Below, piece by piece: positions 1 through 33,464 of a stretch of DNA of 33,464 nucleotides. The notes under the pieces were generated by a model. It was not told where the DNA came from and ran no database searches. It was given only the letters and a program-made list of their open reading frames with translations. A program made the translations under genes and the position numbers. This stretch comes from Paracoccaceae bacterium (GTDB taxonomy: Bacteria > Pseudomonadota > Alphaproteobacteria > Rhodobacterales > Rhodobacteraceae). The first letter of the stretch is position 1, and each line of letters begins with the position of its first letter. The DNA is taken from the NCBI GenBank assembly GCA_026417295.1, contig JAOADN010000024.1:1-33464 (forward strand), given 5' to 3'.

Positions 1-21
1 TCCCCAGGGAGAACCGACACC

Positions 22-486
22 ATGATGCCCACCCGCCGCCCCGCCCGCGCCGCCGCCGCGGCCCTCGCCGCCGGCCTCGCGGCAGCCGCCGCCCTGCCCG
101 CCGCCGCCGCCGGCGATCCCGCCGCCGGCGAGACCGTCTTCAAGCAGTGCCAGACCTGCCATGTGGTCCAGGCCCCCGACGGCACCTTCCTCGCCGGCAA
201 GGCCGGCAAGACCGGGCCCAACCTCTACGGCGTCGTCGGCCGCGCCGCCGCCTCCTATCCCGACTTCCGCTACGGCGACGGCATCACCGCCGCCGCCGCC
301 GCAGGCCTCGTCTGGGACGAGGAGAAGATCGCCACCTACGTCCAGGACCCGACCGCCTTCCTCGACAGCTTCACAGGCGATCCCAAGCTCAAGAGCAAGA
401 TGTCCTTCAAGCTCAGGAAACCGGAAGACGCCGCAAACGTCGCAGCCTTCCTCGCCCAGTGGCCCGCTGAAGCCCAGACACAGTAA
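22..486 (+). CDS. Cytochrome c2-type periplasmic c-type cytochrome
   Basis: A 154-residue exported monohaem electron carrier. Residues 1-30 form a signal peptide: an Arg-rich start, a long Ala/Leu core and an Ala-rich cleavage site near residue 30. The haem motif CQTCH is at 43-47. The class I signature TGPNLYGVVGR follows, and Met127 in KSKMSFKL is the likely sixth haem ligand. The insertion pattern resembles Rhodobacter cytochrome c2, which shuttles electrons from the bc1 complex to oxidases or reaction centres. The ATG at 22 has an AGGGAGA ribosome site about 9 nt upstream; a second ATG follows directly at 25. It converges on waaA with 51 nt between the stops and has no visible operon partner here. 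I infer a soluble respiratory carrier but cannot tell the main c2 from an isocytochrome. Confidence 0.93.
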   Translation: MMPTRRPARAAAAALAAGLAAAAALPAAAAGDPAAGETVFKQCQTCHVVQAPDGTFLAGKAGKTGPNLYGVVGRAAASYPDFRYGDGITAAAAAGLVWDEEKIATYVQDPTAFLDSFTGDPKLKSKMSFKLRKPEDAANVAAFLAQWPAEAQTQ

Positions 487-537
487 CCACGGGCCAACCA
501 CGGGACCCACGCAAGCAACGCAAGCCGCAGACAGGCG

Positions 538-1842
538 CTAGCGGGCGCCTGCCGCAAGCTCCAGCACCGCGGTCGCGGTGGCCAGGGCGGCGTCCTCAGC
601 CGCCGCCAGCGCCCGTCCGGCCGCCGCGACCATGGCGGCGCGGCGTGCGGGGTCCTGCAGGGCGACGACGGCCGCGGCAAGGGTCGCGGCATCGCGGACC
701 GTCGCCGCGCCGCCCGCCGCCGCCAGAGCCCCGTAGGCGGCGGCGAAGTTGCCGACCTCCGGACCGGCCAGGATCGCCGCGCCCTGGGCGGCCGGTTCGT
801 GCGGGTTGTGCCCGCCGGCCGGTATCAGCGAGCCGCCCATGAAGGCGACCGGGCAGAGGCCGAACCACAGCCCCATCTCGCCCAGCGTGTCGGCGAGATA
901 GACGTCGGCATCGCCGGGGTCCTCGCCGGCCGAGCGGCGCGCCACCCGCAGGCCGGCCGCACGCAGGAGCCCCGCGACCTCGTCCCCGCGCGCGGGATGG
1001 CGCGGCGCCAGGACCAGCAGGAGGCCCGGCACGTCCGCGGCCGCCAGGCGATGGGCCGCCGCCGCCACCGCCTCCTCGCCCGCATGTGTCGAGGCGGCGA
1101 GCCAGCGGGGACGGCCGCCGAAGGCCGCCGCCAGACGGTCGCGCTCGGCTGCATCGAAGGGCAGCGGCCCGCCCCCGGCCTTGAGGGGGCCGCTCACCAG
1201 GATGCGCCCGGCCGGCACGCCGAGGGCCGCAAGGCGGCCGGCCATCGCCTCGTCCGGCGCCAGCACCCGGGCGAACCGGCCGAGGAGCGCCCGCGCCGTC
1301 GCCGGCCGCGCCGACCAGCGCGCGAAGGAGCGTGCCGACATGCGGGCATTGGCCAGAAGCAGCGGCACCCCGCGGCGGTGGGCCAGCAGGATCAGCCGCG
1401 GCCACAGGTCGGCCTCGACGAGGACGGCGGCGTCGGGCCGCCAGCGGCGCAGGAAGCGGGGCAGGCCGGGACCGAAGTCGTAGGGCAGGAACTGATGGCG
1501 CGCACCCGGCGGCAGGCGGGCCTGCATCAGCGACGCCGAGGTGACGGTGTTGGTCGTCACCAGCACCTCCGTCCCGGCCGCCGCGAGGCGGGCCACGACC
1601 GGCAGGACCGAGAGGCTCTCGCCGACGCTTGCGGCATGGATCCAGACGAGCCGTCCCGGGGGCCTTGCGAGCTGCGTCCGCCCCAGCCGCTCGCCCCAGC
1701 GGGCCGCATCCTCGCGGCCCAGCCGCCGCCGGACGCGCGCCAGCGGCCCCGCGAGGGGCCAGGCCAGCGCGCAGGCGGCAAGGTAGAGCCGCAGGAGCAG
1801 CGACGGCGGCGGCACCGGCCCTGACCTGCCCCCCTCGTCCAA
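538..1842 (-). CDS. waaA: 3-deoxy-D-manno-octulosonic acid (Kdo) transferase
   Basis: Inner-membrane glycosyltransferase (GT30) that adds Kdo from CMP-Kdo to lipid IVA during LPS inner-core synthesis. The 434-residue product begins with a hydrophobic segment (LLLRLYLAACALAWPLAG). It has the family signature IHAASVGES, whose Glu is the catalytic base, and the C-terminal GGHNPHEPAAQG motif that contributes to CMP-Kdo binding. Length fits the family. No ATG lies near the conserved start. The frame stays open upstream to 2127, but that stretch runs through the palindrome array and the next gene. I chose TTG at 1842 because AAGGAGG lies 5 nt before it; GTG at 1815 is the alternative. The gene is downstream of the deaminase operon on the same strand but separated from it by strong hairpins, so it probably has its own transcription. 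lpxK, a common neighbour, is absent. Confidence 0.9.
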   Translation of the reverse strand: MDEGGRSGPVPPPSLLLRLYLAACALAWPLAGPLARVRRRLGREDAARWGERLGRTQLARPPGRLVWIHAASVGESLSVLPVVARLAAAGTEVLVTTNTVTSASLMQARLPPGARHQFLPYDFGPGLPRFLRRWRPDAAVLVEADLWPRLILLAHRRGVPLLLANARMSARSFARWSARPATARALLGRFARVLAPDEAMAGRLAALGVPAGRILVSGPLKAGGGPLPFDAAERDRLAAAFGGRPRWLAASTHAGEEAVAAAAHRLAAADVPGLLLVLAPRHPARGDEVAGLLRAAGLRVARRSAGEDPGDADVYLADTLGEMGLWFGLCPVAFMGGSLIPAGGHNPHEPAAQGAAILAGPEVGNFAAAYGALAAAGGAATVRDAATLAAAVVALQDPARRAAMVAAAGRALAAAEDAALATATAVLELAAGAR

Positions 1843-1885
1843 TCCGCCCTCCTTCCCGCCGTTCTCCGGCCCGACGCCTCGGCCG

Positions 1886-1899
1886 CCCGGTAGTCCGGG
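1886..1899. repeat. Short hairpin abutting the palindrome array
   Basis: CCCGG and CCGGG flank a TAGT tetraloop. The right arm ends where the first large palindrome begins, so it may be part of the same element. It lies in the gap between the waaA start and the deaminase stop. Confidence 0.5.
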
Positions 1900-1968
1900 G
1901 GATGCGGTTGCGCAACCGCATCCCATGCCGCTTCGAAGCGGCATGGACGGGCCTTCGAAGGCCCGTCC
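1899..1968. repeat. Array of three fused perfect palindromes
   Basis: Three perfect inverted repeats join end to end, each sharing 2 bp with the next. They are 1899-1924 (26 bp, centre TTGCGCAA), 1923-1946 (24 bp, centre CTTCGAAG) and 1945-1968 (24 bp, centre CTTCGAAG). There is no spacer or asymmetric loop, so either strand can form three long hairpins. The array starts 7 nt past the deaminase stop on that gene's coding strand and ends about 57 nt before the waaA start. No T-tract follows, so it is not a textbook intrinsic terminator. It could cap the 3' end of the salvage-operon mRNA, terminate transcription by structure, or be one copy of a dispersed REP-like family. I recall similar TTCGAA-centred palindromes in Rhodobacter-group genomes but cannot verify this here. 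Confidence 0.9.
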
Positions 1969-1975
1969 GCCGCGC

Positions 1976-3250
1976 TCAGCCCCGATGGCGCCGCGCGACA
2001 CTCGCCGGGCGGCCCGGCAGCGCCATCCGCGAATCGTTGCGCGCCTTCTCGGCGATGACCCGGCCGCGCGAGATGACGCAGAGCCGGTCGGGCCGCAGCC
2101 GCACCGCCTCGGTCGGGTTGCCGGCATCGAGGATGACGAGCGATGCCAGCGCCCCCTTCCGCAGGCCGTAGTCCTTCAGCCCCATGATCGCGGCATTGGT
2201 CTCTGTCACCATGGTGAAGCAGCGCGCCATCTCGGCGGGATGCGTCATCTGCGCGACGTGCAGCCCCATGAAGGCCACATCCAGCATGTCGGCGGTGCCG
2301 AGCGGATACCAGGGGTCCAGCACGCAGTCCTGCCCCCAGCCGACGGCGATGCCGAGCGCCTGCATCTCCTTCACGCGGGTCAGCCCGCGCCGCTTGGGGA
2401 AGGTGTCGTGGCGGCCCTGGATGGTGATGTTGATGAGCGGGTTCGGGATCGCGCACATCCCCGATTCCGCCATCAGCGGCAGGAGCTTCGAGACGTAGTA
2501 GTTGTCCATCGAGTGCATCGAGGTCAGGTGGCTGCCGGCCGCCCGCGCCCCGAGGCCATGGCGCGTGACCTCGCGGGCCAGCGTCTCGACATGGCGGCTC
2601 ATCGGGTCGTCGGTCTCGTCGCAGTGCAGGTCCAGCATCAGCCCACGCTCGGCGGCGATGCGGGCAAGGTCGCGCACCGACTCCGCGCCTTCCTCCATCG
2701 TGCGCTCGAAATGCGGGATCCCGCCGACGACATCGACGCCCATGTCGAGGGCGCGGATCAGGTTCGCCCGGCCCGTCGCCGTGCGGTAGAGCCCGTCCTG
2801 CGGAAAGGCGACGAGCTGGAGGTCGATATAGGGCGCGACGCGCCGGCGGACCTCGAGCATCGCCTCGACCCCGCGCAGGTGGTCGGGCGTGGTGTCGACA
2901 TGGGTGCGGATCGCCAGAAGGCCCATCGCCGCGGCCCAGTCGCAGTAGGTCATGGCGCGATCGACCATCTCGTCCACCGTGGCGATGGCGCGCAGCTCGC
3001 CCCACAGCGCGATCCCCTCGAGCAGCGTCCCCGAGGCGTTGATGCGCGGGATCCCGTAGCTCAGCGTCGCGTCCATGTGGAAATGGGGGTCCGCGAAGGG
3101 CGGCGAGACGAGGTCGCCCGCCGCCTCGATCACCCGGCCGGCCTGGGCGGTGATCGCCGGCTCGACGGCGGCGATCCGGTCGCCCCTGACGGCGATGTCG
3201 GCGACGCGTCCGTCGGGCAGCGTGCCGCCCCTTATGAGGATGTCGAACAT
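1976..3250 (-). CDS. codA: CodA-family deaminase, probably 5-methylcytosine deaminase
   Basis: A 424-residue amidohydrolase aligning to E. coli cytosine deaminase with a constant 5-residue offset and no gaps through residue 318. Metal ligands are His56, His58 (PHFHMD), His209 (HCDE) and Asp308. Catalytic and substrate residues are Gln151 (VAFPQ), Glu212, His241 and Trp314. These equal CodA H61, H63, H214, D313, Q156, E217, H246 and W319. The key difference is Cys309 in GQDCVLDPWYP where CodA has Asp314. From memory, homologues lacking this Asp, including one from Rhodobacter sphaeroides, deaminate 5-methylcytosine to thymine. The start overlaps the upstream permease stop by 1 nt (TGATG), so it is the last gene of the importer operon. 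Cytosine or another aminopyrimidine remains possible; the CodA family itself is certain. Confidence 0.9.
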   Translation of the reverse strand: MFDILIRGGTLPDGRVADIAVRGDRIAAVEPAITAQAGRVIEAAGDLVSPPFADPHFHMDATLSYGIPRINASGTLLEGIALWGELRAIATVDEMVDRAMTYCDWAAAMGLLAIRTHVDTTPDHLRGVEAMLEVRRRVAPYIDLQLVAFPQDGLYRTATGRANLIRALDMGVDVVGGIPHFERTMEEGAESVRDLARIAAERGLMLDLHCDETDDPMSRHVETLAREVTRHGLGARAAGSHLTSMHSMDNYYVSKLLPLMAESGMCAIPNPLINITIQGRHDTFPKRRGLTRVKEMQALGIAVGWGQDCVLDPWYPLGTADMLDVAFMGLHVAQMTHPAEMARCFTMVTETNAAIMGLKDYGLRKGALASLVILDAGNPTEAVRLRPDRLCVISRGRVIAEKARNDSRMALPGRPASVARRHRG

Positions 3251-4197
3251 CAGCGTTCTCCCTTCCGCCAGGGCACCATCAGCGCCGCCGGCACCCCCGC
3301 GCGGCGCGACATCAGGACCAGGGCCAGGATCGACAGGATGTAGGGCAGCATCAGGAAGACCTGATAGGGCACCTCGCGCCCGAGCGGCGCCTGCTGCAGG
3401 CGGATCTGCAGCGCGTCGAAGGCGCCGAAGAGCAGCGCCCCGACCAGCGCCTTGCCCGGCATCCAGGCCCCGAAGACGACGAGCGCGATGCAGATCCAGC
3501 CGCGCCCGTTCACCATCTCGAAGAAGAAGGACGAGAAGGCCGAGAGCGTCAGGAAGGCACCGCCCACCGCCATCAGCCCCGATCCGGCCACCACCGCGCC
3601 CATGCGCAGCCCGATCACCGGCAGGCCCTGCGCCTCGACGGCGGCCGGGTTCTCGCCCACCGCGCGCAGCGCCAGGCCGAGCGGGGTGCGGAACAGCACG
3701 ACCGAGGTCGCCAGGACCGAGGCGAAGGCCAGGTAGGTAAGCGCGGTCTGGCTGAACAGCGCCTCGCCGAGGACCGGCAGGCGCGACAGGCCGGGCACGG
3801 GCAGGGGGGGGAAGGGCACGATCCGCGGCGGGCTCGTGACCTCGGGCAGGGCCACGCGATAGGCGAAATAGGCCGCCGAGGTGGCAAGCAGCGTGATGCC
3901 GAGGCCCACGACGTGCTGGCTGAGGCCGAAGGGCACGACCAGCGTGCCGTGCAGCAGGCCGAAGGCCATCCCCGTCAGCAGCGCGACAAGGACCCCCGTC
4001 CACAGCCCGAAGCCGAGATAGACGGTGAACCATCCGGTGAAGGCGCCGGCCACCATGATCCCCTCGATCCCGAGGTTCAGCACCCCGGCCCGCTCGCAGA
4101 TCAGCTCGCCCATCGTGGCCAGGATCAGCGGCGAGGCGATGCGCACCGCCGCCGCCCAGAAGCTGGCCTGCATCAGGATCTCGGCCAGGGCGCTCAT
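3250..4197 (-). CDS. Nucleobase/nucleoside ABC permease 2 (BMP-type system)
   Basis: A 315-residue inner-membrane permease of the RbsC-like BPD_transp_2 family, in the variant that pairs with BMP-family binding proteins. It has about eight to ten hydrophobic segments. GVLNLGIEGIMVAGAF near residues 38-53 and RAVGENPAAVEAQG near the middle are the usual signatures of the second permease in these systems. It presumably forms the channel with the product of 4194-5258. Start and stop are both coupled: ATGA overlap with the preceding permease and TGATG with the deaminase. The association with a CodA-like enzyme suggests a pyrimidine base or nucleoside as substrate. Confidence 0.92.
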   Translation of the reverse strand: MSALAEILMQASFWAAAVRIASPLILATMGELICERAGVLNLGIEGIMVAGAFTGWFTVYLGFGLWTGVLVALLTGMAFGLLHGTLVVPFGLSQHVVGLGITLLATSAAYFAYRVALPEVTSPPRIVPFPPLPVPGLSRLPVLGEALFSQTALTYLAFASVLATSVVLFRTPLGLALRAVGENPAAVEAQGLPVIGLRMGAVVAGSGLMAVGGAFLTLSAFSSFFFEMVNGRGWICIALVVFGAWMPGKALVGALLFGAFDALQIRLQQAPLGREVPYQVFLMLPYILSILALVLMSRRAGVPAALMVPWRKGER

Positions 4198-5258
4198 CCG
4201 CGCACCACCCGGAACCGCGTGAGCTGCAGCGCCAGAACCATGAACAGCAGCGCCGTCGCCAGCAGCAGGTCGGCAATGTAGGTGGGAACCCCGGCCGACC
4301 GGCTCATCGCATCGGCCCCGACGAAGACCCCGGCCACGAAGACGGCCGCCACCACCACGCCCAGCGGATGCAGCAGCGCCAGCATCGCGACGATGATGCC
4401 CGTGTAGCCGTAGCCCGGCGACAGGTCGAGCGTCAGGTTCCCCTTCAGCCCCGCCACTTCGGAGAAGCCGGCCAGCGCCGCCAGCCCCCCCGAGAGCAGC
4501 GCGGTGCGCACAAGGACGCGGTTGACCGGCATCCCGGCGAAGCGCGCCGCCGCGGCGTTCCGGCCGACGGCGCGCATCTCGAAGCCCAGGGTCGTGCGCG
4601 TCTGGATCACCCAGACCGCGACGGCGGCGATCAGCGCCAGCCCGAATCCCCAGTGCAGGCGCAGCCCCTCGACGATGCGCGGCAGCCGCGCGGCGCGGTC
4701 GAGCGGGGGGGATTTCGGCCAGCCCATTCCGGCCGGGTCCTTGAGCGGCCCCTCGAGCAGGAGCGAGATGAACAGGAGCACCACGAAGTTCAGCAGCAGC
4801 GTCGTCACCACCTCGTCCACCCCCGCCCGCGTCTTCAGGATCACCGGGCCGAGCAGCACCAGCGCGCCCGCGGCCACCGCGGCCAGCGCCATCAGCGCCA
4901 GGAGCGCCGGCTTCGGCAGGGCCAGCGCCCAGCCGCCGGCCAGGCCGGTGCCGATCAGCACCGTGACCAGCGCCCCGGCATAGAGCTGCGCCTCGGCCCC
5001 GATGTTCCACAGCCGCGCGCGGAAGGCCACGGCGACCGCCAGCCCGGTGAAGATCAGGGGCGTCGCGCGGTTCAGCGTCTCGAGGATGGCAAAGCGCGAG
5101 CCGGCCGCGCCGGTGGCGATCTGGCCCAGGGTCGCCAGCGGGTCGGCCCCGGCGATGGCCGCAAGTCCGGCGCCGGCCAGCGCCGTCAGGACCAGCGCCA
5201 GGGCGGGCAGGCCGATGCGGCGGACGAGGCCGGGATCGGCGACGGGCTCAAGGCGCAT
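4194..5258 (-). CDS. Nucleobase/nucleoside ABC permease 1 (BMP-type system)
   Basis: A 354-residue inner-membrane permease, first of the pair. After a short charged N-terminus it has a hydrophobic helix, then the family segments PLIFTGLAVAVAFRARLWNIG and AEAQLYAGAL, and later RAVGRNAAAARFAGM. Start ATG at 5258 follows a GGGGAGAGGG ribosome site, and the frame further upstream shows no family sequence. It lies 41 nt after the ATPase stop, the only non-overlapping junction in the operon, and overlaps the next permease by 4 nt (ATGA). Nucleobase or nucleoside specificity is inferred from the operon, not from this sequence. Confidence 0.92.
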   Translation of the reverse strand: MRLEPVADPGLVRRIGLPALALVLTALAGAGLAAIAGADPLATLGQIATGAAGSRFAILETLNRATPLIFTGLAVAVAFRARLWNIGAEAQLYAGALVTVLIGTGLAGGWALALPKPALLALMALAAVAAGALVLLGPVILKTRAGVDEVVTTLLLNFVVLLFISLLLEGPLKDPAGMGWPKSPPLDRAARLPRIVEGLRLHWGFGLALIAAVAVWVIQTRTTLGFEMRAVGRNAAAARFAGMPVNRVLVRTALLSGGLAALAGFSEVAGLKGNLTLDLSPGYGYTGIIVAMLALLHPLGVVVAAVFVAGVFVGADAMSRSAGVPTYIADLLLATALLFMVLALQLTRFRVVRG

Positions 5259-5299
5259 GGCCGCCCTCTCCCCGCCCGCGGCGGGCCCTGCGCAGCGCC

Positions 5300-6859
5300 T
5301 CACGCGGCATCGGCATCCTCCTCCCCGAATCCGTGGCCCGCCATCCACAGGCCCAGTTCCGCCGGCGTCATCGTCCCGCGCGGGAAGGCCGGCGACAGGC
5401 GCCCTGCCGAAATGACGTGGATGACGTCCGACAGGCCCATGACCTCGTCGAGGTCCTCCGAGATCAGCAGCACCGCCGCCCCGCCGTCGCGCGCCGCCAC
5501 GAGGCGCGACTGGACATAGGCGATGGCGCCGACATCCAGCCCGCGCACCGGCTGGTTGGCCAGGATCACCCGCGGCCGTGCGGCCAGCGCCCGGCCGAGG
5601 ATCAGCTTCTGCATGTTGCCCCCCGAGAGCAGGCGCATCGGCGCCTCGGGACCCGGGCAGCGCACGTCGTAATCGGCGATCAGGCCGGCGGCGAAGGCGC
5701 GCGCCCGCCGCCAGTCCATCCAGCCCCGCCGGCTGAAGGGCGGGTCGCGATAGGCCTCGAGCACGGCGTTCTCGGTCAGCGTGAAGTCGCCCACCGCCCC
5801 CGCGCCGTGGCGGTCCTCGGGGATGCGCGCCACCCCCGCGGCCAAGGCCGCGCGCGGCGACCAGTCCGCACCCGCGGCCCGGCCGTCCAGAAGAAGGCGC
5901 CCCGCGGCCGGCCGCGCGAGCCCGCCGACCAGCGCCGCCAGCGTCGCCTGCCCGTTGCCCGAGACCCCGGCGATGCCGGTGATCCGCCCCGCCCGCAACT
6001 CCAGCGAAACCCCGCGCAGGCCGGTGCGCCCGCCCTCTGCGGGGGCCGTCACGTCCTCAAGCGCCATCAGCACCGCCCCGGCCTCGCGCGGGGCGACGCG
6101 CGCCTCGGGCACCGCCGCGCCCACCATCATCGCCGCCAGCCGCGCGCGGTCGGTGTCGCGGGCGGCGACCTCGCCGGCCACCCGGCCCTGACGGAGAACG
6201 ACGATGCGGTCGGCGATCGCCATCACCTCGGCCAGCTTGTGGCTGATGAAGATCACCGACAGCCCGTCGGCCACCATGCGCCGCAGCGTCGCGAACAGCG
6301 CCTCGGATTCCTGCGGGGTCAGCACCGCCGTCGGCTCGTCGAGGATCAGGATGCGCGCATCGCGGTAGAGCGCCTTCAGGATCTCGACCCGCTGGCGCTC
6401 GCCCACGGACAGCGCCCCCACCCGCGCGTCGGGGTGCACGGCAAGGCCGAAGTCGCGCGACAGCGCCTCGACCCGCGCCCGGGCCGCGGCCCGGCCCAGA
6501 CGCGGCGCCAGAAGCGGCACGGTCCCGATCAGGATGTTGTCGAGGACCGTCAGGTTGTCGGCCAGGGTGAAATGCTGGTGGACCATGCCGACGCCCGCCG
6601 CGATCGCCGCCCGCGGATGGCCGTGGGGCAGCGCCCGTCCCATCACCTCGACGGTTCCGGCGTCGGGCGTGTAGTGGCCGAACAGGACGTTCATCAGCGT
6701 CGTCTTGCCGGCGCCGTTCTCGCCCAGCAGGGCCACGACCTCGCCCCGCGCGAGCGCCAGCGAGATGCCATCGTTGGCCAGGAGCGGGCCGAACCGCTTG
6801 GTGATGCCGTCGAGGCGCAGGACGGGCCCGTCCCGCGCCTCCGCCGCGCCTGCCGTCAC
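5300..6859 (-). CDS. Double-domain ABC ATPase of the BMP-type importer
   Basis: A 519-residue cytoplasmic ATPase with two fused nucleotide-binding domains, as in ribose and nucleoside importers. Domain 1 has Walker A GENGAGKTT (46-54), signature LSVGERQRVEI and Walker B ILILDEPTAVL. Domain 2 has the degenerate P-loop GVSGNGQAT, signature LSGGNMQKLILG and the modified Walker B VILANQPVRGLDVGA, where Asn-Gln replaces the usual Asp-Glu. This asymmetry is normal for the family, where domain 2 is often weakly catalytic. I chose GTG at 6859, which overlaps the TGA of the binding-protein gene (GTGA). The frame is open far upstream, but that stretch is a shadow of the binding-protein gene and not a fusion. 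Confidence 0.93.
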   Translation of the reverse strand: MTAGAAEARDGPVLRLDGITKRFGPLLANDGISLALARGEVVALLGENGAGKTTLMNVLFGHYTPDAGTVEVMGRALPHGHPRAAIAAGVGMVHQHFTLADNLTVLDNILIGTVPLLAPRLGRAAARARVEALSRDFGLAVHPDARVGALSVGERQRVEILKALYRDARILILDEPTAVLTPQESEALFATLRRMVADGLSVIFISHKLAEVMAIADRIVVLRQGRVAGEVAARDTDRARLAAMMVGAAVPEARVAPREAGAVLMALEDVTAPAEGGRTGLRGVSLELRAGRITGIAGVSGNGQATLAALVGGLARPAAGRLLLDGRAAGADWSPRAALAAGVARIPEDRHGAGAVGDFTLTENAVLEAYRDPPFSRRGWMDWRRARAFAAGLIADYDVRCPGPEAPMRLLSGGNMQKLILGRALAARPRVILANQPVRGLDVGAIAYVQSRLVAARDGGAAVLLISEDLDEVMGLSDVIHVISAGRLSPAFPRGTMTPAELGLWMAGHGFGEEDADAA

Positions 6860-7875
6860 GACGACTTCGGCTCGCCGTCGTTGATCTCGACGGTGAAGGA
6901 CCCGTCCTTGATCGCGGCCTCGCGGGCCTTCATCAGCTCCACCGCCTCGGCCGGGACCTTGCCCTCGAAGGTGCCGAGCGGCGAGACCGAGCAGCCGCCG
7001 TTCTTCATGAAGGAATAGACGCCGTAGTCGGCCGCCTTGAAGGTGCCGCCCTTGACCGCGGCGATGGCGGCATCGAGCGTCGGCTCGAAGTGCCACAGCG
7101 CCGAGACGACGACCGTCTCGGGATAGTCGGGCTGGGTGTCGATGACGTTGCCGATCGACAGGACCCCCTTCTCCTTCGCCGCGTCGCTGACGCCGAAGCG
7201 TTCGGCATACATGACGTCCGCGCCCGCCTCGATCATCGCGAAGGCCGTCTCCTTGGCCTTGGGCGGATCGAACCACGAGCCGATGAACGAGACCTGGAAG
7301 GACGCATCCTTGCGCGTCTCGGCCACCCCCGCCATGAAGGCGTTCATCAGCCGGTTCACCTCGGGGATCGGGAACCCGCCGACCATCCCGAACTTGCCCG
7401 TCTTGGTCATGGATCCGGCAATGATTCCAGTCAGATACGATGCGTCCTGAATGTAGTTGTCGAAGACGGCGAGATTGGGATTGGCCGCTTCGTCGGGCAT
7501 GAAGGACGATCCCAGCAGGAAGGCCGTGTCCGGATAGTCGGCGACGACCTCGCGCGCCTCCTGCTCGGCCCCGAAGATCTCGCCCACGATCAGGCCGGCG
7601 CCGCCCTCGGCATATTCGCGCAGGACGCGCGGATAATCCGTGTTGGCGGTGTTCTCGGTGAAGGTGTAGTCGATCTCGCCCCTCTCCACCGCGGCCAGCG
7701 CCGCCTTGTGGATGCGGCTCACCCACTGCTGCTCGACCGGCACGGTGTAGATTCCCGCCACCTTGAGCTTGTCCTGGGCAAGCGCCGGCCGGCCGAGGCC
7801 CGCCAAGGCGAGCGTTGCGCCCGAGGCGCCCAGAAGGCGGCGGCGCGTCAGGCCCGGACGATGGATCTGTGTCAT
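6856..7875 (-). CDS. BMP-family nucleoside/nucleobase-binding lipoprotein-like protein, Tat-exported
   Basis: Periplasmic binding protein of the basic membrane protein (PnrA-like) family, 339 residues from ATG 7875. The N-terminus HRPGLTRRRLLGASGATLALAG is a twin-arginine signal with cleavage near ALAQD; there is no lipobox Cys. Family features are KVAGIYTVPVEQQWVS, the segment FTENTANTDYPRVLREYAEGG, and AERFGVSDAAKEKG. BMP proteins usually bind nucleosides or bases. Start choice: GGGGGA touches the ATG at 7881 but is 6 nt from the in-frame ATG at 7875, so I prefer 7875. It is first in the operon. Residues 132-159 (7401-7480) use unusually AT-rich codons. With the downstream deaminase the likely ligand is a modified pyrimidine, by inference. 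Confidence 0.9.
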   Translation of the reverse strand: MTQIHRPGLTRRRLLGASGATLALAGLGRPALAQDKLKVAGIYTVPVEQQWVSRIHKAALAAVERGEIDYTFTENTANTDYPRVLREYAEGGAGLIVGEIFGAEQEAREVVADYPDTAFLLGSSFMPDEAANPNLAVFDNYIQDASYLTGIIAGSMTKTGKFGMVGGFPIPEVNRLMNAFMAGVAETRKDASFQVSFIGSWFDPPKAKETAFAMIEAGADVMYAERFGVSDAAKEKGVLSIGNVIDTQPDYPETVVVSALWHFEPTLDAAIAAVKGGTFKAADYGVYSFMKNGGCSVSPLGTFEGKVPAEAVELMKAREAAIKDGSFTVEINDGEPKSS

Positions 7876-7990
7876 CTTCATTCCCCCGTTGGCTGGTTGC
7901 GTGTTTTGACCAATCGGTAAACCCGATTTTCCGCGCCGACAATTGGAATCGAACGGCCCTGCGCGCGGCCGCGGCTGGCCCGCGGCGCGG

Positions 7991-8009
7991 CTGCCCGCCG
8001 GGCGGGCAG
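7991..8009 (-). terminator. Probable terminator or 3' hairpin of mur
   Basis: CTGCCCGCC and GGCGGGCAG form a perfect 9-bp inverted repeat around one central base, effectively an 8-bp stem with a 3-nt loop. It begins 13 nt past the mur stop. No T-tract follows on the minus strand, so termination efficiency is uncertain and some read-through into the BMP operon is possible. Confidence 0.6.
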
Positions 8010-8021
8010 AGAGGCGCCGCC

Positions 8022-8456
8022 TCAGCCTCCGGCGCGCCGCTTGCGGACGTAGAGCTCCATCCGGTGATGCACGATCTCGTAGCCCATCTCGGCGGCGATC
8101 CTGTCCTGCAGGCGCTCGATCTTCTCCGAGCGGAACTCCATCACCTTGCCGGTCTCGACGTCGATCATGTGGTCGTGATGGGCGCCTTCGGCCGTCTCGA
8201 AGCGGGCCGAGGCGCCCTCGAAGGCATGGCGCTGGATGACGCCCTTGGCCTGAAGCTCGGCCAGCGTCCGGTAGACGGTGGACAGCGACACGCCCGCCTC
8301 GACGGCCCGTGCGCGGCGGTGCAGCTCGATCGCGTCGGGATGGTCGGCGGCGGCCGCCAGCACGTCGAGCAGCGCCAGGCGCTGGCGGGTGATGCGCACG
8401 CCCGCATCCCGCAGCGCCCTTTCCATAACCCTGGCCTTGTCCGCCGCACCGGTCAT
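8022..8456 (-). CDS. mur: Fur-family manganese-responsive regulator
   Basis: A 144-residue Fur-family repressor. The N-terminal winged helix includes RITRQRLALLDVL and the recognition helix SLSTVYRTLAELQAKG. The C-terminal dimer domain carries the metal-site string AHHDHMIDVETGKVMEF. It contains no cysteine, so it lacks the structural CxxC zinc site of gammaproteobacterial Fur, as is usual for alphaproteobacterial Fur/Mur. It is divergent from sitABCD, the classical Mur target, so manganese sensing is the best inference; iron or zinc sensing is less likely. A candidate promoter (TTGCCC, 16 nt, TATTGA at 8464-8469) places the transcript start at or next to the ATG, so the mRNA may be leaderless; there is no clear ribosome site. 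Confidence 0.85.
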   Translation of the reverse strand: MTGAADKARVMERALRDAGVRITRQRLALLDVLAAAADHPDAIELHRRARAVEAGVSLSTVYRTLAELQAKGVIQRHAFEGASARFETAEGAHHDHMIDVETGKVMEFRSEKIERLQDRIAAEMGYEIVHHRMELYVRKRRAGG

Positions 8457-8579
8457 GCGGGAATCAATACCCCATCGGGAGGACGGGGCAAGCGCTTTGT
8501 TGCAACTGACTTGCAAGAGCATTGACAGTTGCAAACGCTTCCTACATTCACTTGCAGGCGGGATCAGGCGGAGGATCCG
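8457..8579. promoter_or_regulatory. mur/sitA divergent promoter region with Mur-box-like dyad
   Basis: At 8500-8516 lies TTGCAACTGACTTGCAA, a near-perfect 17-bp dyad with one mismatched pair. A third TTGCAA is at 8529-8534. For sitA, TTGACA at 8522-8527 is a good -35; the best -10 is TACATT at 8543-8548, with a short 15-nt spacer. GGAGG precedes the sitA ATG by 5 nt. For mur, TTGCCC (8486-8491) and TATTGA (8464-8469) fit a promoter. The dyad lies between the two -35 elements, where a bound repressor could block both. Assignment to Mur rests on position and resemblance to reported Mur boxes. Confidence 0.65.
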
Positions 8580-9479
8580 ATGCGCCGCGCCGCGGCCTTC
8601 CTTCTTGCAGGTCTTCTTGTCGTCATTCAGGCCCTTCCGGGGCTCTCCGATGACCGGCTGCGCGTGGTCACGACCTTCACCGTCATCGCCGACATGGCGC
8701 GCAACGTCGCCGGCGACGCGGCCGAGGTGGAATCGATCACCAAGCCGGGGGCCGAGATCCACGGCTACGAACCGACGCCGGGCGACATCCTCAGGGCGCA
8801 GGATGCCGACCTGATCCTGTGGAACGGGCTCAACCTCGAACGCTGGTTCGAGCAGTTCTTCGCCAATCTCTCGGGCGTGCCCTCGGCGGTGGTCAGCGAC
8901 GGCGTCGTGCCGCTGCCGATCGCCGAGGGCGCCTATGCCGGCAAGCCCAACCCCCATGCCTGGATGTCGCCCGCCAACGCCCTGATCTACGTGGACAACA
9001 TCGCCGCGGCGATGGCGGCGGCCGATCCCGCCAATGCCGCCGTCTACGCGGCCAACGCCGCGGCCTACAAGGCGCGCATCACCGCGGCCCTGGCCCCCGT
9101 CCGGGCGGCGATCGACCGCGTGCCCCCGGACCGCCGCTGGCTCGTCACCTCCGAGGGCGCCTTCTCCTACCTCGCGCGCGATCTCGGCCTGAAGGAGCTC
9201 TATCTCTGGCCGATCAACGCCGACCAGCAGGGCAGCCCCCAGCAGGTGCGCCGGGTGATCGACGCGGTGCGCGCCAATGCCATTCCGGCCGTGTTCAGCG
9301 AAAGCACCGTCTCGGACAAGCCGGCGCGCCGCGTCGCGGCCGAGACGGGCGCGGCCTATGGCGGCGTGCTCTATGTCGATTCGCTCTCCGGACCGGACGG
9401 GCCCGTGCCCACCTACATCGACCTGCTGAAGGTGACGGCCGAGACGATCGCGGCGGGCCTGACCGGGGCGCCGGGATGA
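8580..9479 (+). CDS. sitA: Manganese/iron ABC transporter binding protein
   Basis: A 299-residue periplasmic cluster A-I metal-binding protein with a signal peptide over residues 1-23. The four metal ligands can be placed: His61 ([10 protein letters not shown]), His126 (NPHAWMSP), Glu192 (TSEGAF) and Asp267 (YVDSLSG). The His-His-Glu-Asp set is typical of Mn/Fe proteins (SitA, MntC, PsaA); ZnuA proteins use a third His and a His-rich loop, absent here. [11 protein letters not shown] and [12 protein letters not shown] are well conserved. ATG 8580 has GGAGG 5 nt upstream; an upstream TTG in frame at 8529 lies in the promoter and is rejected. First gene of sitABCD, overlapping sitB by 4 nt. Repression by Mur under manganese sufficiency is inferred. 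Confidence 0.95.
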
Positions 9480-10363
9480 ACACGCAGCGCCAGGACGGGG
9501 CGGCCGGCGGGGCCGCGGCGCCCGCCGGGATCGAGGCCCGCGGCCTGACCGTCGCCTACCGCACGGGGGTGACGGCGCTGCGCGATGCAAGCTTCAGCGT
9601 CCCGCGCGGGTCGATCACCGCCCTCGTCGGCGTCAACGGCGCCGGCAAATCGACGCTCTTCAAGGCCCTGATGGGCTTTCTTCCGGCTTCCGCGGGGACC
9701 GTCTCGCTGCTCGGGCTGACGGTGCCCGAGGCGCTGGCGCGCAACCTCGTGGCCTATGTGCCCCAGGCCGAGGAGGTGGACTGGACCTTCCCCGTCCTCG
9801 TCGAGGACGTGGTGATGATGGGCCGCTACGGGCACATGGGATTCCTCCGCCGCCCCTCGCCCGCCGACCGTCGCGCCGTCGATGCCGCGCTCGAGCGCGT
9901 CGGCATGGCCGACCTGCGCCACCGCCAGATCGGCGCGCTCTCGGGTGGGCAGCGCAAGCGCGTCTTCCTGGCCCGCGCACTGGCCCAGGACGGCCAGGTG
10001 ATCCTGCTCGACGAACCCTTCACCGGCGTCGATGTCGGCACCGAGGAGGCGATCATCGCACTCCTGCGCGGGATGCGCGCGGAGGGCCGCGTCATGCTGG
10101 TCTCGACCCACAACCTCGGCTCGGTGCCGGAATTCTGCGACCGGGTCGTGCTGGTCAAGGGGACGGTGCTTGCCCACGGGCCGACGGCCGAGGTCTTCAC
10201 CCCCGACAATCTCCGGCGCGCCTTCGGCGGCGTCCTGCGCCACTTCGTGCTCGGCGGCCAGGCGCTGCACGCCGATGCCGATGCCCGCAGCGTGGACGTG
10301 TTCACCGACGACGAACGCCCGCTCGTCTTCTACGACGACCGCCAGCGCACGCGCGACCCATGA
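9476..10363 (+). CDS. sitB: Manganese/iron ABC transporter ATPase
   Basis: A 295-residue cytoplasmic ATPase. It has Walker [10 protein letters not shown] near residues 47-55, the Q-loop in [14 protein letters not shown], signature LSGGQRKRV, Walker [13 protein letters not shown] and the switch His in LVSTHNLG. The [11 protein letters not shown] segment is characteristic of ATPases from metal-chelate importers. It starts with an ATGA overlap with sitA and ends with an ATGA overlap with sitC. A C-terminal tail of about 30 residues rich in Asp and Arg extends past the ABC core. It energises import through SitC and SitD. Confidence 0.95.
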
Positions 10364-11208
10364 GCCTTCTGGAACCCTTCGCCTACGGCTACATGACCAC
10401 CGCCATCTGGGTCTCGGCGCTGGTCGGCTGCGTCTGCGGCTTCCTTTCGGCCTATCTCATGCTCAAGGGCTGGTCGCTGATCGGCGACGCGCTCTCGCAT
10501 TCCATCGTCCCCGGCGTCGCCGGCGCCTACATGCTCGGCCTGCCCTTCGCGCTCGGGGCCTTCCTCGCCGGCGGCCTCGCGGCCCTGGCCATGCTCTTCC
10601 TCAACCAGCGCACCGGGCTGAAGCAGGACGCGGTGATCGGGCTCATCTTCACCTCGTTCTTCGGGCTGGGCCTGTTCATGGTCTCGCTCAACCCGATGGC
10701 GGTCTCGGTCCAGACCATCGCCATGGGCAACATCCTCGCCGTCTCGCCGGGCGACACGGTCCAGCTCGCCATCATCGGCTTCGTCTCGCTCGCGGTCCTC
10801 ACGGCCCGGTGGAAGGACCTGATGCTGGTCTTCTTCGACGAGGCGCATGCCCGCGCCGTCGGGCTCAGGCCGGAGGCGCTCAAGGTCCTGTTCTTCACGC
10901 TGCTCGCCGCCTGCACCGTGGCCGCGATGCAGACCGTCGGCGCCTTCCTCGTCATCGCCATGGTGGTGACGCCGGGCGCCACCGCCTACCTGCTCAGCGA
11001 CCGGTTCGGCCGCGTCATCCTCCTTGCCGTGCTGATCGGCGCGGCCACCGGCGCTGCCGGCGCCTATCTCTCGTTCTTCCTCGACGGGGCCACCGGCGGA
11101 CTGATCGTCTGCCTCCAGACGCTTGTCTTCCTTGCCGCCTTCACCTTCGCCCCGCGGCACGGCTGGCTCGCCGCCCGCCGCCGCATCGCCAGCGAGGCCC
11201 CCCGGTGA
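10360..11208 (+). CDS. sitC: Manganese/iron ABC transporter permease SitC
   Basis: A 282-residue inner-membrane permease of the ABC-3 family with about eight hydrophobic segments. Conserved features are [20 protein letters not shown] near residues 33-52, [21 protein letters not shown], and the C-terminal [15 protein letters not shown]. It overlaps sitB and sitD by 4 nt on either side, so the four genes are probably translated in a coupled way. It is about 35-40% identical by eye to SitD, as expected for a heterodimeric channel. There are no odd features. Confidence 0.94.
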
Positions 11209-12065
11209 TCGACACGCTGGCCCTGCCCTTCCAGTTCCCCTTCATGCGGAACGCCTTCCTGATCGCCGGGCTGATCGCCGTGCCGACGGCACTGCTGTCG
11301 TGCTTCCTCGTGCTCAAGGGCTGGTCGCTGATGGGCGATGCGGTCAGCCACGCCGTGCTGCCGGGGATCGTGCTGGCCTACATCCTGGGCCTGCCCCTCC
11401 TGCCCGGTGCCTTCGCCGCCGGCCTCTTCTGTGCGCTGGCGACGGGCTGGATCCGCGACAACTCGCGCATAAGGCAGGACACGGTGATGGGCGTCGTCTT
11501 CTCGGGCATGTTCGGGCTCGGCATCGTGCTCTACGTCGCCTTCCCGTCCGAACTGCACCTCGACCACATCCTCTTCGGCAACATGCTGGGCGTGGACGGG
11601 CGCGAGATCGCGACCTCGGGCGGCATCGCCCTGCTCGTCACCCTCGTCCTCCTGGCGCGCTGGCGCGACATCCTGCTGCACGCCTTCGATCCGGTGCAGG
11701 CCCGCGTCTCGGGCCTGCCGGTCGCGGCCATCCATTACGGGCTGCTCGTCATCCTGTCGCTGACCATCGTCGCCACGCTCAGCGCCGTGGGGATCATCCT
11801 CGCCATCGCGCTGCTGATCGCACCGGGCGCCATCGCCTTCCTCCTCGCCGGACGCATGCAGTCCATGCTGGCCGCGGCGGTCCTGGTCAACCTCGCGGCC
11901 TGCCTCGCCGGGGTCCATCTCAGCTTCTTCCTCGATTCCGCGCCCGCACCGACGATCGTGCTCATCCTGACGGCGGCCTTCGTGTCGGCCTTCGCGGCGG
12001 GCCGCATCCGCGCCGCCCGCGCGCAGCGGGCCGGCCGCGGCGCGCCGGCTCAGCCCAGCCGGTAG
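11205..12065 (+). CDS. sitD: Manganese/iron ABC transporter permease SitD
   Basis: A 286-residue ABC-3 family inner-membrane permease and partner of SitC. It repeats the family motif LVLKGWSLMGDAVSHAVLPG and has SRIRQDTVMGVVFSGMFGLG and LIAPGAIAFLLAGRM. GTG at 11205 overlaps the sitC stop (GTGA), and the protein begins directly with the expected hydrophobic N-terminus, so GTG is preferred over any ATG. The last 16 nt overlap tail to tail with the lactonase gene on the other strand, leaving no room for an intergenic terminator. Confidence 0.94.
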   Translation: MIDTLALPFQFPFMRNAFLIAGLIAVPTALLSCFLVLKGWSLMGDAVSHAVLPGIVLAYILGLPLLPGAFAAGLFCALATGWIRDNSRIRQDTVMGVVFSGMFGLGIVLYVAFPSELHLDHILFGNMLGVDGREIATSGGIALLVTLVLLARWRDILLHAFDPVQARVSGLPVAAIHYGLLVILSLTIVATLSAVGIILAIALLIAPGAIAFLLAGRMQSMLAAAVLVNLAACLAGVHLSFFLDSAPAPTIVLILTAAFVSAFAAGRIRAARAQRAGRGAPAQPSR

Positions 12066-12907
12066 ACGCGCCGCGCATTGCCCGCGTAGAAGGCCCGCAG
12101 GTCGGCCTCGGGCACCCCGGCGAAATGCCGGTCCAGCAGGTCGATCCAGCGCCGCGGGCTTACCGCCTGGGTGCAGACCGGCCAGTCAAAGGCAAAGATC
12201 ATCCTATTGAAACCAAATACTTCCACGACCTCGTCAATGTAAAACCTCAGGTCGTCCTCGGTCCAGGCCGCGTGATCGGCCTCGACCGGCAGGTCCGACA
12301 GCTTGCACCAGGTGTCGGGGTTCGCCTCGAAGGCGCGCAGGTGGCGCGCCCAGGGCTCCTGCAGCCGGTCCCGGATCGGCGGCTTGCCCGCATGGTCAAG
12401 GACCAGCCGCACCCCCTCGACCGCGCCCGCCAGCGAAGCCGCCCGGTCCATCTGGCTGTGATGCACGTTGACCTCGAACGAGAAGTCGTAGTCGCGCAGC
12501 ATCTGCACGCCCTTCTGGAAATCCGGGCGCAGGGCGAAGTCGGGATCGGGCTGGAACTCGATCATCCGGCGGATGCCGCGCACCATCGGGTGGCGGTCGC
12601 GCAGGTGGTCGAGGAAGGGCCGCACGTCCTCGCCATCCTCCAGCGACGCCTGGGCGACGATCGCCTTCAGGCGCGGCTCCGCGCGCGCCGCGCGCTCGAC
12701 ATGGCGCACCTCGTTCAGGAACTCGCCGCGGTCGACGAAGCACTCGACGAAGACCATCGCCTCGATGGCGATGCCGCCCGTGTCCTCGGCATAGTCGGCC
12801 AGGTCGAAGACCCGCCGCATCGCGGCGTTCCCGGCCTGCCAGCCGATGCGGATCGCCCGCGGGTCCCAGATGTGCAGGTGGGCGTCGATGATCGGGAAAT
12901 CGGGCAT
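12050..12907 (-). CDS. Amidohydrolase-2 family sugar lactonase (L-fucono/L-rhamnono-lactonase type)
   Basis: A 285-residue TIM-barrel hydrolase of the COG3618 group, which includes L-fucono-1,5-lactonase. It opens a sugar lactone to the aldonate. Visible motifs are IIDAHLHIWDP (HxH metal pair, residues 5-15), VHHSQMDR, VLDHAGKPP and the C-terminal metal Asp in FAFDWPV. ATG 12907 follows GGAGG by 9 nt. It is divergent from the aldose dehydrogenase, the preceding step of the proposed route, across a 109-bp promoter region. Codons for residues 220-243 (12181-12250) are AT-rich, only about 43% GC by my count. Exact sugar unknown; a 4-carboxymuconolactone- or dicarboxylate-type hydrolase is less likely given the neighbours. 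Confidence 0.82.
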   Translation of the reverse strand: MPDFPIIDAHLHIWDPRAIRIGWQAGNAAMRRVFDLADYAEDTGGIAIEAMVFVECFVDRGEFLNEVRHVERAARAEPRLKAIVAQASLEDGEDVRPFLDHLRDRHPMVRGIRRMIEFQPDPDFALRPDFQKGVQMLRDYDFSFEVNVHHSQMDRAASLAGAVEGVRLVLDHAGKPPIRDRLQEPWARHLRAFEANPDTWCKLSDLPVEADHAAWTEDDLRFYIDEVVEVFGFNRMIFAFDWPVCTQAVSPRRWIDLLDRHFAGVPEADLRAFYAGNARRVYRLG

Positions 12908-13016
12908 CGTCCAGGTCCTCCGCTCGCCGTGAGGATGCCGCCACAAGTACCGGAAGGACAAGCGGAAGATGCGGGTTCCGCTTGGGAATCCGCGCGCCCT
13001 CGGCTAGGCTCTGCGC
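12908..13016. promoter_or_regulatory. Divergent promoter with 26-bp inverted repeat
   Basis: CAAGCGGAA (12959-12967) and TTCCGCTTG (12976-12984) form a perfect 9-bp inverted repeat around an 8-nt spacer. On the plus strand the end of the right arm gives TTGGGA (12982-12987), followed after 17 nt by TAGGCT (13005-13010), just before the ATG at 13017. On the minus strand the other arm leads into TTGTCC, with a weaker -10 (CATCCT) 18 nt further. The palindrome therefore joins both -35 elements. It is a good candidate operator for an unidentified regulator. It differs from the 17-bp operators at 26242 and 26347. Confidence 0.6.
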
Positions 13017-14087
13017 ATGACCGGAAGCCCAGAAGCCGCCCCCGCCACGCCGCCGTCCGACGCTCCCTCCGTCATCGCCCCGCCCCTTGCCCCCTTCCCC
13101 GAAGCCTGGCCCCGCCTCGGCCTCGGCTGCGCCGGGCTCGGCGACCTCTTCGCCCTCCTGCCCGAAGAGACCGCCGCGGCCACCCTGGCGGCCGCCTGGG
13201 ACTCCGGCCTGCGCTATTTCGACACCGCCCCCTGGTATGGCCACGGGCTCTCCGAACACCGCCTCGGCACGGCGCTGCGGGGCTGGCCGCGCGCCGCGGT
13301 CACCGTCTCGACCAAGGTCGGGCGCGTCTACGATCCCGCCCCGCGGGGAGAGGACGCGCGCATCCAGTGGAAGGGCGGGCTCAACTTCGCCCGCCGCTTC
13401 GACTATTCGGCCGAAGGCTTCGAGGCCTCGCTCGCCCAGTCGCGCCTGCGCCTCGGCACGCCCGCGGTCGAGGCCCTCGTCATCCACGATCTCGACCGCG
13501 GCTACCATGGCGCCGATCACGACCGGCACATGCGCGACCTCACCGGGTCCGGCCTTGCCTTCCTGCACGGGCTCAGGCGGCGGGGCGAGATCGCGGCCGT
13601 CGGCATGGGGATGAACAGGCTCGAGGACTTCGCCGCCCTCGCCCCCTGGATCGAGGTCGACTTCTTCCTCGTCGCCATGCCCTACACGCTCATCGACCAG
13701 TCCGCGCTCGAGGGACCGATGACCGACTGCCTGAGGCGCGGCATCCGGGTCGTCATCGGCGCGCCCTTCGCCTCGGGCCTGCTCGCCAACCCCTCCGACC
13801 CCGGCCTCATGTACGGCTACGGCCCGGTGCCCGAGGCGATCCGCGCCCGCGCGCTGGCGATCGAGGCCGTCTGCCTTCGCCACGGCGTCCCCCTCGCCGC
13901 GGCGGCGCTGCAGTTCCCGCTCCTCCATCCCGCCGTCGTCTCGGTCATCCCCGGCGCCGTCTCGCCCGCGCAGCTGCGACAGAACGCCGCCAACGCGGCC
14001 CGCCCGATCCCGCCCGAGCTCTGGGGCGACCTCAGGCGCGCAGGCCTGATCCATCCCGACGCGCCGGTCGCACCTCCCGCCGCCTGA
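13017..14087 (+). CDS. Aldo/keto reductase, L-fucose (D-threo-aldose) 1-dehydrogenase type
   Basis: A 356-residue NAD(P)-dependent oxidoreductase. The catalytic tetrad is visible: Asp69 and Tyr74 (FDTAPWYG), Lys100 (STKVGR) and His157 (VIHDLDRG). Sequence style (GLGCAGLGDLF, YFDTAPWYGHGLSE, STKVGR, IHDLD) matches the D-threo-aldose 1-dehydrogenase/L-fucose dehydrogenase subgroup, which oxidises the free sugar to its lactone; pyridoxal dehydrogenases are close relatives. The first 28 residues are a Pro/Ala-rich extension with no parallel in the family core. The best promoter puts the transcript start within a base or two of the ATG, so it may be leaderless. It is alone on the plus strand beside catabolic genes, and the lactonase opposite it fits the next step. 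Confidence 0.83.
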   Translation: MTGSPEAAPATPPSDAPSVIAPPLAPFPEAWPRLGLGCAGLGDLFALLPEETAAATLAAAWDSGLRYFDTAPWYGHGLSEHRLGTALRGWPRAAVTVSTKVGRVYDPAPRGEDARIQWKGGLNFARRFDYSAEGFEASLAQSRLRLGTPAVEALVIHDLDRGYHGADHDRHMRDLTGSGLAFLHGLRRRGEIAAVGMGMNRLEDFAALAPWIEVDFFLVAMPYTLIDQSALEGPMTDCLRRGIRVVIGAPFASGLLANPSDPGLMYGYGPVPEAIRARALAIEAVCLRHGVPLAAAALQFPLLHPAVVSVIPGAVSPAQLRQNAANAARPIPPELWGDLRRAGLIHPDAPVAPPAA

Positions 14088-14118
14088 CCCTTCATCATGC
14101 CCGAAATACTCCGGGGGT

Positions 14119-14137
14119 CCGGGGGCAGCGCCCCCGG
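14119..14137. terminator. Bidirectional GC hairpin between convergent genes
   Basis: CCGGGGGC and GCCCCCGG form a perfect 8-bp stem with an AGC loop. It lies in the 76-bp gap between the stops of the aldose dehydrogenase and the SDR. There is no T-tract. Such hairpins, often preceded by GGGGGTCC, are frequent between convergent genes in the Rhodobacter group, from general knowledge. Confidence 0.6.
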
Positions 14138-14163
14138 CCGCGGCAGCCCGGCGGGCCGCGCGC

Positions 14164-14931
14164 CTAGTACATCAGGAACCCGCCCGAGACATTGACCGTC
14201 GCCCCGGTCATGTAGCGCGCCATGTCCGAGGCCAGGAAGACCGTCGCCCCCACATGGTCCTCCGGCAGCCCGAGCCGCCCCAGCGGGATCTGGCCGGCCA
14301 GCGCCGCGACATCGGCCGCGCTCGCCCCGTGCCCGCGCAGCATCGGCGTGTCCACCAGCCCCGGCGCCACCGCGTTGACGCGGATGCCGAGGGGCGCCCA
14401 GGCACGCGCCATGCCGCGGGTGATGGTCGTCACCGCGCCCTTGGTCGCGTTGTAGACGACCGAGCCGCCGAAGCCCCCCGACATCCAGCCCTGCGAGCTG
14501 TAGTTGACGACGGCACCGGGCAGGCCGGCATCGGCCATCCGCCGCACCACCGCCTGGGTCAGGAAGAACAGGCCCTTGATGTTGACGCGGTGCTGGGCGT
14601 CCCAGTCCGCCTCGGTCACCGCGAAGAGGTCGGGATTGCGCCTGATGACCGCGGCAAGGTTGACCAGCACCGTCACCGGGCCGATCTCGGCGGCGATGCG
14701 CCCGGCCAGGGCGGGCAGCGCGGCGACCTCGCCGAGGTCCGCGCCATAGCCGCGATGCTCCGCGCCCAGGTCCGCGGCCACGGCCGCCGCCGCCGCCCCG
14801 TCCAGGTCGACGGCGGCGACGCGGCATCCCGCCTCGGCAAAGCCCGCGGCCACCGCACGGCCGATCGCCCCGGCCGCTCCGGTGACGATGACCGACCGCC
14901 CCGCGAGGCCCCAGTCGAGCTGCCGGCTCAC
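14164..14931 (-). CDS. SDR-family dehydrogenase (candidate 2-keto-3-deoxy-sugar-acid dehydrogenase)
   Basis: A 255-residue classical short-chain dehydrogenase. The cofactor motif is TGAAGAIG, and Asp in VAAVDLDG at the end of beta-2 favours NAD. The structural motif reads NLAAV in place of the common NNAG. The active site has Ser in NYSSQGW and YNATK (Tyr-x3-Lys). GTG at 14931 overlaps the dehydratase stop (GTGA), so the pair is coupled. It is the last gene of the long sugar operon. Directly after an acid-sugar dehydratase, the best guess is oxidation of the 2-keto-3-deoxy acid to a 2,4-diketo acid, the substrate of the FAH-family hydrolase. Sugar dehydrogenase activity cannot be excluded. 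Confidence 0.85.
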   Translation of the reverse strand: MSRQLDWGLAGRSVIVTGAAGAIGRAVAAGFAEAGCRVAAVDLDGAAAAAVAADLGAEHRGYGADLGEVAALPALAGRIAAEIGPVTVLVNLAAVIRRNPDLFAVTEADWDAQHRVNIKGLFFLTQAVVRRMADAGLPGAVVNYSSQGWMSGGFGGSVVYNATKGAVTTITRGMARAWAPLGIRVNAVAPGLVDTPMLRGHGASAADVAALAGQIPLGRLGLPEDHVGATVFLASDMARYMTGATVNVSGGFLMY

Positions 14932-16061
14932 CGGTCCAGCCTCGCGCGGCGCACGAGGTCCTCGTTGATCTCGATCCCCAGACCCGGGCCCTCGGGCATC
15001 TCCACCCAGCCCTCCCGATGCCAGACCGGACGGTCCACGAGGTCCTTCTGCGCCGGCCCGTAGACCGGCTGCAGCTCCAGTTCGCGCGCCGCCGGACAGG
15101 CGAAGGACAGGGCCTGCGAGGCGGCCGCGACGATGGCGGTCGAGAAGTTGTGCGCGTTGGCCTGCCGGCGCGCGGCGGCGACGGATTCGGCGGCGCGCCA
15201 GAATCCGGTGATCCCCTCGATGCGCCCGGGATCGAGGCCCACCACGTCCACCGTGCCGGTGGCGACGATCCGCTCCACGCCGCGGAAGCCGAATTCCTTC
15301 TCGCCATAGGCCAGCCGCAGCGCGGTGGCCGCGCGCAGGGCGCGGTAGCCTTCGGGATCGTCCGCCCCGAGCGGCTCCTCCAGCCAGTGCAGGTCGTAGG
15401 GTTCGAAGGCGCGGGCCCGGCGTATCGCCGTCGGAACGTCCCAGAAGTTCATGATGCCCAGATCGATCATCAGGCGCTTCCGGGGCCCGATCGTCTCGCG
15501 CACCATTTTCACAAATCGAACATCCCTGTCGTGATCGAACCCAAGGTTCGCATCACCTTTTTTACCGAATCCAACCTTTACGCCCTGAAGCCCCCCTTCC
15601 AGATAGCCCGCGATCTCCTCGCAGGTCTCCTCGATCGAGGCCTTGGTCGCGTGGATCGAGGCGACGGCGGGCAGCCGGTCGCGGACCGGGCCGCCGAGAA
15701 GGTCGAGGACGCGCGCCCCGAGGATCCGCCCCTTGAGGTCCCACAGCGCGATGTCGATCCCGGCGATGGCAAGGCTCGCGATCCCCTGGCCGTTGCCGTA
15801 CCACCAGGAATGCAGGCGCAGCGCCTCCCAGATGCGGCGCGTGTGCAGCGCATCCTGTCCGACGACCAGCCCGGCCATGCCCTCGACGACCGCCCTGGCC
15901 GCGCGCGTCGCCTCGGGGAAGTAGGTGCAGCACTCGCCCCAGCCCACCGCCCCGTCCTCCGAGGTGATCCGCACCAGGCAGACCGAGCGCTGCCGGGAAT
16001 GGTCGTTCGGCTCGGGATAGCTGACCGGGATCGCCTCGACGCTGCGGATCGCCGTGCCCAT
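14928..16061 (-). CDS. Mandelate racemase/enolase-superfamily acid-sugar dehydratase
   Basis: A 377-residue enolase-superfamily enzyme: capping domain then TIM barrel. Lys162 (QGVKVGFG) aligns with the second Lys of the KxK motif; the first is Gly160. Metal ligands are likely Asp in LMIDLG, Glu in HWLEEP and Glu in AYGEKEFG. Asp in VVGLDPGRIEG and His in NAHNFSTAI form the second base. These fit dehydration of an aldonate to a 2-keto-3-deoxy acid. It is shorter than characterised L-fuconate dehydratases (about 440 aa, from memory) and closer to rhamnonate or other aldonate dehydratases. Residues 158-187, around Lys162, are encoded by an AT-rich patch. TGATG coupling joins it to the upstream hydrolase gene. 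Confidence 0.86.
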   Translation of the reverse strand: MGTAIRSVEAIPVSYPEPNDHSRQRSVCLVRITSEDGAVGWGECCTYFPEATRAARAVVEGMAGLVVGQDALHTRRIWEALRLHSWWYGNGQGIASLAIAGIDIALWDLKGRILGARVLDLLGGPVRDRLPAVASIHATKASIEETCEEIAGYLEGGLQGVKVGFGKKGDANLGFDHDRDVRFVKMVRETIGPRKRLMIDLGIMNFWDVPTAIRRARAFEPYDLHWLEEPLGADDPEGYRALRAATALRLAYGEKEFGFRGVERIVATGTVDVVGLDPGRIEGITGFWRAAESVAAARRQANAHNFSTAIVAAASQALSFACPAARELELQPVYGPAQKDLVDRPVWHREGWVEMPEGPGLGIEINEDLVRRARLDR

Positions 16062-16897
16062 CAGTCCTGCACCACGTCCTGGCGCTGGCTGCCGAGGCCC
16101 TCGATGCCCAGCTCCACCACGTCTCCCGGCCGCAGGAATCGCGGCGGCTTCATGCCGAGGCCCACGCCAGGCGGCGTCCCGGTCGAGATGATGTCGCCCG
16201 GGTGCAGGGTGAAGAACTGGCTGAGATAGCTGACCAGATAGGCGACGCCGTAGACCATCGTGCGGGTCGAGCCGTCCTGCATCGTCTGACCGTTGACCTT
16301 CAGCCACATCTTCAGGTCCTGCGGGTCGCGCACCTCGTCCGGCGTCACCAGCCAGGGGCCGGTCTGGCCGAAGTTGTCGCAGGACTTGCCCTTGGTCCAC
16401 TGGCCCTGCCGCTCGATCTGGAAGGCGCGCTCGCTGACGTCGTTGATGACGCAGTAGCCCGCGACGTGATCCATCGCCTCGGCCTCGCCGACATATTTCG
16501 CCGGCCGGCCGATCACCACGCCCAGCTCGACCTCCCAGTCGGTCTTCTGCGAGCCGCGCGGGATCAGGATCGGATCGTCCGGCCCGCAGATGGCCGAGGT
16601 CGCCTTCATGAAGATGATGGGCTCGGGCGGCACCCTGGCGCCGGTCTCGGCGGCATGGTCGGAATAGTTCAGCCCGATGCAGATGAACTTGCCCGTCCCC
16701 CCGACGCAGGGGCCAAGCCGCGGGCGCCCCGGCACCACCGGCAGGGCGGCGGGGTCGAGCCCCTTCATCCAGCCGGTATCGGCCAGGGCCGCGCCGGCGA
16801 TGTCGGGCACCACGCCGGACAGGTCGCGGATCGTGCCGTCGGTGTGAAGAAGGCCGGGTCTCTCGGCCCCGCGGGGTCCATGGCGGAGAAGTTTCAT
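16061..16897 (-). CDS. FAH-family hydrolase (2,4-diketo-3-deoxy-fuconate/rhamnonate hydrolase type)
   Basis: A 278-residue fumarylacetoacetate hydrolase-family enzyme. Motifs are FICIGLNYSDHAAETG, PIIFMKATSAICGPDDPI, the metal ligands in DWEVELGVVIG, NDVSERAFQ and STGTPPGVG. In the non-phosphorylating 6-deoxyhexose route a member of this family cleaves the 2,4-diketo acid to pyruvate and L-lactate, which suits the neighbours. Related activities include acylpyruvate hydrolase and oxaloacetate decarboxylase, and sequence alone does not settle it. The ATG at 16897 overlaps the stop of the hydroxyacid dehydrogenase gene (ATGA), and its own stop overlaps the dehydratase start. Confidence 0.86.
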   Translation of the reverse strand: MKLLRHGPRGAERPGLLHTDGTIRDLSGVVPDIAGAALADTGWMKGLDPAALPVVPGRPRLGPCVGGTGKFICIGLNYSDHAAETGARVPPEPIIFMKATSAICGPDDPILIPRGSQKTDWEVELGVVIGRPAKYVGEAEAMDHVAGYCVINDVSERAFQIERQGQWTKGKSCDNFGQTGPWLVTPDEVRDPQDLKMWLKVNGQTMQDGSTRTMVYGVAYLVSYLSQFFTLHPGDIISTGTPPGVGLGMKPPRFLRPGDVVELGIEGLGSQRQDVVQD

Positions 16898-17874
16898 GCG
16901 TCCGTCCTTGCGGCAAGTGTTCCGGGAATCGCGCAGCGCACCGGCTGGCCGGTCAGCGCGCGGGTGATCTCGTCGGCGACAAGGCCCTGAAGCCGCGCCA
17001 CCGCCACCTCGGAATACCAGGCGGCATGCGGCGTCAAGATCGTGTTGGGGGCCAGGCGCAGGGGCGAATCGGCCGCCAGAGGCTCGGCGGCGAAGACGTC
17101 CAGCGCCGCCCCGCCGATCCGCCCCGCGGCCAGCGCCGCGGCCAGCGCGGCCTCGTCGATCAGGTCGCCGCGCGCGGAATTGACGATGCAGGCGCCGGGC
17201 TTCATCCGCGCCAGCGCCGCGGCGCCGATGATCCCGGCCGTCTCGCGCGTCGCCGGGGCATGCAGCGACAGGCAGTCGGCCCGGGCAAGCAGGTCCTCGA
17301 AGCTCACGGGCTCCACCGCCGGCGCAGCCCCGGCGGCCGGGACATGGTAGGGATCGTGCGCGATCAGCCGGAAGCCGAAGGGCTGCAGGCGGCGCGCGAC
17401 CTCCTGCGCGATCCGCCCGAAGGCGAGGAAACCCACCGTCGTCTCGGCGAAGGCAGGCAGCGGGCGGGCCACGTCGACCGCCCGCCACTCGCCGGCCCGG
17501 ACCGAACGGTCGAGCGGGAAGAGCTTGCGCAGCAGGGCCAGGATGGCGGCAGCCGTGTGGTCGGCCACCTCGGCGGTGCAGTAGTCGGGCACATAGGCGG
17601 CGCGCACCCCGAACTCGTCCAGCGCCTGAAGGTCGAGATTGTTGTAGCCCACCCCGTAGCGGATCGCCGTGGCGCCGGGCGCGAGCCCGGCGATCGCCTC
17701 GCGCGTCAGGGGTGCGAACTGGACGACGGCGACATCGGCCCCCCGCACGGCCTCGGCCACTTCCGCGGCGGTCCGGCAGCTGGCGCGGGTGAAGGCCGCG
17801 CGCGCGGCCTTCGCCGCCGCCTCCTCGCGCTCGAGCGAGGGAAAGGTCGCATCGGTGACGACAACCCGCTTCAC
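16894..17874 (-). CDS. D-isomer-specific 2-hydroxyacid dehydrogenase
   Basis: A 326-residue NAD-dependent dehydrogenase. The catalytic set is present: Arg in NSARGDLID, Glu in DVFAAEPL and His in TPHAAWYS. The dinucleotide motif is atypical: where most members read GxGxxG, this has AFGRIA, so the first and third Gly are Ala. The overall style (GVGYNNLDLQALDEFGV, PDYCTAEVADHT) recalls the CtBP-like subgroup. GTG at 17874 overlaps the stop of the upstream SDR (GTGA). Its place in the deoxyhexose route is unclear: it could reduce a keto acid intermediate or act on a different sugar acid. Confidence 0.86.
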   Translation of the reverse strand: MKRVVVTDATFPSLEREEAAAKAARAAFTRASCRTAAEVAEAVRGADVAVVQFAPLTREAIAGLAPGATAIRYGVGYNNLDLQALDEFGVRAAYVPDYCTAEVADHTAAAILALLRKLFPLDRSVRAGEWRAVDVARPLPAFAETTVGFLAFGRIAQEVARRLQPFGFRLIAHDPYHVPAAGAAPAVEPVSFEDLLARADCLSLHAPATRETAGIIGAAALARMKPGACIVNSARGDLIDEAALAAALAAGRIGGAALDVFAAEPLAADSPLRLAPNTILTPHAAWYSEVAVARLQGLVADEITRALTGQPVRCAIPGTLAARTDA

Positions 17875-18626
17875 GGCAGCGCCTCCAGCCCGACGGCCGC
17901 ACGCAGGGCCGGATCGCGGATGTCGAGCTCCTGCCCGGCCAGCCCGGCCGCCGCCGGCGTGCACAGCCAGGCGATGGCCCGCCCGGGCTCGTCGGCCGGG
18001 CGCAGGTTCTCGCGCGGGATGCGCGATACCGGGTTGATCCCCGAAGCGCGGATCGCCCCCTGCATGTCGGTGTCCACCACCCCCGGCGCAAAGCCGAAGA
18101 CGCGGATCCCCTGCCCGCCATATTCCTCGTGGATCTGTCGGGTCAGCATGGCCAGCCCCGCCTTGCCCGCGCAATAGGCGCTCCAGCCCTCCAGCGGCCG
18201 GTGCGCGGCCCCCGAGGAGAGGTTGACGATCACCCCGCCCCCCTTCTGCAGCATGCCGCGGATGGCCAGCTGCGCGGCGTGGAAGGCGGCGATCAGGTTG
18301 ACCTCGATGTTGCGCGCCCAGTCCGCCACCGCGACCTCGGCGATGCGCCCGATCGGGCCGATGATGCCGGCATTGTTGATCAGGATGTCGAAGCCCCCGC
18401 CCGTGCCGGCCAGCCGCTCCATGCCGGCGCGGTCGGTGACGTCGCAGACGCGCCCCTCGACGGTCCCCGCCGCGCTGCCCTGCCCCTCCAGCGCTGCCGC
18501 CACCGCCGCCCCGTCGCGCCCGGTGAAGGTCACCCGTGCGCCCGCCGCGGCCAGCGCGCGCACCGCCGCCAGCCCGATGCCCCGGCTGCCCCCCGTGACC
18601 AGCGCCGTCCGCCCCGCAAGCGTCAC
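17871..18626 (-). CDS. SDR-family oxidoreductase 2
   Basis: A 251-residue classical short-chain dehydrogenase. It has TGGSRGIG near residues 11-18, NNAGI, Ser in NLSSGAAH and the YCAGK catalytic pair. Arg in FTGRDG after beta-2 suggests NADP use, unlike the SDR at 14164. GTG at 18626 overlaps the mutarotase stop (GTGA); an upstream in-frame extension reads as a shadow of the mutarotase gene and is rejected. With two SDRs in one operon, one may oxidise the free sugar or the keto-deoxy acid while the other serves a second sugar. No residue here fixes the substrate. Confidence 0.84.
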   Translation of the reverse strand: MTLAGRTALVTGGSRGIGLAAVRALAAAGARVTFTGRDGAAVAAALEGQGSAAGTVEGRVCDVTDRAGMERLAGTGGGFDILINNAGIIGPIGRIAEVAVADWARNIEVNLIAAFHAAQLAIRGMLQKGGGVIVNLSSGAAHRPLEGWSAYCAGKAGLAMLTRQIHEEYGGQGIRVFGFAPGVVDTDMQGAIRASGINPVSRIPRENLRPADEPGRAIAWLCTPAAAGLAGQELDIRDPALRAAVGLEALP

Positions 18627-18940
18627 TTGTTCAGGCTCCACTGCCTGGGCAGCAGGAAGGGAAAGCCCGTCGCCGGGTCGATGTCGATCTGCATGATGGG
18701 CCCCATCCATTCCGACCAGCGCCGGTTCACCGGGTCGTCCTTCAGATAGGCGATCGTCGCCTCGAGGTCGTCGGTCTCGAAATAGCCGAAGAGCGTCAGC
18801 CCGTGACGGAAGATCGTGTAGGAGGTGATGCCCGACCGGCGCAGCGTCTCCTCCATCTCGGGCCAGATCGCATCGTGGCGGCGGACGTATTCCTCCTCGT
18901 AGCCGGGACGGACCCCCAGGACCCAGGCATGGGACGCCAT
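18623..18940 (-). CDS. rhaM: L-rhamnose mutarotase family protein
   Basis: A 105-residue RhaM/COG3254 protein that interconverts alpha and beta anomers of a 6-deoxyhexose. It keeps the family core: VRPGYEEEYVRRHDAIWPEME with the catalytic His22, FGYFETDD and the RWSEWM segment (RWWKYM in E. coli). Length matches the family. L-rhamnose is the classic substrate, but relatives act on L-fucose, so it marks a 6-deoxyhexose operon without naming the sugar. Its start lies 1 nt after the stop of the acetoacetate-decarboxylase-like gene, and its stop overlaps the next SDR. Confidence 0.9.
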   Translation of the reverse strand: MASHAWVLGVRPGYEEEYVRRHDAIWPEMEETLRRSGITSYTIFRHGLTLFGYFETDDLEATIAYLKDDPVNRRWSEWMGPIMQIDIDPATGFPFLLPRQWSLNK

Positions 18941-18941
18941 C

Positions 18942-19751
18942 TCACCCTTCCTCCCTCAGATAGTCGTGAAGAACCCGGCCGGGCACCAGCGTGAACCCGG
19001 CCTTCCAGAAGAACCCGTCCGCCTCGGCCCTGACCGGCAGGCGGTGCAGCGGCGCCTGGGCGTTGGGGCGCAGTTCCACCGTGCAGGGCCCCCGCCAGCA
19101 TTCGCTGACCGCGACATCGGACAGGCTGCGCGCGGTCAGCTGGCGGATCGCCGGGCTGCCGTCGATATGGTCCACGGCCTTCAGATTGATGTTGGTGGCG
19201 AAGTCGAAGACCGCAGCCAGCTCGCCGATCGCGGCGCGGCGCTGCTTGTAGGGCATCGTCCCGGTCAGCACGTCGATGCCGTTGCGCTCCATGACGCCGA
19301 CGATCAGGTCGCCGCGGAACTCGATCCGCGGGGCGGCCAGCTTCTTGGGCTGGCCATGCACCTCGCGCCCGTGCGCGACGCCTGTGTCCGAGGACAGGTA
19401 GAGCCCGGTCGAATAGCCGCCCCGCGCCACGCCCGGCAGCTCGGCCCCGACCATCACGTTGACCTCGCCATAGGGCCCCAGCCAGTCGGCATCTCCCATC
19501 CGGTAGATGTGGATCATCACCGAGGTCCCGGTCGGCACCAGCGGCTCGGGCAGAAGGGCGCGGATCGCCGCCATCTCGGTCTCGTAGACCAGGGTCAGCA
19601 CCTCGACCTCGCGGAAGGCGATGGGGAAGGGCGGCACCAGCGGCGCGTCGAGCGGGGTCGAGAAGCCGCCCTTCAGGATGTCCGCGCGCCGGTTGGGCCA
19701 GCGCCCGCCGGCCCCCGCCGCATCGGCCCCAGGGTCCGTTCCGCCCGCCAT
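18942..19751 (-). CDS. Acetoacetate decarboxylase family protein with altered active site
   Basis: A 269-residue member of the ADC superfamily, alignable over its length to Clostridium acetobutylicum ADC (from memory). The Schiff-base Lys136 is in HGREVHGQPKKLAAP (Lys115 in ADC), followed by Lys137. Arg48 (FREVE) and Glu96 (GPYGE) match ADC Arg29 and Glu76. ADC Glu61 is replaced by His81 (MIHIYRM), which should change the acid/base chemistry. The family also contains non-decarboxylating Schiff-base enzymes such as aldolase-dehydratases. It is translationally coupled to the Gfo/Idh/MocA gene (TGATG). It is not part of any deoxyhexose route I know; decarboxylation or aldol chemistry on a beta-keto sugar acid is a guess. 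Confidence 0.85.
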   Translation of the reverse strand: MAGGTDPGADAAGAGGRWPNRRADILKGGFSTPLDAPLVPPFPIAFREVEVLTLVYETEMAAIRALLPEPLVPTGTSVMIHIYRMGDADWLGPYGEVNVMVGAELPGVARGGYSTGLYLSSDTGVAHGREVHGQPKKLAAPRIEFRGDLIVGVMERNGIDVLTGTMPYKQRRAAIGELAAVFDFATNINLKAVDHIDGSPAIRQLTARSLSDVAVSECWRGPCTVELRPNAQAPLHRLPVRAEADGFFWKAGFTLVPGRVLHDYLREEG

Positions 19752-20800
19752 CAGCACGTCTCCGCCCTGCCGCTGCGCGCCGAGCGGTATAGCGCATCCA
19801 GAACCTCGACGGCGCGCATCCCGACAAGGCCCGGGGCCTCGTTCATCCGTGCCGTGCCGCGGCACAGCTCGACAAGCCGCGCCACCGGCTCGGCGCAGTC
19901 GTAGGCCCCCGCCCCGCGCGGCACGTCCATCACCTCGTCGGCCCCGTCGTCGCGGCGCAGCTCCATCCGCTCGCGCTCGACATCGACAAGCAGCATCCCC
20001 TCGGTGCCGAAGATGCGGATGTCCAGCTGATAGCCCGCCTGCTTGGGCACCGTCGAGGATCCCGACAGGACCCCCGTCGCCCCGTTGGCGAAGCGCAGGA
20101 TGGCCGCGTCGTACCAGTCCACCCCGGCCGGCGAGGCCCCCTGGAAGGCCATCACCTCGGCAGGCGGCAGGTCGACCAGCGCGAACATCAGCCCCAGCGC
20201 ATGGCTGAGCTGCCCCCAGCCGTAGCCCCCCGCCTGCGCCGGATCGGCCCAGGTCGAGACCGGCGGGCGGAACATGTGCCCCTGCGTCTCGGCCAGCCCC
20301 TCGCCGGCGAAGAGGTCCCGCGTGGGCGAGGCCATCTGGCAGACGACGTGGCGCACCTCGCCCACCGCGCCTTCCGCCATCAGCGCCATGGCGCGGCGGG
20401 AGAAGTCCTTGAAGTTCCAGCCATGGGGGATGATGATCCCCAGCCCCTTCCCGTCGGCCAGCGCCACCAGTTCGCGCGCATCGCCGGCCGAGGTCGTCAT
20501 CGGCTTGTCCACCAGGACATGGCAGCCCGCTTCCAGCGCCGCCTTCGCCATCGCGTGATGCACGACATGGGGCGAGGCGATGCCCACCCCGTCGGGGCGC
20601 TCGGCCGCCAGCAGCTCGCGAAAGTCCTCGTAGCCCCGCGCGATGCCGAATTCCGCCTGCACCCGCGCCAGCTCGGCCGCGCCCAGCCGGCTCACCGCGA
20701 CCAGTTCGGCATCCGGGTGCTTCAGGAGTTCGGGGATGTAGACATGGGCGGCCCACCATCCCGCCCCCAGAACGGCGATCCGCGCGCGACCCTCAGGCAC
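19751..20800 (-). CDS. Gfo/Idh/MocA-family oxidoreductase
   Basis: A 349-residue NAD(P)-dependent sugar oxidoreductase. It has the Rossmann start VLGAGWWAAHVYIPEL and VDKPMTTS in place of the common EKP, keeping the catalytic Lys. The second domain contains GGYGWGQLSHALGLMFAL with its conserved His. Members oxidise or reduce ring hydroxyls of sugars, inositols or glycosides. GTG at 20800 is the start; it overlaps the end of the GntR gene by 8 nt. Coupling to the ADC-like gene suggests the two act in sequence, for example making then processing a keto intermediate. Substrate not predictable. Confidence 0.87.
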   Translation of the reverse strand: MPEGRARIAVLGAGWWAAHVYIPELLKHPDAELVAVSRLGAAELARVQAEFGIARGYEDFRELLAAERPDGVGIASPHVVHHAMAKAALEAGCHVLVDKPMTTSAGDARELVALADGKGLGIIIPHGWNFKDFSRRAMALMAEGAVGEVRHVVCQMASPTRDLFAGEGLAETQGHMFRPPVSTWADPAQAGGYGWGQLSHALGLMFALVDLPPAEVMAFQGASPAGVDWYDAAILRFANGATGVLSGSSTVPKQAGYQLDIRIFGTEGMLLVDVERERMELRRDDGADEVMDVPRGAGAYDCAEPVARLVELCRGTARMNEAPGLVGMRAVEVLDALYRSARSGRAETC

Positions 20801-21527
20801 CCGTCACCTCCCTCAGCGCATTCCTGACATTGACCATGTGCTGGCGCATCGCGCGCCGCGCCGCCTCGGGGTCGCGGGCGTGCAGCGCCGCCATGATCAC
20901 CCTGTGGTCCTCGGTCGACTGCGCCCGGATCGACCGCCGCTTCTGGAAGGCCTGGCGCCCCTGGTCGCCCAGAACCTGCAGAAGCTTGCCGATGCGCGTC
21001 AGGAACAGGTTGCCCGAGGCCTCGAGGATCGTCTTGTGGAACTCCACGTCCGTGTCGTGGAACAGTTCCAGGTCCTCGGGATTGGCGATCTGGTCGTCCA
21101 CCAGTTCCTGAAGCCGCCCCAGCGCCGCCTCGGTCAGCCGCTCGGCCGCCAGCGCCGCGATCATCGGCTCGTACTGGATGCGGGCATCGAAGAGCTCGGA
21201 CATGTTCTGCGCGTTGAGCGTGACGAAGAAGTCCAGCGGCGACAGCAGTTCCGAGGCATCGAGCGAGGTGACATAGACCCCCCCGCCGTGGCGGATCTCC
21301 AGCACGCCGAGGATCGACAGCGCGCGCAGCGCCTCGCGCACGGTCGGGCGGCTGACGTCAAGCTGGACGGCGAGGTCGCGCTCGGGCGGCAGCCTGTCGC
21401 CGGCGCCCAGATGCCCGCCGCGCACGAGGTCGAGGATGCGCTGCACGACAAGTTCCGAGGCCGTCTTGCGCCCGATCGGCTCGGCCAGGCGCTGCAGCGG
21501 CGCGACGTCCTTCAGCACCCGGCTCAT
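20793..21527 (-). CDS. FadR-subfamily GntR transcriptional regulator
   Basis: A 244-residue regulator. The winged helix spans about residues 20-90 with [41 protein letters not shown]. The C-terminal all-helical FCD domain has the metal/effector residues in [15 protein letters not shown] and [12 protein letters not shown] regulators usually bind sugar acids or other carboxylates and release the operator. It lies inside the operon between permease and enzyme genes (ATGA overlap upstream), so autoregulation is likely. The two AAGTGG-N5-CCA(C/T)TT dyads at 26242 and 26347 have the 17-bp architecture of operators for this subfamily and are its probable targets. Confidence 0.9.
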
Positions 21528-22516
21528 CGCACCGCCTCCCCGCCGCCGAACAGCCGCGCCGCCCAGCCGCGGATCGTCGGCACCATGACCGACAGGATCA
21601 GCAGCACCCCCAGGACCCCGGTCTGGATATGCCCGGTGATGTTGGCCAGCGCCATGCCGTTCCTCAGGTTCAGCACGATCAGGATCGACAGGAGCGTGCC
21701 GGTGACGGTGCCGACGCCGCCGAAGATGCTGACCCCGCCGAGCAGGACGATGGTGATGATGTCAAGCTCGAAGCCCAGCGCCACGTCGCCCCGGACCGAT
21801 CCCACGCGCGCCGCATAGAGCAGCCCCGCCAGCGCCGCCACCAGGCCCGAGGCGACGAAGACCGCCGCCTTGACCCGCCCGACATCCACCCCCGAGAAGG
21901 CCGCCACCTCGCGGCTCAGGCCGATGAAGTAGACGCGCCGCCCGAAGGCCGTGCGCTGGAGCACGAAGAAGGCCACCGCCGCCAGCACGGCGAAGACCAG
22001 CAGCGCCATCGGAAAGGGCCCGACCAGCGGCTGCTGGCCCAGCCGGTTGAACCAGTCGGGAAAGCCGCCGATGCCGCGGTCCTCGACAAGGATGCGCGCC
22101 ATGCCGCGGAAGGCGATCAGCGTCGCCAGGGTGACGACCAGCGACGGCAGTCCCACGGCGACGACGAAGAAGGCGTTGAAGGCGCCGCACAGGATGCCGA
22201 TGCCCAGCACCACCGCCACCGCCAGACCGGCCGGCATCCCCTGCTGGAACAGCCAGCCGAAGGCGCAGGCCGCAAGCCCCATGACCGAGGCGACCGACAG
22301 GTCGATCTCGCCGTTGATGATGACGAAGGTCATGACCAGCGCGACGATGATCTTCTCGATCGACAGCTGGAACAGGTTGATCTGGTTCTGCACCGTCAGG
22401 AAGTATGGCGTGGCGACGGCGTTCAGCGCGACGAGCAGCACCACGACCAGAAGGAGGAACCCTTCCCAGCTGGCAAGCTGCGCCCGCAGGCGCCCCGCAA
22501 GGCCCCTCTCGCTCAT
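21524..22516 (-). CDS. Sugar ABC transporter permease 2 (RbsC/RhaQ-like)
   Basis: A 330-residue inner-membrane permease of the BPD_transp_2 family with about nine hydrophobic segments. The motif [15 protein letters not shown] near residues 67-81 and [23 protein letters not shown] near the end are typical of monosaccharide importers. It pairs with the permease at 22513-23553, which it overlaps by 4 nt. Ligand assigned from the binding protein and mutarotase: probably a 6-deoxyhexose. Confidence 0.92.
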
Positions 22517-23553
22517 GTCCGTCCCTCCCCGATCGCCGGTGCGGCCGCCGCCGCCCCGGCAGCCGCCCGCCGGCGCCGCGCCATCAGCCTGCGCGACAAC
22601 AGCGCATCGGCCACCACCGCCGCCAGGATCAGCAGGCCGAGGACCGCCTCGCGCCAGAACTCGCTGACCAGCTCCCAGCGCACCAGCGAGGTATCGATCA
22701 GGTCGATGAGCGCCGCCCCGACGAGGACCCCGATCACGTTGCCCGATCCGCCGAAGATGTTGACCCCGCCGACGACGACCGCCCCCACCGACTTCAGCTC
22801 GAAGCCGAGGCCCGCGACAACCGTGATGTTGCCGAAGCGGGACAGGAACATGAAGCCCGCCAGCCCGGCCAGCGCGCCCGAGATGACGAAGGCCAGGAAC
22901 ACCGTCCGCGCCGCGTCGATCCCGGCGAAGCGGGCCGCATCGGGGTTCGAGCCGATGGCGAAGAACCGCCGCCCGGCGCGCAGGCGCGTCAGGAACAGGT
23001 GCGCGGCAAGGACGACGACCAGGGTGACGACGACCATCCAGCGCAGTTGCAGCTCGCCCAGCGTGAAGGCGTTGGCCTGCGCGAAGCCGGGCACCCAGGC
23101 GGGCAGCGAATCGGTGGTGATCGAGGCCCCGTCCGAGGACTGCACCAGGATCGAGCGGAAGATCGCCAGCGTCGCCAGCGTGACGATGATCGAGGGCAGG
23201 CCGAAGCGGGCCACGAGAAAGCCGTTCACCGCCCCGAAGCCGGCGCCGATCAGCACCGCAAGCAGCGCCACCGCCAGCGGCGGCATGCCCGGCCACAGGG
23301 CCAGCAGGCCGCCGACGAAATAGGCCACGCAGCCGACGACCGACCCGACCGAAAGGTCGATGTTGCGCGTCAGCACGACGAAGGCCTGCCCCGTGGCGAT
23401 CAGCGCGATGATCGCGACCGAGGTCGAGATGCGGTTGAACAGCCGCGCGTTCAGGTAGCCGTCGATCACCGCGGCGAAGAACAGCACGACCCCGGCGAAG
23501 ACCGCCAGCAGGATCAGCAGGCGCAGCGTCTGGGCCGGGATGCGGTCGAACAT
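22513..23553 (-). CDS. Sugar ABC transporter permease 1 (RbsC/RhaP-like)
   Basis: A 346-residue inner-membrane permease. Family motifs are [15 protein letters not shown] near residues 50-64, [18 protein letters not shown] in the middle and [21 protein letters not shown]. The last 30 residues are Ala/Arg-rich and cytoplasmic. The start ATG at 23553 is 2 nt after the ATPase stop; the end overlaps the second permease (ATGA). Having two distinct permease genes is the layout of rhamnose and autoinducer-2 type systems, unlike ribose systems with one. Confidence 0.92.
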
Positions 23554-23555
23554 GG

Positions 23556-25046
<1,491 letters not shown>

Positions 25047-25081
25047 CTGGGTCGTCCGCGGGGCAGGGAAGGGGACAGTCT

Positions 25082-25114
25082 GGCCGGCCCCCGCGGGAGC
25101 CTCGGGGACCGGCC
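25082..25114 (-). promoter_or_regulatory. Intercistronic stem-loop after the sugar-binding-protein gene
   Basis: Two 12-nt arms, 25082-25093 and 25103-25114, pair around a 9-nt loop with a single G-U wobble in the minus-strand RNA. It lies between the binding-protein stop (25139) and the ATPase start (25046). There is no T-tract, so it more likely stabilises or partly attenuates than fully terminates. This arrangement in ABC operons usually gives excess binding protein. Confidence 0.7.
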
Positions 25115-25138
25115 GGCACGTCGCGGGCTGGCTGGCCG

Positions 25139-26179
25139 CTACTTGGCCGCCGCCTCGACGTTGTCCTTCGTATAGACCGTGAAGGGCCCCATCAGCACGC
25201 GCTTGGCCCCGGCGCGGCCGGGATCCTCCTCGATCGTGAAGTCGCCCATGCGGCCGGCGTTGAAGGTCTCTCCCACCTCGCCCTTCAGCGCCCCGGTGGC
25301 GAGCAGGTAGGAGGTGTAGTAGGTCAGGTAGCCCAGATCGACGAAGGACCACAGCGCGAATTCCGGCGCGCAGCCGTTCAGCGTGTAGCTCACCATCTCG
25401 GCCGGCAGGCCGAGGCCCGAGACCTTGACCTTGTCGCACAGGCCCTCGTCCTGCATCGCCTTGGCCGCGGCCTGGATGCCCACGGTCGTCGGCGCCATGA
25501 TCAGCTTCAGGTCCGGGTACTTGTCCACCAGCGCCAGGGCGCGGTTGTAGCTGACCTCGGACTGGTCGTCGCCATAGACGGTGTCCACCAGCTTGATCTT
25601 GGCGTATTTCGGGTCCTTGAGCGCCTCGACCATCGCCGCGATCCAGGCGTTCTGGTTGGCCGCATCCGGCGTCGCCGAGAGAACCGCGAACTCGCCGCCG
25701 TCCGGCCCGATGATCGACAGCGCCATGTCGGCCATGACGGTGCCGATCGAGCCGAAGTCAACCTGCGCGACGAACAGGCTCTCGCCCTTGCCCGAGGGGA
25801 TCGGGCTGTCCCAGGTCACGACCTTCGTGCCCGCCGCCTGCGCCGCCTCGGCCGCCGGCGCGATCTGGTCGCCGGCATTGTTGGACAGCATCACCACGTT
25901 CTGGCCCTGGCTGGTCGCCGTGGTCAGGATCTCGATCTGGCCGGCCACCGAGTTCTCGGGCGTCGGCCCGGTATAGAGCAGCGTGCCGGTGTTGCCGAGC
26001 TCCTTGTGCGCCTCCTCGGCGCCGCGATTGGCCTGGTCGAAGGGCAGGATGCCCAGGAACTTCGGCAAGAGCACCATGTTCACGGCCTTGCCCTTCTCGG
26101 CCATGATCGTGTCGGCGAACGCGACAGACCCGGCCAGCGCCGCGCCGAGCGCAAGCGCGGATACGCTGAACAGCTTCAT
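25139..26179 (-). CDS. RhaS-like periplasmic sugar-binding protein
   Basis: A 346-residue periplasmic binding protein with a signal peptide over residues 1-22 ([22 protein letters not shown]). It matches the rhamnose/AI-2 type group: [73 protein letters not shown] and [10 protein letters not shown]. It captures the sugar for the ABC importer downstream. First gene of the long operon; GGGAGG lies 10 nt before the ATG. RhaS-like proteins carry rhamnose, but the same fold serves other sugars, so I call it 6-deoxyhexose-binding with moderate confidence. Confidence 0.9.
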
Positions 26180-26387
26180 GCTGGAATGTCCTCCCGATGA
26201 TGTCGTCTGACCGGAATCACTCCTCCGCTCCGGCGCCAGCAAAGTGGCCTGACCACTTGTCCAATTTCAAGCCCCTTTCGTCGCCGCACCGCGGCGGAAC
26301 GGGGAAATCCGCCGCTTGCCAGCGGGATTGCGGGCGATCTATGCTCAAGTGGCCTTACCATTTCCCACCCATGGCCGAGGGATTGCC
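26180..26387. promoter_or_regulatory. Divergent control region with two GntR-type operators
   Basis: This 208-bp region separates the sugar operon (minus) from the isomerase gene (plus). AAGTGGCCTGACCACTT at 26242-26258 is a dyad with perfect 6-bp outer arms. AAGTGGCCTTACCATTT at 26347-26363 is a second copy with one arm mismatch. Centres are 105 bp apart, each near one of the divergent starts. A CGCCGC-ACC-GCGGCG hairpin is at 26282-26296. On the minus strand TTGAAA and TTGGAC just upstream of the first operator are possible -35 elements; no clear -10 is seen. Confidence 0.7.
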
Positions 26388-27203
26388 ATGCGCCTGTCCG
26401 TCACCACCTGGTCCTTCCCGGCCTGCACCCTGGCCGAGGCCTGGGCCATCGCGCGGGCGCTCGGCTTCCCGCATGTCGACATCGGCCCGCTGCACGGCCC
26501 GGCGATCGACGCCGCGCTGGTGCGGCGCGATCCGGCGGCCGCGGCCGGGGCGCTGGCGCCGCTCGGGCTGCGCGTCGCCAACCTCTACTGGCTCTTCGGC
26601 GCGACCCTCGCCGAGAACGCCATGTCCGATCCCGCCGCGCTGGGCCGCAACGTGGCCGAATTCGCCAATGTCCTCGTCTTCGCGCAGGCGGTGGGGGCGA
26701 CCTCGGTCTTCCTGCTGCCGGGCGTCCTCGGCCCCGGCACGACCAGGGCCGAGGCCATCGGCCACTCCGCCGCCGCCTTCCGCGAGCTCGTGCCCATGGC
26801 CGCCGCCGCCGGCATCACCCTGACGGTCGAGCCGCATGTCGCGGGCCTGCTCACCTCGCCCGCCGACACGCTGCGCCTGCTCGAGCTGGCCCCCGGCCTG
26901 AGGCTCGCGCTCGACTACGCGCATTTCGCCTGCATGGGCTGGCCGCAGGCCGCCATCGACCCGCTCGCCCCCCATGCCGGGCATGTCCACCTGCGCCAGG
27001 CCCGCCCCGGCGCCCTTCAGGCCAAGTGGGGCGAGGGCACGCTCGACTTCCCTGCCATGTTCGACACCCTGCGCGCGGCCGGCTATGGCGGCTTCTGCGC
27101 CGTCGAATACGTCCATCAGGACTACATGGGCACGCTCTTCGACGACGTGCTGACCGAGACGGTCAGGATGCGCGACTGCGCGCGCGCCCACGGCATCGCC
27201 TGA
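26388..27203 (+). CDS. TIM-barrel sugar isomerase/epimerase (AP endonuclease 2 family)
   Basis: A 271-residue Xylose isomerase-like TIM-barrel protein. Likely metal residues are Glu in LTVEPHVAG, Asp and His in LALDYAHFA, His in GHVHLRQ and Glu in CAVEYVHQDY. Relatives include tagatose epimerases, IolE/IolI-type and hydroxypyruvate isomerases. ATG 26388 has GAGGG 7 nt upstream. It is divergent from the sugar operon and has its own copy of the putative GntR operator at 26347-26363, so it is probably co-regulated. Exact isomerisation unknown; it may feed a second sugar or a ketose form into the pathway. Confidence 0.85.
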   Translation: MRLSVTTWSFPACTLAEAWAIARALGFPHVDIGPLHGPAIDAALVRRDPAAAAGALAPLGLRVANLYWLFGATLAENAMSDPAALGRNVAEFANVLVFAQAVGATSVFLLPGVLGPGTTRAEAIGHSAAAFRELVPMAAAAGITLTVEPHVAGLLTSPADTLRLLELAPGLRLALDYAHFACMGWPQAAIDPLAPHAGHVHLRQARPGALQAKWGEGTLDFPAMFDTLRAAGYGGFCAVEYVHQDYMGTLFDDVLTETVRMRDCARAHGIA

Positions 27204-27225
27204 CGATCGCCTGACGCCGGCCCCC

Positions 27226-27627
27226 TCAGCCCGGCGGCAGGCCGCGCCCGGCATGGACGTGATAGGCCTTGGTCACGATCTGCCAGCGCCCGGCGGCATC
27301 CGGCCGGTCCTTGACCATGACCAGCCAGTCGGTGAAGTCCGTGCCGAAGCAGGTATCCGTCAGCTTCGCGACGGCGACCGTTCCCGTCACCTCGATCGAC
27401 AGCAGCTCGGCCACATAGGGCGTGCCGGGCGGCGTGGTCTCTTCGCCCTTCACCCAGGCGATGAACTCCTCGAGCGGGAAGAACTCGTAGGTCGCGCCGA
27501 AATGGCCGACCTGCAATGCCCCCGGATGGAAGGCGCGCCTGAGCTTCGCCTCGTCGTTCCAGATCATCCCCTCGAGATAGTCCACCACCACGCGGCGAAC
27601 CGCCTCGTGCTCCTCTGCGCCCTGCAT
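27226..27627 (-). CDS. NTF2-like (lumazine-binding/SnoaL-type) protein
   Basis: A 133-residue small cone-fold protein resembling the Lumazine_bd_2/NTF2-like group: EAVRRVVVDYLEGMIWNDEAKLRRAFHPGA at the start and WQIVTKAYHVHAGR at the end. ATG 27627 follows GGGGAGGG. No signal peptide. It is downstream of iorB on the same strand with a 58-nt gap, and converges on the isomerase gene. The fold occurs in enzymes and ligand-binding proteins; I cannot assign a function. Confidence 0.75.
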   Translation of the reverse strand: MQGAEEHEAVRRVVVDYLEGMIWNDEAKLRRAFHPGALQVGHFGATYEFFPLEEFIAWVKGEETTPPGTPYVAELLSIEVTGTVAVAKLTDTCFGTDFTDWLVMVKDRPDAAGRWQIVTKAYHVHAGRGLPPG

Positions 27628-27685
27628 CCCGTCGCCCTCCCCTTCCGGCAGTTCCAGCGCGCGGCCCGGACCCCGGGCACGGCGG

Positions 27686-29239
27686 TCAGAGGAAGCTTCG
27701 CACCGTCGCCAGGGCCCCGTCCAGCGCCTTGCCCTCCTCGTCCTTCAGGGCCGCCGCGATCAGGCGCCGGCCCCAGTCGGCCGCATCCTCGCGCCCGCGG
27801 ACCATGCGCATCCCCTCGAGCACCCGGTCGAACTTGCCAAGGCCCCTTGCATGGGTGTCCGAATAGCCCTTGACCAGCCGGCGGGCGCGGATCGCCTCGA
27901 CCGCAAGCCCGTAGTCGGGCAGGAAGTCCAGGGCTGCATCAAGCCAGGCCTCGAGATGGGCAACCTCCCCGGCATGGCGCAGCGTCCGCCGCCGCCAGCC
28001 GCGCAGCCCCGCAAGCGCATGAAGCAGCAGGAACCCCGCCACCCCGTCGGACCGCACCCGCCGCCCGCGCCCGAACCAGCGCCCGATCCGGTCCATCCGG
28101 CGCGGCGAGGCGGCGATCCGCGCGCCGAGGCCGGCCGGGAACAGGCCGACGATCTCTTCCGCCCGCGGATGGAAATACTCCGTCACCCGGACCAGCGCGC
28201 CCTCCGCCGCCCCGGTCTCGGCGCGGATGCGGGCAAAGCGCTGGCCCCGCGTCTTGCGGTCGGCGACGCCGATCACGTCGTCATAGGCCATGGCATTGGC
28301 GATGTGGCGGGCCGCCTCGCGGGTCAGGAGCCAGCCCTGCGCGGGATCGTCGCGCGCCAGCACGGAATCGAGCCGCCCCAGATAGTCCGCGCCATAGGCC
28401 GGGTCCTGGAAATCGACAACCTTGCGCAGCCCGTGCGCCGCCATCCCGGCCACCGGCGCGGGCAGGGCGGCCGCGCGCGCCGCCAGCCTGTCCCACTCGG
28501 CCACCAGCCGCGCCGGGCCACGCACCGCCCGCAGCCGGCCGGCCCCCGCCCCTGCCCCTGCCGCCGCGGATCCGCCGGCCTCTGCCGCGGCCCCGGCGAG
28601 CGCCGCCTCGAAGCCCGCGGCGAAGGCGCGCAGGCTGGCCTCCGCCCCCCGGCCGCCCGAGCCGCGGATCGCCGCCTCGAAGGCCGCGCGCGGAAAGGGC
28701 AGCACCCCCGCCGCCGCCAGCCCGCCGAAGAGCGCGGCCGAGATCACCGAGCCTTCCGCCACGGCCGCGGCATCGAAATCCGCCGCGATGACCGCCCGTG
28801 CGGCCACCCGTGCGGCCGCCGCCACCTCCTCGGCCGGGGCGATGCCGTCGCCGGGCTGCGCCTTCTCGCTCACCGCATGGATGCGGTGGGTCGAGGCGAT
28901 CAGCACCGTCCGGTCGGGCGTCACGAAGCCGCGGATGATGGCGCGGCCCGCCTCCATCCACTCCGCCGCGATCAGGATGTCCACGTCGCCCGCCGCCGGC
29001 ATCAGCGCGAAGACCGGCGTCCGCTCGCCGGCCGGGGCCATCTCGATGTAGTACATCGTGGCGCCGGTGCGCTGGCTGACGCCGGCGACGCTGGTCGCCT
29101 GGCAGGCATGGCCGTTCGCCCGCGCCAGATCCTCGATCCAGCCGGTCAGCACGCCGCCGCCCTGGCCGCCCACCGCCATGATGGCCAGCTTGATGACTCC
29201 GGCCGTGCCCGCGGCCGGGACGGGACCCTGCCGCGTCAT
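27686..29239 (-). CDS. iorB: Indolepyruvate oxidoreductase subunit beta family protein
   Basis: A 517-residue subunit. Residues 10-210 are the 2-oxoacid:acceptor oxidoreductase gamma domain with AVGGQGGGVLTGW and ATSVAGVSQRTGATMYYIE. The remainder is the long C-terminal domain found in proteobacterial IorB, with AYDDVIGVADRKTRGQRF. An Ala/Gly-rich linker (GAAAEAGGSAAAGAGAGAG) joins them. With IorA it oxidatively decarboxylates arylpyruvates (indole-, phenyl-, hydroxyphenylpyruvate) to acyl-CoA. ATG 29239 overlaps the iorA stop (ATGA). The enzyme is likely cytoplasmic and oxygen-sensitive. Confidence 0.9.
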   Translation of the reverse strand: MTRQGPVPAAGTAGVIKLAIMAVGGQGGGVLTGWIEDLARANGHACQATSVAGVSQRTGATMYYIEMAPAGERTPVFALMPAAGDVDILIAAEWMEAGRAIIRGFVTPDRTVLIASTHRIHAVSEKAQPGDGIAPAEEVAAAARVAARAVIAADFDAAAVAEGSVISAALFGGLAAAGVLPFPRAAFEAAIRGSGGRGAEASLRAFAAGFEAALAGAAAEAGGSAAAGAGAGAGRLRAVRGPARLVAEWDRLAARAAALPAPVAGMAAHGLRKVVDFQDPAYGADYLGRLDSVLARDDPAQGWLLTREAARHIANAMAYDDVIGVADRKTRGQRFARIRAETGAAEGALVRVTEYFHPRAEEIVGLFPAGLGARIAASPRRMDRIGRWFGRGRRVRSDGVAGFLLLHALAGLRGWRRRTLRHAGEVAHLEAWLDAALDFLPDYGLAVEAIRARRLVKGYSDTHARGLGKFDRVLEGMRMVRGREDAADWGRRLIAAALKDEEGKALDGALATVRSFL

Positions 29240-31377
29240 CCCGCGAAGTCCAGCCGCCGTGCGGCGCGCCGGGCCGTCAGCCAGCCCCGCAGCCTTGCCG
29301 CGACTCGGGCCCGCCAGGCCTCGAACCGGCCCGGATTGTGAACCACCCGCGCCTCGTAGAAGGAGGGGCACAGGACGGCCGCCTCGGCGACCTCGCCGCA
29401 GTTGCCGCAGCCCACGCAGGACGTGTCGATATGGGCCACCGGATCGTCGCGAAGGGGATCGTCCAGCCGCTTCAGCCCCAGCGACGGGCAGCCCGACAGG
29501 CGGATGCAGGCGTGATCGCCCGTGCAGATGTCCTCGTCCACGCCGAAGCGGGGGGCCTCGACCCGCCGCCCCTCGCGGATCGCCTGCTGGCGCAGCGGCC
29601 GTTCCCGGCGCTGCCGGTTCAGCATGCATTCGGACGAGGCGATGACGACCTTCGGACCTTCCGCCTGCGTCGTCAGCGCCTCGCGCAGCACGTCGCGCAT
29701 CCGGCCCACGTCGTAGGTCCGGTCGACCTGCCGGATCCAGCCGACCCCGACCCCCTTCAGCGCCTCGGCGATCGGGTGCCCGGTCGCCTTGGTCGGATTC
29801 TTCGCGCGCGAGGACATCAGGTCCTGCCCGCCCGTCGCCGCCGAATAGTAGTTGTCGACGATCAGCGCCACGCCGTCGGACCGGTTGAAGACCATGTTGG
29901 TGAAGCTCGACGACAGGCCGTTGTGCCAGAAGCCGCCGTCGCCGATGATGCTGACCGGCCGCCGCTCGCCGCCGCCGTCGAAGGCGCCGTTGGCCGCCGG
30001 GCCCAGACCGTAGCCCATCGTCGCGCCGCCGATCTCGAAGGGCGGCAGCGCCCCGAAGAGGTGGCAGCCGATGTCGGCGCTGATCTGGTGCTTGCCAAGC
30101 TCCTTCTCGACCAGCTTCATCGCCGCGAAGATCGGCCGCTCCGGGCAGCCGGTGCAGAAGCCGGGCGGGCGGATCGGCACCGTCCTGGTCAGGTCGGGAA
30201 CGGGCGGGCGGTCGAGGTTCGGGGCGCGGACCTGCGCCGGCAGCAGTTCCGGTGCCGCGGCCTTCAGGAAGGCGGTCAGGCCGTCCAGCATCACCTGCCC
30301 CGTATATTCCCCGGCCATGGGCAGCACGTCCTTGCCGTGCAGCCGAACCGTCGCGCCGGCGCGGTAGAGGAAGGCGCCGAGCTGCGTCTCGATGAAGTCG
30401 GGCTGGCCTTCCTCGACCACCAGGACGGCCTCCTTGCCTGCGGCCCAGTCGAGGAATTCGGAAGCCACCAGCGGCCAGGTGACGTTCAAGACCAGAAGCG
30501 GCACCTGCGTGTCGCCGTAGAGGTCGGCAAGGCCCAGCCGCTGGAGCGCCCGGACGACGCCGTTGTACATGCCTCCCTGAAGGACGATCCCCACCTTCGA
30601 CTGCGCCGGACCGAAGGTCTCGTTCAGGCCCCGCTCGACGACGAAGCGCTCGGCCGCCGGGCGGCGGTTCTTCACCTTGTCGATCTCGTGGGCATAGGAC
30701 ATGGGCGGCAGCACGACCCGCGCGAAATCGGAACGCGGGGCGGAAAGTGCCTTCTCGACAGACAGTTGCGGCCTCACGTTGTCGCGGCAGATGAAGCTGC
30801 CGGTGACATGGCAGGCACGGATCCTGACCATCAGCATCACCGGCGTGTTCGACGCCTCCGACAGGGCGAACCCGTCGCCCACGGCCTTGACGATCGAGGG
30901 CAGGTCGGGCCGCGGATCGAGCAGCCAGAACTGCGACTTCATGGCGAAGGCATGGGTGCGTTCCTGCATGATGGAACTGCCCTCGCCGTAATCCTCGCCG
31001 ACGATGACCAGCGCCCCGCCGGTCACCCCCGACGAGGACAGGTTGGCCAGCGCGTCCGAGGCGACGTTCACGCCGACCGGCCCCTTGAAGGTGCAGGCGC
31101 CGCGGATCGGATAATGGACCGATGCCGCCAGCATGGCAGCCGCCGCGGCCTCGTTGGCGTTGGCCTCGAAGCGCACGCCCAGCTCGGCCAGCAGGTCCTG
31201 GGCATCGGCCAGCACGTCCATCAGGTGGCTGATCGGCGCCCCCTGGTAGCCGCCGACATAGCCCACGCCGTTCTCGAGAAGCGCCTTGGTGATGGCGAGG
31301 ATCCCCTCGCCGGTGAAGATCTCGCCCGCGCCCTTGCGCAGGTGCTCGACCTCGGCCCTGAAGGAACGTTCAGCCAT
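29236..31377 (-). CDS. iorA: Indolepyruvate ferredoxin oxidoreductase subunit alpha
   Basis: A 713-residue TPP and iron-sulfur subunit. The N-terminal pyrimidine-binding domain opens with FTGEGILAITKALLENGVGYVGGYQGAPISHLMD. The TPP site has FCTGCPERP and GDGGFWHNGL...VDNYYSAATGGQ. The C-terminal ferredoxin domain has CTGDHACIRLSGCPSL and CVGCGNCGEVAEAAVLCP; the first motif lacks the second Cys of the standard CxxCxxC, a pattern I recall as common in proteobacterial IorA. ATG 31377 follows GGAGGG by 8 nt. It acts in aromatic amino acid breakdown with IorB, next to a MarR regulator that probably controls it. Confidence 0.93.
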   Translation of the reverse strand: MAERSFRAEVEHLRKGAGEIFTGEGILAITKALLENGVGYVGGYQGAPISHLMDVLADAQDLLAELGVRFEANANEAAAAAMLAASVHYPIRGACTFKGPVGVNVASDALANLSSSGVTGGALVIVGEDYGEGSSIMQERTHAFAMKSQFWLLDPRPDLPSIVKAVGDGFALSEASNTPVMLMVRIRACHVTGSFICRDNVRPQLSVEKALSAPRSDFARVVLPPMSYAHEIDKVKNRRPAAERFVVERGLNETFGPAQSKVGIVLQGGMYNGVVRALQRLGLADLYGDTQVPLLVLNVTWPLVASEFLDWAAGKEAVLVVEEGQPDFIETQLGAFLYRAGATVRLHGKDVLPMAGEYTGQVMLDGLTAFLKAAAPELLPAQVRAPNLDRPPVPDLTRTVPIRPPGFCTGCPERPIFAAMKLVEKELGKHQISADIGCHLFGALPPFEIGGATMGYGLGPAANGAFDGGGERRPVSIIGDGGFWHNGLSSSFTNMVFNRSDGVALIVDNYYSAATGGQDLMSSRAKNPTKATGHPIAEALKGVGVGWIRQVDRTYDVGRMRDVLREALTTQAEGPKVVIASSECMLNRQRRERPLRQQAIREGRRVEAPRFGVDEDICTGDHACIRLSGCPSLGLKRLDDPLRDDPVAHIDTSCVGCGNCGEVAEAAVLCPSFYEARVVHNPGRFEAWRARVAARLRGWLTARRAARRLDFAG

Positions 31378-31410
31378 GTCGATCGGCCCTCCGGCAGCGG
31401 CCCCGCTGGG

Positions 31411-31881
31411 TCATATCTCGTGCTTGCGGATGTTGCGCAGGATCTTCTGGAGCGTCGCCACGAAGGCCTGCCGCTCCTCCTCGCCGATGCCCCGGAACAT
31501 CCGCGCATAGTTCTCGGCCATGTGGGGCCAGAGCGCATCGAAGGCCGCCCGCCCCGCCGCGGTCGCGTATACCCGCACCGCCCGCGCGTCGCCCTCGTGG
31601 CTCTCGCGCCGGATCAGGCCCTCGGCGGCCAGCTGGTCGAGCGCCCGGCTCAGCGTCGACTGCTCGGTCACCGCAAAGACCGCAAGCTCGCCGATCGTCG
31701 GCCCCTCGATCACCGACAGCACCGCCAGCGCCCGCATCTTCGGCGTCGTCAGGCCCAGCGCCGCCAGCTCCTCGCGCAGGCTGGCATTGTAGCGCCCCAT
31801 GATGCGGTTCATCAGGTAGGGGGCGAAGTTGTGCAGCCCGATCTCCCCCAGGCGCGGCACGACGGGACGCGGATCGTTCAT
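31411..31881 (-). CDS. MarR-family transcriptional regulator
   Basis: A 156-residue winged-helix regulator. Helix-turn-helix residues lie in PTIGELAVFAVTEQSTLSRALDQLAAEGLI and the wing in GDARAVRVYATAAG. The N-terminus LGEIGLHNFAPYLMNRIMGRYN is the dimer helix. ATG 31881 overlaps the stop of the FAD oxidoreductase (ATGA), and iorA follows 33 nt after its stop, so the four genes probably form one unit. MarR proteins often respond to aromatic acids, which suits iorAB. No clear operator is visible inside the window. Confidence 0.88.
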   Translation of the reverse strand: MNDPRPVVPRLGEIGLHNFAPYLMNRIMGRYNASLREELAALGLTTPKMRALAVLSVIEGPTIGELAVFAVTEQSTLSRALDQLAAEGLIRRESHEGDARAVRVYATAAGRAAFDALWPHMAENYARMFRGIGEEERQAFVATLQKILRNIRKHEI

Positions 31882-33464
31882 GCGCCCAGCGCCCTTGCCG
31901 CAAGCAGGCCCGACCCGCCGCCGAGGCCGGGGCCGGGATGGGTGGAGGCGCCGATATGGATCAGGCCGCGGATGCCGCGCCGCGGATCGGTCTCGGCCGG
32001 AGAGCGCCACAGGAAGAACTGGTCGATCGAACAGGCCCCGCCATAGGGATCGCCGCCGACGAGATTGACGTTCAGCGCCTCGAGGTCGGCCGGCGAACAG
32101 GCGCGCCGCTTCAGCACGATCCGGTCGAAGCCGCGGATGTGGCGCGCGAGGATCCGCTCGATCCGGTCGGCAAAGGCCTCGCGCAGCTCCTCCGTCCAGG
32201 CGGTGCCGGCCGTGGCGATCTCGCCGGCGGCGTCGCCCTTGACCTGACGCGGGGCGTCGGGGATCTGGATCCACAGGATGGCCTTGCCCGGCGGGCAGCG
32301 CGAGGGGTCGAGCCGGTGGGGCTGGCCGACGCAGATCGTGGGCTCGGCCGGCAGCAGGCCGCGCTCGGCCTCGTTGGCAGAGCGCGAGACGCTGTCGATC
32401 CCGTCCGCGAGGTGGATCAGCGCCACGTCGTCGAGGCCGGGCGTCAGCCATTCGGGGTGCCGGTCAAGCGCGTAATGCAGCTGGAAGTCGCCGCGCCCGT
32501 GGCGGAAACGCGCCGCGGCGGCGCGACGGTCGCCGGGCAGGTCGACCCCGGCGAGAAGCCGGCCGTAAAGCTGCCCCGGCGTGACCGAGGCCAGGACCGA
32601 GCGCGTCGCGATCGTCTCGCCGCCCGTGCCGCCGCCGCCCGTGCCGCCGCCGCCCGTGCCGCCGCCGCCCGCCAGCCGGACGCCGGCCACGCGGCCGCGC
32701 TCGACGAGGATGCGCTCGACATCGGCGCCGGTGCGCACCTCTCCGCCCCGCTCGCGGATCAGCGCGACGAAGGCCTCGACGATGCGCCCGGCCCCGCCCT
32801 TCGCGACCGGCGCCCCGGCAGCCTCCAGCGCGAAGGCGACGACCCGGCCCATCTGGGCGGAGTAGGCGCTTTCGGGGGTGAGTCCGCAATGCAGGACCCA
32901 GGGCGCCCAGAGCGCCTGCACCAGCGGGCTCCGGTAGGTCGTCTCCAGCCAGCCGCGGGCGGGGGCCAGCGCCTGGCCGAACCAGTCGGCAAGGCCGCGC
33001 AGGCCGCGCCGCCGGGCCTGGCCGGCAAGAAGCCGCAGGGTCGGCCAGGACCACAGCGCCCCGCCGAGCAGCGCGAACAGGAAGGGGGCGTCGCGCTCCA
33101 GCGCGGCCATCTCGGCCGCATGCGCGTCGCCGTCGCCGGGCGACAGGGCGTTCATGGCGGCGACATTGGCCGCGCGGTCGGTCGTCAGCACCAGCGCGCT
33201 ACCGTCCGGCCGCAGCACGGCGGTGGGCTGGCGCGTGTGGCAGTAGTCGAAGCCGTGCCGGGCGAGATGCGGCCCCAGCGCCGCGCCGGCGGGCCCGGTC
33301 ATGAAAAGCACGAATGTCGCCGCCATCACGTCGTGGCGGAAACCCGGCAGGGTGACCTCCTCGGTCCGCAGGCAGCCGCCCGGCCGGTCGCTGCGATCCA
33401 GGACAAGCACACGGTCGCCCCTGAGCGCCAGCATGGCGGCGGCGACGAGGCCGTTGATGCCCGC
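31878..33464 (-). CDS. Phytoene desaturase-like FAD-dependent oxidoreductase (5' end missing)
   Basis: A partial protein; 528 residues are visible and the N-terminus runs off the window. The first visible residues, AGINGLVAAAMLALRG, are the FAD Rossmann motif, and DRSDRPGGCLRTEEV follows, so only a few residues are missing. C-terminal HIGASTHPGPGLGGGSGLLAA is the second FAD-binding segment of the phytoene-dehydrogenase/PYROXD2-like group. Near the middle three copies of GGGGT form a glycine linker encoded by a 15-bp tandem repeat. It shares a 4-nt overlap with the MarR gene. Substrate unknown; carotenoid genes are not seen nearby, so a carotenoid role is not supported. Confidence 0.87.
   Translation of the reverse strand, partial: AGINGLVAAAMLALRGDRVLVLDRSDRPGGCLRTEEVTLPGFRHDVMAATFVLFMTGPAGAALGPHLARHGFDYCHTRQPTAVLRPDGSALVLTTDRAANVAAMNALSPGDGDAHAAEMAALERDAPFLFALLGGALWSWPTLRLLAGQARRRGLRGLADWFGQALAPARGWLETTYRSPLVQALWAPWVLHCGLTPESAYSAQMGRVVAFALEAAGAPVAKGGAGRIVEAFVALIRERGGEVRTGADVERILVERGRVAGVRLAGGGGTGGGGTGGGGTGGETIATRSVLASVTPGQLYGRLLAGVDLPGDRRAAAARFRHGRGDFQLHYALDRHPEWLTPGLDDVALIHLADGIDSVSRSANEAERGLLPAEPTICVGQPHRLDPSRCPPGKAILWIQIPDAPRQVKGDAAGEIATAGTAWTEELREAFADRIERILARHIRGFDRIVLKRRACSPADLEALNVNLVGGDPYGGACSIDQFFLWRSPAETDPRRGIRGLIHIGASTHPGPGLGGGSGLLAARALGA
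32621..32670. repeat. 15-bp tandem repeat inside the FAD oxidoreductase gene
   Basis: The unit CGCCCGTGCCGCCGC occurs three times in perfect copies (32621-32635, 32636-32650, 32651-32665) plus 5 nt of a fourth. In frame on the minus strand it encodes (GGGGT)3. Unit length is a multiple of three, so slippage would change linker length without a frameshift. Confidence 0.9.

Follow-up and report, generated by a model that had tools for sequence, protein, structure and literature searches.

A BMP-type ABC importer operon with a Cys-bearing CodA-type deaminase in a Paracoccaceae bacterium, probably for uptake and deamination of cytosine

Which base is handled by an operon that joins an ABC importer to a cytosine deaminase-like enzyme? 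The question is raised by a contig of a Paracoccaceae bacterium (JAOADN010000024.1; the whole stretch of 33,464 nucleotides analyzed is called the window here), for which a first-pass annotation had proposed an operon dedicated to the uptake and deamination of 5-methylcytosine. On the minus strand, five genes at 1976-7881 form a tight operon, and each of its parts was confirmed by Pfam and NCBIfam. The BMP-family (PF02608) periplasmic substrate-binding protein (6856..7881, 341 aa) has a twin-arginine-like leader, assigned by eye, a predicted fold like that of AtzT and a pocket signature of its own; the first in-frame ATG of its gene is at 7881 and the second at 7875. It is followed by a double-domain ABC ATPase with two ABC_tran stretches (5300..6859; GTG start, 4-nt GTGA overlap with the BMP stop codon), ABC permease A (BPD_transp_2, PF02653; 4194..5258), ABC permease B of the same family (3250..4197; 4-nt ATGA overlap with permease A) and a CodA-type cytosine deaminase (1976..3250; 1-nt TGATG overlap with permease B). 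The PF02608 protein, the double ATPase and the two PF02653 permeases are the components by which a BMP/PnrA-type ABC importer is recognized. Since the 41 nt between the ATPase and permease A are the sole gap in the operon, overlaps of the translational-coupling type occur at three of the four junctions, including that of CodA, and the coupling claimed earlier holds to this extent. The complete operon was found again in 48 of 80 named relatives, and its occurrence is therefore not due to chance.

The deaminase scored 734.3 bits against the PRK07572 cytosine deaminase subfamily model (NF005748, curated cut-off 438) and is thus a member of it, whereas its 409.5 bits against the E. coli-type CodA model (NF006685, PRK09230) fall below the cut-off of 483. 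In the CodA tree, which includes every second row of the 41 Asp/Ser rows and in which locus L224 lies on a very long branch, PRK07572-type enzymes form a clade separate from E. coli-type CodA (support 100). Query residues 37-402 align with E. coli CodA (1k6w) without gaps and at a constant offset of 5 in chain numbering, in agreement with the earlier reading. Equivalents of E. coli His61, His63, His214, Gln156, Glu217, His246 and Asp313, which serve CodA as metal ligands or in catalysis, are all present, and H56, H58, Q151, H209, E212, H241, D308 and W314 do not vary across nine aligned sequences, E. coli CodA among them. As had also been noted, Cys309 (TGC codon at 2324..2326, minus strand) is aligned to E. 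coli CodA Asp314 (Asp315 if the initial Met is counted), and the replacement of this Asp by a small residue is a sequence mark of 5-methylcytosine deaminases.

An operon dedicated to 5-methylcytosine, with cytosine not being the main natural substrate, would be in line with Cys309, since the Asp that excludes the 5-methyl group is missing. Rhodobacter sphaeroides has an enzyme with 5-methylcytosine deaminase activity, and a bacterial 5-methylcytosine deaminase, Kpn00632, was reportedly described by Hitchcock in 2014. According to PMC6186785, E. coli CodA acquires activity on 5-methylcytosine when this Asp is changed to Ala, and the characterized Klebsiella enzyme Kpn00632 has likewise lost the blocking Asp, having Ser at that position instead of the Cys found here (Kpn00632 is outside the tree that separates the Ser and Cys groups). 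However, Cys occupies this position in 181 of 182 loci of the PRK07572 subfamily (a pooled count which, like 122/122 and 68/106, is redundant because named loci and sampled genomes share species), and it is constant with or without a linked importer; E. coli-type CodA has Asp or Ser. At locus L107, CodA is split at the Cys/Asp site. Given the subfamily-wide Cys, the idea of Cys309 as a peculiarity of one locus was rejected. Ser- and Cys-bearing CodA form separate groups in the tree (supports 94 and 100), and at 16 of the 20 Ser-bearing CodA loci sampled, CodB, the cytosine permease, is encoded nearby.

The association between enzyme and importer was then considered across genomes. Of 398 genomes of the phylum covered by a first-pass search for presence or absence, 36 had the importer subfamily, all of them among the 47 with Cys-CodA; the remaining 351 had none (Fisher p about 8e-42, without correction for relatedness). 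The tie between CodA and a complete BMP-type importer, proposed from the single locus, thus recurs well beyond it; at least 7 of these genomes carry the importer unlinked to CodA. The BMP gene and both permease genes lie on the CodA strand within 9.5 kb in 24 of 47 loci of the phylum sample, 49 of 54 of the order sample (window left out) and 48 of 80 named loci, compared with none of the 41 Asp/Ser CodA loci; for neighbor counts, the 4.3-kb loci L143-L172 gave way to wide versions or to loci taken earlier from those genomes. CodA is the last gene in 107 of 122 operons and the first in the other 15, so the association survives rearrangement, while the absence of the importer from 11 of the 47 Cys-CodA genomes of the phylum sample indicates that the enzyme can do without it. 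Some arrangements also include an amidase, with below-cut-off matches to AtzE-like and allophanate-hydrolase models. Loss of the Asp alone was rejected as a predictor of the importer, as none of the 20 Ser loci has a linked one. At one Ser locus (L214), a distantly related BMP importer (about 32% identity) is encoded on the opposite strand. None of the 46 Cys-type loci in the phylum sample has CodB near CodA, and the neighbors of CodA in the window are the ABC genes. The operon therefore resembles E. coli codBA in the tight joining of a transporter gene to a CodA-type deaminase with identical catalytic residues, but differs from it in having a BMP-type ABC importer instead of CodB, Cys for Asp at 314 and an enzyme of a separate clade. 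No paper linking CodA to a BMP importer was found in a narrow literature search of open-licence papers.

Genes near the homologous operons point to uracil. In Azospirillum and some other genomes, these operons come immediately after genes for uracil phosphoribosyltransferase (upp) or URC uracil degradation; URC1-URC4-upp was found upstream in three Azospirillum plasmids and one further genome, and URC genes handle uracil according to PMC7530994. Six of 46 phylum-sample loci have a uracil phosphoribosyltransferase gene no more than 9.5 kb away, and in two of the six URC1 and URC4 are present as well. Such neighbors are a minority of loci, were not seen at the Rhodobacterales loci examined, and a uracil phosphoribosyltransferase gene is also near 2 of the 41 Asp/Ser CodA loci. 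PF07958 (URC) had no match in 149 genomes of the window's order, an absence that is not proof because the control genomes also lacked matches. The window's genome itself contains upp, and nothing in this metagenome-assembled genome (76.7% complete) scored above the cut-off for dihydropyrimidine dehydrogenase PRK08318. Taken with the subfamily-wide Cys and the Ser-bearing relatives near CodB, the upp/URC neighbors leave the word "dedicated" unsupported: of the original claim, the link between an importer and an Asp-less CodA stands, and an operon reserved for 5-methylcytosine is unlikely. Thymine, the product of 5-methylcytosine deamination, can enter the dihydropyrimidinase route, which leaves room for use of the methylated base. 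The evidence thus favors ordinary cytosine no less than 5-methylcytosine, which is a plausible extra substrate.

The binding protein bears on what is imported. Its top matches by sequence, and by E-value in a search with the modeled fold, are AtzT and Brucella 3s99, both of which hold a base in the binding site according to PMC6834077. A conserved pocket (W45, E165, L169, a gap at 218 and E220) is present in all 122 aligned linked BMP proteins, again a redundant pooled count, and is lacking in the two other BMP proteins of the same genome. Compared with AtzT of the AtzSTUVW importer and 3s99 (about 27% identity), the aromatic pair and Glu165 are retained, whereas Asn169, Asn218 and Asn220 are replaced by Leu, a gap and Glu, and the importer is coupled here to CodA and not to triazine enzymes. 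The pocket expected of an AtzT-like purine/triazine binder (Tyr45, Ser97, Glu165, Trp194, Asn218, Asn220) is not matched by the linked BMP proteins. Because AtzT binds cytosine only at 800 uM, as stated in PMC6834077, cytosine as the ligand here rests on the altered pocket.

Two further substrates have to be weighed. Another N-heterocycle (for example isocytosine, an s-triazine or a creatinine-like compound), or a broad range of such compounds, is suggested by the nearness of the BMP protein to AtzT, a binder of ammeline and 2-hydroxyatrazine according to PMC6834077, by AtzC and TrzC, distant relatives of CodA according to PMC12828455, and by the amidase of some arrangements. Yet in phmmer the enzyme reached about 350 bits with E. 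coli CodA but 146 with AtzC, and among the polar pocket residues of AtzT only Glu165 is kept throughout the 122 linked proteins (Ser97 in 16; Asn169, Asn218 and Asn220 in none); together with the motif shared with dihydropyrimidinase, described below, this makes such a substrate very improbable. Import of pyrimidine nucleosides (cytidine, 5-methyl-deoxycytidine), with CodA acting only after intracellular cleavage, would be in keeping with several solved nucleoside-bound BMP proteins (PnrA, BmpD, Lbp), and guanosine-bound Lbp came close behind 3s99 in the fold search (TM-score by target, 0.84 vs 0.78 for 3s99). Against this, base-bound AtzT ranks first by sequence and fold E-value, the operon in the window has no nucleoside hydrolase or phosphorylase gene, and another BMP importer of the same genome adjoins a PNP-like gene (named by eye), so we consider nucleoside import highly unlikely too. 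A free pyrimidine base remains the favored cargo.

An operator-like palindrome, TTGACCAATCGGTAAA, lies at 7906..7921, 24 bases 5' of the BMP ATG, and matches 12 of 14 positions of the RutR consensus. In 27 relatives, the exact motif TTKACCRNNYGGTMAA occurs at 33 sites, compared with 17 for a backward control pattern: dihydropyrimidinase lies downstream of 16 sites (15 of them no farther than 3.6 kb from it), the importer-CodA operon lies downstream of 9, and the other 8 are elsewhere. It precedes dihydropyrimidinase in 16 of the 27 relatives and the importer-CodA operon in only 9, and is found nowhere in 5. Because the motif was defined after inspection of the operon's own upstream regions, matches before CodA operons are partly circular, and so is the comparison of upstream regions (108, less two under 200 nt) with shuffles that permute dinucleotide blocks; the matches at dihydropyrimidinase are free of this circularity. 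The window's genome has a second site with one mismatch (C136:18436), 2.45 kb upstream of dihydropyrimidinase, and the shared motif suggests a tie between the importer-CodA operon and dihydropyrimidinase. A palindrome like TTGACCAnnTGGTCAA also precedes pyrimidine catabolism genes in the E. coli RutR regulon, but here it lies ahead of the importer-deaminase operon and dihydropyrimidinase and not of rutA-G, and a RutR-like protein is a candidate regulator. The best score of the RutR profile in the 76.7% complete genome was 48.9 bits, below the cut-off of 368.

A BMP importer tied to a CodA without the blocking Asp implies uptake and then deamination of a pyrimidine-type base, and the operon most likely serves to take up cytosine and deaminate it, for the breakdown or salvage of pyrimidines. 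The periplasmic BMP protein would bind a free base, namely cytosine and perhaps also 5-methylcytosine, and the ATPase and the two permeases would bring it into the cell. The coupled CodA-type enzyme would convert cytosine to uracil (or 5-methylcytosine to thymine), and the product may enter salvage through uracil phosphoribosyltransferase or be degraded by the reductive dihydropyrimidinase route or, in some relatives, by the URC route. A TetR-type, RutR-like repressor sensing the product probably governs the importer-deaminase and dihydropyrimidinase operons together. The genes, their operon, the catalytic residues, Cys309, the co-occurrence with the importer, the pocket signature and the shared operator-like motif can be read from the sequences; ligand, transport, substrate preference, identity of the regulator and flux are inferred. 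We assign this explanation as a whole, from base uptake to RutR-like control, a probability of roughly 0.74.

On the annotated plasmids examined, the enzyme is labeled no more precisely than "amidohydrolase family protein", and the BMP proteins are just "BMP family protein". With the co-occurrence, the pocket signature and the common motif, this importer subfamily (36 of 398 sampled genomes) gains a testable substrate class and a place in the scavenging of nitrogen from pyrimidines. We know of no earlier ABC-type importer for free amino-pyrimidine bases. A bolder idea, offered tentatively, is that the W45-E165-L169-E220 subfamily is a high-affinity ABC-type importer of both cytosine and 5-methylcytosine which, with Cys-CodA and a RutR-like repressor, might form a regulon that lets soil and marine bacteria feed on the bases of decaying DNA, including methylated bases. 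If 5-methylcytosine is also imported, the operon would provide a recycling route for the modified base of methylated DNA.

The five genes at 1976-7881 lie consecutively on the minus strand, and each part was matched by its family model: a BMP binding protein (6856-7881), an ATPase (5300-6859), permease A (4194-5258), permease B (3250-4197) and a CodA-type cytosine deaminase (1976-3250). BMP overlaps ATPase by 4 nt, 41 nt separate ATPase from permease A, the two permeases share 4 nt, and permease B overlaps CodA by 1 nt. The closest relatives of this CodA place the source genome in Rhodobacteraceae or near that family. A KDO-transferase gene is found downstream of the operon, and a FUR-family gene and a divergent ZnuA-type zinc importer are located on its upstream side. 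Three perfect palindromes (arms of 13, 12 and 15 nt), abutting or slightly overlapping, occupy 1899-1968, between the CodA end and the KDO-transferase gene.

The association between importer and deaminase was examined in 398 genomes that sample the phylum evenly. Scores for PRK07572, the Cys-bearing CodA subfamily (Cys-CodA), were clearly two-peaked, with 47 genomes at ≥734 bits and the remaining matches listed at ≤500. The window BMP as query gave a similarly clear split: 36 genomes at ≥45% identity, all other matches listed being ≤36%. All 36 fall inside the 47 Cys-CodA genomes and none in the remaining 351; ignoring relatedness, Fisher's test gives p about 8e-42. This co-occurrence goes beyond linkage, since at least seven of these genomes have the BMP gene far from CodA (six members of genus g86, and genome G381, 35 kb away). 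A full importer within 9.5 kb on CodA's strand was observed at 24 of 47 phylum-sample loci, 49 of 54 order-sample loci (window left out of the count) and 48 of 80 loci of named relatives; several loci scored without a linked importer are at contig ends. Linked full importers were found at none of 41 Asp/Ser (E. coli-type) CodA loci, and one Ser locus (L214) has a distant BMP importer on the opposite strand. CodB was nearby at 26 of the 41 Asp/Ser loci versus 0 of 46 Cys loci. On the tree, importer presence switches at least nine times inside the Cys clade. CodA closes 107 of the 122 linked operons and opens the other 15; an amidase is present in 16 of the 122. The importer-enzyme coupling is real, widespread and specific.

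Other arrangements were also detected. In six loci (L090, L093, L107, L141, L231 and L233), representing two arrangements, BMP and ATPase are separated by an amidase-signature gene. A Sinorhizobium fredii NGR234 plasmid carries a complete importer of the subfamily (BMP 70% identical), with CodA elsewhere on the plasmid rather than adjacent. A related ORF occurs downstream of Cys-CodA in 22 loci (L064:10342-11304 and 21 others). Many of these loci are from Mesorhizobium and have no BMP importer linked to them; the L064 copy, the one checked among the 22, encodes an EamA-type transporter. In L092 and L104, another ABC importer precedes Cys-CodA, with an SBP_bac_8 binding protein (tested in L092) and a BPD_transp_1 permease (L104). 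On an Agrobacterium plasmid (L231:11129-15257), a second BMP importer with genes for another amidohydrolase and a Rieske-type oxygenase adjoins the CodA operon.

The window CodA aligns with E. coli CodA without gaps across residues 37-402 and retains the catalytic residues, and the Cys at residue 309 was confirmed. E. coli CodA essentially cannot use 5-methylcytosine, its Asp-to-Ala mutant does, and the Klebsiella enzyme has Ser at the Asp position (Hitchcock 2014, as recounted in PMC6186785). Since Asp bars this base in CodA, the mutant and the Ser-bearing enzyme make its acceptance by the Cys309 enzyme plausible on steric grounds. All 80 named relatives have Cys, as do 181 of 182 pooled PRK07572 loci, whose lone exception is split at the site; E. 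coli-type loci have Asp in 22 of 44 and Ser in 22 of 44. In a 69-row CodA tree, the sequences separate by residue into an Asp, a Ser and a Cys group (supports 97, 94 and 100), the Ser group with one very long branch. Cys at this position is therefore a mark of the subfamily, not of this operon.

By sequence, the solved proteins closest to the window BMP are AtzT and Brucella 3s99. A confident structure model (mean pLDDT 89.6, built from 14 sequences) also placed these two at the top by E-value in a fold search, with guanosine-bound Lbp close behind and higher by target TM-score. The AtzT structure contains guanine and 3s99 was modelled with adenine; the binding values of AtzT are 0.11 uM for guanine and 800 uM for cytosine (PMC6834077). 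Compared with AtzT, the pocket of CodA-linked BMPs is conserved but altered: 122 of 122 share Trp45, Glu165, Leu169 and Glu220 (AtzT numbering) and have no residue at 218, Trp fills position 194 in 111 of them and Phe in the other 11, and position 97 is variable. A pocket of this kind may suit a smaller base. The window's genome has two further BMP importers on other contigs (L121, L122), whose neighbours were named by eye from sequence: one, identical to 3s99 at the eight pocket positions, is beside xanthine-dehydrogenase-like genes, and the other is beside a purine nucleoside phosphorylase-like gene. Each of the three importers thus appears to be paired with an enzyme that acts on what it carries.

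The operon upstream regions share a palindrome close to the RutR operator consensus TTGACCAnnTGGTCAA. At least 11 of 14 positions were matched in 68 of 106 upstream regions; the rate was 3.2% for 2120 random windows taken from those loci and 1.5% for 2120 shuffles. The window's copy, which matches the consensus at 12 of 14 positions, lies upstream of BMP (7906-7921); four matches with ≤3 mismatches occur in the window versus 0.23 expected. A second RutR-like motif (12384-12399, two mismatches to the consensus) is downstream of the zinc-importer genes. Genome-wide, a relaxed pattern (≤1 mismatch) gave six sites versus four for a backward-pattern control: the window's alone is exact, one lies 2.45 kb before the dihydropyrimidinase gene on its upstream side, and four are elsewhere. 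In 27 operon-bearing relatives, the exact pattern gave 33 sites in 22 genomes (backward control, 17 sites), of which 16 are upstream of dihydropyrimidinase, one per genome (15 within 3.6 kb, one at 7.0 kb), nine are upstream of the importer-CodA operon and eight are elsewhere. None of these 25 dihydropyrimidinase or operon sites is on the downstream side, and chance would place about 0.04 sites within 4 kb upstream of dihydropyrimidinase. Because the pattern was derived from the importer operons' own upstream regions, the dihydropyrimidinase sites are the independent result, and they tie the operon to pyrimidine degradation. This shared motif is new evidence on the locus. In the source genome (2.73 Mb, 201 contigs, 76.7% complete), no match to the RutR regulator scored above the cut-off.

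Uracil genes adjoin several related loci. On three Azospirillum plasmids, genes for GTP cyclohydrolase II (URC1-like), URC4 and uracil phosphoribosyltransferase (upp) are immediately upstream of the operon; locus L238 has the same array with the operon, a URC1 homologue precedes the operon on a Cupriavidus plasmid, and upp precedes it in further genomes. In Cupriavidus metallidurans CH34 and genome G457, Cys-CodA is beside URC1, URC4 and upp with no importer nearby, and a search of G457 with the window BMP found no member of the subfamily. URC genes serve uracil degradation in yeast (PMC7530994). An enzyme that acts on cytosine, and so releases uracil, would account for these neighbours. A minority of loci have them (upp lies close to CodA at 6 of 46 Cys loci and at 2 of 41 Asp/Ser loci), and none was seen at the Rhodobacterales loci examined. 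The window's genome encodes upp and a dihydropyrimidinase; the dihydropyrimidinase route can also take thymine, so 5-methylcytosine may be used as well. The first-pass idea of an operon dedicated to 5-methylcytosine was not borne out, as Cys is fixed across PRK07572 and the upp/URC neighbours fit a uracil product. Transporter-plus-CodA is an already known theme, of which the BMP-importer locus is a new form. Judged from its sequence, the locus most likely encodes an importer for bases together with a cytosine deaminase coupled to it; cytosine would be the likeliest substrate, with 5-methylcytosine plausible as an additional one.
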